In this document: piece after piece, positions 1 to 64,000 of the stretch
Layout of the letters: each line of letters starts with the position of its first letter
Numbering within the stretch: the stretch's first letter is position 1
Assembly (NCBI GenBank): GCA_029781035.1
Contig: JAKOXK010000070.1
Location: 113,169 to 177,168, forward strand
DNA: 64,000 bases
From: Armatimonadota bacterium
GTDB lineage: Bacteria > Armatimonadota > Fimbriimonadia > Fimbriimonadales > Fimbriimonadaceae
Direction: 5' to 3'
Made by a program: the position numbers and the translations under genes
Notes under the pieces: generated by a model
Database searches by the model: none
What the model saw: only the letters and a program-made list of their open reading frames with translations
What the model was told of the DNA's origin: nothing

Positions 1-103
1 TCCTAAAAGCCAGTCGTTCTGAACGAAAAGGACGACAGGGGCCCGCTTTGCCAGGGATCTGCACCGTCGCGCCGATGTTTCGGACCGGGTGGTTCAAGAT
101 GGC

Positions 104-138
104 CGAGGGCCGGTCGGATCCGTGCCGACCGGCCCTCG
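104..138. terminator. Long GC-rich inverted repeat, likely terminator
   Basis: A perfect 14-bp stem (104-117 with 125-138) encloses a 7-base loop, just past the stop codon of the minus-strand gene ending at 148. On the minus strand it is followed by only a short T-containing stretch, so termination would rest mainly on the stem. Similar long stems recur at gene ends in this window. Confidence 0.6.
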
Positions 139-147
139 CAGCGCCTT

Positions 148-1146
148 TCAGAGCTTGCTTGCGGCCTTCTTCACTTCGTCAACGAAGGCGTCCAACGGCA
201 TGTAACCGGGAATCCGGTCGATTTCGTCGCCCTTGGAATTGAAGAAGATGATCGTGGGGAAACCAGTGCAACCATACTTTGAGAAGAGGTCTGTCCTGAC
301 TTCACCGTTCACACGGCACAGGACGAAGTTCTTCGCGGCCTCTTTGAATTTCGGGGAGCTGAAAACTTCAGACTCCAATTTGTGACAGTAGGTTCACCAG
401 TCCGCATAGAAGTCAACGATCAGTCCCTTGTTGAACTGCTTCGCCGCGTTCTGCGCGTCCTCGAAGTTCGTCAGCCACTTTCCTGCGACCAGGTCGGACT
501 GAGACAGCTCCTTGGCGCCGGCAGGAGCCTTGAACGCAAAGAGGTCAGGGCTGGCGGAAAGGGAGGTGGCAGTAACGAGCAAGACCCTTGTCTGCGGATC
601 CTGGCCCGGAGCCGACATCGTGATCTCACCCTGCCTCAACATGTTGTCGGTCGAATCCGTGTAGAGCCGAAGAGTCATCTCTCCCTTCGGATCCACCTTG
701 ACGTCGATCGTGTTGAGCGTCTTGCCAGCACGGCTCTTAGTCCCTGCGTCCTTAGAGTACGTGTACTGGCTCGTCACATCTTTGAAGAAGGGCTTCCACA
801 CCGCGGTCTCCACATCGGAGAAGAGACCCATCAGTTCGGCCTCGGTCTGAGGCTTCCTATAGTAGGTCTTCTCCAACTTGTCGTAGATCGTGATGTTCTT
901 TCCGTCGGCGATGGTCAAGCTGGTCGGCGTCTCAACCGAAGCCTTGTCCGGCTTGGCCAGCGCGACGCTGTACTCCGCCGGTGACCCGCCGAGTGGCTGG
1001 ACTGTGTATTTGATGCTGATCGCCTGCGCGCCGCCTAGAGCCGACGCGAACGCCTTCAGCTTGGGCGAGGCGTCGCTGGCCATGGCAGCAGTGCACAGCA
1101 CCGCCGCCACGGCCAAGACCCCTGTTCCAAATGTCTTGATGTTCAT
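148..1146 (-). CDS. Exported LolA-like/thioredoxin fusion, candidate selenoprotein (Sec251)
   Basis: The reading frame is 332 residues if the UGA at 394-396 is read as an amino acid. Residues 1-23 are a signal peptide, and about 25-225 resemble the LolA/DUF2092 lipoprotein-carrier fold. Residues 230-332 are a thioredoxin domain of the DsbD-gamma kind, with FYADW, then UGA, T-Y-C254, and the cis-proline in GFPT near residue 297. The UGA replaces the first cysteine of W-C-x-x-C and everything after it is conserved thioredoxin sequence, so this is one gene, not two. A bacterial SECIS-like hairpin follows the UGA. A -10-like TAGAAT lies at 1183-1188 on this strand. The probable role is a periplasmic thiol (selenol) oxidoreductase. 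The alternative is a nonsense mutation or sequencing error in an ordinary Cys protein. No selA, selB, selC or selD gene is in the window. Confidence 0.75.
355..376 (-). promoter_or_regulatory. Candidate bacterial SECIS hairpin
   Basis: Starting 18 nt after the UGA, the RNA can fold as GGAG, bulged U, CUGAA, loop GUU, UUCAG, CUCC: nine base pairs, all perfect, with a single bulged U on the 5' side. The apical loop begins 28 nt after the UGA. In E. coli fdhF the SelB-binding element also has a bulged U and a GU in the loop, and bacterial SECIS loops lie roughly 16-37 nt after the UGA. The fit to that layout is seen in the sequence; SelB binding is inferred. Confidence 0.65.
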
Positions 1147-1219
1147 GGTTGCACTCTGGAAACTTTGTGGTTCCCCATGTGCATTCTATAACGAAACGGC
1201 CCCAAGGTAAAACTGGCCC

Positions 1220-2536
1220 ATGCGGGATTGGGCGCCGGTCGCACTGGTGGCACTGGTCTTCGCGGTTCTTTGCCTCGCCTTCAACGTGTCCACACCCTAC
1301 AGGAAGCCCGGCTTTCTTCGCCATCAAAAGGCGGACATGATCCAGGACATTGGGGCACCCGACGAGAGACAGCACGCCAACTACGTCGCGCGCCTCATGA
1401 GAGGCGAGGGCTTTCCAGTCCTGAGGCCCGGCGACCCCGACCTGTACGAGTCGTATCAAGCCCACCAGCCGCCTCTATACTATGTCGCCGCCGCTCTGTG
1501 GTGCAGGGTCGCGGGTCAAGATCCGACCGAACCGGCCAATGGCCTCTGGCTCCGGCTGCTGAGCACCGTGTTTGGTGTCGCAACCATATTCGGGCTCGCC
1601 GCCGGAGCCCAGTGGCTCACCAACGACCGCCGGTGCGGTTGGGCCGCCGCCACCTTGGGCCTCGTACCGATGCATGTCGCTCTGAGTTCGGCAGCGAGCA
1701 ACGATCCCCTCCTGATCGCGCTCTGTACTTGGACCCTGGCTCTCCTCGCGCTTGGCTCTCGAAGGGGGTGGTCGGTCAAAACAGCGCTCTTGATTGGCCT
1801 CCTTTCCGGATTAGCCTTCTTGACCAAGACCACCGCCGTGGCGTTGATGCCGTGCGTCGCCGTCGGACTGGGATTTGCCTGGAAGGGGTTGCCGGGCCGA
1901 GACAGGTGGCTGGCGACGGCGTGTGCGTTGGCGCTGCCGGTCCTGATCGCCGCGCCTTGGTGGATCCGGAACCAACAGCTCTACGGTGACCCGTTGGCCA
2001 TGAAGGCGTTCACGGCCGCATTCACCGGCAGCCCGCAAGCATCCGTGTTCATCAACGGTCTTGGCGCTGCGGGCTACTGGACATCGATGGTCGCTTGGTG
2101 GACGTTTCGAAGTCTGATCGGTGTCTTCGGCTACATGGATATATTCCTCTTCGAAGGACCGGGCATGGAAGCCAGCAACCGCATCTACATCGCGCTCGGT
2201 CTTCTGTTGTTCGTGCCCATCGCCTGGTCGGTGGCTTCGCTCGTCGCCAAAGATCCCGAGTCGCGCCCGGCACGAAAGGGAATCGTGGTTGGCGCGCTTT
2301 TCGCGGCTTTGGTGTCGCTGTTCTTCTTGCGCTTCAACATGCAGTACTTTCAAGGTCAGGGTCGCTACCTATATCCAGCGTTGGCGCCTGCGGCGTGGGC
2401 CTTCGGCACAGGCTCCGTCCTCATGGCAAAGGCCAGGGCGTCGTGGGCTTGGGTCGTGCCACTGTCAATCCTCGTGTTACTGGATGTCGTGTCACTCGTC
2501 CAACTGACGACTGCATTCACGACCCGTGTCGTTTGA
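1220..2536 (+). CDS. GT-C fold membrane glycosyltransferase-like protein
   Basis: This 438-residue polytopic protein has an N-terminal membrane segment and then an acidic periplasmic motif (IGAPDERQHANYVARL, about residues 45-60) of the kind used for catalysis or metal binding by GT39/ArnT/DUF2142 enzymes. QAHQPPLYY follows near residue 82, then eight or more hydrophobic helices. Family members transfer sugars from lipid-phosphate carriers to proteins or envelope lipids. The acceptor cannot be told from sequence, and no other glycan genes adjoin it. A TA-rich hexamer at 1208-1213 lies six bases before the ATG, so the mRNA may be leaderless. Confidence 0.7.
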   Translation: MRDWAPVALVALVFAVLCLAFNVSTPYRKPGFLRHQKADMIQDIGAPDERQHANYVARLMRGEGFPVLRPGDPDLYESYQAHQPPLYYVAAALWCRVAGQDPTEPANGLWLRLLSTVFGVATIFGLAAGAQWLTNDRRCGWAAATLGLVPMHVALSSAASNDPLLIALCTWTLALLALGSRRGWSVKTALLIGLLSGLAFLTKTTAVALMPCVAVGLGFAWKGLPGRDRWLATACALALPVLIAAPWWIRNQQLYGDPLAMKAFTAAFTGSPQASVFINGLGAAGYWTSMVAWWTFRSLIGVFGYMDIFLFEGPGMEASNRIYIALGLLLFVPIAWSVASLVAKDPESRPARKGIVVGALFAALVSLFFLRFNMQYFQGQGRYLYPALAPAAWAFGTGSVLMAKARASWAWVVPLSILVLLDVVSLVQLTTAFTTRVV

Positions 2537-2572
2537 CGCAGTTTCTGTGCCTTCGCAACGGAGGGCACAGTC

Positions 2573-2578
2573 TATAGT
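2573..2578 (+). promoter_or_regulatory. Likely -10 box TATAGT
   Basis: TATAGT ends 15 bases before the ATG at 2594, with a purine-rich stretch (agaaggga) between as a possible ribosome binding site. No convincing -35 box was found at 17 bp spacing. Confidence 0.4.
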
Positions 2579-2593
2579 GTTAGAAGGGATCAA

Positions 2594-4732
2594 ATGTTCA
2601 TCGCGACACTCGCGCTCGTCGTGGCCGGTTTTCAGAACTTGCCTGCCGACGAAAGGCTGGACGCCAAGCTGACGGCCCGCATCGACGCTTCGTCGCTGCA
2701 GCAAGTCGCCCACGTATTGGGCAAAAAGGCTGGCCTCAACTTGTCCGGTGACGACCGGCTCGCTTCGCAAGTCGCCATCGTGGATGTGCATGAAGCGCGG
2801 TTACGGGACGTTATGGACCGCCTCGCCACGGTGACGGACACAGAATGGGTCAAGAACGGCGACGGCTACCTCCTCAGGCAATCGGCACCGAAGCGCCAGG
2901 AAAGGGCACAAGCCGAATACGCGCTTCGGTTAAGTCAGATCCAAAAGGCCCTTGACAAGTACAGGGAGATCGCATCGCAGGGCTACCAGGCCACCAACCT
3001 CGCCAACTACATCCGCGAGCAAAACCGACAACAGCAGAACGGTGATCAAGGCATGGGGCGCTTTATGGAGGCCCCCACTGCGGATCCATCCAAAGAGTAC
3101 GGCGCGTTCCTGCCTACGGGCCGCGCCCTGGCTCGAGCTCTTCTCAGTATTGACCCATCGGTTCCTGCCAGTTTGACTTCCGACCAAAGGATCGTCTTCT
3201 CGACGAATCCGACCAAGATGCAGCGGTCGTTGCCCATCGACGTCAAGAAGGAAGCCGCTTCTTTTGCTGCCGACTTGGCTGTCGCGAGGGAAGCCTACAA
3301 AACCGTGAGCAAGGACGCCCCAGCCGGGGAGAGGGGTGATGGCGAGGGCATGGATGAGGCGGCAGACCCCGGCGGCGACTTTGCACCGGCTCGTTTCCGG
3401 CTGGTCCTATCCCGGACTCCCCAGTTCTTTGGATCCGACACCATTACAGCCCTATGGTCAGCTTTAGAAAAGGATGGCAACGAGGTCTACCAGCAGCAAT
3501 CGACTCTATGGACCGACTCATTCCTGAGCCAAAGCATGCTCGGTATCGATTTTGATCCGACTGAGGCGCCAGTCCAATTCGACGCCAGGCCAGACTCCAT
3601 CTGGCACATAAAGGCCCTGATGGGGGTCATGCGGGACGAAAACTACAAAAAGGATCCTCGATTCAACACGATCATGCTCCACCCAGATGCGGTGGAGCCG
3701 TTGTCGCTCCTGACCAGTGACCTCCTTGCGGACGTTGCCAAGAAGGGCGGCTTGAACTTGATCGCCGAGCTCTCTGACGACGACATCATTGCTGGGATCG
3801 TCGGCATGACCCTGGACAAAGATCTGACCCGGGCTCGGGAGAAACTGGAGTCAACCCTGTTCGACGATCTTTCTCAGAACGATGGGTGGTTGATGATGAG
3901 GCCGAAGTTCGCTGCTTCACGGCGGTCAAGCCAAGTCAACCGTAAGGCCCTTGGCACCATGATTCGGTCGGTTGGGACACCGTCGTTGTCGGAATTGGCC
4001 CGCTATGCCTCTGACCGAGGTGTCGGCCCACAGATGAACCTGATCGAGCTCGCCTACCTCCTGGGCGTGCGGTCAGACAGCGCCGGTTCGTTCATGTCGG
4101 GCCTCGACACTTTGGACAGCCCCGCGCTCAAATTCATCGGCGGACTCGATAATGCCGGCATGAGCGCTTTCCTGGCCGGCGTTCCGCGCACATATTCCTC
4201 CATGACCCCAAGCCAAAAATCCCTAATGGACGAGTTCGTGTACGGCTGTGCCGGTCAAAACCTCCGTTCAAGCGACGCTCCCGGTGAAAACGAAGTCGAC
4301 CCGGAGGTGTCCGAAGAGGTCACGGACCTCCTCCCCAATGGGATTCCCGCTGGCGGAACCGCAAGGATGATCCACCAGGACCGGCCAACGCTGTTCCAGC
4401 CTTCGCCTGACGGCAAGAGCTGGATGCCAGTGGACCAGTACAGCGTTGCGCTTCAAATCGCTGCCAAAACCAGACCAGAGCTGCTGAAAGACGCCCAACA
4501 GTTCAAGCCCGTGACACAGTTCCGGATCGGAGGTACCCGGGGCTACATCTTCCAGTTCTGGGTAACAGCCAAAACGTACTACAGTTGGTCGTTCGATCAG
4601 AGAGTGATGCCAGAGGGGTCGAGCACTTTGACATACGACCAAGTGCCGGCCGAGCTCAAGCGATCGATCGAAGACTTGGCCCGGCAGCTCGTGACCACTC
4701 CCTCAGGTGGCTACGAAGACGATGGCGGTTAG
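2594..4732 (+). CDS. Large exported protein with an N-terminal STN-like domain
   Basis: This is a 712-residue protein with a short N-terminal hydrophobic stretch. Residues about 22-95 show the alternating pattern of an STN (secretin and TonB short N-terminal) domain: repression of a basis set by residue groups such as DASSLQQVAHVLGKKAGLNL, then VHEARLRDVMDRLA. The remainder, including an acidic linker near 240-260, matches nothing I recognise. It lies just upstream of an ECF sigma factor and a second STN-domain protein, so a link to envelope signalling or to a secretin-like machine is plausible. No secretin barrel motif is seen. Confidence 0.6.
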   Translation: MFIATLALVVAGFQNLPADERLDAKLTARIDASSLQQVAHVLGKKAGLNLSGDDRLASQVAIVDVHEARLRDVMDRLATVTDTEWVKNGDGYLLRQSAPKRQERAQAEYALRLSQIQKALDKYREIASQGYQATNLANYIREQNRQQQNGDQGMGRFMEAPTADPSKEYGAFLPTGRALARALLSIDPSVPASLTSDQRIVFSTNPTKMQRSLPIDVKKEAASFAADLAVAREAYKTVSKDAPAGERGDGEGMDEAADPGGDFAPARFRLVLSRTPQFFGSDTITALWSALEKDGNEVYQQQSTLWTDSFLSQSMLGIDFDPTEAPVQFDARPDSIWHIKALMGVMRDENYKKDPRFNTIMLHPDAVEPLSLLTSDLLADVAKKGGLNLIAELSDDDIIAGIVGMTLDKDLTRAREKLESTLFDDLSQNDGWLMMRPKFAASRRSSQVNRKALGTMIRSVGTPSLSELARYASDRGVGPQMNLIELAYLLGVRSDSAGSFMSGLDTLDSPALKFIGGLDNAGMSAFLAGVPRTYSSMTPSQKSLMDEFVYGCAGQNLRSSDAPGENEVDPEVSEEVTDLLPNGIPAGGTARMIHQDRPTLFQPSPDGKSWMPVDQYSVALQIAAKTRPELLKDAQQFKPVTQFRIGGTRGYIFQFWVTAKTYYSWSFDQRVMPEGSSTLTYDQVPAELKRSIEDLARQLVTTPSGGYEDDGG

Positions 4733-4783
4733 GTGCGCAAGGCTTTGTAACCTCGGTGCGGTGCCTGCCGTCCAATCTCAACG

Positions 4784-5350
4784 GTGGTGTCCAATCTGAT
4801 CGACCAGGCGCATACTTTGGGAGTGGACGATGAGTCGCGTCTCGTTGATCGTGCCGTGGCCGGCGACGAGACAGCATTCCGCTCGCTCTATCAGCGCTAC
4901 TACGCCAAGGTCTACTCGATCGCCAAAGGCATCTTGCTATCGGCCGAAGAAGCGGAGGACGCTTGTCAGGAAATATTTATGCTGGCTTATAAAAACTTGC
5001 ATAAATTTGACAGGCGATCGCGATTCAGCACGTGGCTGTTCAGGATCGCCGTCAACCGAAGCATCCAAGAGTCGCGCAAATCGCCGGGCCGCAGGGGGAT
5101 CGTGGATCTGGGTGAAGAAGCCGAGTCCATTCCCGACACCCGTCATGAGCCGGAGACCGACCCTATGGTCGAAGAAGCCCTTGAGCAGCTTCAACCCCTT
5201 GACCGCGCGGTTTTGACCCTGTTCTATTGGGACGACCTCAGCCTGCAAGAGATTGGCGAATCGATCGGGTGTTCGGCCAATGCAGCGAAAACTCGGTTGT
5301 TCCGTGCCCGAGAGCGATTCCGTGAAGTTTATGAGGGGGCCCGTCCGTGA
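4784..5350 (+). CDS. ECF-type RNA polymerase sigma factor
   Basis: The 188-residue protein has the two-domain sigma-70 ECF layout. Region 2 spans about residues 20-95, with FRSLYQRYYAKVY, the DACQEIFMLAY core-binding helix and the STWLFRIAVNRS promoter-melting segment. Region 4 spans about 130-185, with LDRAVLTLFYWDDLS and a helix-turn-helix IGESIGCSANAAKTRLFRA. It directs transcription of a dedicated regulon. The next gene starts inside its stop codon, which marks the two as a sigma/partner pair. Confidence 0.93.
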   Translation: MVSNLIDQAHTLGVDDESRLVDRAVAGDETAFRSLYQRYYAKVYSIAKGILLSAEEAEDACQEIFMLAYKNLHKFDRRSRFSTWLFRIAVNRSIQESRKSPGRRGIVDLGEEAESIPDTRHEPETDPMVEEALEQLQPLDRAVLTLFYWDDLSLQEIGESIGCSANAAKTRLFRARERFREVYEGARP

Positions 5351-6168
5351 AGATCCCGCAGGACATTGACCGACTGCTCTGGTCAGTCGCTGAGCAACAC
5401 GATCCCCGAGCCTTTGACGAGTTCGCCGAGCGCTACCCCGCGTACAAGGACGAACTTGTCGCGCGGACAAAACTTGTCCGGTCGCTCCGCGGTGCGCGGC
5501 CCAACCGGGACGTTCCGGTGTTCAATTTGCCGCAGGCTCACCGCGCGCAAAGCCGTGCCCGGATGTTCCAAGTGTTCGCGCTGGGCGCTCTCGTCGTGGT
5601 GGCGGCCGCCAGTGTCGGTGTGACCGTGTTTCGGCACCAGGCGACTTCTTCGAGGCAAACGCCTCCAGTCAGCAGCCCTGCCAGTCAGCAGCATGGGTCA
5701 ATGCTGCCTCATTCGAACCAACTGCCGCCGGAAACGGTCGGGCCAAAGAGAGTGGGCCAGTCCGCACCTGTCACGCCCCACCCAGTGCAACCGGCGCAGG
5801 CTCCGGATCCCTTTGGACGGCTGGTGACCGTGGACGAGGAAGGCGCCGCGCTCTCGCAGGTCCTCAGGGACATCGCTCATCAAGCTGGAATCCATCTCGA
5901 ATTTGCGCCCGGCATGTCGGAAGAGACAGTGAACGTCCGGTACATGGCCCTTCCGGCGAAGCTCGCGTTTGAGGATCTTGGACAGAACTTCGGAATCTCC
6001 GTCGTCGTCCAGGAGGGTAGCCGGGCTCTTGTCATTCCTGCTATCGACTCCAGCAGGCCCGTCGTGACGCTGCCAGATGGATCGTATTCGGAGCCAGCCG
6101 AGCCGGCCACAGGCTCGAGCGACCAAGCAAGAACTCCGGGTTTGAACCACACTGACGGGCGCCATTAG
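5347..6168 (+). CDS. Membrane protein with C-terminal STN domain, probable anti-sigma partner
   Basis: Translation starts at a GTG sharing GTGA with the sigma factor stop. The 273-residue protein has a cytoplasmic N-terminus of about 75 residues, one membrane helix (FALGALVVVAAASVGVTVF, about 77-96), a Pro/Ser/Gln-rich linker, and a C-terminal STN domain (about 155-232: LVTVDEEGAALSQVLRDIAH onward). The organisation resembles FecR-type anti-sigma factors, with STN as the outside sensor. The N-terminus lacks the classic zinc-binding HxxxCxxC anti-sigma motif, so the anti-sigma role rests on gene order. Confidence 0.7.
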   Translation: MKIPQDIDRLLWSVAEQHDPRAFDEFAERYPAYKDELVARTKLVRSLRGARPNRDVPVFNLPQAHRAQSRARMFQVFALGALVVVAAASVGVTVFRHQATSSRQTPPVSSPASQQHGSMLPHSNQLPPETVGPKRVGQSAPVTPHPVQPAQAPDPFGRLVTVDEEGAALSQVLRDIAHQAGIHLEFAPGMSEETVNVRYMALPAKLAFEDLGQNFGISVVVQEGSRALVIPAIDSSRPVVTLPDGSYSEPAEPATGSSDQARTPGLNHTDGRH

Positions 6169-6190
6169 AATCCTCCAATGAAGACAAAAC

Positions 6191-6215
6191 AAGAGAGCTA
6201 TAATAGATCTCTCTT
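6191..6215 (+). promoter_or_regulatory. Promoter -10 box inside an inverted repeat before the prepilin gene
   Basis: AAGAGAG at 6191-6197 and CTCTCTT at 6209-6215 form a perfect 7-bp inverted repeat around TATAAT (6199-6204). The ATG follows at 6216. Transcription from this -10 would leave only about five bases of leader, so translation would be near-leaderless. The repeat may be a repressor operator; that is inference. Confidence 0.5.
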
Positions 6216-7034
6216 ATGTGCATCAAACCACACCGAGCGTTCACGCTCATTGAACTGCTGGTGGTGATCGCGATCATCGCGATACTAGCCGCCATTCTCT
6301 TCCCTGTGTTCTCGAAGGCCAAAGAGGCAGCCAAGGTCAGCGCCTGCCTCAGCCAGATGAAGGAACTGGGGCTCGCGATCGAGATGTACGACACCGATCA
6401 CGACGATTACCTGCCTCCGGCCAGCATGCGGACGACAAATCCGAACGACACCCCGACGATATGGACAGAGCGCGTAATCACCTACGTCAAGAACACCCAG
6501 ATCTTCGTCGCTGTGGGCTCGGAGGGTGGGTTCGCCACGAACTGGGCGACCCGCCGGGTGCAGTCCATCGGGTATTCCGACGCCACTGGTTACGATCCGT
6601 TGAGCACTGCCGTCGAAGGGAACGCGGCGCCCGGTACCGAGGGGTTCAAGAACGTGGCGAACGCTGGGCAGTTAGAGGAACCGGCAAGGGTTGGGCTGTT
6701 CGCCGTCACGCCGAACGGTCCCCAAGGCGACACGACAAGCAAGCACAGAGGTTACGTTTTCAACCCGTACAACGGCATGAACTCGCCTGACAACGACTAC
6801 AAGAAGGGATTGCCCATGGTCAGCGACCGGGACCTGGTGATCGATGCAGGCGACAAGAACTACCCGAACAGCCCGAACCTCTCACCCGGCGAGCTAAAAC
6901 CGATCTGGGCCCGATACGGCACAGACGGGAACGGTTCAGGAAGATGCCCCGTAATCTTCGGAGACACGCACGCAAAAGTGCTCTCCGCCAACTCAATGAA
7001 TGCTTTTGGCACGGTTATTTGGCGATTCCGTTGA
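6216..7034 (+). CDS. Prepilin-like protein with N-terminal methylation motif (DUF1559-like)
   Basis: The 272-residue protein opens with a short basic leader and the type III signal [19 protein letters not shown], where the prepilin peptidase should cut before Phe9, and the conserved Glu5 of the mature form is present. The helix continues into [14 protein letters not shown], characteristic of Armatimonadota and Planctomycetes pseudopilins. The C-terminus carries the usual [12 protein letters not shown] motif. It is a surface or periplasmic pseudopilin, either a minor pilin or part of a type II-like apparatus. The pilus ATPases are about 33 kb away. Confidence 0.85.
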
Positions 7035-7050
7035 TTTGAAGCCCTGAATC

Positions 7051-7079
7051 TTGCCTTGCCTGCGGACCGTCGCTATACT
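7051..7079 (+). promoter_or_regulatory. Promoter TTGCCT - 17 bp - TATACT
   Basis: A -35-like TTGCCT at 7051-7056 and a -10 TATACT at 7074-7079 are separated by the ideal 17 bp. This argues that the downstream gene starts at the ATG at 7100 and not at a TTG inside the -10 region. Confidence 0.5.
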
Positions 7080-7099
7080 TGAAGTGGCGGTCTGCACTT

Positions 7100-7816
7100 A
7101 TGTCGCACCTCGAACGTAGCTCGAACATTAAGGAAGTCTATGGACAACGGGCACTCGTATCGATCATTCCGGGCTTGATCGGTGTGGCAATTGGCGCCGC
7201 CTTCATCGCCTATCACAGCATTTTCATTGGCCTGGGGTACGTACTGGTCTTCGGTGGGATAGCAGCGATCGTCTACGGCTCGATCCAGCTGGGCCACATG
7301 CGGAAGATTCCGTCGTTTCCAGTCAAGTGTCCGTTCTGTGGGCACAAGAACGACTTCACAGAGCAGCCGTTCTCGGATGTGCGTTGCGACAGTTGTCAGC
7401 GCATGGTTCCGATCTCGGCCGGTCGCATCCTCAACATCTCGCAGGTTCGGTGTGGCTATTGCAACCACCTGAACTACTACAATGAGAAGAGCACCGGTCT
7501 CATCTGCGAGAACTGCAACCGGATCGTCCCGATCGCGGCCGAGGCCGGGGTCCAAGCGAAGGCGACTTTCGACCACTACACGGTCCACGACGACGACCGG
7601 CCCTACGACCTCGTCCTCTCCGACGTCGGTGGTGCCCACAACGAAGACCTTGTGACAGCGCTGCAACAGATGTTGGCCCTGAACCGGAACCAGGTCAAAG
7701 ACATGTTCACGGAGCTCCCCGTCGTGCTCTTGACCGGTATCCCGAAGAAGAAAGCCGAGCTGCTCAAGGCGCAGATCGAGATCCATCACGGCAAGGCCGA
7801 CATGCGTTTGAGCTAG
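7100..7816 (+). CDS. Membrane protein with paired zinc ribbons and an L7/L12-like C-terminus
   Basis: The start was set at ATG 7100 because the in-frame TTG at 7079 overlaps the -10 box. This gives 238 residues. Two membrane helices lie at about 20-62, followed by CPFCGHKN, a CDSC pair, CGYCNHLN and CENC, which together make two four-cysteine zinc ribbons (about 77-142). The C-terminal 45 residues (NRNQVKDMFTELPVVLLTG, then PKKKAELLKAQIE) resemble the ribosomal L7/L12 C-terminal fold, which elsewhere serves as a protein docking module. I do not recognise the family. Confidence 0.6.
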   Translation: MSHLERSSNIKEVYGQRALVSIIPGLIGVAIGAAFIAYHSIFIGLGYVLVFGGIAAIVYGSIQLGHMRKIPSFPVKCPFCGHKNDFTEQPFSDVRCDSCQRMVPISAGRILNISQVRCGYCNHLNYYNEKSTGLICENCNRIVPIAAEAGVQAKATFDHYTVHDDDRPYDLVLSDVGGAHNEDLVTALQQMLALNRNQVKDMFTELPVVLLTGIPKKKAELLKAQIEIHHGKADMRLS

Positions 7817-7939
7817 CTCCGTCCCTCAACGCTCAGCCAGACTCGGGTATCCTCCGCGCCGACTTGCCCGGCAATCAGAGTCGTGCTTTGACGCAAGACC
7901 TGGGTGGATGCCGGGCACAAGAATGATTAGGAGAAGTCA

Positions 7940-11191
<3,252 letters not shown>

Positions 11192-11218
11192 CATCAGCGC
11201 CCAGCAGGCGGTGAGAAC

Positions 11219-11246
11219 GCGGCCCGGTCGCCAGCGACCGGGCCGC
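11219..11246. terminator. Hairpin between convergent genes
   Basis: A perfect 12-bp stem (11219-11230 with 11235-11246) has a 4-base loop CCAG. It sits between the stop codons of the pyrophosphatase (plus) and CapA (minus) and probably serves both. Plus-strand sequence continues gcagtctt, a weak T tract. Confidence 0.7.
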
Positions 11247-11264
11247 GCAGTCTTAAGACGAGCG

Positions 11265-12275
11265 TCAGTTCAATGCCACGGTCGTCGACCGACGGTTGCG
11301 GTACCTCTTCAAGAGCGTGTCGCCCAAGGCCTTGAAGGTCGAGACAGCCTTGGCCCGATCCTTCACTGGCAGCGGTACGACAGAACCAGTCGCGATCGCG
11401 CAGGGCAAGGCGTCCGCACCGGTGAACTTCTTCCCGTCAAAGTGCAAGCGAAACAGACAAGTGCTCCCTGGCATCGGCGAAACGAAGTTGCCGAGCGAAT
11501 AGAAGATCGGGTGGCCCGCGTACACCTCTGCACCCTGCAAGACGTGCGGATGAGCACCGAGCACGCAATCGGCTCCTGCCTCGACAAAGGCTCTTCCCAA
11601 TTGCACCTGGTACGGCTTGGGCAAGTTCTGCCTCTCTTCGCCCCAGTGCAGCCAGACCACGACCACATCGGCCTCTGAGCGCGCCTCTGCCACGATGGAC
11701 TTGAGACGCCGCATTTGGGGCTGCTTGATCACGCCTCCGAGGGACAATCCGGCCACACCTGGAGAGTCAGCTGTCGCCATCGAACACTTCCACAGGGCCT
11801 GGTCTGTGACAAACGCTAAGTAGGAAACGAACGCCACCCGAACCCCGCCAGCCGTCTTGACGACCACCGCCCTATCGGCTTGTTCAGCGTTTGGACCGAC
11901 GCCGCACCAGTGAACGCCGACCTTGTCGAGCGAAGCCGTCATTTGCCGCACGCCTGCCCAGCCGTGGTCCATCGCATGGTTGTTGGCCAGTCCGACGAGT
12001 GTCAAGCCCGCGTTAGCGATGAAGGACGCTTGCGCCGGGTTGGCGCTCAAGACGAACTGCTTCTTCGCCTTGAGTTCGTCCGTGCTCTTTCTGGGCGTCG
12101 TTTCCCGGACTGTCGTCAGGGGGATTTCAAGGTTCGCACTTGCTATGTCGGCCGACTTGAGCCAGGATTGGACTCCCCGGAACACGGATTCGCCTGGCTT
12201 GATGGAGTTCAACATGATGTCACCACCCACTGCCAATGACCACGACTGCGAAATGACCGCGAGGCTCAAGAACAT
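11265..12275 (-). CDS. CapA/PgsA-family calcineurin-like metallophosphoesterase
   Basis: The 336-residue protein has a short hydrophobic N-terminus and then the CapA metal-site series in order: GGDIMLN near residue 18, ANLEIPLT, LANNHAMDHG, WLHWGEE, GAHPHVLQGAE and YSLGNFV. CapA/PgsA proteins are tied to poly-gamma-glutamate capsule synthesis, but many relatives act elsewhere and the enzymatic substrate is unknown. No capB or capC neighbours are present, so a capsule role is not supported here. Confidence 0.85.
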   Translation of the reverse strand: MFLSLAVISQSWSLAVGGDIMLNSIKPGESVFRGVQSWLKSADIASANLEIPLTTVRETTPRKSTDELKAKKQFVLSANPAQASFIANAGLTLVGLANNHAMDHGWAGVRQMTASLDKVGVHWCGVGPNAEQADRAVVVKTAGGVRVAFVSYLAFVTDQALWKCSMATADSPGVAGLSLGGVIKQPQMRRLKSIVAEARSEADVVVVWLHWGEERQNLPKPYQVQLGRAFVEAGADCVLGAHPHVLQGAEVYAGHPIFYSLGNFVSPMPGSTCLFRLHFDGKKFTGADALPCAIATGSVVPLPVKDRAKAVSTFKALGDTLLKRYRNRRSTTVALN

Positions 12276-12441
12276 GCTCTACTCAAGGACGGCGCAAGCG
12301 CACAAAACGCACAGGAATTGTCTGTCACCGACGAGTTGCCAGCGTCGCGAACTGTAGAAACTCCAAAAACCCGCAAGATTGCGGAGTCCATCTCCCGACA
12401 CTGTTGTATAGGGGCCATGAAAGGGCCCCAGGAGCAAGACC

Positions 12442-13005
12442 TTGACAATCCGACCAACGTCAGTCCAGCCGTCTGCGGTTTCGCAGACCCAAAGTCCGTT
12501 CCAGAAGGGCCGTGAGGCCTTTGAAAGCCTGGAAAAGGCCATGCAAAGCGGCGACTTGGCTGCCGCTCAAAAGGCATACGCCACGCTCACGTCGCTGCCG
12601 AAACCTGCGAAGACGAGCGGCGGATCAAGCGGTGGCGATCCCGTGGCCGCGTCGATGGACAGCCTCGGCCAAGCCCTGCAATCCGGTGACATGAGTAAGG
12701 CCACCCAGGCGTTCAACTCCATCACGCAAGCCATCAAGTCGCATCACAAACCGCATCCGTGGCAGTCGGGCAGGCCCCGAACTCACAACGGGCAGGTTCC
12801 AAGCCCCACTTCGGGCTCAGGTTCCTTCCCGACGCCCAATCCCGCGTCCATCAGCGCGCCCAGTCGCACCTCGGGCTCGGGCTCAACCACCGGCCCGGAT
12901 CCGGCTTCGATCACGACTCCGAGCCCGACTTCGGGCTCCGACGCGACTCTGAAGCCGCAACCAACATCAGGCTCTAACGGCATTCGAGTCAGCATCGAGG
13001 CGTAG
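12442..13005 (+). CDS. Small helical-repeat protein with Ser/Gly/Pro-rich tail
   Basis: A TTG start at 12442 is supported by AGGAG at 12430-12434. The 187 residues contain two similar helical segments, LEKAMQSGDLAAAQKAYATL (about 30-49) and LGQALQSGDMSKATQAFNSI (about 75-94), evidently an internal duplication. A tail of three roughly 20-residue units follows, each beginning with PSPTSGS or PSRTSGS. There is no signal peptide. The 'ALQSGD' helical repeat occurs in many small bacterial proteins of unknown function, and no function can be assigned. Confidence 0.6.
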   Translation: MTIRPTSVQPSAVSQTQSPFQKGREAFESLEKAMQSGDLAAAQKAYATLTSLPKPAKTSGGSSGGDPVAASMDSLGQALQSGDMSKATQAFNSITQAIKSHHKPHPWQSGRPRTHNGQVPSPTSGSGSFPTPNPASISAPSRTSGSGSTTGPDPASITTPSPTSGSDATLKPQPTSGSNGIRVSIEA

Positions 13006-13012
13006 CCCTCCA

Positions 13013-13095
13013 GAGCCGGTTGGTCTGACGCTATGCATCCGGCATGCTCAGGCAGCGAAGCGTCCGGCGGTAAAGCGCACCGGACCAACCGGCTC
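13013..13095. terminator. 13-bp inverted repeat between convergent genes
   Basis: Arms at 13013-13025 and 13083-13095 are perfectly complementary and enclose 57 bases. It lies between the stop codons of the helical-repeat protein and beta-galactosidase. No T tract is seen, so the terminator role is tentative. Confidence 0.4.
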
Positions 13096-13117
13096 ATCCT
13101 CTGGATTGGCTTCCCAA

Positions 13118-14905
13118 CTACTCGAGCGTCTCGAAGCCCCGCATCTCGCCGTTGCCCGTTTTGAGCAGGTCGAACACGATGACGATGTTCTGCCCCGCCT
13201 TTAGCCACGTCGCCGGGCAATAGAGCCTGTGCTGCGGCCCGATCTCCCAGTACCTGCCGAGATTGTGTCCGTTGACCCAAACGACTCCCTTCTTGAACTG
13301 TGACATGTCGAGATAAGTGTCCGCTGGCGCTGCGAGCTCAAAACTCCCTCCGAAGCAGTGTCCGGGTTGTGCGGCCCGTGCGGGGATGTCACTCCCCACA
13401 GGCGGCCCGTCCATGGGCAGCGGATAGCACTCCCAATCCATGAGCGTCATGCCGTTCAGAGTCACACGGTCCGTGATGCCCTTGCGGTCGATCATGGTCG
13501 AAGCAAAGTTGATGCGCCCCATTCCTTCGACCAAGATGTCCAAGACCGGCTCCTTGGACTTTGACGCTGGCAAGTCGATGCTCATCTTGCCTTCGCGCCG
13601 GTCCATCGTTCCAACAAACTCGCCGTCCACATACACCGTCGCGAAGTCGTGCAACTCCTTGACGTCCAGGTGCCCGCTCTTGTGGCCGATGAGGCGTGTC
13701 CGGTAGAGCATGAAGCCATGGTCTTGTCCCAACGCCTCAAAGGGCTTGGGTTGCGGAGACATGATCGGCTTCGGGAGTTTCTCAAGAACCGAGGCCCATT
13801 GCTTCATCTCGAACGGCGGCACCGTCACGGCCGGGATGGGATCCGGGATCGCCGGCGGCGTCTGGCCCGTCTCGTGAGCGATCAGGTCGCGCAGGGCCAT
13901 GTACTTCGGGGTCGCTCGACCTTGCTCGGTGATGGGTGCGTCGTAGTCGTAGCTCGTGACGTCGGGTTCATAGCCGTGCCCGCCTGAGTTGGCGCCCGCC
14001 CACCAGCCAAAGTTCGTTCCACCGTGGACCATGTAGAGGCTGAAGCCCTTCTTGTTCTCCAGCAGCCACTTGACCGCACCCACGATCCCGTCAGTACCGA
14101 CTCTCGCCCACTTCTCGCCCCAGTGTGTCAGCCAGCCGGGGTATGTCTCACTGCTGAAGACGGGGACGCCCGGATTCATCTTCCTGGCGACCGCATAGGC
14201 GTCGTTGCTCTCTCCCGGATCGAGCCCGACCGCCGCGCCAGGCAGCGAACCCGCCTCCAACATGTACGTCGTGGCCCCGTCGCTGGTGGTGAAGGGCCCA
14301 TCGATGCCGTTCTTGATCCACTGGTCGCGCACCCATTCCATGTAGGCGCGGTCGTTCCCATAGCTGCCGTATTCGTTCTCACACTGCACCATCAGGATCG
14401 GGCCCCCGTTGGCGACCATCTGCGGCTTGACGACCTTCGCTAGGGCAGCCAAGTACTTGCCTGCGGCAGCGGTGTAGCGGGGATCCATGCACCGGACCTT
14501 CAGGTCCGGATACTTCAGCAGGTAGCTGGGGATGCCACCGAAGTCCCATTCGCCACAGCAATAAGGCCCCGGCCGAAGGATGACCCACATCCCCTCTTCC
14601 TGGGCGATCCGGAAGAAGCGGGCCAGGTCGTGGTCGGGCGATTTGAAGTCGTACTTCCCTTCTTCGGGCTCATGAAAGTTCCAGAAGACGTAGCACGACA
14701 GCGTGTTCAGCCCCATGGCCTTTGCCATCTGGATGCGCTGACGCCAGTACTCCGGAGGAATGCGGGCCGGGTGCATCTCTCCCGCCATGATCGTGAAGGG
14801 CTTGCCGTCGAGGAGGAAGTCCTCGGTGCCCAGCTTAAAGGTGTGCTTGGCTTGCACCGAGGCAAGACCGAGGAGCAGCGGTACCAGGAGGGACGCCAGT
14901 TGCAT
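13118..14905 (-). CDS. Exported beta-galactosidase, glycoside hydrolase family 35
   Basis: The protein cleaves terminal beta-galactose from glycans. Residues 1-19 are a signal peptide. The GH35 TIM barrel begins with FLLDGKPFTIMAGEMHPARI, continues through YVFWNFHEP and ILRPGPYCCGEWDFGG, and has the acid/base glutamate in QCENEYGSYG (about 173-178) and the nucleophile in SSETYPGW (about 254). MVHGGTNFGWWAGAN follows. C-terminal beta-sandwich (jelly-roll) domains include VWVNGHNLGRYWEIGPQ. Its 595 residues are normal for the family. It is likely part of plant or mucin polysaccharide breakdown, together with the CE6 esterase at 17298. Confidence 0.95.
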   Translation of the reverse strand: MQLASLLVPLLLGLASVQAKHTFKLGTEDFLLDGKPFTIMAGEMHPARIPPEYWRQRIQMAKAMGLNTLSCYVFWNFHEPEEGKYDFKSPDHDLARFFRIAQEEGMWVILRPGPYCCGEWDFGGIPSYLLKYPDLKVRCMDPRYTAAAGKYLAALAKVVKPQMVANGGPILMVQCENEYGSYGNDRAYMEWVRDQWIKNGIDGPFTTSDGATTYMLEAGSLPGAAVGLDPGESNDAYAVARKMNPGVPVFSSETYPGWLTHWGEKWARVGTDGIVGAVKWLLENKKGFSLYMVHGGTNFGWWAGANSGGHGYEPDVTSYDYDAPITEQGRATPKYMALRDLIAHETGQTPPAIPDPIPAVTVPPFEMKQWASVLEKLPKPIMSPQPKPFEALGQDHGFMLYRTRLIGHKSGHLDVKELHDFATVYVDGEFVGTMDRREGKMSIDLPASKSKEPVLDILVEGMGRINFASTMIDRKGITDRVTLNGMTLMDWECYPLPMDGPPVGSDIPARAAQPGHCFGGSFELAAPADTYLDMSQFKKGVVWVNGHNLGRYWEIGPQHRLYCPATWLKAGQNIVIVFDLLKTGNGEMRGFETLE

Positions 14906-14911
14906 GCGGCT

Positions 14912-14917
14912 AGGTTA
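14912..14917 (-). promoter_or_regulatory. -10 box TAACCT six bases before the GH35 start
   Basis: On the minus strand TAACCT is followed by exactly six bases and then the ATG at 14905. No Shine-Dalgarno sequence fits in that gap, so the transcript would start at or next to the start codon (leaderless). Confidence 0.45.
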
Positions 14918-15013
14918 CCGGGGACCACTCCCGGCTTGCGGCGTGGCTGGAAAGCAGAGGACGTGTGACCCCCGCACCGCCAAGCCGGGCCATGGCTCTC
15001 CACTTCGGGCTCT

Positions 15014-15346
15014 TCAGTTCGCCGCCGGACTGTGGTGGCCTCGGACTAGCGCAAGGAAGGTCGCCGCCGCCGCGTACACGGTAGCGACCTTGGCAGTCCG
15101 GTGCCAGAACTCGGGCCAGGGGCTGTCGAAGATGTGCGGATAGGCTTCACGGAAGAGTTGGTCCATCCGGCGCTCGTCGTAGTCTAGCGAGCCGGGCAGG
15201 GTCGGCGCCGCGTGGTTCATCCAGTGGATGCCCCAGGCCTCCTTCACTCTGTCGTACACCTGGTCAGGCACGAACCACGCGTCTAGCAGGATCCAGATCG
15301 CGAAGGGTATCGCCAGCAGGAAGAATGGGCGGATCTTCGCCTTCAC
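15014..15346 (-). CDS. Small membrane protein of unknown function
   Basis: The start is set at GTG 15346, six bases after a perfect TATAAT, giving 110 residues beginning M-K-A-K-I-R. A longer frame from 15379 would place the promoter inside the gene. There is one membrane helix at about 8-24 (FFLLAIPFAIWILLDAWF), a soluble middle rich in aromatic residues and histidine, and a second hydrophobic stretch near the C-terminus (VATVYAAAATFLALV). No family is recognised. Confidence 0.55.
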   Translation of the reverse strand: MKAKIRPFFLLAIPFAIWILLDAWFVPDQVYDRVKEAWGIHWMNHAAPTLPGSLDYDERRMDQLFREAYPHIFDSPWPEFWHRTAKVATVYAAAATFLALVRGHHSPAAN

Positions 15347-15352
15347 GGGAGA

Positions 15353-15358
15353 ATTATA
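15353..15358 (-). promoter_or_regulatory. -10 box TATAAT six bases before a GTG start
   Basis: This is a perfect consensus -10 box with six bases to the GTG at 15346. It is the clearest leaderless-type promoter in the window and fixes the start of the gene. Confidence 0.6.
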
Positions 15359-15402
15359 CGGGGCCAGGCCCAGGAGCACCTTCTGTTGGGTGGCGTGGTT
15401 CT

Positions 15403-15441
15403 GGCCTTCGTGAGTTTCAGATCCTTGGGGTCTGGGCGGCC
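15403..15441 (+). repeat. 39-bp direct repeat, copy 1
   Basis: This copy matches 15831-15869 at 38 of 39 positions, with a spacing of 428 bp. The two copies bracket the 21-bp minisatellite. No transposase, target duplication or terminal inverted repeat is seen. Confidence 0.85.
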
Positions 15442-15570
15442 ACAGCCATGTCCGAAGGACTCTAACGGGGAGATTGGAGGGCGAGCGTCCCCGCGATCCG
15501 TGTCCATGTCTCGGGATGCAGGCGCAGGGCGATCAACGGACACAGCCGCGCGGCGCGGGGACGGGGAGAA

Positions 15571-15738
15571 AACCGGGAAAGACAAGAAGGAAACCCGTAC
15601 GGGCAAGAAGAAAATCCGCACGGACAAGAACAAAACCCATACGGCAAGGAAAAAAATCCGTACGGACAAGAACAAAACCCGTACGGACAAGAACAAAACC
15701 CGTACGACAAGGGACAAATCCCGCACGCTAAGGCGCAC
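15571..15738 (+). repeat. 21-bp tandem repeat (minisatellite), about eight units
   Basis: Units of exactly 21 bp run from 15571, of the form AACCCGTACGGACAAGAACA plus A. The six central units (15592-15717) are well conserved and the first and last are decayed. There are no spacers, so it is not a CRISPR array. Because 21 is a multiple of three, all frames stay open and would encode heptads such as KTRTDKN, but no start signal or homologous protein supports translation. The 15347-16006 stretch otherwise holds only the direct repeats and the helicase promoter region. Confidence 0.85.
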
Positions 15739-15830
15739 CTCTCGCCGGGCGGCATCGGAGCCGTGTGCTGGTCTGGCAAGGCGACTGGTGGCCTGGCTAA
15801 GAGTCACCTCCCGGTGGGGGGCATGCTTAT

Positions 15831-15869
15831 GGCCCTCGTGAGTTTCAGATCCTTGGGGTCTGGGCGGCC
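15831..15869 (+). repeat. 39-bp direct repeat, copy 2
   Basis: Second copy of the element at 15403-15441, with one mismatch (T to C near the 5' end). It lies about 140 bp before the helicase gene. Confidence 0.85.
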
Positions 15870-16006
15870 CGTAGGCGCCGGGAGCGCCCGACAGACAGTC
15901 GGTGCGCCCCAAAAGGTTCGGCCGTTCGGGAATGGCGGGTGCACGGCAGACAGACCTGCCATAATGCAAGCAGCCCAGGGCCGAGTCTTGCGCCCGGGCT
16001 TCTTTT

Positions 16007-17176
16007 ATGCCTTCCCCCAACAAACCCGTCGGGTTCAACCAGTTGAACCTCTCACCTGCCGTGCTGCGCCAAGTCGAGCGGTTAGGCTTCACCGTGCCCA
16101 CACCCATCCAGCGTGAGGCCATCCCCGTCGCGGTCAGTGGCCGCGATCTTGTCGGCATCGCCCAGACCGGCACCGGCAAGACCATCGCCTTTTGCGCACC
16201 CATGGCGGCGCGCCTCCAGGGCGGCCAGTTCGGAATCGTCCTCGCTCCCACCCGCGAGCTAGCAATCCAGATCGATGAGACCCTCCACAAGCTTCAAGTC
16301 AAGACGGCCCTGCTGATCGGCGGCGCGCCGATGGCAAAGCAGGTCGGCCAACTCAGAGCGCGACCGACGGTCGTCGTGGCCACGCCCGGCAGGCTGATCG
16401 ACCATATGCAGCAGAAGACCGTCGATCTCCGCCGGACTGCCATTGTGGTTCTGGACGAGGCCGACCGCATGCTCGACATGGGCTTTGCCGCGGCGATCAA
16501 GCGCATCCTCGACCAGACCCCGGAACAGCGCCAGACGATGCTCTTCTCCGCTACGATGCCCAAGGCCATCGCCGAAATGGCCGACCACTATCTACGCAAA
16601 CCGGTACGTGTAGAAGTCGAGCGTCCTGGCACCGTCGTGACCGCGATCCAACAGGAGCTGGTGGTCGTCCCCAAGGATGAGAAGCCGGCCATGCTTCGCG
16701 AACTGCTGCAAGGCAACAAGGGCTCTGTGCTGGTCTTTGCGAGGACGCGCCACGGGGCGCGCAAGCTCGCGCGGGACGTGCGCATCCAGGGCCACACCGC
16801 GGCCGAGTTGCACTCCGACCGCACCCTGAACCAGCGCAAGGCCGCCCTCCACAGCTTCAAGACCGGCATGGCCCGCGTCCTCGTGGCGACCGACATCGCC
16901 GCCCGCGGAATCGACGTCAAGGAGATCTCGCTGGTTTTGAACTACGACGTGCCCGAGAACCCCGAAGACTATATCCACCGCATCGGCCGCACGGGCCGGG
17001 CGGGCGCCCCGGGCCGCGCAATCACGATCGCGACTCCAGAGCAGCACCAAGACGTGCGCGACATCGAACGGCTGCTCCAAGCTTCGATCCCGGTGACGCG
17101 GGTTGCCACGCCTGCCACCGCGGCCGAGCCGAGGGCCGAGCGTCCAGCCCGCCGTATGTGCCGTCGCCGGCGATAA
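16007..17176 (+). CDS. DEAD-box ATP-dependent RNA helicase
   Basis: The protein unwinds RNA duplexes in ribosome assembly, mRNA decay or cold adaptation. All family motifs are visible in order: the Q motif (GFTVPTPIQREAIPVAVSGRD region), AQTGTGKT (about 48-55), PTRELA, TPGR, VLDEADRML, SAT, FARTRHGARKLA, ATDIAARGID and HRIGRTGR. It has 389 residues, so it consists of the two RecA domains with only a short basic tail and no extra RNA-binding domain. A -10-like CATAAT lies at about 15959, leaving a leader of some 40 bases. Confidence 0.95.
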   Translation: MPSPNKPVGFNQLNLSPAVLRQVERLGFTVPTPIQREAIPVAVSGRDLVGIAQTGTGKTIAFCAPMAARLQGGQFGIVLAPTRELAIQIDETLHKLQVKTALLIGGAPMAKQVGQLRARPTVVVATPGRLIDHMQQKTVDLRRTAIVVLDEADRMLDMGFAAAIKRILDQTPEQRQTMLFSATMPKAIAEMADHYLRKPVRVEVERPGTVVTAIQQELVVVPKDEKPAMLRELLQGNKGSVLVFARTRHGARKLARDVRIQGHTAAELHSDRTLNQRKAALHSFKTGMARVLVATDIAARGIDVKEISLVLNYDVPENPEDYIHRIGRTGRAGAPGRAITIATPEQHQDVRDIERLLQASIPVTRVATPATAAEPRAERPARRMCRRRR

Positions 17177-17297
17177 GGGGCCGGGTTCTCGCGAGATTCC
17201 GTCTACTCACTCAGTGAGCCGCCGGTAAGCGATGGGCCCGTATGCGATCCCGGGATTGGGCACGCAAGCAACGATGGCCCGGACTGGTCCAATCCTG

Positions 17298-18290
17298 TCA
17301 GCGCCGACCAGTCAACCGCTTCATCGCGTCGCCCATCGCTTCACCGATCAACACATAGGTCTCGGCGTTTGTGTTCCAGTGGTAACCCTGGCCGGTCGGC
17401 GAGTCCTCGGCGGGCCGCCAGAATGCGCGAGTTCCGACAAATGCGACGTTCCCTTTGAACTCGGGCCGCGCAGCGACCGCCGCCTGGGCGTTCATGAGTT
17501 CCAGGGCTCTGGCGTCCTTTTCAGCTTGGCCCCCCATTCCAGTCTCGGCGATGACGAACGGGAGCTTCGGAGCACCGAGGTCTTTGCGCATGTCTCGGAT
17601 GAAGCAGGCCATGTTGCTTTCATACTCGCGCGTGAAGTCCTCGTTGATGCGGTCGTTCCACCCCTGGTGCCACGCGAAACCGGACAGCACGTACTTCCCA
17701 TCGGATCCGGGAACGAGGTCTTTGATGTCGGCGAGTGCCGCTTTGACCAATGCGACTGTGGCCCGGTAGTACTTTCCAACGATCGTTGGATCCTGCGCGA
17801 TCGCGGCGTCGTTCTTCGCGCCCAAAGAGTAAGGCACCTTCCCTGCGCTTGGCGGACGAAAGTCGACAGCCAGGCTCTTACCGCCCCAAGCACACTTGAT
17901 GAGCAGTACCGGTTCTTTGATCGCGTCACCCATGACCCAGCCAAAGCCGAGTTCGGGGCCGATCAAGTCACGGTTAGCGCCAAAGCCGGCGCTGAGCGGG
18001 CCCCTTCGATCCAGGTAAGAGATCCAAACGTCCTCTCGCTGGCGCCAGTTTCCTTTCGAGTCGACGAAGCGGGCAAAACGTTTCGCACTGGCCGGATCTT
18101 TGACGAGGAACTCGAGCGAGCCCTTCCCGCCATTGCGCTTGGGGTCTTCGGCGATGAACCCGTGTCCCTCCATGTTTGACTGGCCGGCCAAAACGAACAC
18201 GCGGACGGGCCCGTTCGGAGAGGCGCCCAAACTCAGGACGGAAAGAAGCGACAGCGAGACAACCGCCCAAAACCGACGTGCGTATCCCAT
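17298..18290 (-). CDS. Exported carbohydrate esterase family 6 (SASA domain) protein
   Basis: Start at ATG 18290, six bases after CAGAAT, giving 330 residues that begin with the signal peptide MGYARRFWAVVSLSLLSVLS. An upstream in-frame GTG at 18305 overlaps the promoter. Motifs of sialate O-acetylesterase/acetylxylan esterase enzymes are present: the serine block VFVLAGQSNMEGHG, KCAWGGKSL and FAWHQGWND, the last carrying the histidine and aspartate. It removes acetyl groups from xylan or similar glycans and probably works with the GH35 enzyme. Confidence 0.85.
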   Translation of the reverse strand: MGYARRFWAVVSLSLLSVLSLGASPNGPVRVFVLAGQSNMEGHGFIAEDPKRNGGKGSLEFLVKDPASAKRFARFVDSKGNWRQREDVWISYLDRRGPLSAGFGANRDLIGPELGFGWVMGDAIKEPVLLIKCAWGGKSLAVDFRPPSAGKVPYSLGAKNDAAIAQDPTIVGKYYRATVALVKAALADIKDLVPGSDGKYVLSGFAWHQGWNDRINEDFTREYESNMACFIRDMRKDLGAPKLPFVIAETGMGGQAEKDARALELMNAQAAVAARPEFKGNVAFVGTRAFWRPAEDSPTGQGYHWNTNAETYVLIGEAMGDAMKRLTGRR

Positions 18291-18296
18291 GCCGAT

Positions 18297-18302
18297 ATTC
18301 TG
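18297..18302 (-). promoter_or_regulatory. -10 box CAGAAT six bases before the CE6 start
   Basis: CAGAAT on the minus strand is followed by six bases and the ATG at 18290. It has the same geometry as the boxes before the genes starting at 14905, 15346 and 34830. Confidence 0.4.
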
Positions 18303-18503
18303 CACTCGGAACCCTGTGCCATGGCAACTTCGTGCTGAGAGCTGCCGTGCGACCGCAGCGCCGAATTCCCTATGCCAGCATTAGAATCGTCAGATGTCGG
18401 GGCGCCCTCTTGTGCCGACACCAGCGCCACTGGCTACGATGGCGGTGGCCCACCAAAGAGCTGGCGAGACACTCTGCCAAGCACCGTGTGGCCGGAACCA
18501 AAC

Positions 18504-18929
18504 ATGCGAAAAGTCATCAGTCTCGTCCTCGGGCTCTCCTTGTTGGGCGCCCTCAGTGTCTCGGCCGTCGCGCAAACGAGCAAGGCTCCCAAGCACGCGA
18601 CCACGTCGACAGTCAAACCCAAAGTGGTGGTGGTCACCGCCCATAAGCTGTCGGGCTTCGTCAAGGGTGACGCCAAGGGAACTTCCTTTGTCTTGGGCGC
18701 CAAGGGTGGCCCTTACAACGTGGACGCCAAGGGTGCCAAATGCACGAACAAGGGCAAGTTCACCAGTGTAGGCAGCCTGAAAGGCGGAGACGGCGTCACC
18801 GTGACCGGCACCGTCAATGGCAAGAACGTCAAGGCGACTGAGGTCAAGGTCACGAGCCTCAAGAGCGCCAAGTCAAGCTCGGCCAAGGCCACATCGATCA
18901 AACCGACGACTCCGACGAAAAAGAAGTAG
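18504..18929 (+). CDS. Small exported protein with DUF5666-like OB-fold
   Basis: The ATG at 18504 begins a clear signal peptide (MRKVISLVLGLSLLGALSVS, cut near AVAQ). The roughly 120-residue mature protein has a beta-rich core (LSGFVKGDAKGTSFVLGAKG, then GDGVTVTGTVNGKNVKA) of the DUF5666/OB-fold type and a Lys/Ser/Thr-rich tail. The function is unknown. A TAGAAT box at 18382-18387 probably drives it with a leader of about 110 bases. The ATG six bases after that box (18394) is in another frame. Confidence 0.65.
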   Translation: MRKVISLVLGLSLLGALSVSAVAQTSKAPKHATTSTVKPKVVVVTAHKLSGFVKGDAKGTSFVLGAKGGPYNVDAKGAKCTNKGKFTSVGSLKGGDGVTVTGTVNGKNVKATEVKVTSLKSAKSSSAKATSIKPTTPTKKK

Positions 18930-18943
18930 TCGGCGATTCCAAG

Positions 18944-18973
18944 GGTGGGCGGGAGTTTTCGTTCCCGTCCACC
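18944..18973 (+). terminator. Rho-independent-like terminator
   Basis: An 11-bp stem with one G-U pair (18944-18954 with 18963-18973) and an 8-base loop lies 14 bases after the stop codon of the exported protein. There is no T run after it. Confidence 0.45.
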
Positions 18974-19722
18974 TGGGTTCAGACCTTACCGCGGTTCGAA
19001 TCGAAAGGCTCGATCCACCCACCCCGCCGCCACGCCTTGTCACGGCTCTCGCGCCAAGTACTGAGCAAGTCCTGGGTCGGGAGCCCAAGGGTGACTTTGC
19101 CAAGTCAGAGGTGTGCGGCAAGCGGCAACATAGGTCACCCTTGCCAACCGACGTGGGTCACCGCGCGTTAGTCGTCTTTGTCATCGTTCGGGTACCAGTC
19201 GAGGTCCCAGAGCACGACGATCGGCAGGGTGCCGCACCCAAGGGCCCATCGCCTGACACGCACGGCCGACCTTCCTCCGGAACCGCGAACCGCATAGTAC
19301 CAGGCTCACCGCCTGACGGTTTGTAGGATCATTCAGCGGCTTGGCCTGGTGCCCCGGTCTGGCCACAATTGGCCCGGCTCGGTGAATGGCCGGGGACAAT
19401 GGGATGGGTTTTGCATCTCTCACCCCGGTTCGAAGAACATCTCAGCTCCCGTGGGCGTGTCCCGAGTCGTAGTGCGTCCGTCGCTGGCATGCCCCAATGC
19501 TCATTGGGCGGTGATACCACGCTGAGAGAGGGGCAGAGCCCAAAGAAGACCTTAACGTCATGTCTCTCTCGACACGGTTGCGGCCTTACCTACGTATAGG
19601 GAAGAGAGAATCATTCAATGCCATCGTGGCAAGTATTGCCCGCCAGAAAGCAGCACATCGATAAGTCCAACGTCTGCGTTCCGGTGGGTTACGCACCTCA
19701 TGCAGAGGATCTATAGAAGACC
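18974..19722. other. About 750 bp without a recognisable gene
   Basis: Only short ORFs with shadow-like composition occur on either strand. A 9-bp inverted repeat (19087-19095 with 19134-19142) is the only structure noted. From about 19600 the base composition becomes more AT-rich, leading into the atypical gene at 19723. No tRNA, IS end or conserved protein remnant was recognised. Confidence 0.5.
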
Positions 19723-20832
19723 ATGACACGTGATTTCAACATATTCCGTATTTTGCATTTGTTCCGATTTGTCTGTATCGGTACAATTGCCTCTCTATTC
19801 ATCACATCCGTGGCCCAAACAGTGTCAACCATTGGCCAAGGATCTGCGGTGACAAGGAGCGATCGCTTGGCGACATTTAGTACGATTACTCATAGCGGCA
19901 TTTCACTTAGCGATTATACTGAAGACAGTATCTTCATTGGAGCAAATGCAGACAGTCTTATCGGCTATGAAGTATTCAATGGTGCCAACGGCTCCGATCC
20001 CTACTTCTATTGTCTAGACGGAGGCAGTATGGGCGGAGGTGCGGACGCTTGGGTGACAATTTACACGACAGACAGCAAGCCAATCTATGCCATTGAGTTC
20101 CTCTATGGCAACAGTTGGACTAACGGTCACGGGTGGGGCAACGACAATGCGTGGGTCGTGTGGCAGACTCTTCGCAACGGGACTGTCGTGTCAAGTGGTC
20201 AAGTCGGTCCGAACCCAATGCTCCCAGTCGGGACGATCATGGGATTCTACGATCCGAGCGGCTTCGACACAATTCAACTGAAGTGCAACGTACAAAACCA
20301 GTTCGATCCAAACGTCCAGGCTCTCGCCATGGATAATCTGCACCTGCAACTCTATGGAAACGTTTCTGAAACGCTTGCGCCTGTGGCGACGACTGTTCAG
20401 TTCGGAAAAGTCACAGGCGGAGACAATGCGAGCTTGTCTGCCGACGACGGCAACCCGCTGATCGTCCAGAAGTTCTTTGTACCAAGTTCTCAGGCACCGA
20501 TAATTCGGTTTACGAGCTCGTTCGTTACCACGATTCAGACACCGGTCCAGATTGAGATCGATCTAAAGGCCAAAATGGTGAACGCTGGCTCGTTCAGAGT
20601 TCGTGCTCTAATGTTTGATTTTGCAGCGAACTCCTACGTTCAGGCTCTGGCCGACTCTACACTGGGGCTGAGCTACCAGACATACATCGCTAGCGTGCCC
20701 GGTATGGCCGTCGATTATGTGGGTCTTGGCAACTCGTTGCAGGCAAGAGTTGAAGTGCAACAAACGGGTCCAAGCACTGCAGTACAACCAGCGACATCAC
20801 TCGAATTCCTTAATCTAACAGTTTTAGGGTAG
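19723..20832 (+). CDS. Exported protein of unknown function, atypical composition
   Basis: This 369-residue protein has a hydrophobic signal (ILHLFRFVCIGTIASLFITS, cut near VAQ). The mature part is rich in Ser, Thr, Asn and aromatic residues with a beta-sheet pattern, as in secreted or surface domains. It has few Lys or Arg. No family is recognised. Its codons are clearly richer in A and T than those of every neighbour, and it follows 750 bp of gene-free DNA, so recent transfer is likely. TATAGA at 19712-19717 lies five bases before the ATG. Confidence 0.6.
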   Translation: MTRDFNIFRILHLFRFVCIGTIASLFITSVAQTVSTIGQGSAVTRSDRLATFSTITHSGISLSDYTEDSIFIGANADSLIGYEVFNGANGSDPYFYCLDGGSMGGGADAWVTIYTTDSKPIYAIEFLYGNSWTNGHGWGNDNAWVVWQTLRNGTVVSSGQVGPNPMLPVGTIMGFYDPSGFDTIQLKCNVQNQFDPNVQALAMDNLHLQLYGNVSETLAPVATTVQFGKVTGGDNASLSADDGNPLIVQKFFVPSSQAPIIRFTSSFVTTIQTPVQIEIDLKAKMVNAGSFRVRALMFDFAANSYVQALADSTLGLSYQTYIASVPGMAVDYVGLGNSLQARVEVQQTGPSTAVQPATSLEFLNLTVLG

Positions 20833-20876
20833 GACCCTCGGAAGCGAGAAGCGTGTCGGCCGTGGATCCGATAAGT

Positions 20877-22337
20877 CTAGCCGACGATCTCGCGGACGAC
20901 CTCTCCCGCCACGTCTGTGAGTCTGAAGTCTCGGCCTTGGTACTTGTAAGTCAGTCGCTTGTGATCGATACCGAGCTGATTGAGCAGCGTCGCCTGCATG
21001 TCGTGGACGCCGACGGGGTCTTTTGTGACGCTGTAGCAAAAGTCGTCCGTCTCGCCGAAGACTGTGCCGCCTTTGAAGCCGCCCCCTGCGATCCACAGAC
21101 TGTAAGCGTCGCCGAAGTGGTCCCGTCCGTGACCGTTGGGCTTGTTGATGTCGCCTTGGACAAAGACGGTCCTTCCAAACTCGCCCGCCCAGAGCACGAT
21201 CGTGTCGTCCAGCATTCCGCGCTGCTTGAGGTCCTTGACGAGCGCGGCAGAGGGCTGGTCGGTGTCCTGGCACTGGATGGCAAGCTGAGTGCTGAGGTTG
21301 AGGTGCTGGTCCCAACCTGCGTGCATGAGCTGGACGAACCTGACGCCTCGCTCGAGAAGGCGTCGGGCGATGAGACAGTTGTGGGCGTAGCTTCCCTTTC
21401 GCTGGACGTCGGGCCCATACATCTCGAGGATGTTCGCGGGCTCTTTGCTGATGTCGAGCAGCTCGGGGACGCTGGTCTGCATCTTAAACGCCATCTCGTA
21501 CTGGGCGATCCGGGTCTCAATCTCGGGGTCGCCGAAGTCCTGGTAACGCTTTTGGTCGAGCTTGTCGATGTCGTTCAGCAGGCTGCGGCGTAGCTCGGGC
21601 GACATTCCCGGCGGATTGTCCAGGTAGAGCACAGGCTCGCCCTCGCTACGGAACCTCACGCCTTGGTACTTGCTCGGGATGAAACCGCTGCCCCAATAGT
21701 AGTCGTAGAAGAGCTGGCCGCAAGACTTCTGCCTGTCAGCGGAGGTCATGACGACGAAGGCGGGCAGGTCTCGGGTCAGGCTGCCGAGGCCGTAGACCGC
21801 CCACGCGCCGAAGCTGGGCCGGCCGGGGATCTGCGAGCCCGTGAGGAAGAACGTGACGCCAGGGGCGTGGTTGACCGCCTCGGTGTGCATCGACTTGACG
21901 AGGCAGATGTCGTCCGCGATGCTGCCGATGTGGGGGATCATCTCGCTAAGCCACATCTGGCTCTGGCCGTACTGTCTAAATGGGTTGATGGCACCGAGGA
22001 TCGGGAACGACTTCTGGCCCGAGGTCATGGTGGAGAGGCGCTTGCCTTGCCGGACGGACTCGGGAAGTTCTTCCAGGTAGTGCTTAGCCAAGTCTGGCTT
22101 ATAGTCGAAAAGGTCGATCTGGCTCGGCGCTCCGCCCTGCCACAGCACGACCACGCGCTTGGCTTTGGGAGCAAAGTGCGGGACACCCGGCAGGCCAGGC
22201 ATTCCTTGGCTAGCCGTCTGGGCGTATCCCTCCTCGCTCAGCAGGGACATGAGGGCAAGCGCGCCGATGCCCTGGGCGGTCTTGCCAAAGAACTTGCGCC
22301 GCGAAAGGCGAAGGTCGCGCTCGAAGAAGAGGTTCAT
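20877..22337 (-). CDS. DUF1501 (sulfatase-like) exported protein
   Basis: The 486-residue protein starts with a twin-arginine-like leader (LRLSRRKFFGKTAQGIGALA), so it is probably Tat-exported. The body shows the DUF1501 hallmarks VVVLWQGGAPSQIDLFDYKP, MHTEAVNHAPG, WAVYGLGS, VLWAGEFGRT and NGHGRDHFGDAYSLWIAGGG, an alkaline-phosphatase/sulfatase-superfamily fold. DUF1501 proteins nearly always accompany DUF1553/DUF1549 cytochromes, as here. The pair may degrade sulfated or complex polysaccharides, but the biochemistry is unproven. Its start overlaps the upstream stop by 4 bases (ATGA). Confidence 0.9.
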   Translation of the reverse strand: MNLFFERDLRLSRRKFFGKTAQGIGALALMSLLSEEGYAQTASQGMPGLPGVPHFAPKAKRVVVLWQGGAPSQIDLFDYKPDLAKHYLEELPESVRQGKRLSTMTSGQKSFPILGAINPFRQYGQSQMWLSEMIPHIGSIADDICLVKSMHTEAVNHAPGVTFFLTGSQIPGRPSFGAWAVYGLGSLTRDLPAFVVMTSADRQKSCGQLFYDYYWGSGFIPSKYQGVRFRSEGEPVLYLDNPPGMSPELRRSLLNDIDKLDQKRYQDFGDPEIETRIAQYEMAFKMQTSVPELLDISKEPANILEMYGPDVQRKGSYAHNCLIARRLLERGVRFVQLMHAGWDQHLNLSTQLAIQCQDTDQPSAALVKDLKQRGMLDDTIVLWAGEFGRTVFVQGDINKPNGHGRDHFGDAYSLWIAGGGFKGGTVFGETDDFCYSVTKDPVGVHDMQATLLNQLGIDHKRLTYKYQGRDFRLTDVAGEVVREIVG

Positions 22338-25306
22338 TCTCTTGTCATCGCCTCGTCGAGGTTGTAAATGGCCAGACAGACGCTAGCATAGGCGGCATAC
22401 TCAGCTGGATCGAGGTTTGCGTCGCGGGGGCTGTCGCCGACGGAGAGGTAGGCGAGGGCTTGATCAGGATGGGCCTTATAGGTTTGGTAAGACCTCGTGA
22501 ACGCTTCCACAAGGATTTTCAGTTCGTCCGCACCTGGGCGACGGGCACAGACGCGGCGAAAGGCCTCGGCCAAGCGCCTTTCCGGTGTCGGGCCAGCGTC
22601 TTTCATGACGTGTTGGGCCAAGACGCGGCCAGCTTCCACCCAGGTGACATCGTTGAGTGTCGTCAGAGCATGCATCGGCGTAGATGTCGTGACCGGCCGA
22701 ACGGTGCAGACTTGGCGACTCGCGGCATCGAACATGTTCCCCGGCGCGACGGTCCGCCTCCAAAAAGTGTAAAGACTCCTGCGGTAAAGATCGGCTCCCT
22801 TGCTTTGCGGGTAACTGAAGTCGCGTTCCTCGGTGATCGAGAGACTGTCCCAGATGTCCTTGGGCTGGTACGGATAAACCGGTTTGCCACCGACCTTCGT
22901 GTTCAGGAGGCCACTGGAAGCGAGCGCGACATCGCGGATGAAGAACGAGGAGAGGCGAAACCGCGCTCCTCTCGCCAACAGCCGGTTCTCAGGGTCTCGC
23001 TCGCGGAGTTCCGGAGTGCATTGAGAGCTCTGTCTGTAGGTCGAGCTCATAACGATCATCTTGACCAGGCGCTTGACGTCCCATCCCTTTTCGCGGAAAT
23101 CGACAGCGAGCCAGTCGAGAAGTTCAGGATGGCTGGGCGGCTCGCCTTGGACGCCGAAGTTCTCGGAGGTCTTGACGAGTCCCGTGCCGAAGAGCATCTG
23201 CCAGACGCGGTTGACTTCGACACGCGCTGTCAGTGGGTTGTCGGGGCTGACGATCCACTGAGCAAGGCCCAGGCGATTGGCTGGAACACCTTTGGGCTCA
23301 GGCGGAAGTACCGTCGGCGTGCGCGGGTGAACCTCGTCGAGAGGCGCCTCGTAGTTACCGCGCGACAGCACGTGGGTCGTGCGTGGTTGGCCGTCGGACA
23401 TGACCATGGCACGGGGCAGGAGTGCCTCAAACTTCTTCACCGCGTCCGTGGCCGCCTCAGCCTGTGCTTTGGCCTCCCGCCATCCAGACGGAGGCGAATC
23501 GTCGAGGAAGGCGTTGCGCAGACGCTCGAGTTCTTCCGGGCTCAGGCTCGACTTGGAGACGAGAGCCAAGACCGAGTCTTGAAACCTCGATCCGTTCGCT
23601 CGGAAGTACCATCCTCCGATGCCTCCTCCGTTGACGACTTTGATCAACAACCGGTTCGTTCCAGGATGGAGTTCGACTGTTGCCAGTTCCTCGTCCGGGG
23701 CCGCGCCGCGAGTCACCTTGTGGCTGACGATGAGTTCGCCATTGAACCAAACCTTGATTCCGTCGTCACTACCGAACGAGAACAAGAGTCGACAGGTTTT
23801 GTCCGAATCGACCGTCCGACCGAAGTAGAAGGCAGTGTTGTCCCCAGTCAGTTCGTGGACTTGTCCATCGGTCAGTTTGGGCCGCACCACGCCCGTCGGC
23901 TCTTTCTCCGTCTCGGGTGCAAACGAGTCTTTGAAAGCGGCATCGAAGCTGGCTCCCCTGAACTCTTTGGAAACTTTCCACGGCGAATAAACCAGCTTGG
24001 CTCGTTTCGCTTCTTGTGCGCTTTCCTCCACCTCAGTCTTCCAGGCTCTCAAGGCCGATTCGAAGGGAGCGCTCTGTCTCAAGCGGTCGAGCCGGGACGA
24101 TGTTGATGCTGCCACCGCTTTCAAGGCTTTGAGGCGCGTCATCTGCTCCGATGAGCCAGCATAGATCCAGGGATCGGCGATCCGATACTGCCCATCCCCG
24201 CTCGGCACACCCGACTCAGGGACGTTGTTGAAGAAGGCCATGAGCGAGTAGTAGTCCTTCTGGGTGAAGGGGTCGTACTTGTGGTCGTGACAACGACAGC
24301 AAGCCATCGTGAGCCCGAGTAACGTGGTGGATGTCACGTCCACACGGTCAAAGCAGATCACGTTCCGTTGCTCTTCAGGTATCGCGCCACCTTCGCCGTT
24401 TAACATATGGTTACGGTTGAACCCCGTTGCGACAAGCTCGTCGAGGGTCGGGTTGGGAAGCAAGTCCCCCGCTAGCTGGTCAACGACAAACTGGTCATAG
24501 GGAAGATCGCCGTTGAAGGCCTTGACCACCCAATCGCGCCACACCCATTGGTTGTTGTCGCCGTCCTGTTGGAAGCCGTTGCTGTCCGCATATCGGGCTG
24601 CATCGAGCCAAGGGAGGGCCATCCTCTCGCCGAAGTGTGGGCTTGCGAGCAGTCTGTCCACGACCTTTCCGTAGGCGTTGGGCGAGCGGTCAGCCCAGAA
24701 AGCGTCGACTTCAGCAGGACTTGGTGGAAGGCCGGTCAAGTCGAGGCTGAGGCGCCGAATGAGTGTGGTCCGGTCGGCTTCAGGCGCCGGAGACAGCTTC
24801 TCGGACCGTAGCTTTGACAGCACGAAGGCGTCGACGGGGGTTTTGATCCACGAGGAGTTCAACACGGGGACGGGCGGTTTCGTCGGCTTGATGTAAGCCC
24901 AATGGGTTTCTGAGCCGGCACCGGGGGCTGAACCGTGCGCGCCCTGGTCGATCCAGTCGCGGATCGTCCGAATCTGAGCATCAGTCAGTGGGGCGAACCC
25001 CAGCGGCATGCGCTCTTGGCCGCCTTGGCCCAGGATTCGGGCCACAAGCAGACTCTGGCTGCTTTTGCCTGGAATGACCACAGGCCCGTGCCGACCACCC
25101 TGCATGACCGACTTGTAGGAGGCCAAGACGAGCTTGCCGTTCGCCTCGTCTGCCGAATGGCACGGCAAACAATGTGCCTTGAACAGGGGTTGGACATCGC
25201 GGGCGAAGTCGACTTGCGGCTCGGCCCCACCGTCTCCCCGCACGAAGATGCCAAGGGCCATGAGACCCAGACTCAGGGAGCACACCAGGGGGGATCGGAG
25301 CCTCAT
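22334..25306 (-). CDS. PSD1 cytochrome / DUF1549 / DUF1553 exported protein
   Basis: ATG 25306 begins a good signal peptide (MRLRSPLVCSLSLGLMALGI); an in-frame ATG at 25333 is the alternative. Near residue 40 the planctomycete cytochrome C domain has the heme motif CLPCH and later RIRDWIDQGA-like sequence. DUF1549 follows (TLIRRLSLDLTGLPPSPAEV, LPWLDAARYADSNG, CHDHKYDPFTQKDYYSL), then a central carbohydrate-binding-like beta domain (about 430-590), then DUF1553 (ANRLGLAQWIVSPDNPLTAR, VNRVWQMLFGTGLV). It is translationally coupled to the DUF1501 gene, and together they form a putative periplasmic redox/hydrolase pair. Confidence 0.9.
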   Translation of the reverse strand: MRLRSPLVCSLSLGLMALGIFVRGDGGAEPQVDFARDVQPLFKAHCLPCHSADEANGKLVLASYKSVMQGGRHGPVVIPGKSSQSLLVARILGQGGQERMPLGFAPLTDAQIRTIRDWIDQGAHGSAPGAGSETHWAYIKPTKPPVPVLNSSWIKTPVDAFVLSKLRSEKLSPAPEADRTTLIRRLSLDLTGLPPSPAEVDAFWADRSPNAYGKVVDRLLASPHFGERMALPWLDAARYADSNGFQQDGDNNQWVWRDWVVKAFNGDLPYDQFVVDQLAGDLLPNPTLDELVATGFNRNHMLNGEGGAIPEEQRNVICFDRVDVTSTTLLGLTMACCRCHDHKYDPFTQKDYYSLMAFFNNVPESGVPSGDGQYRIADPWIYAGSSEQMTRLKALKAVAASTSSRLDRLRQSAPFESALRAWKTEVEESAQEAKRAKLVYSPWKVSKEFRGASFDAAFKDSFAPETEKEPTGVVRPKLTDGQVHELTGDNTAFYFGRTVDSDKTCRLLFSFGSDDGIKVWFNGELIVSHKVTRGAAPDEELATVELHPGTNRLLIKVVNGGGIGGWYFRANGSRFQDSVLALVSKSSLSPEELERLRNAFLDDSPPSGWREAKAQAEAATDAVKKFEALLPRAMVMSDGQPRTTHVLSRGNYEAPLDEVHPRTPTVLPPEPKGVPANRLGLAQWIVSPDNPLTARVEVNRVWQMLFGTGLVKTSENFGVQGEPPSHPELLDWLAVDFREKGWDVKRLVKMIVMSSTYRQSSQCTPELRERDPENRLLARGARFRLSSFFIRDVALASSGLLNTKVGGKPVYPYQPKDIWDSLSITEERDFSYPQSKGADLYRRSLYTFWRRTVAPGNMFDAASRQVCTVRPVTTSTPMHALTTLNDVTWVEAGRVLAQHVMKDAGPTPERRLAEAFRRVCARRPGADELKILVEAFTRSYQTYKAHPDQALAYLSVGDSPRDANLDPAEYAAYASVCLAIYNLDEAMTRE

Positions 25307-25586
25307 GCCCAGCACCACCTGACCCGACACCATACCTCGCCGCTTCCACCCAAAAAGTCAATTTCTGATACGAGGTCAGGTTTGCGGACTCAAATATGTA
25401 CAGAGTCTCGCGAGGTTTCAGTTCGTTGCCTACGATGCGAGGGGTTCATTCCGACAGAAAAAGGTGGGCCCAAGCCCTCGAAAATCCACTGGGGCTGACC
25501 AATGATACACACGGGCCCCATAAGGCCTTCCCCCCAGGGACGGGGAGGAGAATGCGAACGGAGGCGCGGAAGGAGAACAACCGACC

Positions 25587-25967
25587 GTGCAGATTCTCGA
25601 CAGGCTCTTTGGGCCGCAGACCAGGAACTACGAGAAGGCGTTGGACCGCACGACCATGCGGAACAGCCTGCTCAGCGAAAACCTGGCGAACGTCAACGTC
25701 CCCGGCTACAAGCGGAAAGACGTCGACTTTGGCATCGAACTCGAGAAAGCTGAGGGCGTGCAGACGTCCCAGTTCGACAACCTCCGAAACCAGTTCGGTT
25801 CCAAGCCGTTCTCCAGCCAAGGCTCTGTGCGTATCGACGGGAACAGCGTCGACATGGAGCAGGAGGTTGTGAGCATGGGTGAGACCGAACTTCGCTACGA
25901 GATGCTGAGCCAGATGACGTCCAACTACTTCACCAATCTGAAGAGTGTCATCAAGGAAGGTAGATGA
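25587..25967 (+). CDS. flgB: Flagellar basal-body rod protein FlgB
   Basis: First gene of the flagellar operon. The GTG start has AAGGAG 11 bases upstream. The 126 residues include the rod-protein N-terminal motif RNSLLSENLANVNVPGYKRK and a C-terminal helix (ETELRYEMLSQMTSNYFTNL), the two halves of the coiled-coil that packs rod subunits. It forms the proximal rod with FlgC. The 253 bp upstream carry no gene and presumably the operon promoter, though I see no clear sigma-28 or sigma-54 sequence. Confidence 0.95.
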   Translation: MQILDRLFGPQTRNYEKALDRTTMRNSLLSENLANVNVPGYKRKDVDFGIELEKAEGVQTSQFDNLRNQFGSKPFSSQGSVRIDGNSVDMEQEVVSMGETELRYEMLSQMTSNYFTNLKSVIKEGR

Positions 25968-26359
25968 TGAATCTGAACACGGCGATGAAGATCAGCGCCA
26001 GCGGCATGAGCGCTGAGCGGTTCCGGATGGATGTGATCGCTTCCAACATTGCCAATGCGAACAGCACCAAGACGAACGGCCAAGACCCCTACCGGCGGCG
26101 GGTCGTCGAGTTGACGACCTCCGAAGATGGGGTCGAAGTCAGCAAGATCCAGGAGGACCAGTCGGACTTTCGGCAGGTCTATGAACCAGGAAACCCCAAT
26201 GCCGACCCGACGACCGGCGAAGTGACCTACAGCAATGTGGACCCGCTCAAAGAGATGGTGGACATGCTGTCGGCGTCGCGGGCCTATGAGGCCAACATCC
26301 AAGCTTTCAACAACGCCAAAGGCATGATCCGGTCGGCGCTGAACATTGGCAAGGTCTAA
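25964..26359 (+). CDS. flgC: Flagellar basal-body rod protein FlgC
   Basis: This 131-residue proximal-rod subunit overlaps flgB by 4 bases (ATGA). The N-terminal motif MSAERFRMDVIASNIANANS and the C-terminal VDMLSASRAYEANIQAFNNA are diagnostic of FlgC. It has normal length and no inserts. Confidence 0.96.
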   Translation: MMNLNTAMKISASGMSAERFRMDVIASNIANANSTKTNGQDPYRRRVVELTTSEDGVEVSKIQEDQSDFRQVYEPGNPNADPTTGEVTYSNVDPLKEMVDMLSASRAYEANIQAFNNAKGMIRSALNIGKV

Positions 26360-26389
26360 GGCACCACCTGAAAGCAGTTTGACCAGAAG

Positions 26390-26683
26390 ATGAGAATCGA
26401 CAACGCAGCAAGCGCGATCAAGAACCTGGCGAGCCCACCGCAAAGCCAACCCCAAGACTCCAGCCCTGGGTTTGGCGACATGTTGATGGACGCCATCAAG
26501 GAGTTGAACCAGACTGAACAAAAGTCAGTTGGGCTTCAAAACGATTTGATGGCGGGTCGACCGGTGGAGTACCACACCTTGATGATCGCCATGGAGCGCG
26601 CCAGCACAGCGATGTCCCTCACGATGCAAGTGAGGAACAAGTTGCTCGACGCCTACCAGGAGATCAGCAGAATGAACGTGTGA
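26390..26683 (+). CDS. fliE: Flagellar hook-basal body protein FliE
   Basis: The 97-residue export-gate-to-rod adaptor follows flgC by 30 bp. FGDMLMDAIKELNQTEQKS and LMAGRPVEYHTLMIAMERAS match FliE, and the C-terminal TAMSLTMQVRNKLLDAYQEI helix is typical. It links the MS ring to the rod. Confidence 0.94.
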   Translation: MRIDNAASAIKNLASPPQSQPQDSSPGFGDMLMDAIKELNQTEQKSVGLQNDLMAGRPVEYHTLMIAMERASTAMSLTMQVRNKLLDAYQEISRMNV

Positions 26684-26793
26684 CGGCCTGCCGAGGCACA
26701 GGACTGGAGACAGCGAAAGGGCATTGCGCCACGCTCTCCACTTGCTGCGCCTGGCACCCGTAGACTCGACCAGTCGGCGACCAATGGATTGCC

Positions 26794-28464
26794 ATGACTG
26801 CGTTGATGAACAGAATCAAGGACTGGTGGCAGGGTGCCGACCGCACACAGAGACTAGTCAGCGTCTTTGGAACGTTGTTCCTCATGGTGCTGCTCGGTTT
26901 CACCGTGCTTTACGCGACCAAGCCCAAGATGCAGCCGCTCTACGCTGGCTTAACGCCGGCCGACCAAGGAATGGTCGTTGAAGAGCTGCGCAAGCACAGC
27001 ATTCCCGTCGAGCTAGGAGCCCAAGGCGCGATCCTTGTCCCAAGCGACAAGGTCAATGAAGCTCCCATGGTCTTGGCTATGGCGAACAAGCTGCCCAACC
27101 CTGGCCCGAAAGGCAACGACCTGATTGGAAGCATCAACAGCTTCGGAACCAAGGGACAGGAAGACGCGGTGCTCAAAGCGGCCAAAGAGGGCGAACTGGC
27201 CCGCTCGATCGCGACATTGGACGGAGTTGCCAGCGCCTTGGTCCACATCAGTGGGGGCAAGGACTCCCCTTTTGCTGAGGAATCCATCCCGCCCAGTGCC
27301 GTCGTCAACATCAAAGAGGCAGCTGGCACGACCCTGAGGCCCGAGCAAGGCAAAGCCATTGCCAGGCTTGTCCAGAACGCAGTGAGCGGCCTCAAGTCAG
27401 AGAACGTCAGCGTCATCGACTCAGCTGGGAGGCTCGTCTACGACGGACAGGAGGAGAACTCCGAAGACGGCATCGCCAGTCGAAAGCTCGAGACCGAGAT
27501 CGAAGAGAGCAAGCGCCGTGAAAACGATCTGCAGCGCCGATTGGATGTGGCTTTCGGGCCGGGAAACACCGTCGCGATGGTGCAGGTCGAGCTCAACATG
27601 GACGCCGTCAACAAGGACGAGACCGTCAAGGAGTACGGTGACAAGAAGGTCACCGGCGAAGCCACTGAGTCTCTGTCCGATGGCAACGCTGGCGCCGCGT
27701 CAGGTCTTTCTGGGATCGACTCCAACACCCCCGCATCACCCCCACCGGGCACACCCAGTACGGGCAAGGTGAACTACGTCAGCTCTCAGAAGAGCATCGA
27801 CTATCCGACGACGGAAACTCGGACGTCGACCCAAAAGGCTGCTGGCGACACGACAAGCATGACAATCACCGTCATTGCCAACAGCAGCGCGATCAAAGAC
27901 ACCGGCCCAATCCAGTCGATCCTCGACGACTACCTCGGCACGCGCAAAGGACAGCCTGGCTTCAGCGCTGCCGTGCAGAGCGTGGCGTTCGACTCGTCGA
28001 CTCAGGAGGCGGCCAAGAAGGCAGGCGACGCCGCAGCCCGACAAGGCCAGATGCAGCAGATGATCTCGATGCTCCCGATCGTTGCGCTCTTGATCGTTGG
28101 CTTCATGGTCGCTAAGGCCATCACTAAAATTCCAGGACGCACGCTGACGATGGCCCTTCCCAACGGCGGTACCGTCGCTGTCGGCGGTGAGGGTCTGGAC
28201 AGCCGTGACCACTTGGCGTTACAAGGTGGCAGCATGGCGGCGACGAAGAGCCTGACGAGCGTCCAGACACTGGCCGAGACCGAACCCGAGTTGGCCGAGG
28301 CCCTTAGCGCTCTGGGCATCGAACACATCGACGACTCGGTCGATGTCGAGTCGATCCGCCAAAAGATCGACTTGCCTCTCGAGCAGATCAAGAAGATGGC
28401 TAAGCAGAAGCCTCAAGCCGTCGCCATGTTGATGAAGAGCTGGCTGCTGGAGGAGCGTCGGTGA
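26794..28464 (+). CDS. fliF: Flagellar MS-ring protein FliF
   Basis: The 556-residue protein forms the membrane MS ring. The first helix is at about 27-45 (FGTLFLMVLLGFTVLYA), followed by the ring-building motifs with QPLYAGLTPADQGMVVEEL and RSIATLDGVASALVHI. The second helix is near 425-447 (MLPIVALLIVGFMVAKAI), and the C-terminal FliG-binding tail ends KPQAVAMLMKSWLLEE. A Pro/Ser/Gly-rich loop (about 295-325) is the usual variable region. A 110-bp gap separates it from fliE. Its stop overlaps the fliG start (GTGA). Confidence 0.96.
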   Translation: MTALMNRIKDWWQGADRTQRLVSVFGTLFLMVLLGFTVLYATKPKMQPLYAGLTPADQGMVVEELRKHSIPVELGAQGAILVPSDKVNEAPMVLAMANKLPNPGPKGNDLIGSINSFGTKGQEDAVLKAAKEGELARSIATLDGVASALVHISGGKDSPFAEESIPPSAVVNIKEAAGTTLRPEQGKAIARLVQNAVSGLKSENVSVIDSAGRLVYDGQEENSEDGIASRKLETEIEESKRRENDLQRRLDVAFGPGNTVAMVQVELNMDAVNKDETVKEYGDKKVTGEATESLSDGNAGAASGLSGIDSNTPASPPPGTPSTGKVNYVSSQKSIDYPTTETRTSTQKAAGDTTSMTITVIANSSAIKDTGPIQSILDDYLGTRKGQPGFSAAVQSVAFDSSTQEAAKKAGDAAARQGQMQQMISMLPIVALLIVGFMVAKAITKIPGRTLTMALPNGGTVAVGGEGLDSRDHLALQGGSMAATKSLTSVQTLAETEPELAEALSALGIEHIDDSVDVESIRQKIDLPLEQIKKMAKQKPQAVAMLMKSWLLEERR

Positions 28465-29474
28465 GAAGGCCCGTAGCCGCAGACTTGTCCAGCCGCCAAA
28501 AGGCGGCGATCATCCTCGCCGTGTTGGGCCCCGAAGTCGCCGCGGAAGTGCTCAAGCACCTGACCGAAGAGCAAGTTGAAGCGCTGTCGCTCGAGGTCGC
28601 GCGATTGGAGAAGGTCTCTCCTGACGTGCGCTCTCAGGTGGTCAAGGAGTTCCACGAGATGGCCCAAGCGCAGGACTTCATCGCCGAAGGCGGTGTTGAG
28701 AACGCCCGCAAAGTACTGGAGAAGGCGTTCGGATCCGAGGCTGCCGACCTGATGATCCGCAAGGTCGTGAACGCGATGCAGATCGTGCCCTTTGAGTTCC
28801 TCAAGCGCGCCGATCCCCAGCAGCTTTTGTCGTTCATTCAAGACGAGCACCCCCAGACCATTGCTCTGATCCTCGCCTATATGCCCGTCAACCATGCCGG
28901 CTTGATCCTGACGAAGCTGCCCCAGCAACTGCGCGGCGAAGTCGCCGAGAGGATTGCCGTCATGGACCAGACTCCGCCCGAGGTGATCCGCAAGGTCGAG
29001 GCGGTCCTTGAGAAGAAGATGTCGAACGTGATCAGCCAGGAGATGTCCAAGGCGGGCGGCCCCAAAGCACTCGTGGATCTGCTCAACAGGGTTGACCGTC
29101 AAACCGAGCGTCTCATCCTCGAGTCTCTCTCGGACAACAACCCAGAGATGGCCGAGACGGTCAAGAACATGATGTTCGTCTTCGAGGACATCGTCCAGCT
29201 CGACGATCGCGCCGTCCAAGCGATCCTCAAGGAGATCGACGCCAAAGAACTCGCAACGGCCCTGAAAGGTGTGAATCAGGAGGTTCAGGACAAGATCTTT
29301 GGCAACATGTCGGAACGCGCCATGAACATGCTGAAGGAAGACATGGAGTTCATGGGTCCGGTCAAGTTGAGGTCGGTGGAAGAAGCGCAACAGAAGATCG
29401 TCGCCACGATCAGGCGACTTGAGGAATCCGGAGAGATCAGCATCGGCCGTGGCGAGGAGGAAGTGCTTGTCTAA
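28461..29474 (+). CDS. fliG: Flagellar motor switch protein FliG
   Basis: The 337-residue rotor protein binds FliF at its N-terminus and torque-generating stators at its C-terminus. It has the N-terminal SRQKAAIILAVLGPEVAAEV, the middle-domain EHPQTIALILAYM (EHPQ motif, about 131) with LPQQLRGEVAERIA, and the C-terminal charged helix containing DDRAVQAILKEIDAKELATA. The start is a GTG overlapping the fliF stop. Confidence 0.97.
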   Translation: MRRPVAADLSSRQKAAIILAVLGPEVAAEVLKHLTEEQVEALSLEVARLEKVSPDVRSQVVKEFHEMAQAQDFIAEGGVENARKVLEKAFGSEAADLMIRKVVNAMQIVPFEFLKRADPQQLLSFIQDEHPQTIALILAYMPVNHAGLILTKLPQQLRGEVAERIAVMDQTPPEVIRKVEAVLEKKMSNVISQEMSKAGGPKALVDLLNRVDRQTERLILESLSDNNPEMAETVKNMMFVFEDIVQLDDRAVQAILKEIDAKELATALKGVNQEVQDKIFGNMSERAMNMLKEDMEFMGPVKLRSVEEAQQKIVATIRRLEESGEISIGRGEEEVLV

Positions 29475-30129
29475 GCAGATTCTGCGCGGCGATGTGGTCA
29501 CTTCAGGCTTTGAAGAGACCCTCGGAACCGTCGCGAGCGAAGCGATCGCCAGCCACCGGCGCTCAGCCTCAGCCAAAGTTCAGGCTGGCCTGACCACGAT
29601 CTACGACAAGGCCATGGCTGAGGGCCACGCGGAGGGATTCGAGGCCGGTCGCGCTGAAGGAGCAGCCTTGGGCCTAGCCGAGGCGAAAGCCGCCTTTGAA
29701 GAGGAGCACGCAGGGGCGATCCAGGAATTTCGGGCCGCCCTTGAAGGTGTCGTGGCTCGGGTCGAGGGCGCGATCGAAGAGTGGTACAAGAAAACGGAAG
29801 AGAGCATCTCAGACTTGGCCATCGAGGTCGCTCGACGTGCGTTGTGTCGAGAGATGGAGACGTCACGAGAGTGCGTGCTGGACATCACCCGTGCTGCGTT
29901 GACCGAGGTCCGGCACGGGACTGAGGTGAGGATCCGCGTCAACCCCTTCGACGTTGGACTCGTGGACGCGCGGCGCGACGAGATCCTGGCGGCTGTGTCA
30001 GGAATCCGCAAACTCGAAGTGGTCGGCGACGCCAAGATCCTCTCGGGATGTGAGATCGAGACCGATGGGGGAGTTATTGACGCCCGGATCGAGAACTACA
30101 TGGCACGATTGGCTCAGGAGGCAGCCTAA
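29467..30129 (+). CDS. fliH: Flagellar assembly protein FliH
   Basis: TTG 29467 was chosen because GAGGAGG ends six bases upstream. It overlaps fliG by 8 bases and gives 220 residues. An N-terminal segment is followed by a glycine-spaced helix (GHAEGFEAGRAEGAALGLAE) typical of FliH GxxxG repeats, then a C-terminal domain like the V-ATPase E stator (VVGDAKILSGCEIETDGGVI). It regulates the FliI ATPase and brings it to the export gate. Confidence 0.88.
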   Translation: MSKQILRGDVVTSGFEETLGTVASEAIASHRRSASAKVQAGLTTIYDKAMAEGHAEGFEAGRAEGAALGLAEAKAAFEEEHAGAIQEFRAALEGVVARVEGAIEEWYKKTEESISDLAIEVARRALCREMETSRECVLDITRAALTEVRHGTEVRIRVNPFDVGLVDARRDEILAAVSGIRKLEVVGDAKILSGCEIETDGGVIDARIENYMARLAQEAA

Positions 30130-31440
30130 ATGGCCGTCTTTGCCCGGTTACGGAACGCCGTCGAAACGACGTCGCGGTTCGAGACGCTCGGCAAGGTCGT
30201 CCAAGTGGTCGGGCTCGTGCTCGAGTCGGACGGTCCGAACGCCCGAGTGGGAGACCTGTGCCTGGTTGATCCCGAACTGGACGGTCAGCCCGTTCCGTGC
30301 GAGGTAGTCGGCTTTCGAGGGGAGCGTGTTCTGCTCATGCCCTTGGGGGAGATGACTGGCGTCAGGGCAGGCAGCCTCGTCCGGTCGACCGGCGAATGCC
30401 TTCGCGTTCCGGTCGGAACCGAGCTCCTCGGTCGTGCAATCGATGGCCTGGGCAACCCGATCGATGGACTGGGACCGCTTCGGACACTGGAAACCTACCC
30501 GAACATTGCGACTCCTCCCAACGCCCTTGAGCGCCAGATGATCTGTCAGCCGTTTGTGACGGGTATCCGTGCGATCGATGGTCTCCTGACGATGGGCGTC
30601 GGACAGCGTGTTGGCATCTTCGCCGGGTCTGGCGTCGGAAAGAGCACCCTCCTTGGTATGGTCGCACGACACGGCAACGCGGACGTCAACGTCATCGCGC
30701 TCATAGGTGAGCGAGGTCGAGAAGTGCGGGAGTTCATGGCCAACGATCTCGGCGAACAAGGGCTCCGCAAGAGCGTCGTCGTTTGTGCCACCAGCGACGA
30801 ACCAGCGCTGGTTCGGATCAAAGCTAGCCTGACGGCCACGGCGATTGCCGAGTACTTCCGTGACCGCGGTCTGAACGTGCTCCTCATGATGGACTCGGTG
30901 ACACGGTTTGCAATGGCGCAACGAGAAGTCGGACTGGCCGTCGGAGAGCCGCCGAGTTCCAAAGGCTATACGCCCAGCGTCTTTGCTTTGCTGCCTCGAC
31001 TCATGGAGAGGGCCGGTTGTGGCCGCCGCGGAGCGATCACAGCCATCTATACCGTCTTGGTCGACGGTGACGACACGAACGAACCGATCTCGGACGCGTC
31101 GCGCTCAATCCTCGACGGCCATATAGTCTTGGACCGAAAGCTCACGAGCAAGGGCCACTACCCCCCGATCAACGTCATGAACAGCCTCAGCAGGGTCATG
31201 CCCATGGTCACGACCCCCGAGCACACCGACCAAGCCAACAAATTCCGCGAACTGGTCGCTGCGTATTTTGATGTTGAGGATCTTGTAAGCGTCGGTGCTT
31301 ACAAGCCGGGAAGCCAGCCCCTTGCGGATACTGCCATTGAACGATGGCCGCAGGTCAACGCCTTTCTTCGACAGACGCGGGACGACCGCACCGACTACTC
31401 AGACACACTCGCAACGCTTGAAGGAATAGCCAATGGCTAA
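30130..31440 (+). CDS. fliI: Flagellum-specific export ATPase FliI
   Basis: The 436-residue protein powers flagellar type III export. It has an F1-beta-like N-terminus, GRAIDGLGNPIDGLGP, the Walker A motif GIFAGSGVGKSTLLGM (about 164-178), the GERGREVREF motif and the Walker B strand NVLLMMDSVTRFA. PPSSKGYTPSVFALLPRLME and VLVDGDDTNEPISD follow. It starts directly after the fliH stop, with no spacer. Confidence 0.97.
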   Translation: MAVFARLRNAVETTSRFETLGKVVQVVGLVLESDGPNARVGDLCLVDPELDGQPVPCEVVGFRGERVLLMPLGEMTGVRAGSLVRSTGECLRVPVGTELLGRAIDGLGNPIDGLGPLRTLETYPNIATPPNALERQMICQPFVTGIRAIDGLLTMGVGQRVGIFAGSGVGKSTLLGMVARHGNADVNVIALIGERGREVREFMANDLGEQGLRKSVVVCATSDEPALVRIKASLTATAIAEYFRDRGLNVLLMMDSVTRFAMAQREVGLAVGEPPSSKGYTPSVFALLPRLMERAGCGRRGAITAIYTVLVDGDDTNEPISDASRSILDGHIVLDRKLTSKGHYPPINVMNSLSRVMPMVTTPEHTDQANKFRELVAAYFDVEDLVSVGAYKPGSQPLADTAIERWPQVNAFLRQTRDDRTDYSDTLATLEGIANG

Positions 31441-31852
31441 GTTTAAGTTCAGACTCGAAAAGCTACTCGAATATCGCAGACTACAGGAAAAGTGGGCCAA
31501 GGAGGCCTACCTCGAAGCGCTGGCGAGGCGCGTGGAGACAGAGCATGAGGTTGAGCAAGCCAAACGACACCGCGCGTACGTGCTCCAGGCCAAGCCTTGC
31601 GGACTTGACGAGCGGGTCTCCCTCGACGCTTACGTCACGCGACTCGAGGACGAGCTCCGGGCTGCGGAATCGGCGCTAGCCGTCTTGGCCAACGAAACAG
31701 AATCTGCCCTCCAAGAGTGGCACCGGGCACGGTCTGACTCTGAAGCCATGGAGAAGCTGCGCCAGCGCGAGCTGGAATTTTGGACTCAAGAACAGAACCG
31801 CCGAGAGCAGACTGAGTTGGACGAATGGGCGGTGCTACGGAGGGCGGCTTGA
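31433..31852 (+). CDS. fliJ: Flagellar export protein FliJ
   Basis: This 139-residue, almost entirely helical and highly charged protein begins MAKFKFRLEKLLEYRRLQE, the standard FliJ opening. FliJ is the central stalk-like coiled-coil of the FliI hexamer and an escort for export chaperones. It overlaps fliI by 8 bases and shares TTGA with the next gene. Confidence 0.85.
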   Translation: MAKFKFRLEKLLEYRRLQEKWAKEAYLEALARRVETEHEVEQAKRHRAYVLQAKPCGLDERVSLDAYVTRLEDELRAAESALAVLANETESALQEWHRARSDSEAMEKLRQRELEFWTQEQNRREQTELDEWAVLRRAA

Positions 31853-32424
31853 ACGTCACGCTGCGCGGTTATGACGGTGCCATGCAGCGCGTGAGCGAAA
31901 TCATGGCGCGTGCTCGAGCAATCGGGCTCAAGTCGCATGAACCAGAACCGTCGCCATCTCCGAGCCCTCTCAGCGGGCAGATCGGGAACTTTAGGCCGAT
32001 GGATCCATTCAGCCAGCGAATGTCTGTCGCCCCGGACCAGATCCGGTCACTGATCCAAGGCGCAGCCTCAAAAGCAGGCATCGACCCGCTCCTCTTTGAA
32101 GCCCTTGTGTCGAACGAGAGCAGCTTCAATCCTGAAGCTCGATCCTCCAAGGGCGCGATGGGTCTGACTCAGTTGATGCCGGGAACGGCCCGCGCTCTTG
32201 GCGTCTCCGACCCATTCGACCCTGCCCAGAACCTGGACGGCGGAGCCCGTTACTTGTCCCAATTGTTGCGACAGTACAACGGTGACGAGCGGCTGGCGCT
32301 TGCGGCTTACAATGCGGGCCCGGGCGCGGTCGACCGAGCGGGCGGAGTGCCCGTCTTCAGCGAGACTCAAGCCTATGTGCGGCGAGTCTTGGCCCAGCGT
32401 GACGCTTTGCGAGGCGGACAGTGA
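31849..32424 (+). CDS. Lytic transglycosylase (SLT domain) in the flagellar operon
   Basis: TTG 31849 is preceded by GGAGG and overlaps the fliJ stop, giving 191 residues. An ATG at 31825 is the alternative. After a Ser/Pro-rich linker the SLT domain has the catalytic glutamate in LFEALVSNESSFNPEARSS, GAMGLTQLMPGTARALGV, NLDGGARYLSQLL and LALAAYNAGPGAVDRAGG. It cuts peptidoglycan. The operon position indicates clearance for the rod, a job done by the FlgJ muramidase elsewhere. No signal peptide is evident, which suggests export through the flagellar route. Confidence 0.88.
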   Translation: MNVTLRGYDGAMQRVSEIMARARAIGLKSHEPEPSPSPSPLSGQIGNFRPMDPFSQRMSVAPDQIRSLIQGAASKAGIDPLLFEALVSNESSFNPEARSSKGAMGLTQLMPGTARALGVSDPFDPAQNLDGGARYLSQLLRQYNGDERLALAAYNAGPGAVDRAGGVPVFSETQAYVRRVLAQRDALRGGQ

Positions 32425-32915
32425 AGAAGATCCTCATCTTCGTGTTTCCGGTCGTCGCTATCGGCGGGTTCGTCGGCCTGGCCCTCGCGGGAATCATCAA
32501 AGTTCCGGGCCTGACTCCGAAGAAGCACAGCCCGGGCTCTCTTTACGGCGAACAGGCGGCGGCTCAGTACGGCGAACCGAAGGACAAGGGTCTTGACAAG
32601 CCCAAGGTGGAAACCAAACCGCCCACTTCGAAAGTGGCGGGAGCCAAGCCTCCGATAGCGGTCAGTACCAACGATGAAACGTCAGATCCGGCACTCGGAG
32701 CCAAGAAACTGGCCCAGTTATGGAACGGCCTGCCGACCGAGCGCTTGGTTGAACTCTGCAAATCGTTCACGGACAAGGATCTCGCCCCTGTGCTGATCAA
32801 GATGGATCCGGAGAAGGTCTCTGACCTCCTGACTGCGCTTGACGCTTCCCGTTCGGCAAAGCTCAGCAAGGAGCTTCAGAAGCAGGCATCGATCGTTACG
32901 AAGACGGCGAGTTGA
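32421..32915 (+). CDS. MotE-like membrane protein (MgtE N-domain fold)
   Basis: A GTG start overlaps the previous stop (GTGA). The 164-residue protein has one N-terminal membrane helix (LIFVFPVVAIGGFVGLALAG), a Pro/Lys-rich linker, and a C-terminal helical domain (about 95-155: LAQLWNGLPTERLVELCKSF, then LAPVLIKMDPEKVSDLLTAL) like the MgtE intracellular N domain. This is the layout of MotE, a periplasmic chaperone for the MotAB stator. It is the last gene of the flagellar run. Confidence 0.75.
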   Translation: MKKILIFVFPVVAIGGFVGLALAGIIKVPGLTPKKHSPGSLYGEQAAAQYGEPKDKGLDKPKVETKPPTSKVAGAKPPIAVSTNDETSDPALGAKKLAQLWNGLPTERLVELCKSFTDKDLAPVLIKMDPEKVSDLLTALDASRSAKLSKELQKQASIVTKTAS

Positions 32916-33058
32916 CATCTAGTGTCGTCCACTTCGCGGGATTGGTCACACGATGTATCGTCCCACGGATCTGTGACTACCGGAGCGAGAGGCCCGTTTG
33001 CGTGTCCGCTTGGGAAGTAGGCCGATCCCGGCCCTCCGGGTACCATGGTCATCCAAAC

Positions 33059-33134
33059 CCGGGCGTAGCTCAGTGGATAGAGCACCAGTCTTCGGAACTG
33101 GGTGTCGGGGGTTCGAATCCCTTCGCCCGGGCCA
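33059..33134 (+). tRNA. tRNA-Arg (anticodon TCG)
   Basis: A 76-nt cloverleaf includes an encoded CCA. The acceptor CCGGGCG pairs with CGCCCGG, the D stem is GCTC/GAGC, the anticodon stem CCAGT/ACTGG carries the loop CTTCGGA (anticodon TCG), and the T arm contains TTCGAAT. The first pair is C-G. It reads CGA and probably other CGN codons. Confidence 0.95.
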
Positions 33135-33136
33135 CC

Positions 33137-33697
33137 TCACTGCCCGTACTCGTGTTCAGCACGTTCTCGTAGGACACGCGCAGACCGGTCGTTTCCTTCA
33201 TCTTCTTCGAACTTGGCCAAGGCCAGGGCCGCCCGCCTTGCGGCAACTTGAGCCTCGGACCGCGCGGCAAGCGCCCAGGGATGAGCGACGTCGACGAGCA
33301 AAGGCGCCCGGTGGATTGTGATGGCTTCCCGGAGTTCCTCAGGGGTCGTTCCTTGGCACAGTCGTTTGAACCGAACGTACTCGTTGGCATCACCCAGGTC
33401 CAGAGCTGTCAGAGTCTTGGTCTTGACTTGGATCAGGCTGTCCATGTCGAGGCCGCTCGCTTGCAGCGCCCTCTTGGTCATGCTCAAAGTGACACTCAGG
33501 CGGTTGCGGCACTGGTCCACCGGGATTGCCGGCCATACGTTCTGGATGAGCCACGTACGGGGAACGGGTTCGGTAGGACGAAGCAAGAGATACCCCAGCA
33601 CTTCCCTGCACCGAGCTGTCGGCCAAGTCTCGTGGACGGTCGAACCGGCTCGCAGGACCAGTTCTCCAAAGAGCCCGATGTTCGTCCACGCTTCCAC
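33137..33697 (-). CDS. SARP-type transcriptional regulator, short BTAD domain
   Basis: The 186-residue protein begins with a GTG and has a winged-helix DNA-binding domain (about 5-95: IGLFGELVLRAGSTVHETWP, REVLGYLLLRP, WLIQNVWPAIPVDQCRNRLS) followed by the first helices of a bacterial transcriptional activator domain (AALALAKFEEDEGNDRSARV). Complete BTAD regulators run at least 60-80 residues further. This one stops two bases from the 3' end of tRNA-Arg on the opposite strand, suggesting truncation by an insertion or deletion there. The target genes are unknown. Confidence 0.65.
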   Translation of the reverse strand: MEAWTNIGLFGELVLRAGSTVHETWPTARCREVLGYLLLRPTEPVPRTWLIQNVWPAIPVDQCRNRLSVTLSMTKRALQASGLDMDSLIQVKTKTLTALDLGDANEYVRFKRLCQGTTPEELREAITIHRAPLLVDVAHPWALAARSEAQVAARRAALALAKFEEDEGNDRSARVLRERAEHEYGQ

Positions 33698-33848
33698 GTT
33701 GGGGAGTCATACCCTAGACCGGTTGCGGCCGACGTCCCCGGTTCCATCGTCATTCAGAGAGGGTAGGGCCCAACAAAGGAAACCTTTATGGCTCCTGGAC
33801 CGTGTATGGTTGCGTGGGTCTCATCACCTACAAGCAGAGGACAACACC

Positions 33849-34703
33849 ATGAACGCCTTCAAGCGCACTGCATTGATCGCCTTGGTCGCCCTGGCCGCAG
33901 TCGCCATGGCGCAAGACAAAGCCACACTCCGGCTCAATGTCAAACCGGGAATGACGCTGGCACAGACGACAGTCTCGGACGGAACGTTCTCCATCTCGGG
34001 CCCCACCGACCAGGAGATGAAGAACAAGACCACGATGGTTCAGACCTTCAAGTTCGAAGAGGGCACGGAGGGTTGGGTCAAATTCGGCGTCGAAACGACG
34101 GACTTCAAAATGGAAGGAGATTCCATGGATATGGGAGGCGGGACCGATCCGGACCAAATCGCCGCGATGGCCAAGAAAGTCAAATTGACAGGCGAGGTCA
34201 ACGACCGTGGAGCAACGCGCAACGTCGCGATCTCGGGAGCCGACGACTTGGACATGACGTCAAAGCAAATGATGACTTCGGTCGCCGACAGGATGAGCCA
34301 GATCGGGTTCATGGAGATGTTCTTCCCCGATGAGGCGATCTCGGTCGGATCTACGTGGAAGCGCGAACTCGACCTGGCCAAGACGTTGAGCAGCATCCCG
34401 TTCTTCCAGAACGTCAAAGGCACGGCGCCCGTCGAGTTCACCGTGGAAGCGTTCGAGAAAGTCGGTGACAAGGACACAGTCAAGATCAAAGTCTTCACGG
34501 ATGGCAAGGTGACATTCGAGCTGTCGATGGGTGGAGGAGGCGACGGAAACATGTCGTTGACGAGCAACGGCGAAGTCTGGGTCGACCTTGCCACCGGGTT
34601 GCCGATCAAGTCCACAGGCAAGATGGCGAACGACATCGACTTCGGAATGGGGCACATGCAACAGCAGATGACGATCACGTCCAAGATCGACTTCAAGAGC
34701 TAG
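33849..34703 (+). CDS. Exported protein of unknown function (DUF6263-like)
   Basis: The ATG at 33849 follows agagga and opens a signal peptide (MNAFKRTALIALVALAAVAM, cut after AQ). The 284-residue protein has a beta-rich body with a Met/Gly/Asp-rich patch (about 80-95), IGFMEMFFPDEAISVGSTWK and a C-terminal WVDLATGLPIKS strand. This pattern resembles DUF6263-type periplasmic or lipocalin-like proteins, but the function is unknown. A strong terminator follows, so it is monocistronic. Confidence 0.65.
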   Translation: MNAFKRTALIALVALAAVAMAQDKATLRLNVKPGMTLAQTTVSDGTFSISGPTDQEMKNKTTMVQTFKFEEGTEGWVKFGVETTDFKMEGDSMDMGGGTDPDQIAAMAKKVKLTGEVNDRGATRNVAISGADDLDMTSKQMMTSVADRMSQIGFMEMFFPDEAISVGSTWKRELDLAKTLSSIPFFQNVKGTAPVEFTVEAFEKVGDKDTVKIKVFTDGKVTFELSMGGGGDGNMSLTSNGEVWVDLATGLPIKSTGKMANDIDFGMGHMQQQMTITSKIDFKS

Positions 34704-34726
34704 ACCCTCCACGGACCGCTTGCAGA

Positions 34727-34764
34727 GCCGCCCGGGCTTCATTGCTCCGGGCGGCAGTTTTTTT
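34727..34764 (+). terminator. Rho-independent terminator
   Basis: A perfect 9-bp GC stem (34727-34735 with 34747-34755) and an 11-base loop are followed two bases later by seven T. This is the most canonical terminator in the window. Confidence 0.9.
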
Positions 34765-34817
34765 GAGCGATCCTGGCTCCACGCCATACCGAGGCAACTC
34801 GACCGGTCCGTTGCGCG

Positions 34818-34823
34818 TAGAAT
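34818..34823 (+). promoter_or_regulatory. -10 box TAGAAT six bases before an ATG
   Basis: TAGAAT, six bases (cgtctg), then ATG 34830. No ribosome binding site fits, so leaderless translation is expected. Confidence 0.5.
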
Positions 34824-34829
34824 CGTCTG

Positions 34830-35336
34830 ATGAAGTGTCCGGGATGTAGCGGCAGACTCCACGCTGTCCGTGTGCAAGACATGTCTCTCGACGTCTGCGG
34901 TCGGTGCGCTGGCATTTGGTTCGACGAGAGTGAATTGGGGCGATTGATCCGAGCGTCAGCCCTCAATCTTGAAACGCTCGACAGGAAGTTTGAGCCAACC
35001 GGGGAAGTTGAAAAGGTCCCCGAGGCTGATCGCGAGTGTCCCAAGTGCGGTGGCGGACTTGAGACGTACAAGTACCTCTACGATTCCCCTGTCATCCTAG
35101 ACTCGTGCCACAATTGCGGTGGCATCTTCGTCGAGGATGGGGAGCTGAGCGCGATTGCGGCGGTCAGGACCGAGAACGATGACCCGGCCGAATCCAAGGC
35201 TGCCGCGATCATTCTCGCCGGGCACCTGGAGCAGATGGTCCGGCAAGACAAGTCGAGGGCCGTTTTCCTCTCGCGCGTCGCGTTCTACAACCGGGCGCGC
35301 GGGGCTGCACAGTTTTCACCTGAAGCCACCTCCTAG
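34830..35336 (+). CDS. Double zf-TFIIB zinc-ribbon protein
   Basis: The 168-residue protein has two zf-TFIIB-type units: MKCPGCSGRLHAV with VCGRCAGIWFDESELGRL (residues 1-40), and ECPKCGGGLETYKY with CHNCGGIFVEDGELSAI (about 69-107). Each has four cysteines and the family GIWFD/GIFVED signature. The C-terminal helix has no known role. These proteins are common and uncharacterised, probably binding zinc. Its stop codon lies inside the terminator hairpin. Confidence 0.85.
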   Translation: MKCPGCSGRLHAVRVQDMSLDVCGRCAGIWFDESELGRLIRASALNLETLDRKFEPTGEVEKVPEADRECPKCGGGLETYKYLYDSPVILDSCHNCGGIFVEDGELSAIAAVRTENDDPAESKAAAIILAGHLEQMVRQDKSRAVFLSRVAFYNRARGAAQFSPEATS

Positions 35337-35363
35337 GGCCGGACAAGCCTGGCCCTAGGAGGT
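35328..35363. terminator. 13-bp hairpin shared by convergent genes
   Basis: A perfect stem (35328-35340 with 35351-35363) with a 10-base loop includes the stop codon of the zinc-ribbon gene and ends seven bases from the stop of the DUF4139 gene. It can terminate transcription in both directions. Confidence 0.7.
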
Positions 35364-35369
35364 ATTAGC

Positions 35370-36797
35370 TCACCATGTCGTCTCGATCGTGTAGACCACC
35401 TTTTTGACTTCGTCGGGCTTGAGTTCCACCACGAAGTCCATCGTGTCACTGTCGAGTTTTGTGAACGGCATGTTCTTCTCCGTCACCTTCCAATCGCCCC
35501 AGTGTCGCTCGTATACGTGGACGGTCTCGGTCGTCTGTTTGTGGTTCCTGAGTTCAATCTCGAACGATTCCGAACAGCCGCGCTGGCTGGTGCCAAGCCA
35601 GTGGAACGCCGTCCGCTTCCGTTCGCACACGATGTCGAACGCGCGTCCGACCGGTAAGGACAGCGTCTCGTTCTTCGGCGTGTGTTGAATTGCGGCCTCG
35701 CCCAGCATCTGAAGCGATCCACTCTTGTCCCGTTGGAAGACCTTCACAGTGCCCATCGGCAGCGGCATGCCCAAATGACTCGCTTCGTCGTTCTTGAACT
35801 CGACCAGGACGAGGGGTTTGAGTGCGCCCGTTCCCACTTGTCCTTCGCTGGGCGTGAAGTACCCGAAACCTCGCAGGGCATCGATCACGAGCTTCTTGGT
35901 AACGGGCACCTCGGATCCTTCAAGGAGCGACAACTGCTTGATTTCGTTGTTCCGCACGTTCGCCGGGCGCTGCATCGTGTACAGGTGGTAGTCAGCGAAT
36001 TGCTCCTCCGCAAAACCGGAGTCCTTCGCCATCTCCATCCTGGCTCCGCCAGCCCGGCCCATCGGGGCGTTCTGAGCCCGATAAACGTCACCCGCCAGCA
36101 GTTTGAGTGACGCTCCTGCGAACGATGCACCGCTGTTGTTGGTCAGCGTCACCCAGCCTTTGAAGTCTCCGAGCTTTCCTGCCCCATCCAGGGCAAGCAC
36201 GTAGTCGCACTTCCAGGACATGCCTTGCGTCAGGTAGCTCAGTTCGACCTTGTTCGCGCCAGCCTTTTGGGAGTCCACTTCCCACATCAAGGTGGGCTTT
36301 GAGATCAGTCCCTCTGGGATCGAGGAAACCTCGAGTTCACCCGAAGGATTCAGGAGGATCCTCCCGTCTTTTGTCCGGACGACCATTCCGTTCCAGGTCG
36401 AGTTCTGCCCTCCGTTCGCGTCGCTGACGATGGCAGTCGGTGCCGACAAAAGTGTGCCCTCGACGCGCTCTTTCTTCCCGTCGGGCAAGACGCGGTTGAA
36501 GACAATCGTCTGACCGACCGCTTTGTTGAGGATCGCTTGGACACTGATCAGGTCGTATTGGTAGTTCTGTTCCAAGACAGTGAACGAGCCAGGATCGCTG
36601 ACGCTCCGGATGCCAACGCTGTTGGCTTCGATCTGTTGGGCCACGTCTTCGACGGCAACTGTCTGCACCCCCTGCTTCAGGTTGAGTTCGCGCTGCTCTT
36701 TGATCAGGGCGAAACCCTGGTTGTACACGGTCAACTCCGTGCTTTGAGCTGGTCCGGCATTCAACACCGCACCAAGAGCCAATGTCATTAACGTCAT
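35370..36797 (-). CDS. Exported DUF4139 protein
   Basis: The 475-residue protein has a short N-terminal hydrophobic leader, then TVYNQGFALIKEQRELNLKQ, the standard opening of DUF4139 proteins. YLTQGMSWKCDYVLAL near residue 195 and the C-terminal ETVHVYERHWGDWKV and FVVELKPDEVKKVVYTI complete the domain. Members occur in many phyla and their function is unknown. The start MTLMT has ggag just upstream; the second Met, three codons on, is possible. Confidence 0.85.
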   Translation of the reverse strand: MTLMTLALGAVLNAGPAQSTELTVYNQGFALIKEQRELNLKQGVQTVAVEDVAQQIEANSVGIRSVSDPGSFTVLEQNYQYDLISVQAILNKAVGQTIVFNRVLPDGKKERVEGTLLSAPTAIVSDANGGQNSTWNGMVVRTKDGRILLNPSGELEVSSIPEGLISKPTLMWEVDSQKAGANKVELSYLTQGMSWKCDYVLALDGAGKLGDFKGWVTLTNNSGASFAGASLKLLAGDVYRAQNAPMGRAGGARMEMAKDSGFAEEQFADYHLYTMQRPANVRNNEIKQLSLLEGSEVPVTKKLVIDALRGFGYFTPSEGQVGTGALKPLVLVEFKNDEASHLGMPLPMGTVKVFQRDKSGSLQMLGEAAIQHTPKNETLSLPVGRAFDIVCERKRTAFHWLGTSQRGCSESFEIELRNHKQTTETVHVYERHWGDWKVTEKNMPFTKLDSDTMDFVVELKPDEVKKVVYTIETTW

Positions 36798-36856
36798 CTC
36801 CTATCTCCGTCCCATTAGGACGCATGAAAGGTGCTGCCGATTCCCTTTTTGGGGAC

Positions 36857-37231
36857 TCAGGGCCCGGCTTCGATGAACTTTTGCAGCCAGTCGAGTGCAC
36901 GACTCAGCTCGTTTTCCGAAAACGCTTCAATGGGCCGGGAGGAAGTGAATGCTCCAGCCAACGCCATGGCGGTAGCGTCCCGCTCCGGTCCGACGATCGC
37001 CATACAGGCGACTCGTGGCATGGTCTCGTACACCCATACCGTCTTGGCCCAATTTCCCTGTACGCTATAGCCGTGGAAGTCTCGAAGGACTAGCAGAATC
37101 CTGAGAGACTCGTGCTCACTGGCTGCACGCTGGCAAATCGGGTTGATGAACTCGAAATCCTCGTGGGTCAGCAACCCCGAGAGTTCCAAAGCCAACAGAT
37201 CACCACTCGTCTCTTCGCGGAGTTTGATCAT
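36857..37231 (-). CDS. STAS/SEC14-like (SpoIIAA-like) protein
   Basis: The 124-residue single-domain protein has the SpoIIAA-like/DUF3478 strand-helix order: LALELSGLLTHEDFEFINP, RILLVLRDFHGYS, KTVWVYETMPRVACMAIVG and FSENELSRALDWLQKFI. Relatives bind small lipids or serve in signalling; the role here is unknown. It sits alone between dapA and the DUF4139 gene on the same strand. Confidence 0.75.
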   Translation of the reverse strand: MIKLREETSGDLLALELSGLLTHEDFEFINPICQRAASEHESLRILLVLRDFHGYSVQGNWAKTVWVYETMPRVACMAIVGPERDATAMALAGAFTSSRPIEAFSENELSRALDWLQKFIEAGP

Positions 37232-37267
37232 TCTCTGGCTCCACTCAATTCAGCGCAAACCGCCTGT

Positions 37268-38185
37268 CTAGCTCACGGCAGCGACAGCCCGTCCCGCAGA
37301 CTCGAGAACGGGCCTCAAACCGTTCTTCTGTTCCTCCGTTAGCGTCACGAGGGGAAGTCGGACCGATTCGCAGTCAAAGCCCTTGAGGGACAAGGCGTAC
37401 TTCACTGGAACGGGGCTGGGCGCGGAAAACAGTGCTTTGATCACAGGCAGTAGCCTCGCCGAGAGCTTTCCAGCTTGGGCCGGGTTTGTCCAGAACGTGT
37501 CGATCATGGTCTTGAGTTCGGCACCGATGACGTGAGCCGCGACACTGACAAGCCCATGACCTCCCACGCTCAAGACAGGAAGGGTGATCCCGTCGTCGCC
37601 ACTGTAGACTCGGAACGAGTCTGGTGCCTGAGAGCAGACCTCGGCGATCTGTCCCATGCTTCCACTCGCTTCCTTGACCGCCACGATGTTCGGGACGTCT
37701 CGTATCAATCGCATCAGGGTCGGAGTCTCCAGGTTGATCGCGGAGCGAGGCTGGATGTTGTACAGCATCACGGGAAGTCCTGTGGACTTGGCGACGGTCG
37801 AGAAGTGGGCGTAGAGCCCTTCCTGACCGGGCCGACTGTAATAGGGATTGACGACCATGATCCCGTGCGCACCGACTTTCTCGGCCTTCCGGGTCATTTC
37901 CACGGACTCGGCCGTGTTGTACGTCCCAGATCCAAAGACGACGGCTGCCCGGTCACCGACAGCTTCCAACGTGACACGGAGAAGATCCAGCTTCTCGCCT
38001 TCTGAGAGGGTCGGCGACTCTCCGGTCGTTCCACTCACGACGATCCCGTCGTTCTTCTGAACGTCAACCAGGTACCGAGCGATCTTGGCTACTTCGTCGA
38101 AATTGACGGAACCGTCCTTGCTGAACGGGGTCAGCATGGCTGTGAGAAGGCGGCCCCAATCGCGGACTCCGGCGAATGATCCCAT
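37268..38185 (-). CDS. dapA: 4-hydroxy-tetrahydrodipicolinate synthase
   Basis: It condenses pyruvate with aspartate semialdehyde in lysine and diaminopimelate synthesis. The 305-residue barrel shows GTTGESPTLSEGEKLDLLRV, VNPYYSRPGQEGLYAHF, the catalytic tyrosine region VMLYNIQPRSA and the Schiff-base lysine in IVAVKEASGSM, then YSGDDGITLPVLSVGGHG. It lies 13 bp after cmk on the same strand. TATTCT lies six bases before its ATG and could give a second, leaderless transcript. Confidence 0.94.
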   Translation of the reverse strand: MGSFAGVRDWGRLLTAMLTPFSKDGSVNFDEVAKIARYLVDVQKNDGIVVSGTTGESPTLSEGEKLDLLRVTLEAVGDRAAVVFGSGTYNTAESVEMTRKAEKVGAHGIMVVNPYYSRPGQEGLYAHFSTVAKSTGLPVMLYNIQPRSAINLETPTLMRLIRDVPNIVAVKEASGSMGQIAEVCSQAPDSFRVYSGDDGITLPVLSVGGHGLVSVAAHVIGAELKTMIDTFWTNPAQAGKLSARLLPVIKALFSAPSPVPVKYALSLKGFDCESVRLPLVTLTEEQKNGLRPVLESAGRAVAAVS

Positions 38186-38198
38186 ACACCAAGAATAC

Positions 38199-38876
38199 CT
38201 ATCGGGCTGAATCGGGTCGTTCCCCTAAGTGCCGCAAGATCGTTTCGACGACTTCGGACGGATCGACGCCGTACGTCTCCACGATCACCGCGTCCTCTGC
38301 CAGAGCAAGCGGGCTGTCCGGTCGTGAGTAGTCGCGGTGGTCTCGCTCCACGACGTCGACCACGACTTCTTGAAGCTGCACCATCTCGCCCTTGGCCTTC
38401 AGTTCAAGCCAGCGCCTTCGTGCCCTCTCCTCGATGCTTGCCGTGAGGAAGACCTTAAGGTCTGCGCCTGGCGCCACGACTGTCGTGGTGTCTCGGCCCT
38501 CGAGGACGAACCCGCCCGGTTGTATGATCTCCTGTTGACGACGGACAAGCCAGTGACGGACGCCGGGGTGGACACTTACGGCGCTAGCCATTTGTCCCAT
38601 TTCGAGGGTCCGAATGGCGCCTGAAACATCCTCTCCGTCGAGAAGGACCCGGTCAGGCGAGTCAGGCTCAAATCCGATCATTGCCCGCGACGCCAGGTGT
38701 TCCAGATCCGCCGCCGAGTCACTGGCCACACCTGCGCGGACGGCAGCCAAAGCAAGGGCTCGGTACATGGCGCCCGTATCGAGCATCGTTATTCCAAGCC
38801 GTGCTGCCAGCAGTCTGGCCACAGTGGACTTTCCCGCTCCGGCGGGCCCGTCGATGGCGATCACGGGTCGCGACAT
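38199..38876 (-). CDS. cmk: Cytidylate kinase
   Basis: It phosphorylates CMP and dCMP. The 225-residue protein has the P-loop IDGPAGAGKSTVARLLA at residues 7-23, LDTGAMYRALALAA, a CMP-binding insert, the FVLEGRDTTTVVAPGADLKV strand (family: GRDxGTVVFP) and an arginine-rich lid EERARRRWLEL. The usual -GRDIGT- is changed to GRDTTT, a mild variation. It is the first gene of a cmk-dapA pair. Confidence 0.93.
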   Translation of the reverse strand: MSRPVIAIDGPAGAGKSTVARLLAARLGITMLDTGAMYRALALAAVRAGVASDSAADLEHLASRAMIGFEPDSPDRVLLDGEDVSGAIRTLEMGQMASAVSVHPGVRHWLVRRQQEIIQPGGFVLEGRDTTTVVAPGADLKVFLTASIEERARRRWLELKAKGEMVQLQEVVVDVVERDHRDYSRPDSPLALAEDAVIVETYGVDPSEVVETILRHLGERPDSAR

Positions 38877-38926
38877 TGAGAGCCATCTTACCGGCGAAGT
38901 CCGGTCACCGGCGACGTGGCTCTGCG

Positions 38927-39469
38927 TCAGCCTTTCTTAGTGTAGTCACCGACCAACAAGGTCGTCCAATCGGAGCCTTGCTGCAACTCGACCTTCAGTT
39001 TAGCGTGCTTGTCACTGACCTTGGTCCAAGTCGTTCGGACGATCACGTCAGAACCTTCCATCTTCGTGGGCTTGCTGGTGAGGACCGTGTCGGTGCCATT
39101 GGACGTCCCTGTGGACTGCATCGCTTCTGATGTCGTGGAGTCGTACCACCAACTCACCCATCCCTTGGCATCGGCATCATAGGTAAGGAGCAACATGCCG
39201 GAGAGCTCGCCCATTCCTTCGACGGTGTAGCTGTGCATCTGACGGACGAAGCGGCCACTAAGGATCTTGTCGCACACAATCGTGGACTTCGAAGGCTTGT
39301 CCTGCCCCATGCCGGTCATCGTTATCGTCCCTTCCCAAGTTCCGACCATATAGTCCGTGGACTTCATCTCTTCGGGAGCGACAGACGTCAGGCCCTGCCC
39401 AGAGGACAGGGCGGCCACGAAGGACATGCAGACAAGGAGGGGTAAGCGGATTCTCATAAGTGCCTCCAA
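38927..39469 (-). CDS. Exported DUF1579 protein
   Basis: The 180-residue protein has a signal peptide (LPLLVCMSFVAALSSGQG) and the DUF1579 pattern YMVGTWEGTITMTGMGQ, LSGRFVRQMHSYTVEG and GWVSWWYDSTTSEAM. It is a lipocalin-like beta barrel by family, function unknown. GGAGG lies at a normal distance before the ATG and a CATAGT -10 further up, so this gene is not leaderless. Confidence 0.8.
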   Translation of the reverse strand: MEALMRIRLPLLVCMSFVAALSSGQGLTSVAPEEMKSTDYMVGTWEGTITMTGMGQDKPSKSTIVCDKILSGRFVRQMHSYTVEGMGELSGMLLLTYDADAKGWVSWWYDSTTSEAMQSTGTSNGTDTVLTSKPTKMEGSDVIVRTTWTKVSDKHAKLKVELQQGSDWTTLLVGDYTKKG

Positions 39470-39518
39470 ATGTGCACTATGACACAGCTTCGCTCCGATG
39501 AGGCTTCTGATTGGGCGC

Positions 39519-41018
39519 TCAGGCAGCCTTCGCGAGGTGGGCGAAGGTCTCCTTATCGACCGACCTCATCGCGCATTCGTCATAGGAAACGTACCCAAGT
39601 CTAAACAGATCAGCCAAATGCGAGTCCATCGTTTGCATGCCGATCTGTCGGTTTGTCTCGATGACTGAATACATCTGGTGCGTCTTGGCCTCGCGGATGA
39701 GGTTCTTGATCGCCGGGATGCCGATCATGATCTCGAGCGATGCGACTCGCCCACCTCCCAGCTTCGGCAGCAGTTGCTGCGAGATGACGCCTTCCAACGT
39801 GTTCGACAGCAAGACACGGATCTGCTCTTGCTGGTCGGCTGGGAAGACGTCCACGATTCGGTCGATGGTCGACGGAGCGTTTCGTGTGTGAAGTGTTCCA
39901 AAGACAAGGTGGCCCGTCTCGGCCAACGTCAGTGCTGCCTCGATGGTCTCGAGGTCGCGCAGCTCGCCGACCAGGATGATGTCGGGATCCTCGCGGAGGA
40001 CGGCGCGCAGCGCGTTATGGAAGGAATACGTGTCACTGTGCAACTCTCTCTGGTTGACCATGCACTTTTTGTGACTGTGGAGGTACTCGATAGGATCTTC
40101 GATCGTGAGTACGTGTGCTGATCGCGTCGCATTGATGTCGTCGATCATCGCAGCGATCGTCGTCGACTTGCCGGAGCCTGTAGGGCCCGTGACAAGGATG
40201 AGCCCGCTCGTCCTTTTGGCGATTTCCCGGATGACCGGAGGCAGCCTCAGGTCTTCGTAGGTCGGAATGCGGTTTGGGATCATTCTGAGGGCCCCGGCGA
40301 CTGCGTGCCGCTGGACGTACATGTTCACGCGGAACCGGGCGAGCCCCTTGGCCGTGTAGGCAAAGTCGAGTTCGTGGGTGCTCTCGAACTTCTGGATGTT
40401 CTCGTCGGTGAGAATCTCGTACAGGATGCGCTTGGTCTGTTCAGGCACTAAGAGTTCGTAGTTGAGAGGGGCGATCTCGCCGTCCAACCTGGCCATGGGC
40501 GGCAGTCCGGCCGTGAAGTGGACGTCACTGGCCTTTCTTTCTAGAGCCTCGCGCAGAATGTCGTCGATGTGGACGTCCTTGAGCGGTTTGGCATCCACGA
40601 TTTGGGTGCCGTCTCGCGGCGTCTGCAAGTCGCCTCCCACCTGACGGCTGTCGTAGTTGGACTTGGGCTCCTTGAGGCTGCCCTTCTCGCCCTTGATGGG
40701 CAACGGGTTGCCCATGGCATCCTCCTTCAAATAATCCGGGCGAAAGTCAGCGTCAAATGATGGGTTCGTCTTTTCAGGTTCCACGAGCTCGCGTGGAACC
40801 GGAATGACCGTGTACGGGTCGATGGGTTCCCCTGACTCGACGACCTGAAGGTCGGGAACACCACCGGGAGCTGAGACGTCCACGGGCTGCCCCGACTCGT
40901 CGAGTGCCTTGTCATTGATCGCCTCGAGGATCTCCTGGAGTTCCTTTTGGCTGTCCTGTCCTGGCTCGTCGCCCTCCTGGCCCTTTAGAACCTTGTCCCA
41001 ACTGAATTCGTTCGCCAT
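39519..41018 (-). CDS. pilT: Type IV pilus retraction ATPase PilT with long N-terminal extension
   Basis: It drives pilus retraction and twitching. Residues about 150-499 are the PilT core: LREALERKASDVHFTAGLPP, Walker A LVTGPTGSGKSTTIAAM, the Asp box, IEDPIEYLHSHKKCMVNQRE, Walker B with ILVGELRDLETIEAALTLAE, and the His box GHLVFGTLHTRNA. PilT usually has about 350 residues; here 150 acidic, proline-rich, disordered residues precede the core. It is the last gene of pilB-HDOD-pilT, 13 bp after the HDOD gene. Confidence 0.93.
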   Translation of the reverse strand: MANEFSWDKVLKGQEGDEPGQDSQKELQEILEAINDKALDESGQPVDVSAPGGVPDLQVVESGEPIDPYTVIPVPRELVEPEKTNPSFDADFRPDYLKEDAMGNPLPIKGEKGSLKEPKSNYDSRQVGGDLQTPRDGTQIVDAKPLKDVHIDDILREALERKASDVHFTAGLPPMARLDGEIAPLNYELLVPEQTKRILYEILTDENIQKFESTHELDFAYTAKGLARFRVNMYVQRHAVAGALRMIPNRIPTYEDLRLPPVIREIAKRTSGLILVTGPTGSGKSTTIAAMIDDINATRSAHVLTIEDPIEYLHSHKKCMVNQRELHSDTYSFHNALRAVLREDPDIILVGELRDLETIEAALTLAETGHLVFGTLHTRNAPSTIDRIVDVFPADQQEQIRVLLSNTLEGVISQQLLPKLGGGRVASLEIMIGIPAIKNLIREAKTHQMYSVIETNRQIGMQTMDSHLADLFRLGYVSYDECAMRSVDKETFAHLAKAA

Positions 41019-41031
41019 TGGTGATCCTCGT

Positions 41032-41991
41032 TTAGAGACCCATCATCGATGCTGATTCAAGCGAGTCTGCGACCGACTTAGCGACGGCCTTGACTTTAAT
41101 GTCGGTTACTTCGAGCACGTCCAATATCCAACCCGGCAGAAGTTCGCTCCCTATTTCCTCGGCAGGCTTGTTCGCCCGGATGAGGCGTGTCAGCCTCGAT
41201 CCCAGCGCCGTGCAGGCCCGGAGAGCATTCTCGGCCGTTGGTTCATGGACCGGTGTGAAGTAGTTGAGACCGTTGACCAGGATTTCCGGGAAGCCCCACT
41301 TCCTGGCAACCCCCAATGCGACTTCGATATGGTCGCACTGGAAGACAGCCCGTTCAGCCAAGACATCCGGCGCGCCCTGGTCGACGACGTTCTGTACCCG
41401 TTCGTATTGAGCCGCGTCATACCTGTCGAGCAAGGTCTTGCCAATGAGGTGAAGGAGCCCGCATGTGTACGCTTCGTCAGCGGCGACCAGCGGTAGGAAC
41501 TCCGCCAGGGTGCGGCATGCGAGCGCCGAGTCGAGCGAGTGCCTCCACCAGCTACGACGGCGCAGTGAATCACGGTCCGTTTTGCCGAGGAACAGGTCGA
41601 ACACGCCGACGGTCATCGCCAACTGTCGGACTCCGCGGAATCCGAGGAACATCACGGCTTCCCGAATGCTCGTGACCTTCCTGGGCAGTGCGTAGTAGGC
41701 TGAGTTCGCCTGAGCCAATATCCGAGTGGACAGTCCGGGATCGATCAAGATCGTCCGCTCGAGCGCGATGACCGAGGCGTCCTCGTTCTCAGTGGCCTGT
41801 ACGACTTGGCACACGACTTGCGGAAGCGCAGCGACGTCGCCGACCCGCTCCAAGATCTTGTTGATCTGGCTCGGGCATTCAAAGGTGGGATCGCCTTGCT
41901 CGAGAACGAGTTCGGGCTTCTCGTTTCCGTGGACCTTTGGGGTCTGGCTTTCGTCGATCGGCTCCATACCGCTTCGCTCCCTGCTCGTCAC
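41032..41991 (-). CDS. HDOD domain protein in the pilus motor operon
   Basis: A GTG start overlaps the pilB stop (GTGA). The 319-residue protein has an HDOD domain at about 45-240: LPQVVCQVVQATENEDASVI, LERTILIDPGLSTRILAQAN, SIREAVMFLGFRGVRQLAM and CGLLHLIGKTLLDRY. HDOD resembles HD phosphohydrolases but lacks the full metal site and usually serves as a signalling scaffold. Its place between the extension and retraction ATPases suggests it controls pilus direction or twitching. Confidence 0.9.
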   Translation of the reverse strand: MTSRERSGMEPIDESQTPKVHGNEKPELVLEQGDPTFECPSQINKILERVGDVAALPQVVCQVVQATENEDASVIALERTILIDPGLSTRILAQANSAYYALPRKVTSIREAVMFLGFRGVRQLAMTVGVFDLFLGKTDRDSLRRRSWWRHSLDSALACRTLAEFLPLVAADEAYTCGLLHLIGKTLLDRYDAAQYERVQNVVDQGAPDVLAERAVFQCDHIEVALGVARKWGFPEILVNGLNYFTPVHEPTAENALRACTALGSRLTRLIRANKPAEEIGSELLPGWILDVLEVTDIKVKAVAKSVADSLESASMMGL

Positions 41992-43700
41992 GCGTAGATG
42001 ACGCGCAGAACCTCTTCCACCGTCGTCACGCCCCGCAGGATTTTCGCCGTGGCATCCATCTGCAGCGTTCTCATGCCAGATTTGACCGCTAGGTTGCGGA
42101 TGATGTGAGCCGGGTTCCGCTTGAGCACCTCGTCACGGATCTCGTCGTTCATTTCCATGAGCTCGTGGACGCCCGTGCGTCCTTTGAACCCTGTTCCTTT
42201 GCAGGTGTCGCAGCCGTTGCCGATCCAGAGTGGCACCTTGCCACCGGTTTCCTCCCCGAGGCCCTCCGGTAGCGGCAGACCGGCACGCCTGAGTTCGTCC
42301 ACTGTCCCCTCGATCTCTGTCTTGCAGTTCGGACATATCTGTCGCACGAGCCTCTGGGCCAAGACGCCGACGATCGACGAGGAGATGAGGAACGGCTCGA
42401 CCTCCATGTCGATCAAGCGTGTCGGGGCCGAGGGCGCGTCGTTGGTGTGGAGCGTCGAGAAGACCAAGTGGCCCGTGAGGGCGGCCTCCATGGCGATCGT
42501 CGCAGTCTCTTTGTCCCGCATCTCACCGACCATGATCACGTCTGGATCTTGCCGGAGCATGGCGCGAAGGCCAGCCGAAAACGTCATTCCTGCCCGGACG
42601 TTCACATTGCACTGGTTGATCGACTCGAGCTCGTACTCGACCGGGTCTTCGATCGTGATGATGTTCTTGAGCCCGTCGTTTGTGCAGTTGAGGAGCGAGT
42701 AGAGAGTCGTGGACTTGCCTGAGCCCGTCGGGCCCGTGACAAGCACAATCCCATAACTCTTGGACGCCATGTCCTTGAGCATCTCCAGGTTGTGCTCCAA
42801 GAAGCCCAGCTTCTCTAAGCCCACGTTGATGCCGCCCTTGTCGAGGACGCGCATGACGATCTTTTCGCCGTAGACGACAGGCAGCGTACTGACTCGGAAG
42901 TCGAAGGGTTTGCCTCCGATCACCGCCGAAATCCGGTTGTCCTGGGGGGCCCGCTTCTCGGCGATGTCCATGTTGGCGACGATCTTAAAGCGGCTTGTCA
43001 ACGGTGCGACGACCTTGCGAGGGAGTCGCATGACCTCGTTCATGACACCGTCAATCCGGTACCGGACAACCATCTCCTCCTTTCTCGGCTCCATATGGAT
43101 GTCGCTGGCCCTGTCGGCGACAGCCTGGTGGATGATGAGGTTGGCGAGCCGGATGATCGGGGCATCCTCACTCGCTTCGATCGCCGATCGTTCGTCCTCG
43201 GCCTCCTCATCTTGGCCGAAGTCCTTCATCACGCCGATCAGCTCGTCGCTGGCGGCGGCCCCACCATAGAAGTTCCCGATGGCGGTCGCAACATCGGCCT
43301 CGACGGCGATCAGCGGCTCGATCTCATAGCCCGTGTGAAGGCGGAGTTCGTCGATGACGAACACGTCCAGCGGATTGGCCATCGCGACCAAGAGCCGGCT
43401 GCCTTTGGCGTCCAGTGGCAGCGACATGAACCGCGCTGCCAGCTTGGGACTGAGGAGACTGAGAATCTCCTCTTGGGGCCGAAAGTCTGTGACGTCGACG
43501 AACGGGATACCCCAGACCTTGCCCAGACATTTGACTCGGTCACGCTCGGAGATGAGCCCCATCTCGACCAAGACCTTGGCGATGGACTCGTTTCCACCGA
43601 GCTCGAGTTGTCGGGCAACGGCTTCTTGGAGCTGGTCAGGCGTAACCAGCCCCTCGTCGATGAAGACTTCGCCCGTCAGCATCCCAGGGATTCCTTCCAC
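41988..43700 (-). CDS. pilB: Type IV pilus assembly ATPase PilB (GspE family)
   Basis: It powers pilus extension. The 570-residue protein starts at a GTG. An MshEN/GspE N-terminal domain (about 1-150: DEGLVTPDQLQEAVARQLEL, GIPFVDVTDF) can bind c-di-GMP in relatives. The ATPase core has Walker A VTGPTGSGKSTTLYSLL, IEDPVEYELESINQ, Walker B IMVGEMRDKETATIAMEAAL and LVFSTLHTNDAPSAPTRLID. A zinc tetracysteine module CPNC plus CDTCKGTGFKGRTGVHEL lies near 455-510. Confidence 0.94.
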   Translation of the reverse strand: MEGIPGMLTGEVFIDEGLVTPDQLQEAVARQLELGGNESIAKVLVEMGLISERDRVKCLGKVWGIPFVDVTDFRPQEEILSLLSPKLAARFMSLPLDAKGSRLLVAMANPLDVFVIDELRLHTGYEIEPLIAVEADVATAIGNFYGGAAASDELIGVMKDFGQDEEAEDERSAIEASEDAPIIRLANLIIHQAVADRASDIHMEPRKEEMVVRYRIDGVMNEVMRLPRKVVAPLTSRFKIVANMDIAEKRAPQDNRISAVIGGKPFDFRVSTLPVVYGEKIVMRVLDKGGINVGLEKLGFLEHNLEMLKDMASKSYGIVLVTGPTGSGKSTTLYSLLNCTNDGLKNIITIEDPVEYELESINQCNVNVRAGMTFSAGLRAMLRQDPDVIMVGEMRDKETATIAMEAALTGHLVFSTLHTNDAPSAPTRLIDMEVEPFLISSSIVGVLAQRLVRQICPNCKTEIEGTVDELRRAGLPLPEGLGEETGGKVPLWIGNGCDTCKGTGFKGRTGVHELMEMNDEIRDEVLKRNPAHIIRNLAVKSGMRTLQMDATAKILRGVTTVEEVLRVIYA

Positions 43701-43997
43701 GTTGGCGTGAGGCTCAAATCGGTGGGTTTACTGGGCAAGGTGACAAGGGTTCGACCAACAGGGTCCAGATCACAGAGTCTCTCCAAACAAACCAAGGTCA
43801 TTGGCATGGGTTTGCGCGCGTCCCTTTAGGATGATTGGTTCGAAGGATGACGGAGACCAGGCATCCCGGCCCTTGGCGTCTGGTGCAAGCCTGACGCTCT
43901 CTTGGGGCAATGGCAGCACCCTGAGTCCGACTCGGACCCATGGGCCTCCGGGCAGTCTAGAGTGCGGTGCCTCTCAGGTATTATTCGACGCCCCTGT

Positions 43998-44084
43998 GCC
44001 CAGGTGGCGGAATTGGTAGACGCGCTAGTTTCAGGTACTAGTGATCGCAAGGTCGTGAAGGTTCGAGTCCTTTCCTGGGCACCA
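43998..44084 (+). tRNA. tRNA-Leu (anticodon CAG)
   Basis: An 87-nt class II tRNA with a long variable arm and encoded CCA. The acceptor GCCCAGG pairs with CCTGGGC, the anticodon stem CTAGT/ACTAG carries loop TTCAGGT (anticodon CAG), and the T loop is TTCGAGT. It reads CUG. The 297 bp between pilB and this tRNA contain no recognisable gene. Confidence 0.96.
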
Positions 44085-44270
44085 AACTGGATGTCCTCTG
44101 TGAGCGAACGGGACAAGTCCGCATCCTGACGCGAACGCTCTGCGAATCCGCTGCCACCTATGATCCCAATGAGCCTGTCTGGCCGGCTCGGCAAACCTCG
44201 TTCGATCGAAGCCGATGGCCCGGCTGGCAACGCTTGACTCCCGATATCTCCAGACAGGGACCGATAGGCC

Positions 44271-44311
44271 TATAATATGACTGATTGATTCATGTAATAT
44301 CGAGTCATCTT
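44271..44311 (+). promoter_or_regulatory. Promoter and candidate NsrR-like operator of the N-oxide operon
   Basis: TATAAT at 44271-44276 lies 35 bases before the ATG at 44312. Between them, 44289-44311 read on the minus strand begins AAGATG and contains TTACAT at the opposite half, resembling the 23-bp NsrR palindrome (about 14 of 23 positions by eye). A separate 6-bp inverted repeat, ATGACT (44277-44282) with AGTCAT (44303-44308), covers the same region. An autoregulatory site is inferred. Confidence 0.4.
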
Positions 44312-44806
44312 ATGAGGCTGAACGCTCAGACTGACTTCTCGCTCCGGATGCTGATGTACCTCGCGGTCAAGAGCGGTGGCCCGGCCACGATCCAGGAAGT
44401 CTCCACCCGAATGGGGCTCTCGCAGACTCACATGATGCGGGTCGCGGCGAAGCTTGCGGCCAAAGGCCTGGTGGTGTCCAGCCGGGGTCGTCAAGGTGGA
44501 GTGTCCCTTGCCAGGGAGGCGAGCGAGATCACGGTCGAGGAGGTCGTCAAGGCCATGGAGCCGGACTTCGCCCTCGTGCAGTGCTTCGACGATTCCAAGT
44601 CAGAGTGCACCATCGAACCAGCCTGCAACCTGAAGCACGTCCTGACCGACGCCCTAGAGGCGTTCTTTGCCGCGATGCGGGCCGTGACTCTCGCCCAACT
44701 CACTGAGTCGAACCATGCGCAGTTGGTCCGGCTTCTCGATCTCGAGGAGTATGCCGTTGCCAAGGGCGGGCTCCGGCTCAGTCAGTCCCCCGTCGGAGGC
44801 GCCTGA
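44312..44806 (+). CDS. Rrf2-family regulator, NsrR-like
   Basis: The 164-residue protein starts MRLNAQTDFSLRMLMYLAV, the classic NsrR/Rrf2 opening; an upstream in-frame TTG (44285) is less likely. The winged helix (about 25-75) is followed by cysteines 91, 99 and 105 (spacing x7, x5), as in the Bacillus NsrR [4Fe-4S] site. NsrR senses nitric oxide by damage to its cluster and derepresses detoxification genes. As the first gene of the RIC/NnrS/oxidoreductase operon it very likely regulates its own operon. Confidence 0.85.
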   Translation: MRLNAQTDFSLRMLMYLAVKSGGPATIQEVSTRMGLSQTHMMRVAAKLAAKGLVVSSRGRQGGVSLAREASEITVEEVVKAMEPDFALVQCFDDSKSECTIEPACNLKHVLTDALEAFFAAMRAVTLAQLTESNHAQLVRLLDLEEYAVAKGGLRLSQSPVGGA

Positions 44807-44807
44807 G

Positions 44808-45068
44808 TTGCCCTACGTCATCACTGAACCGTGTTGCGGTGTCAAGGACAAAGGGTGCGTCCGAGTCTGCCCCGTGGACTGCATCTACGAAGACAACGAC
44901 ATGCTCTACATCAATCCGGACGAGTGCATCGATTGCGGACTTTGTCTGCCCGAGTGCCCCGTCAGCGCGATTTTCGTCGAGTGCGACGTGCCCGACAAAT
45001 GGCACGAATACATCGAACTGAATTCGACCCACGGTCGGCGTCTCGCCGCCAAACCCACCCCCCAATAG
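44808..45068 (+). CDS. 7Fe ferredoxin
   Basis: TTG 44808 is preceded by GGAGG at 44795-44799, giving 86 residues. The first cluster uses CCGVKDKGCVRVCPVDC (the [3Fe-4S]/[4Fe-4S] FdxA pattern) and the second CIDCGLCLPECP. It is a soluble electron carrier in the cytoplasm. Placed between an NsrR-like sensor and RIC, it may supply electrons for cluster repair or for the molybdoenzyme later in the operon. Confidence 0.9.
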   Translation: MPYVITEPCCGVKDKGCVRVCPVDCIYEDNDMLYINPDECIDCGLCLPECPVSAIFVECDVPDKWHEYIELNSTHGRRLAAKPTPQ

Positions 45069-45079
45069 GAAACCACCAA

Positions 45080-45778
45080 ATGAATCAACAGCTCTTAGAC
45101 CAGACAGTCGGCCAACTTGTCGCGGAAAAGCCCTCCCGCTCGCGCGTGTTCGAACGTTGGGGCATCGATTACTGCTGCGGAGGCAAGAGGGCGCTTGCAG
45201 AAGCCTGTCAGTCGAGGAAGATCGACACCGAGGCTCTGCTGAACGAGTTGTTGGAGTCAGACTCCAAGCCCGAATCGCCCTGTGTGGATTGGACGACTCA
45301 GCCGCTCGGAGAGCTCTGCGACCACATCGTGACAGTCCACCATGATTATCTTAGGGCGGCTCTGCCTCGTCTCTCCGCATTGACGGAGAAGGTGGGCGAA
45401 CGCCATGGCCCCAAAGATCCCAGACTTGTCGAGCTATCCAACCTCTTTGCCGAATTCCGGTCGGAGCTCGAGTCGCACATGCATAAAGAGGAAGTCATCC
45501 TGTTCCCCGCCATCAAGCGGCTTGACAGCCCCACGGCGCCCTTTTCCATCGATGGCCCGATCCGAGTGATGCTCATGGAGCATGACAGCGCTGGATTTGA
45601 CCTGGCAAAGATGAGGAGCCTGACTGACGGCTTCGCGATCAGGGATGGGTGCTGTAACACGCACCGGGCCATGCTGGACGGCCTCTCCGAACTCGAGCTC
45701 GACATGCACGAGCATATTCACAAGGAGAACAACATTCTGTTCCCGCGTGCCCTGGCCAGTGAATCCGCCGGCCACTAG
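45080..45778 (+). CDS. Di-iron iron-sulfur cluster repair protein (RIC/ScdA/YtfE)
   Basis: The 232-residue protein has the N-terminal DUF542 domain with the YCCGG motif (Cys32, Cys33) and then a hemerythrin-like four-helix bundle with metal histidines and glutamates in LCDHIVTVHHDYLR, ELESHMHKEEVILFP, LMEHDSAGFDL and ELDMHEHIHKENNILFP. RIC proteins repair Fe-S clusters damaged by nitric oxide and other oxidants and release NO from iron. This fits the operon's nitrosative theme. Confidence 0.94.
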   Translation: MNQQLLDQTVGQLVAEKPSRSRVFERWGIDYCCGGKRALAEACQSRKIDTEALLNELLESDSKPESPCVDWTTQPLGELCDHIVTVHHDYLRAALPRLSALTEKVGERHGPKDPRLVELSNLFAEFRSELESHMHKEEVILFPAIKRLDSPTAPFSIDGPIRVMLMEHDSAGFDLAKMRSLTDGFAIRDGCCNTHRAMLDGLSELELDMHEHIHKENNILFPRALASESAGH

Positions 45779-45800
45779 CACCGCCGAAAATCGGACTGCC

Positions 45801-47180
45801 ATGGAACAACGGGAACTCTTACGCGGACAATCGGCGCCAAGAACCAGCCTCCCTGGACCGGCAACGACCGAAGTCTACAGGTCCTTCTTCATCGCAGGGA
45901 TCGTCTGCGTCCTCACCGCCGGCTGCACCCTTGGAGCGATCGCCATGCTCGGGATCGCGCTCAAGGGTAGCTATATCGCCGACGTTTGGACTCCCTACGT
46001 CCTGGCCCATGCCAACTCGCAGCTTTATGGCTGGGTCGGGTTCTTCGTCATCGGGTTTGGCCTGCAGCAGCACGCTCCGCGCATTGACCGACTCCGAGCC
46101 TTCCATGTGTTGGCCCGTTGGTCGTTGGTGCTCATGGCTATCGGGATCGCCCTCCGGTTCGCTGCTGAACCACTCGTGAAGTCCGAGCCAGCCGTGTGGA
46201 TGCCTGCGGGTGTGCTTTCCTGCATCCTTCAGTTCGTTGCTGTTGTGCTGTTCGTCACGAACACCCAGGTCACACGTCACCGGACTGGCGCACCCCTGGG
46301 ATGGGAGGGCCGATTTGTGCTCGCTTCGCTTGGCTGGATGCTGGTGGTGGCAGCGGCAGAGCCCTTCTTCTTCGCCCTCGCCCACCAGCCCGACCCAACG
46401 AAGGGCATCATGTTCGTTGCCGAGTACTTCGGACCGTATCGCGACGCCCAGTTCCTAGGTTTTGTGGCACTGATGATCTTTGGAGTGTCGCTGACCAAGA
46501 TGCGAGAGCTCTTCGGCGCCAGGCCCGCCTACAAGGATCTGGCCATCACTTCGCTCGTCGTCTGGAACTTGGGCTTGATTGGCCGCATGATCGGATGGGT
46601 GTCGTACTTTCAAAACGGCATGATCGCCGATGCCGACCGTCTGTATCGGACGGGCGGCATGCTCCTGGCAGCAGCCGGGCTCCTTTTCGTCCTGGCCTTG
46701 AGGATCTTCGAGCCAGTGACAGAGGTTCAAGCGTCCACGAAGTTCGTCCGGGCGGCCTTCGCTTGGTTGTTGGCAGTAGGAGCCCTTCTCATCCTAGAAC
46801 CTCTCCATTTGCGGCTGACCGGACAACCGTTTTCGCACCCCTATACGGGTGGCATCCGCCACGCGCTGACTGTCGGTTTCATCTCACAGATGATCCTCGG
46901 AGTGGGAATGCGCTTCGTTCACAGGTTCCATGGCCTGCCGGAAAAAGCCCATGGCCTGGTGTGGGCCGCGTTCCTGCTTGTCAACCTGGGCAACGCCGTG
47001 AGGGTCGCCCTTGAGATAGCGACTGACTACTCTTCTGCTGCCTTCCTGCCTATGGGCGTCACCGGATTCATCGAACTGACCGGCCTGGGGCTCTGGGCTT
47101 GGGTCGTTGCCAAGCCGTTGCTTTCACGAAGGCGAGACGATCGCCAATCTGCACTGGTTTATCAAGAAACCGTGGCATGA
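45801..47180 (+). CDS. NnrS-like / heme-copper oxidase I-like membrane protein
   Basis: ATG 45801 gives 459 residues with about 12 membrane helices. Histidines stand at helix positions typical of heme-copper or NnrS proteins: LAHANSQLYGWVGFFVIGFG near residue 65, QQHAPR, GIRHALTVGFISQMILGVG and MRFVHRFHG. NnrS relieves nitric-oxide stress in denitrifiers. Assignment to NnrS over another multi-His membrane family rests partly on the RIC and NsrR-like neighbours. Confidence 0.7.
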   Translation: MEQRELLRGQSAPRTSLPGPATTEVYRSFFIAGIVCVLTAGCTLGAIAMLGIALKGSYIADVWTPYVLAHANSQLYGWVGFFVIGFGLQQHAPRIDRLRAFHVLARWSLVLMAIGIALRFAAEPLVKSEPAVWMPAGVLSCILQFVAVVLFVTNTQVTRHRTGAPLGWEGRFVLASLGWMLVVAAAEPFFFALAHQPDPTKGIMFVAEYFGPYRDAQFLGFVALMIFGVSLTKMRELFGARPAYKDLAITSLVVWNLGLIGRMIGWVSYFQNGMIADADRLYRTGGMLLAAAGLLFVLALRIFEPVTEVQASTKFVRAAFAWLLAVGALLILEPLHLRLTGQPFSHPYTGGIRHALTVGFISQMILGVGMRFVHRFHGLPEKAHGLVWAAFLLVNLGNAVRVALEIATDYSSAAFLPMGVTGFIELTGLGLWAWVVAKPLLSRRRDDRQSALVYQETVA

Positions 47181-47194
47181 TGGGATGAGGCAAG

Positions 47195-47791
47195 ATGTCT
47201 GACAAACACTTTTACATCGATCCAAGCCGGTGCATCGGCTGCAACGCCTGTGTCGCGGCCTGTGCCGAATGCGACACCCATGCGGGCGTCTCGATGATCC
47301 ACTTGGAGACGATCGACCGAGGCGAGACGGTACAGACGACGCCCGTCATCTGTATGCATTGCGACGAGCCCGCCTGCGCAGCCGTATGCCCTGCCGACGC
47401 CATTAAACGGACGGCAGACGGCGTGGTGCAAAGCTCCCTCAAGCCGCGTTGCATCGGCTGCACGAACTGCGTCTTTGCCTGCCCGTTCGGCGTACCGAAA
47501 TACGACGCTGGCATCGACCAGATGATGAAGTGCGACATGTGCTATGACCGCATGTCGATTGGACTGAAACCGATGTGCGCAACGGTGTGTCCTTCAGGCG
47601 CCTTGTTCTTCGGAACGCCCGAAGAGATCGCGCAGCAGCGGAATGCCGTTCCCGTCAACGAGTTCGTGTTCGGCAAGCGGACTATCAAGACCAAGGTCTC
47701 GCTGATGATGCCCCGCGGCTCTACCAGCCTTCAAGTCAAACCAGACGCCGTCATTCGAAAGGCGGACCTTCTCGAAACCTCACGAAGATGA
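47195..47791 (+). CDS. Four-cluster ferredoxin subunit (NrfC/DmsB type)
   Basis: The 198-residue protein has cysteine sets for four [4Fe-4S] clusters: [43 protein letters not shown] and CDMCYDRM with CATVCPSG. Such subunits pass electrons between a quinone-linked membrane protein and a molybdopterin enzyme. There is no signal peptide, so it is cytoplasmic, as the molybdoenzyme in this operon appears to be. Confidence 0.9.
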
Positions 47792-47815
47792 TCGAAAACG
47801 GAGCTCAGCAAGCAG

Positions 47816-48301
47816 ATGGATGACCGACTCAGTCAAGACTTTCCCGTCGATTGGGAAGAAGACCACTATGTGTCGAGACGAGAGTTCTTCAAGTTCATGA
47901 CTCTCGCCAGCGGTGGCCTCGCCGCAGGTTCAGTCGCTCTCGCAGCGTGGTCAAGACTGCCCCGCGAAAGGCGGAGCTTCGAGCGTGCCCTGATCGCGGA
48001 GACTCAAGACATCGCGGTTGGCGGTTCACTGCAGTTCTCCTACCCACGTCCCGGTGACCTCTGTATTCTCATGCAGCCCGCTGAAGGCAACTTTGTGGCG
48101 TACTCTCGCCGGTGCACTCACTTGAGTTGTCCTGTGGAGTACCAGCCTGACCAACACCGCTTGTACTGCCCTTGTCATAACGGTGCCTTCGCGGTATCCG
48201 ACGGCCACGTCTTACAAGGCCCGCCCCAACGACCGTTGCCGAGGGTCGAGATCGAAGTTGCCGACGGCAAGATCTTCGCTACCGGAGTAGCAGCCTCATG
48301 A
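47816..48301 (+). CDS. Rieske [2Fe-2S] protein with Tat-type signal
   Basis: The 161-residue protein has a twin-arginine leader SRREFFKFM followed by a hydrophobic helix (about 20-46), so the Rieske domain faces the periplasm and is probably membrane-anchored. Cluster ligands Cys100, His102, Cys118 and His121 and the disulfide pair Cys105/Cys120 are all present, as in cytochrome bc1-type Rieske proteins. No cytochrome b/c1 partner is adjacent other than the NarI-like gene at 49591. Confidence 0.92.
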   Translation: MDDRLSQDFPVDWEEDHYVSRREFFKFMTLASGGLAAGSVALAAWSRLPRERRSFERALIAETQDIAVGGSLQFSYPRPGDLCILMQPAEGNFVAYSRRCTHLSCPVEYQPDQHRLYCPCHNGAFAVSDGHVLQGPPQRPLPRVEIEVADGKIFATGVAAS

Positions 48302-48531
48302 AGTCTCCGGCGTACTTTCGAAAACGCCAACGTTCGGCCGTCTTCGTCGGCTTACTCTTGTTTGAGCTTGTTCTGATCCTATTGCAGCTTTGGATGTTCG
48401 TGTCTGCGCTCGAGGGGATCGAAGCCGGGAAGACCACGATGGTATTGCCGGGCGCTGTCGTCAGCCTTTTGTGCCTTGGCTTGAACACATGGATGCTCAT
48501 CGGCGTGGAGAAGACCGACCATGAACGCTAA
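48298..48531 (+). CDS. Small two-helix membrane protein
   Basis: This 77-residue protein starts within the Rieske stop (ATGA). It has a basic N-terminus and two hydrophobic helices (VFVGLLLFELVLILLQLWMF and MVLPGAVVSLLCLGLNTWML). It is probably an accessory subunit of the membrane complex encoded here; no family is recognised with certainty. Confidence 0.7.
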   Translation: MKSPAYFRKRQRSAVFVGLLLFELVLILLQLWMFVSALEGIEAGKTTMVLPGAVVSLLCLGLNTWMLIGVEKTDHER

Positions 48532-49594
48532 GCTCCGTGACGCCGCACGAACGCTCTTCCCAGGCTACTTCGCCTTCGTGATGGCGACCGGGATCGTCGC
48601 AGCGGCCCTGAACGGTTTTGGCCATGCAGTCCCAGCCAAAGCCCTCTTCTTCATTGGGTGCTTGGGTTATGTTGTCCTTTGGGTTTTCTCCCTTTGGCGT
48701 GCGGTAAGGTTCCCAAGCCAACTTTGGGCGGACTTCACTTCGTTCGCCAAGGGCCCGGGCTTCTTCACCACCATTGCTGGGACAGAGGTTCTTGGGGCGG
48801 TATCCGGCCGGCTCTTCCATACGACCGGTTTGTCGTTGGGGCTCTTCTGCTTCGGCGCAGCACTCTGGGTCGTGCTCAACTACGCCTTTGCGACCGTCGT
48901 CATTGTTTCAGCCGAGAAGCCGACAGCCGATCGAGCCGTCAATGGTGGCTGGCTCGTGATCGTCGTTGCGATCCAGTCCCTTGCCATCCTCGCCGCCCTC
49001 TTGAGCGACCAAATCCCTTTGTTCGTGCCGGCGGGGCTCTTCATGATGGGCTCGGTCACCTACCTCATGCTGATTTCTCTGATCGTGTCCCGTCTCTTAC
49101 TGACCAAAGTCGAGGCCGCTGACCTGGCCCCGCCCTATTGGATCATGATGGGCGGCGCTGCCATTTCCTGCCTGGCCGGAGTCGAATTGAACAAGCATTC
49201 AGGGGCCTGGGGCTTCAACGTCAACGCCTTTCCAGTCCTCCAGGCCTTCACGCTCATGTTCTGGATGGTGGCCACAGCATGGATCCCGCTTCTCGTCATC
49301 CTTGGCGTTTGGCGGCACGGCATCAAGCGCGTTCCCCTTCGGTACGAGCCCCAGCAATGGAGCATGGTCTTCCCTCTCGGGATGTACACGTTTGCCACCC
49401 ACTCGGCCGCCGTCCAATTCAAGCTGCCCTTCATCGAACCCGTCGCCAGCACGTTCCTCCCCATCGCCGTCATCGCCTGGGCCCTGGTCTTCATTGGTAT
49501 GGTCGGAACCGGGATCCAGGCGCTCCGGTCCAACGGCGCCAGTGTTGCTGACGACCCCGGTACGACATGTGCTCCCTCTCCGGTGAATCCATGA
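48521..49594 (+). CDS. TDT/SLAC1-family anion channel or transporter
   Basis: The 357-residue protein has about ten helices and the family opening LFPGYFAFVMATGIVAAALN. It matches the tellurite-resistance/dicarboxylate transporter (TehA, Mae1, SLAC1) family. SLAC1 channels pass nitrate and chloride, so entry or exit of an N-oxyanion is plausible in this operon. It overlaps the preceding gene by 11 bases and the next by 4. Confidence 0.85.
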   Translation: MNAKLRDAARTLFPGYFAFVMATGIVAAALNGFGHAVPAKALFFIGCLGYVVLWVFSLWRAVRFPSQLWADFTSFAKGPGFFTTIAGTEVLGAVSGRLFHTTGLSLGLFCFGAALWVVLNYAFATVVIVSAEKPTADRAVNGGWLVIVVAIQSLAILAALLSDQIPLFVPAGLFMMGSVTYLMLISLIVSRLLLTKVEAADLAPPYWIMMGGAAISCLAGVELNKHSGAWGFNVNAFPVLQAFTLMFWMVATAWIPLLVILGVWRHGIKRVPLRYEPQQWSMVFPLGMYTFATHSAAVQFKLPFIEPVASTFLPIAVIAWALVFIGMVGTGIQALRSNGASVADDPGTTCAPSPVNP

Positions 49595-50613
49595 CGACAC
49601 GTTCACAAGCAGTCTCGCTGTCCGTTGGGTCTTTGGCCGCGATCCTTGTGTTCGCGGGAATCTACTTCGGTTCGGGCCGACTTTCCCGCTTTGACACTCC
49701 ACTCTCGGCCTATGCTGCTGCCACTGTGTTTGCCGCTTTTGCCATGGCATACCGGTACGCAATGTGGGTTCAGCGGCCTCCAACCTGGAGGTACTTCAAA
49801 TCGACTTGGAAGCTCTTTCTTCGGCCCAAAAGCCTTGTCTTCAACCTCCTCAAACTCGCCGTCCTTCTTTGGAACAACATCGTCATCCAGAAGTTCATTG
49901 AGAAGCGTAGCCCCACTCGTTGGATGGCGCATATGTGCCTTGCTTGGGGTTGCATCGTCGCCTTTCTCATCACCATCCCGCTGAGTTGGGGCTGGGTGCA
50001 GTTCGGCATGGATGGCGACTCCTATGCCGTCGAAGTCATGGGGCAACGGCAATTCTTATTCCCACCGCACAGCCCGTTCGGTTTCCTGATCTTCAACGGT
50101 CTCAACATCAGTGCGGTCGTCGTGTTGGCCGGCGTCGGATTGGCGATGCACCGCCGGCTGTTCGAGCGCGGTGCCCTGTCCGTCCAGACCCTCGCTGCCG
50201 ACCTCGTCCCTCTCTTCCTGCTCTTCTCGGTCGCCGTTTCCGGGCTGATGCTGACAGCCTGCTACCGCCTGATGGGTGGCCAGAGCTTCACGTTCCTTTC
50301 CCTGCTCCACGCCTTCACCGTCGTCGTGTTGCTGCTTTACATGCCGTTCGGCAAGCTGTTCCACGTCATTCAGCGTCCTGCGCAACTGGGGGTGGCGTAC
50401 TACAAGGAAGCGGGCGCAGTAGGAGCCCAAACCCTGTGCGCTCGTTCAGGCGAGCCCTACCAGTCGAAGCTCCACCACGACGACCTCCGTGACGTCATGA
50501 TGGAGCTGGGGTTCGATTTCGGAGACCACCAAAACCTTTCGCCGCAAGAGAAACGCAAGCTGGTCGCCCTCAACCAGGCAATGGCACTCGGAGAACAACC
50601 CTACGCTGGATAA
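49591..50613 (+). CDS. NarI/HdrE-like cytochrome b membrane subunit
   Basis: ATG 49591 overlaps the upstream stop (ATGA), giving 340 residues with about six helices. His114, His187, His240 and His258 lie in or next to helices; the 240/258 pair on one helix ([20 protein letters not shown]) matches the NarI heme-binding arrangement. It probably passes electrons from quinol to the iron-sulfur subunit. The C-terminal 80 residues are soluble and cytoplasmic. Confidence 0.65.
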
Positions 50614-50615
50614 CC

Positions 50616-52793
50616 ATGGCAAAGCTTCCCGCATCGATCGAAAAACTGACCGAGGGCTTCGGCCCCCATCTGAACTATGAGCCGCCAGGCGGCTGGCGTG
50701 GCAGAGGCGAGCCCGAGAAACTTGTCAAGACCCACTGCTGCTTCTGTGGTCAGCAGTGCGGCATCCAACTCAAGGTTCGTGACAACCGTGTCATCGGGTT
50801 TGAACCGTGGGAGGACTTCCCGTTCAACCGGGGAAAGTTGTGCCCGAAAGGCGTGAAGCGCTACATGCAGGACAACCATCCCGACCGCCTGCTGAGTCCG
50901 CTGCGGCGTGTGGAGGGCCAAGGCTTTGTGTCGATCGGATGGGAAGAAGCCTTCAGCACGACCGTCAAGGAAATCCAGAGGGTGCAGCAGAAGTACGGCA
51001 GGGACGCTGTTGCCATGCTCTCTGGAGTTTCGCTCACGAACGAAAAGAGCTACCTCGTTGGCAAGTTCGCGAGGCTGGCCCTGCAGACCAGTGAACTCGA
51101 CTACAACGGTCGACTCTGCATGGTCAGCGCGGGGGCCGGAAACAAGAAGGCGTTTGGACTCGACCGTGCCGCCAACTCATGGGCCGATATTCTGGAAGCA
51201 GACGTCATCCTCTGTGCTGGAACCAATGTCGCCGAGTGCTCTCCAATCACGACCGACTACATTTGGCGGGCCCGTGACCGGGGCGCCCAGCTCATCATGG
51301 TCGATCCGCGCATCACTCCCCTTGCCCGCACGTGCGACCTTCATCTTCCGGTGCGCCCGGGAGCCGACTCAGCCCTGTTTGTCGCGATGCTTCGGGTGCT
51401 TATCGAGGAGGGAATGGTCGACGAAGCCTTCGTGGGACGCCACACGAGTGGGTGGGAGGAGACCCGGGCGAAGGCCCTGGAAACGTCCCTGGAAGAAGCA
51501 TCGAGGATTTCCGGCGTCGAAGTCGAGGCGATCGTGAAGGCCGCCCGGATGTGGGGCCAAGCCAAAACCAGTTTTCTCCTCCACGCTCGCGGGATCGAGC
51601 ACCACACGAAGGGAGTCGACAATGTCTTGTCGTGCATCAATCTTGTTCTAGCAACGGGCAGGATTGGGCGGCCAGGGTGTGGGTACGGCACCATCACGGG
51701 ACAGGGAAACGGCCAAGGCGGCCGCGAGCACGGTCACAAGTGCGACCAGCTTCCTGGTAACCGGGATATTGAAAACCCGGAACACCGCCAGTACATCGCC
51801 GACGTTTGGGGCATCTCCGAGGTGGAACTGCCCCATAAGGGACATACCGCCCAAGAGATCATGAACATGATCCACGACGGGCAAATCAAGGCCCTGCTCT
51901 CGATTTGCTTCAATCCCGTCGTTTCACTGCCCGATTCGAACTTCACCCATTCCGCCCTAGACAAGCTCGAGCATTACACGGCTATCGACTTCTTCCTCAG
52001 CGAGACGGCGCATCATGCGGACATCGTGCTGGCAGGTTCGCTTCACGAAGAGGAGGAAGGGACGTCCACGAGCGCTGAAGGACGGGTCATCAAGATCAAC
52101 AAAGCTGTGGACCCACCCGGCGAAGCGCGAACCGACACCGCTATCCTCCTCGAGTTGGCGCACCGACTCGGTCGGGACAAGTACTTCGCTCACTTCAAGT
52201 GCAGCGAGGACATATTCAATGAACTACGCATAGCTTCCAAAGGTGGGACTGCCGATTACTACGGAATCACGTACAAACGCATTGAGGACGAACTGGGCGT
52301 ATTCTGGCCCTGCCCCGAGATCGGACACCCAGGCACGCCCAGACTGTTTGAAGACCTCACGTTCCCGACAAACGACGGCAAAGCCCATTTCAATCCTGTC
52401 GCCTATCGCCCCAGCGCCGAAGAGCCAGATGAGGATTACCCCGTCATCCTGACAACGGGGCGTGTCGTCACGCAATACCTGAGCGGGACCCAAACCCGCC
52501 GCATCGGGGGCTTGATCGACCTTTGCCCTGAACCCTACGTGGAAATCCACCCCGACCTGGCCGCCAAGCACGGGATCGAAGACGGCAAGCCGATGAAGGT
52601 CGAGAGTCGCCGCGGAGAGGTCGTCCTCAAGGCCAAAGTCGTGACCACGATCCGGCCAGACACGATCTTCATCCCCTACCACTGGGCGGGAAAGATGAGC
52701 GCCAACCTCCTGACGAACCGAGCCCTCGATCCCGTAAGCAAGATCCCGGAGTTCAAGAAATCGGTCGTCCGGATCAGTTGCTTGAAGGGCTGA
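50616..52793 (+). CDS. Molybdopterin oxidoreductase, nitrate reductase-like (NasA/NapA clade)
   Basis: The catalytic subunit has 725 residues and no signal peptide, so it is cytoplasmic. An N-terminal [4Fe-4S] site is formed by Cys41, Cys44, Cys48 and Cys76. Cys168 in [18 protein letters not shown] aligns with the molybdenum ligand of NapA/Nas[21 protein letters not shown] is a bis-MGD contact typical of assimilatory or periplasmic-type nitrate reductases. The C-terminal dinucleotide domain has [17 protein letters not shown]. Formate dehydrogenase-like activity is the main alternative; the operon context favours nitrate. Confidence 0.85.
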
Positions 52794-53002
52794 CGTCGAT
52801 GGTGTGTTCCTGCCAGGCACGCCGCTAATCCGTTGATATAGATAACTTTGCAGCAAATATATGCACTAATCGATCGAACGCTATCGATCCTGCGGTGAAC
52901 CGACTTTCCCTGTTTGATCGCCGGCGGACCCGATTCTGCCACAGTCAGTAGTGGATGGTTGATGGTCGAACCACTTGGTTGGGATTCGTCTTGACGGTCC
53001 GG

Positions 53003-54076
53003 CTAACCGGATGACGATCCCGAGCCCTTCGAAGGCAACACCTGCTCTTTCAATGTCACAGTGCTCTTCAGGAGCCACTGCCCCTCTCGGTATTCCCATG
53101 CATCGATGTAATCGTGTTGATAGCTGACGATCTTGTCTCGGTGCGTTTTGGGATCGGGAGTGCGGTTCGTCGTGGTCTCGCGGGAATAGACAGCCGCAAT
53201 ATTCTCGTGCAGGTTGATGCGCTGAATCTCGGTCTTATAGACCGTGGTGTCGTCGTGCTTTTTCCTCTGCACCTCTAACATGGCTTTGTACTCGCCCGCT
53301 GTAAGCACCGTCCCATTGGCTGTTTTGAGCGTGTAGTCCGGGCTGAGGATCGCCAGCAAGGTGGGCACGTCGTGGGCCATGTAAGCTTTGGTCCACCGGT
53401 CGTATTGAGCTTGGATCGACACTTTGGCTTCAGGCAGCGTCGGTGGTTGAACTGACGCCACGAACCCACGCGCCGACGGGTTCATCTGCGCCTTCAGGTT
53501 CGCGACCTCGGCCTCGGTCGGGATCTTGATCGGCTCGCTGTCTTCCGTCGGCTCGACAGGAACTGTAACCGGCTCGCAATACGGACGCTCGGTGGTGAGG
53601 ATGACGGTTCCAAGGATCCTTGGAAAACGCATGGAAAACCGGTTGACGACCGGCGCTAAGTGGAACCGCCCTTTCACGAGCATCATCACCGGAAGCCTGG
53701 GCGGCGGCGCATTGGCGATCTCATGGTGGATGTCGGCTGCAGTCGGAAATGAGAGGCTCTCCATTTTGCCACCCACGACTTCGAGCCCGGACAGGAACCT
53801 CTTTTTCGCCTCTGCGAGAGAAGCGTCAAGAACCGTGTCTGGGCCGTCAAGCAGCTTGTTCATGGGATCATCGAGCACGGTCATCGGATCCTCCTCGAGG
53901 ATGAATGCGAGGATGTCGAAGCGCATCTCGAGGTCGATCGTGCCGTCTGTCTGAACCTGGGCGCGAGCGACCGGAATCGTCGCCGGATGGACGAACGCCA
54001 GGGCACCCAGTGCGCACGCACAAACGGCCAGCACCCCGATGGCCCGCCATACGGAAGGCTTCGGCGCACAAATCAT
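53003..54076 (-). CDS. Exported protein with C-terminal SnoaL/DUF4440-like domain
   Basis: The 357-residue protein has an N-terminal signal (AIGVLAVCACALGALAFV). The first domain (about 40-170: LEMRFDILAFILEEDPMTVL, LPVMMLVKGRFHLAPVVNRF) is unknown to me. The C-terminal part (about 220-340: QAQYDRWTKAYMAHDVPTLL, SPDYTLKTANGTVLTAGEYK, DYIDAWEYREGQWLLKSTVT) is an NTF2-like DUF4440/SnoaL domain. It is divergent from cbiM with promoters back to back, so it may share metal-responsive control. Confidence 0.65.
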   Translation of the reverse strand: MICAPKPSVWRAIGVLAVCACALGALAFVHPATIPVARAQVQTDGTIDLEMRFDILAFILEEDPMTVLDDPMNKLLDGPDTVLDASLAEAKKRFLSGLEVVGGKMESLSFPTAADIHHEIANAPPPRLPVMMLVKGRFHLAPVVNRFSMRFPRILGTVILTTERPYCEPVTVPVEPTEDSEPIKIPTEAEVANLKAQMNPSARGFVASVQPPTLPEAKVSIQAQYDRWTKAYMAHDVPTLLAILSPDYTLKTANGTVLTAGEYKAMLEVQRKKHDDTTVYKTEIQRINLHENIAAVYSRETTTNRTPDPKTHRDKIVSYQHDYIDAWEYREGQWLLKSTVTLKEQVLPSKGSGSSSG

Positions 54077-54082
54077 GACTAG

Positions 54083-54096
54083 ACTTTACATTGTAA
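54083..54096. promoter_or_regulatory. -10 box and 11-bp palindrome in the divergent region before cbiM
   Basis: On the minus strand TAAAGT (54088-54083) lies six bases before the ATG at 54076. It overlaps the perfect palindrome TTACA-T-TGTAA (54086-54096). A repressor bound there would block the minus-strand promoter and might affect cbiM. Chance occurrence of an 11-bp palindrome is possible. Confidence 0.35.
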
Positions 54097-54204
54097 TCTG
54101 CAGACCCCTGGGGCTCGGACTCCGTGCCCTGCCTGAACATGACTAAATGCCAGAATCAAGCAAGGGCGCGGGACACACACTACCGAAGGCAGGCCACAAG
54201 TCAG

Positions 54205-55245
54205 ATGCACATACCCGACGGGTACCTCGGTCCACAAACCTATCTGACCACGTATGCGGTGTCGATACCGCTGTGGGCCGTTGCTTCTGCCGTCGTCAAG
54301 CGGCGCATGCCCCTGAGTCGGGTGCCTCTGCTCGCCCTCAGTGCGGCCTTCTGTTTTGTCATCATGATGTTTAATGTGCCGATCCCTGGCGGCACATCCG
54401 GACATGCCGTGGGGAGTGTCCTGGTCGCGATCCTTCTCGGACCCTGGGAAGCCGTGATTGCAGTCACGCTGACGTTGGTCGTTCAAGCCATGCTCTTCGG
54501 TGACGGCGGGATCACGTGCATTGGCGCCAACAGCTTGACGATGGCGGTGCTCATGCCTCTCGCAGGTTGGAGCGTGTATCGATTCATGATCAGCAAGGGA
54601 ACTCCCTCCCTTCGCCGGCAGATGGTTGCCGGAGTGCTTGCCGGCTATGTTGGTGTCAACGTCGCCGCACTTGCGACTGCCGTCCTCCTAGGCATCCAGC
54701 CCGTCTTGTGTCATGACGCTTTCGGGCGGCCAATCTACTGCCCCTATGGCGTGTCGGTGACGGTCCCTGCGATGATGATCGGGCATTTGGCGTTGATCGG
54801 CATTGTCGAGGCTACCGTGACCGGCTTTGTCCTCTCCTACCTCTACCGGACGGATCCCAACTTGCTGGGCTGGACGAGCGGCACCACCTCTGGGCCCGTA
54901 CCGCCCGGACGGTGGCAACGACTCGCCATAGGCTTGGTCGTGCTCGTCTTACTGACGCCCATCGGTCTTTACCTCCCCATTGCGTTTCATTCCGGAGCTT
55001 CGTGGGGCGAGTGGGGGTCTCAGGAACTCGAGGCCCGAGTCGGGTTTGTCCCGAAGGGTCTTGGGCGCCTGGAGACAACATGGCGTGCACCTCTTCCGGA
55101 CTATTCCTTGGAAGGTGACAAACCAAGTACCTTGTTCAGGCGAGCCCTGACTTACACGGGAGCCGGCCTCCTGGGAGTCTTGGTCGTCGGCAGTGTGACG
55201 CTGTTGCTCCGCAGGCAGATAGCCGGGAGGGATCCCTCCCGTTGA
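54205..55245 (+). CDS. cbiM: Cobalt/nickel ECF transporter substrate-binding subunit CbiM/NikM with fused CbiN/PDGLE domain
   Basis: The start is fixed at ATG 54205 because these proteins use the free N-terminus and His2 as metal ligands, and this start gives MHIPDGYLGP; upstream in-frame starts would destroy that. His67 (in GGTSGHAVG) is the third conserved ligand position. There are about seven membrane helices to residue 235, then a linker, one more helix, a soluble segment (about 285-310) and a final helix, forming a fused PDGLE/CbiN-like component. It captures Co2+ or Ni2+; sequence alone does not decide which. Confidence 0.92.
   Translation: MHIPDGYLGPQTYLTTYAVSIPLWAVASAVVKRRMPLSRVPLLALSAAFCFVIMMFNVPIPGGTSGHAVGSVLVAILLGPWEAVIAVTLTLVVQAMLFGDGGITCIGANSLTMAVLMPLAGWSVYRFMISKGTPSLRRQMVAGVLAGYVGVNVAALATAVLLGIQPVLCHDAFGRPIYCPYGVSVTVPAMMIGHLALIGIVEATVTGFVLSYLYRTDPNLLGWTSGTTSGPVPPGRWQRLAIGLVVLVLLTPIGLYLPIAFHSGASWGEWGSQELEARVGFVPKGLGRLETTWRAPLPDYSLEGDKPSTLFRRALTYTGAGLLGVLVVGSVTLLLRRQIAGRDPSR
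55225..55240 (+). promoter_or_regulatory. Palindrome covering the cbiQ ribosome binding site
   Basis: A perfect 16-bp palindrome, GGGAGGGATCCCTCCC, can form a 6-bp hairpin with a GATC loop. It contains the only Shine-Dalgarno-like sequence before the TTG start of cbiQ at 55242. Folding would hide it unless ribosomes finishing cbiM open the hairpin. Confidence 0.55.
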
Positions 55246-56159
55246 GCCTTCCGAAGTGGCTCGCAGATCCCGGAGGCAACCCATCCGCCCCGGCCTCCCA
55301 CCCTGTGCGAGGGAACGCGGCTACCGTGGCGAGAAAGGGTCTGAGTGAGATCGCCAAGGCGCTCTCCGATTCCAAAGGACGAGGACGTGTCACCTCCGAT
55401 GATGGCTTCTACCAACGGGTCGACCCCCGAACAAAGGTCGTGCTCACCACTCTCTTCGTCGTGGCATCAACGATCGTGCACTCTTGGTTGGCTCTGGCTC
55501 TCTGCTACGCCCTAGCCGTGTTTATCTGTCTGGTCTCAAACCTCTCTGGCGAACGCCTCTGGCGTGTTTGGCTGACCGTGCCGCTCTTCACACTAGTCCT
55601 CATGCTTCCAGCCACCCTGAATCTGTTCAACCCGGGCGCCGTTCTGATCCGTCTCTCAGGGCCCGTATCCGTTGGTGCCTGGACGATTCCGAATGGACTC
55701 TCGGTGACCCTTCCCGGAGCTTTGGCAGCTGCGCGAATGTGTCTTCGCACAGCGTGCTGTGTCACCTTCGTGCTGGCGCTCGCTTTCTCGACGCCCAATA
55801 CGCGGCTGTTCAAGGGCCTTCGTAGTCTGGGCGTTCCCGGCCTGTTCGTCACCGTGCTGGACATCATGAACCGATATCTGCAGGCAGTGAGCCAGACTGC
55901 ACAAGAGATCCATCTCGCGAAGATCAGCAGAACACTGGAGCGATCAGGGCTTCGGACAGAACATGAATGGGTTGCTGCAGGAGTGGGTTCGCTCTACCGC
56001 CGAACGCTGGCCCTGTCGCAGAATGTCCAATGGGCCATGGTTTCCCGAGGCTACACCGGCGAAGTCCGCACCCATTCGCCGATGCGAATGGACACAACGG
56101 ATTGGCTCTTGTTGATCGTTTCTCTCCTGGTCTTTGGACTCGTCGTCGGTCTGGGATGA
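55242..56159 (+). CDS. cbiQ: ECF transporter transmembrane subunit CbiQ
   Basis: A TTG start overlaps the cbiM stop (TTGA). The first 60 residues are hydrophilic; from RVDPRTKVVLTTLFVVASTI on there are five or six helices. The ATPase-coupling segment has AARMCLRTACCVTFVLALAF and the cytoplasmic helix LFVTVLDIMNRYLQAVSQTAQEI, ending with AMVSRGYTGEV, the family's coupling signature. The true start could be at a later codon since the N-terminal 60 residues are unusual. Confidence 0.88.
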   Translation: MSLPKWLADPGGNPSAPASHPVRGNAATVARKGLSEIAKALSDSKGRGRVTSDDGFYQRVDPRTKVVLTTLFVVASTIVHSWLALALCYALAVFICLVSNLSGERLWRVWLTVPLFTLVLMLPATLNLFNPGAVLIRLSGPVSVGAWTIPNGLSVTLPGALAAARMCLRTACCVTFVLALAFSTPNTRLFKGLRSLGVPGLFVTVLDIMNRYLQAVSQTAQEIHLAKISRTLERSGLRTEHEWVAAGVGSLYRRTLALSQNVQWAMVSRGYTGEVRTHSPMRMDTTDWLLLIVSLLVFGLVVGLG

Positions 56160-56162
56160 ACC

Positions 56163-56939
56163 ATGAACGTGTTTGACGTCGTGGGGCTCAGCTTTGCACA
56201 TCCCGGATCGGGACCCGCGCTTCAGGATGTTTCCTTCAAAGTCGAGTCGGGGGAACGGATCGTGCTCCTCGGTGCCAACGGCAGTGGCAAGTCAACACTC
56301 CTGCACCTCCTCAACGGTCTTTACTTCGCTTCAGAGGGCCATGTGACCGCACTGGGAACGGTCCTCACAGAGAAGCAACTGGATCGTACGACTTTTAATG
56401 ACGGGTTTCGGCGGCAAGTCGGATTCCTGTTCCAAGACTCCGATTCACAGCTGTTTTGTCCCAGCGTGCGCGATGAGCTCGCATATGGGCCCCTGCAGTT
56501 GGGGTTGACAGGCACCGAAATCGAGAACCGGGTGTCGGACGTGCTGACACTGCTGGAAATCGAACCGTTTGGAGACCGGAGTCCGCAAGCGCTGAGCGCA
56601 GGTCAGAAGCGGTTGGTGGCACTGGGATCATTACTGACACTGGCGCCGAGCGTTCTCTTGTTGGACGAACCGACTGCAGGGCTGGACGCCAAGAGCCAGT
56701 GCCGACTCCTGGATCTCCTCGATGGCCTGAGCGATGCCGGCGCCACCCTCGTGACGGCGACCCACGATTTATGGCTCGCTTCCGAAGTCGCGGACCGGGC
56801 GCTCGTGCTCGACGACGACCATCGAATCGCCTTCAACGGCCCGCTCGACGCCGTCCTGAAAGACGCTGACCTCCTCAGCAAGGTAAACCTCCTCTGTCCT
56901 CGAATGATGGCGGCTCAGAGGCGCATTGAACCCGCATAG
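56163..56939 (+). CDS. cbiO: ECF transporter ATPase CbiO
   Basis: The 258-residue ABC ATPase is complete: Walker A LLGANGSGKSTLLHLL (about 37-46), Q-loop region VGFLFQDSDSQLFC, signature LSAGQKRLVALGSLL, Walker B VLLLDEPTAGLD and the switch histidine in TATHDLW. It energises metal uptake with CbiM and CbiQ and follows cbiQ by 3 bp. Confidence 0.95.
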   Translation: MNVFDVVGLSFAHPGSGPALQDVSFKVESGERIVLLGANGSGKSTLLHLLNGLYFASEGHVTALGTVLTEKQLDRTTFNDGFRRQVGFLFQDSDSQLFCPSVRDELAYGPLQLGLTGTEIENRVSDVLTLLEIEPFGDRSPQALSAGQKRLVALGSLLTLAPSVLLLDEPTAGLDAKSQCRLLDLLDGLSDAGATLVTATHDLWLASEVADRALVLDDDHRIAFNGPLDAVLKDADLLSKVNLLCPRMMAAQRRIEPA

Positions 56940-57048
56940 CGAATCCTCAGAACATTCGCCACCAACCGAACTGAATGATCCTGTGACCACGGCAGCTTCA
57001 GAGCCCAAGTCTAGGTTCTGTTGCGTCCACCACGAGCCGATTTGACGC

Positions 57049-58695
57049 CTAAGCCCGCCCCTGGCGGTACCGTCGGATCAGCGCGTTCGTAGAGCTGTCG
57101 TGTGTGAGCGCGGGCTCAGTCGCCGATTCCAACTCGGGAACGATCCGTTGAGCCAGGATCTTGCCAAGCTCCACGCCCCACTGGTCAAACGAGTCGATGT
57201 GCCAGATGCAACCTTGCGCGAAGACGATGTGCTCGTAAAGTGCCACGAGTTGTCCCAACGCCCCAGGTGTCAGTGTCTCCATCAAGAGGGTGTTCGATGG
57301 CCTGTTGCCTTCGAACACACGGTGCGGAACGAGCCACTCGGGTGTGCCTTCGGCTCGGACTTGATCCGCAGTCTTTCCGAATGCAAGAGCTTCTGCCTGG
57401 GCGAACACGTTGGCGACCAAGAGGTCGTGATGCCGGCCCAACGGATTGAGCGGCTTCGTGAACGCGATAAAGTCGCACGGCACTAGCCGTGTCCCTTGGT
57501 GGATGAGTTGATAGAACGAGTGCTGGCCGTTGGTGCCGGGCTCTCCCCAATAGACCGGACCTGTCGCAGCATGAACCCTGGAACCGTCGAGTCTCACGTG
57601 TTTTCCATTGCTTTCCATCGTCAACTGCTGGAGGTAGGCGGGAAAGCGCTTCAGGTATTGATCGTAAGGCAGGACAGCCACCGTCTCAGCGCCGAGGAAA
57701 TCGTTGTTCCAAATACCGAGCAGCGCCATCAGCACCGGGATGTTGCGCTCAAACGGTGTCGACCGGAAGTGTCGGTCCATTTGGTGTGAGCCATCCAAGA
57801 GCAGGCGAAAGTTCTCCGGCCCGATGGCTATCATCGTCGACAGCCCGATCGCGGACTCCATCGAATATCGTCCGCCGACCCAGTCCCAAAAGCCGAAGAC
57901 GTTGGTCGGCTCGATTCCAAAGGCAGCGACCGCCTTCAGGTTCGTCGATACGGCGACAAAGTGCTTGCCGACGGCCTTTTCGTCACCCAGTCGGTCCACA
58001 AGCCACGCACGAGCGGTGTGCGCGTTCGTCATCGTCTCAAGGGTTGTGAAGGTTTTCGAGGAGACGATGAACAAGGTCTCGTCGGCCTCAAGATCCTGTG
58101 TGGCCTCCGCAAAGTCGGTTCCGTCCACGTTCGAAATGAACCGAAAAACCAAGTCTCTTTGGCAGTACCTCCTGAGCGCTTCGTAGGCCATCACCGGACC
58201 AAGATCGGAGCCCCCAATGCCGATGTTGACGACGCTTCGGATCCGCTTGCCGGTGTGGCCCTTCCAGTCGCCACGGCGCACCTTATCGGAAAACACTGAC
58301 ATGCGGTCTAGAACTTCGTGGACACCTGCAACGACGTCTTGGCCGTCCACGAGGATCCTTACGCCCTGGGGCGCTCTGAGGGCCGTGTGGAGGACGGCGC
58401 GGTTCTCGGTGACGTTGATCTTCTCGCCCGAGAACATCGCCTCGATCTTGCCGGCAAGGCCCGACTCGACGGCGAGCCGCAACAACAGCCCCATGGTTTC
58501 GTCGGTCACGCGGTTCTTCGAATAGTCGAGATAAATGCCGTCGGCTTCGACTTTCAACCGCTCGCCCCGTTGGGGATCCGCAGCGAACAAGTCTCTCAGC
58601 TGCAGGTCACCCGTACGGCTGGCATGGCTCTTCAGCGCTTCCCAGGCGGTGCCCTCGGTCCGGTTCCCGTTGTTGTCTGTCATCACTCTGCTCAT
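57049..58695 (-). CDS. pgi: Glucose-6-phosphate isomerase
   Basis: It interconverts glucose 6-phosphate and fructose 6-phosphate. The 548-residue protein has [19 protein letters not shown] (phosphate site, about 150-170), [17 protein letters not shown], the catalytic base region [20 protein letters not shown] and C-terminal [14 protein letters not shown]. Full length. With zwf, pgl, tal and manA nearby it supplies glucose 6-phosphate to the pentose phosphate branch. Confidence 0.96.
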
Positions 58696-58790
58696 CTTCG
58701 TGCCGATCGCTCAAGCCACGGACTCAAAACACCCGCAGCAGGTGGTGTGCCCGCGACACACCGCACCTATTCTCTCACACACAAGCGGCC

Positions 58791-59807
58791 TCAAGCCGTG
58801 GGGACTTCGGTGCGCGGGAGGGCGATCTCCAGGATGTTCGACTCTCCGAAAGGACTGAAGACGAATGGGCCCACTTCGGCTGGCACGAGGTATGTGTCTC
58901 CGGTCTTGACCCCATAGCGCTGCTCTCGCGACTCGATCTCACCGTGTCCTTCGAGGCAGACGATGACTCTCGCCGAACCAGGTTGGCCCAGAAACATGGG
59001 AGAGGATCCGCGATGGCGCCAGACCCGAAAGTACTGACAATCAAAAAGTCTTTCGCGTGAATTGGAGCCAACGATGTCACGGACGGTCTGAACAGCCTTG
59101 ACGTCGGACTGGGGAAAGCTGACACTGGCCAATGCGGGCCCAACTTGCAGCTCACGCGTCCGACCCGTCTTCGCATCGATCCGGTTCCAGTCGAACAGAC
59201 GGAAGGTGACGTCACTGTTCTGTTGGACCTCGAAGACCACGACGCCGCCTCCCAGTGCGTGGACCGTCCCCGCCTCTATAAAGACGCCGTCCCCGGGTTT
59301 TGGAGCGAAGCTTGCAAGGCAAGACTCCACGGTGCCTGCCTGTACCGCCGATTCAAGCGACTCGGCCGTCGTCCCTGGCTTCAATCCCGCATAGATCCGG
59401 CATCCCGGCTCGGACCGCAGGACCACCCAAGCCTCGGTCTTTCCGTTTTCGCCCGGAGGCAGCAGTTCGGTTTGCTCGTCTGACGGGTGGACTTGAACAC
59501 TTAGCATCTCCCGGGCATCAAGGAACTTGAGCAGAAGCGGAAAGCGCTGGTATTGACCGCACTCGGCACCGAGCATCCCTTCCCCATCCTGCTGGATCAA
59601 TTCGCGGATCGTTTGGCCGGCCAGCGCCCCATCGGCAACCACACTTGTATGATCGTCCCGATCACTCAGGATCCAAGCCTCACCAATGGGATCGGTGCCT
59701 GGCAGTGGCGTGCGCGAGAGCTCTTGAAGCCGCCTGCCGCCCCACAAACGGTACTGGTAGAGAGGTTCAAACCTCAACGGGTAGAGGGTCAGACCATTCA
59801 TCAGCAC
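58791..59807 (-). CDS. manA: Class I mannose-6-phosphate isomerase
   Basis: The 338-residue cupin enzyme converts mannose 6-phosphate to fructose 6-phosphate. Zinc-site motifs are SVQVHPSDEQTEL (about 100) and FIEAGTVHALGGGVVVFEVQ, followed by VTFRLFDWNRIDAKTGRTRE. The N-terminal RLWGGRRLQEL is the family's WGG motif. The start could be the second Met (59801). It lies 95 bp upstream of pgi on the same strand. Confidence 0.93.
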   Translation of the reverse strand: MLMNGLTLYPLRFEPLYQYRLWGGRRLQELSRTPLPGTDPIGEAWILSDRDDHTSVVADGALAGQTIRELIQQDGEGMLGAECGQYQRFPLLLKFLDAREMLSVQVHPSDEQTELLPPGENGKTEAWVVLRSEPGCRIYAGLKPGTTAESLESAVQAGTVESCLASFAPKPGDGVFIEAGTVHALGGGVVVFEVQQNSDVTFRLFDWNRIDAKTGRTRELQVGPALASVSFPQSDVKAVQTVRDIVGSNSRERLFDCQYFRVWRHRGSSPMFLGQPGSARVIVCLEGHGEIESREQRYGVKTGDTYLVPAEVGPFVFSPFGESNILEIALPRTEVPTA

Positions 59808-60010
59808 ATATCCGAGACGGCTCGAAGACCGTCCGAGTCGTTCGCCCTATTGTGGATCGCCCAGCGGCTGCGAAAGGTGCTGTTTGTGTTTCGACTGCTG
59901 TTTTCTAGTCGCTTGGTTGGGCCAAACCTTTCTGAAACTGGAAGCTGGGCTCAAAGGTAATCTCGCGGCTTCGTCAAGTGGAGGAACCCTCCTCCGTCGA
60001 GGTCCCGATC

Positions 60011-60631
60011 ATGAACCGTCCCCCCAAAGCTCTTTTCACTGACATCGGAGGCGTGCTCCTCACGAATGGATGGGACCGGCACGTTCGCGCGAGCGCTTAC
60101 AGCCGGTTCGGCCTCGACGCTGAGGAAACAGATGAGCGCCACCACCTCGTGTTCGAGGTCTTCGAACATGGCGAGATGTCCCTGGACCAGTACCTGGACC
60201 GGGTGGTCTTCTACACGGCCCGGTCTTTCACCAAAGAGGAGTTCCAGCAGTTCATGTTCGACCAGTCAAAGCCCTTTGCCGAGACAATTGAGTTGATACG
60301 ACAGGTGAAGAGGAGGCACGGCATCCCCGTCGTCGTTGTCAGCAACGAAGGGCGCGAACTCCAAAAGCATCGTATCCGTGCGTTCGGCCTGTCCGAGTTC
60401 GTTGACGCGTTCGTGGTCTCATCCTTTGTCCAAGTCCGCAAGCCGGATCCGCGCATTTTCCAGATCGCGCTCGACATCGCCGACCTGCAACCGAGTGACG
60501 CGGTCTACCTTGACGACCGCGACGTATTTGTCGAAGTAGCGTCGTCACTGGGCATCACGGCGGCTCGTCATGAAACGGCAGAAGGCACACGTGAAGTCCT
60601 CAGGCAATGGGGTCTTGATCCCGGAACGTGA
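60011..60631 (+). CDS. HAD-superfamily hydrolase
   Basis: ATG 60011 has gagg eight bases upstream; a GTG at 59978 is the alternative. The 206-residue phosphatase-like protein has motif I LFTDIGGVLL (nucleophile Asp10), motif II VVVSNEGRE, motif III lysine in VRKPDPRIFQIALD and motif IV VYLDDRDVFVEVA. The DxGGV form matches YihX-like sugar-phosphate phosphatases. It is the only plus-strand gene in the sugar-phosphate cluster, converging on pgl with a 3-bp gap. Confidence 0.85.
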   Translation: MNRPPKALFTDIGGVLLTNGWDRHVRASAYSRFGLDAEETDERHHLVFEVFEHGEMSLDQYLDRVVFYTARSFTKEEFQQFMFDQSKPFAETIELIRQVKRRHGIPVVVVSNEGRELQKHRIRAFGLSEFVDAFVVSSFVQVRKPDPRIFQIALDIADLQPSDAVYLDDRDVFVEVASSLGITAARHETAEGTREVLRQWGLDPGT

Positions 60632-60634
60632 CGA

Positions 60635-61384
60635 CTAACTCAACTCAGCGGCCGCGGGCAGGTCAAGGAACCACGTCACGGATCCACGGACTGGCCGGAC
60701 ACCCGCCGCAGGGCAGTCGCTCACTCTCGTGTCCGAATCCAAGGCTGCCTTGACGGCGTCTGCCTTGTCAGCGCCGCACACCAGGAAAAGGACGTGTTTG
60801 GCCGCATTCAGGACGGGAAGGGTCAGTGTGACTCGGTCTACGGGCGGGGGAAGCTGACCTGGCGGGCTCGCGACAACCCACTTCCGCTCTTCCTCGAGGG
60901 ATGAGGCTCCTGGGAAGAGCGAAGCTGTGTGTCCATCTTTGCCCATGCCGAGAAGAACGAGGTCGAAACTCGGGAATCCGTCCGGATCCCTCGCTTCAAA
61001 CCATGCTCTGAGTTCAGCTTCGTAGGCCTTGGCGGCATCGTCTGACGAAGGCAAATGGGTCGGGACCGGGTGGACGCCTCCCAGAGGGAGAGAGATCTGC
61101 TCGAGCAGGTTTTCTCGAACCATGCGGTAGTTGCTGACTGGGTCATCGAGAGGCACGAACCGCTCGTCGCCAAAAAAGAGTGAGGCGCGACTCCAATCTG
61201 ACAACAAGGGGTTGGCTCCGCTCACGAGCTTGCGGTATGTCGCACCCGGAGTTGTGCCCCCAGCGAGTGCGATGCTCGCTTGGCCCTTGGCTGCGATCGC
61301 TTCGACGACAATCGCAACCACCTTCCTGGCAGCCGCGGACGCGAGCGAGTCGGTGGTCTCAGATACAACGATTGTTTGGGCCAT
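60635..61384 (-). CDS. pgl: 6-phosphogluconolactonase
   Basis: The 249-residue DevB-type enzyme hydrolyses the lactone made by glucose-6-phosphate dehydrogenase. ASIALAGGTTPGATYRKL near residue 37, FFGDERFVPLDDPVSNYRM and LVLLGMGKDGHTASLFPG are characteristic. It is followed upstream by tal and zwf on the same strand in the order zwf-tal-pgl. Confidence 0.93.
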   Translation of the reverse strand: MAQTIVVSETTDSLASAAARKVVAIVVEAIAAKGQASIALAGGTTPGATYRKLVSGANPLLSDWSRASLFFGDERFVPLDDPVSNYRMVRENLLEQISLPLGGVHPVPTHLPSSDDAAKAYEAELRAWFEARDPDGFPSFDLVLLGMGKDGHTASLFPGASSLEEERKWVVASPPGQLPPPVDRVTLTLPVLNAAKHVLFLVCGADKADAVKAALDSDTRVSDCPAAGVRPVRGSVTWFLDLPAAAELS

Positions 61385-61411
61385 GGAATTCGACTTTCCG
61401 GAGTCCGTTGG

Positions 61412-62485
61412 TCAGAGCTGGGTTCCCTTCTCCTTGATGCACGCGAGCAACTCGTTCCAAGAGTCCACAAACGAACGGGCGCCCTCGACCTGGAGCCGTG
61501 CGGCCAAATCATCGACGTTGATCCCAGCCGAAGCGAACTCGGCCAAGGTCTCGTTGCAGTCGCCACCGTCCGATAAGACGGACGAGGTCGACGATGCATG
61601 GTCCGCGGTCGCGAGAAGAGTCGCTTCCGGCATCGTGTTGACAGTGAGCGGTGCGGCTAGCGACTCGACGTAAAGGACGTCTGACGCTTCGGGATCCTTT
61701 GTGCCGGTGCTGGCCCAGAGGAGCCGCTGCGGTCGCCCGCCTTCGTTTTGGATGCGTCGGAATCTCTCAGAAGCAAGGACCTCGAGATATGCACGATGAG
61801 TGTGACAGGCGATGGCGACACCTAAACGATTGCGGAGCCCCGGGGGCGCCGAATCGTGAACAGCGACGTCCCAACGGCTGACGAACAGGGACGCAACCGA
61901 CGCCACAGCCGGATCCAGTCCCGCGGCGATACGCCGCTCGATTCCACGCATATACGCGCCCGCTGCTGCCAGGTACTGCTCACGCGAGAACAACAGCGTG
62001 ACATTGACTGGAATGCCCGAGAACACGGACTCCTCGATGGCGGGCAGCCCCTCGGCCGTTCCTGGGATCTTGATGAATACGTTGGGCCTGTCCGTTTGGG
62101 CGTGAAGTTCGACCGCTGACCGGATACTCGCTTGCGTGTCACGAGCCAGCAACGGCGAAAGTTCGAGGGACACCCATCCGTCGACTCCGCACGTCCTTTC
62201 ATGAACCGTCCGGAAGAGATCAGCAGCTTGACGAAGATCGTCAATCGCCAAGTGGAAGAACAAGTCTTCACCGCAGATCCCGTCCCGTATGAGAGCCCTG
62301 ATCTGGTCGTCGTATTGAGCACTCTTCCTCACCGCATGGTCGAAGATCGTCGGGTTGGACGTGAGGCCCCTGACGGAGAGATCGTCAATGTACCGTTTGA
62401 GCGTTCCTGTGCTCAACAACTCGCGCGTGATGTTGTCGAGCCAGAGGCTTTGGCCCAGATTCGACAGTCGTTCAGTCGGCTTCAT
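61412..62485 (-). CDS. tal: Transaldolase
   Basis: This 357-residue enzyme of the non-oxidative pentose phosphate pathway has GLTSNPTIFDHAV, VSLELSPLLARDTQASI, the Schiff-base lysine in NVFIKIPGTAEGLPAIE, GIPVNVTLLFS and LLWASTGTKDP. This is the longer (about 360-residue) type found with zwf in Actinobacteria and Cyanobacteria. A GGAGG precedes its ATG. It lies 27 bp before pgl. Confidence 0.94.
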   Translation of the reverse strand: MKPTERLSNLGQSLWLDNITRELLSTGTLKRYIDDLSVRGLTSNPTIFDHAVRKSAQYDDQIRALIRDGICGEDLFFHLAIDDLRQAADLFRTVHERTCGVDGWVSLELSPLLARDTQASIRSAVELHAQTDRPNVFIKIPGTAEGLPAIEESVFSGIPVNVTLLFSREQYLAAAGAYMRGIERRIAAGLDPAVASVASLFVSRWDVAVHDSAPPGLRNRLGVAIACHTHRAYLEVLASERFRRIQNEGGRPQRLLWASTGTKDPEASDVLYVESLAAPLTVNTMPEATLLATADHASSTSSVLSDGGDCNETLAEFASAGINVDDLAARLQVEGARSFVDSWNELLACIKEKGTQL

Positions 62486-62575
62486 GCGTTTTGACCTCCA
62501 ATTGGGCTCCTATGGTTTGACTCTCTTTGGACACGACCTGATTCCCACAAGCAATCGTTGCTTCGTTGGCCAGCC

Positions 62576-63958
62576 TCAGACTTTGGGGTTGTGCCATCGA
62601 TCGTTGTCCGCCAAGAGCGAGTCCGCCTCTTTCGGCCCCCAAGTGCCCCGCTCGTAAGGCAGCGCCTTGGGATGGTTCTCGAGGATGTCGTCGACGGCTA
62701 CCCACGCGGCCTCTACAGCATCTTCACGGGTGAACAAGGCGCCGTCGCCAGCCATAGCGTCAGTCAAGAGGCGCTCATAGGGAGCCTCTTCACCAGGTTC
62801 TTCTTCAAGCATGTAAAGCTCGCCTTGGTCGCCAACGAACTCTCGTCCTTTCCTCTTGACTCGCGCCGCCAACGCAACTGCGGACGCGGGGGACAACCGG
62901 AAGCGTACGTAGTTCGAACGGTCCAGCGTTGACACGGAGTCGTCGAACAGTGGCTGAGGCGGTGGCTGCAACTCGACCAACACCTCGGCCGCTGTCTCTG
63001 GCATGCACTTGCCGGACCGCAGGTACCAGGGCACTCCCGACCACCGCCACGAATCGATGTACATCCTCAGCGCGCAGAAAGTCTCGACGTCGGAATCCGG
63101 CGCCACGCCCGGTTCCTCTCGGTAGCCGACGTACTGTCCTCGAACGATGTCCTCGGGCCGGACACATTTCATAGCCTGGAACACCTTTGCTTTCTCGGTA
63201 TGGACAGCCGAGTACCCCTGATAGGCAGGGGGCTCCATGGCCAGCAGAGCGACGATCTGAAAAACGTGGTTTTGAATGACGTCGCGAAGGCAGCCGGCGG
63301 ACTCGTAAAAGGCGCCACGCTTCTCAACACCAAACTTTTCGGCCAACGTAATCTGCACACTGGCCACGTAGTTTCGGTTCCAAATCGGTTCCAGGAAAGA
63401 GTTGGCGAATCGAAAATAGAGGATGTTCATGATCGCCTCCTTTCCGAGGTAATGGTCGATTCGAAAGATCGAATCCTCGGGAAAAACGGACCGGGCGATC
63501 CCGTTCAACTCACGAGACGATGCAAGATCTCTTCCAAACGGCTTCTCGACGATTACACGCGCGTTCTCGGCAAGTCCTTCACGGCCGATGCTCTGGATGA
63601 CAGTGCCGAACAGAGGCGGTGGGATCGCCAAGTAGTGAGCGGGACGAGAGGCCCCGTTCAAGGCCGCCTTGATCGAGGCAAAAGTCGCTGGGTCTTCATA
63701 ATCCCCGCTCACGTACCTTAGGAGCGACAAGAGAGATTGATAGGCCTGGTGATCGTCGATCCCGCCGGCCCTCTCTAGACTGTCCGAGACCCGGCTGCGC
63801 AGTTCCTCCAGAGTCCAAGCAGGCTTCGCGACTCCAATGACCGGCACGGACAGGTGGCCGTGTTTGACCATGTTGTAGAGCGCCGGAAAAATCATCTTGT
63901 GGGCCAGATCCCCGGTCACTCCAAAGAGAACGAGCGCGTCTGAATGCTGTTGTCTCAC
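62576..63958 (-). CDS. zwf: Glucose-6-phosphate 1-dehydrogenase
   Basis: This first enzyme of the oxidative pentose phosphate pathway makes NADPH. The GTG start gives 460 residues. The dinucleotide site [19 protein letters not shown] is at the N-terminus; the substrate motif [11 protein letters not shown] (about 165) holds the catalytic His-Tyr-Lys set, and the C-terminal [15 protein letters not shown] is normal. It is slightly shorter than the usual 490. The last 42 bases of the window beyond it hold no visible gene. Confidence 0.95.
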
Positions 63959-64000
63959 TGGCTGCCCCGCCCCTGTCCGGAAGTCTCCTGGTGACCGCCG

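Follow-up and report, generated by a model that had tools for sequence, protein, structure and literature searches.

UxxC thioredoxins and selenoproteins of the thioredoxin-fold family PF13098 are listed in the accessible parts of a 2026 review (PMC13188914) and a 2022 review, in agreement with what an initial reading of the DNA letters (the sequence-only reading) had stated about such bacterial proteins. Several selenoprotein fusions are also described in the available text of the 2026 review (PMC13188914). The locus analysed here lies in a 64,000-nucleotide stretch of an Armatimonadota genome (the window). It is predicted to encode an exported protein combining a LolA-fold domain with a thioredoxin domain, in which codon 251, a UGA, is likely translated as selenocysteine (Sec, U) by the genome's own SelA, SelB, SelD and tRNA-Sec. 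The probability of this reading was put at about 0.9.

The frame starts with MNIK, reads through to DFYADW, crosses the in-frame UGA and resumes with TYCHKL. A further 81 codons lead to a second UGA, which serves as the stop of the same gene, so that UGA has not simply been reassigned. Codon 251 coincides with the column of the first active-site Cys of the thioredoxin CxxC. The frame, the complete thioredoxin domain with its cis-proline and the length of 332 residues had all been proposed from the letters, and each was found as described. The same reading made no mention of a LolA-fold domain, a probable signal peptide or a tandem Cys copy of the gene, and it placed too much weight on a hairpin downstream of the UGA.

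Features of the locus, with positions in the window
Feature	Position	Strand	Basis
Selenoprotein gene, ATG start, 332 residues, U at 251, stop UGA at 148-150	148..1146	-	frame reading
Predicted signal peptide, residues 1-23	1078..1146	-	by eye; pLDDT <50 for residues 1-23
LolA-fold / DUF2092 domain, residues 25-217	496..1074	-	
Thioredoxin-fold domain, DsbD-gamma-like, residues 222-332	151..483	-	
UGA codon 251, first active-site Cys column, likely selenocysteine	394..396	-	frame and homologue alignment
Cys254, second residue of the UxxC pair	385..387	-	frame and alignment
Pro297, cis-proline position, invariant in 43 aligned members	256..258	-	alignment
Candidate bacterial SECIS hairpin, 9 bp, bulged U, GUU loop at 364-366	355..376	-	

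With U read as C, the thioredoxin part (motif UTYC) matched PF13098 at 58.7 bits (cut-off 27), and the N-terminal part matched DUF2092 (PF09865) at 24.5 bits (cut-off 21.2). The latter reached 16.5 bits against LolA (PF03548), below its cut-off of 23.6; the fold is nevertheless shared with LolA. Both the LolA-type and the thioredoxin folds were visible in the predicted structure (mean pLDDT 87.8), and the thioredoxin domain matched the fold of the DsbD gamma domain at 27-30% identity. These fold matches were obtained with Foldseek, and VIA-align served as a second look at the same matches only, so the list is a selection of families and is not exhaustive. The protein is a predicted secreted fusion of a LolA/DUF2092-fold domain and a DsbD-gamma-like thioredoxin.

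The 250 residues preceding the UGA were used as a query against 61 genomes and gave matches in 43, the source genome included. Forty-three loci from 42 genomes were retained (the source genome twice; the partial G052 match and weaker second matches were set aside), and the codon following the 250-residue part was UGA at 10 and TGC or TGT at 33. The 43-row profile, whose first row has a superfluous final C (the terminal UGA included), was then searched against 113 genomes of the class, with matches ranked by E-value. Among the matches listed, 82 of the 113 genomes contributed 84 full-length members; the gene itself is counted, and incomplete rows (G087, G082 and G101, for example) are not. The column held UGA in 13 of these, Cys in 69 and neither in 2; UAA and UAG occurred in none of the 84. 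The placement of the UGA on the catalytic first cysteine, as originally claimed, is shared by 13 of 84 members among the matches listed, more than chance would give. All but one of the Cys forms listed read WCxxC (68), the exception being a CVWC that lacks the W (G086). SelA was found in 13 of 13 UGA genomes vs 39 of the 69 other genomes bearing the gene (Fisher 0.0014, kinship ignored, matches listed). When the same profile was run against 291 genomes of the phylum, matches at an E-value of 1e-40 or better came from 85 genomes, all in the same genus, family or order, with none outside the class at that threshold.

Downstream of the UGA, Cys254, Pro297 and Gly314 were invariant across the 43 aligned members, 10 of which are UGA forms. 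The 10 UGA frames remained open for 79-85 codons past the UGA, to their end. Degenerate sequence beyond the stop, which had been named as grounds for doubt, was not seen in the homologues, where the thioredoxin domain is kept whole. The UGA thus aligns with a homologue Cys with conserved sequence on both sides, a recognised mark of bacterial selenoproteins. One codon-level result points the other way: over 16 codons in the 10 UGA genes, differences per codon by codon position were 0.39/0.36/0.49 after the UGA and 0.38/0.23/0.55 before it, and this smaller third-position excess after the UGA counts against the Sec reading.

The fusion is also kept in two members in which both active-site cysteines are gone (L107 in G065, DPTS; L108 in G072, DATS; among the 84 listed), so the fold may serve a non-redox use there. 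Separately, four thioredoxin-only matches each contained one TGA, at L109:715-1101 (+) and L110:820-1149 (-), both in G015, L111:902-1243 (+, G044) and L112:881-1222 (+, G050). In these the UGA lies at the same first-Cys column, as W-UGA-PSC, -GWC, -GWC and -GSC, respectively, and two of the four have lipoprotein-like starts by eye.

The Sec machinery was present in the source assembly (3.42 Mb, 98 contigs, 96.3% complete). Genes for SelA (contig C82, 448 bits, cut-off 268), SelB (C10, 313 bits, cut-off 242) and SelD (C64, L113:402-1412, minus strand, 343 bits, cut-off 125) were accompanied by a tRNA-Sec with a UCA anticodon on C54. The UGA gene therefore co-occurs with genes for both Sec synthesis and Sec insertion, another mark of bacterial selenoproteins, and the machinery that the sequence-only reading had asked for is there in full. 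SelD is a gene known for carrying a Sec codon itself. The SelD frame here contains one in-frame UGA, in HCAGUASK, which makes it a second likely Sec codon of the genome; one TGA is likewise found in most of the SelD matches that exceed the cut-off among the 61 genomes. Across the class, 60 of 113 genomes had a SelA match above the cut-off. SelD exceeded its own in all 10 UGA genomes of the 61-genome set, and the SelB wing was found in nine, the tenth being G048 (88% complete); these SelB and SelD counts cover that set and leave aside G069, G097 and G099. Six genomes with no SelA match (G006, G009, G018, G026, G035 and G021) had an over-cut-off SelB-wing match, mostly in short frames (136-414 residues; 597 in G021). 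Such matches may be what is left of a Sec system that has disappeared, or the domain may have a different role there.

Relatives beyond the phylum were sought at the protein level, among 5.8 billion sequences, with 152 matches. Nine entries fetched from the best 30 of these were 238-272 residues long, had no thioredoxin Pfam domain and all terminated at DFYADW. The gene itself and that of G034 are among them; the other seven are judged by their protein ends. Two of the nine were named outer membrane lipoprotein-sorting protein by their sources and one hypothetical. Judged from their sequences, the nine resemble selenoproteins that end prematurely at the active site, so that the catalytic domain seems to have been lost from these public entries. 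Selenoprotein genes are described as widely misannotated in the accessible text of an earlier paper (PMC1088965). Taken together, the UGA column in 13 SelA-positive genomes, the machinery and the nine entries ending at FYADW make selenocysteine very likely, and the original proposal of a Sec residue gains support from the Sec genes and from homologues that have either Cys or UGA at the column.

The hairpin downstream of the UGA was examined as a candidate SECIS element. It comprises 9 bp with one bulged U and a GUU loop, with an energy of -9.0 kcal/mol, and is spaced 17 nt (stem) and 27 nt (loop) from the UGA. The bacterial model, as given in the accessible part of the 2026 review, has a loop of 3-9 nt with a G within the first two places, a stem of 4-16 bp, a distance of 16-37 nt from the UGA and an energy of -7.5 kcal/mol or lower (PMC13188914); the hairpin conforms to it. 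Among 250 synonymous recodings of the gene, 25% also conformed and 12.8% reached -9.0 kcal/mol or lower. With a quarter of recodings passing, the hairpin is weak evidence on its own: its SECIS-like geometry, as first described, is real, but not the evidential weight then attached to it. Eight of the 13 UGA genes passed the published model (recoding expectation 3.5) and five failed; 23 of 68 Cys genes passed it (G086, G065 and G072 left out). The difference gave a Fisher value of 0.06 (0.10 when G097 and G099, which are identical, are treated as one), and the chance of at least 7 of 12 UGA genes passing under the recoding expectation was 0.019. Under slightly different SECIS-like limits at the 43 loci, z-scores of UGA vs Cys genes gave a one-sided p of 0.028.

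Plain hairpin energy did not favour the 10 UGA genes over the 33 Cys genes (p 0.84). RNAalifold on the 10 UGA genes returned a single four-pair helix that includes the UGA, and no common downstream stem; the loops of their best stems lay 20-27 nt after the UGA, in differing registers. An Rfam scan of positions 200-500 at E-values up to 10 gave one chance snoRNA match (E 8.3). The hairpin was dropped as a stand-alone proof after these controls, the published model having little discriminating power. It is compatible with Sec insertion, with mild enrichment at most, and the case for selenocysteine rests instead on the alignment and the machinery.

If the UGA were a real stop, the gene would be truncated or decaying and a 250-residue LolA-fold protein would be left. 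Gene callers do terminate there, as the nine fetched entries attest, yet decay would not place an identical stop codon, UGA each time, at the first active-site Cys of 13 genomes, every one with SelA, and leave an intact thioredoxin domain behind it; this account is very improbable. A different outcome, compatible with the Sec reading, is that both the 250-residue protein and the 332-residue selenoprotein are made, in a ratio set by selenium supply. Sec insertion competes with release at UGA as a general matter, and by fold the part before the UGA holds one whole domain. Set against this, the sequence gives no sign that a short form is used, and we regard dual products as possible but doubtful.

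The two remaining alternatives are of almost negligible probability. Reading of the UGA as Trp or Cys, through a code change or a suppressor, found no point in its favour; the gene terminates at a UGA, the UCA tRNA detected was the tRNA-Sec itself (in a scan of five loci from the tRNA-Sec search), and relatives have Cys, not Trp, at the column. A sequencing or assembly error at 394-396 would have to reproduce by accident the UGA that 12 other genomes have at this column, which makes a base-calling error very unlikely.

A tandem copy of the gene, with the motif WCGPC, lies on the same strand of the source genome (L043 4120-5130), its listed frame beginning about 40 bases beyond the first base of the window. 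The N domains of the two genes share 57% identity. The thioredoxin domain of the UGA gene is as close to those of other genomes (49% identity to G007, 46% to G069) as to that of its own genus (44% to G003); by these comparisons the gene may have been duplicated and then changed fast, or the domain may have been swapped. A UGA copy and a Cys copy also occur together in G097, on separate contigs. Farther downstream of the tandem copy, on the same strand, are an ECF sigma factor (L043:2566-3195, minus), a 148-residue frame with no Pfam match (L043:2120-2566, minus) and a MucB/RseB-domain protein (L043:1155-2123, minus), an arrangement that resembles an envelope-stress set.

The third motif residue was Pro in none of the 13 UGA genes (Y in 7, F in 4, W in 1 and A in 1, among the matches listed), compared with 58 of 68 WCxxC genes (Fisher 3e-9, kinship ignored). 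A tree of the 84 rows without the motif columns, built by a quick method, required seven Sec/Cys changes, five of them forced by starred branches, and a single origin of the Sec form was rejected on this basis. The N-domain tree (11 changes, 4 forced) and the thioredoxin-domain tree (8 changes, 2 forced) were poorly resolved. By the 84-row tree, Sec and Cys were swapped repeatedly; the domain trees give no direction of gain or loss.

In the mechanism envisaged under the Sec reading, SelB would read UGA 251, aided by the hairpin, and the signal peptide would carry the protein across the inner membrane. There the Sec251-Cys254 pair would alternate between a selenenylsulfide and the selenol/thiol form and would reduce or reshuffle disulfide bonds in envelope proteins. 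The genome encodes a DsbD-type membrane protein, which could re-reduce the pair. Relatives with the LolA fold hold lipid-bearing clients; here the domain might place clients, or the surface of the membrane, within reach of the redox site. The adjacent CGPC copy would have a similar role, closer to that of a thioredoxin and independent of selenium. More speculatively, and with the odds clearly against the full picture, the protein may be a class-specific envelope selenium redox chaperone: the LolA-fold domain would hold lipid-bearing or hydrophobic clients, the tethered Sec thioredoxin would repair or shuffle their disulfides, the tandem CGPC copy would act as a selenium-free partner, and the repeated Sec/Cys exchange would be tied to loss of the CGPC proline.

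The terms DUF2092, LolA and Armatimonad had no occurrences in the accessible text of the 2026 review (PMC13188914), and Armatimonad had none in that of the 2022 review. Full-text literature, with few subscription journals, yielded no selenocysteine work on Fimbriimonas or Armatimonadota; selenoprotein with Armatimonadetes gave a Planctomycetes paper only, which in its available text names Armatimonadetes for other genes. In the same literature no selenoprotein with DUF2092 was found, thioredoxin with DUF2092 occurred only in a DUF paper, and selenoprotein with LolA and thioredoxin returned only papers unrelated by title. UxxC thioredoxin-like selenoproteins are thus already known, and the LolA-fold/thioredoxin fusion type was not met in the literature and accessible review text searched.

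Compared with described selenoproteins, the thioredoxin part showed weak matches to TsoB (NF045694; rhodanese/DsbD fusion-like; 59 of 805 bits) and Trx7/PDZ (NF041199; 29.5 of 300 bits), with which a thioredoxin-like part is shared; both scores lie far below the family cut-offs (805 and 300 bits). These two have other partner domains by name and, in the table of the 2026 review, the motifs UxxxxU and CxxU (PMC13188914). DsbD (NF001419) was matched by the C-terminal part only, at 68.3 of 330 bits, below its cut-off. On the other side of the fusion, the LolA, RseB and DUF2092 proteins share the fold, with the LolA sequence model not reached; LolA itself is not known to carry a thioredoxin domain. 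The locus therefore adds evidence of Sec use in an Armatimonadota class with no selenoprotein work in the literature searched. Its 13 Sec and 69 Cys forms (matches listed), with the Sec/Cys tandem pair, offer a natural series on the benefit of selenium to an exported thioredoxin. The predicted family brings a domain pairing absent from the selenoprotein tables and papers searched, as far as their accessible text goes. Its closest described counterpart is the PF13098 UxxC thiol:disulfide interchange selenoprotein, which by its table description has the same thioredoxin fold and a UGA at the first active-site position, and from which the present protein differs in the LolA/DUF2092-fold domain fused in front (PMC13188914).
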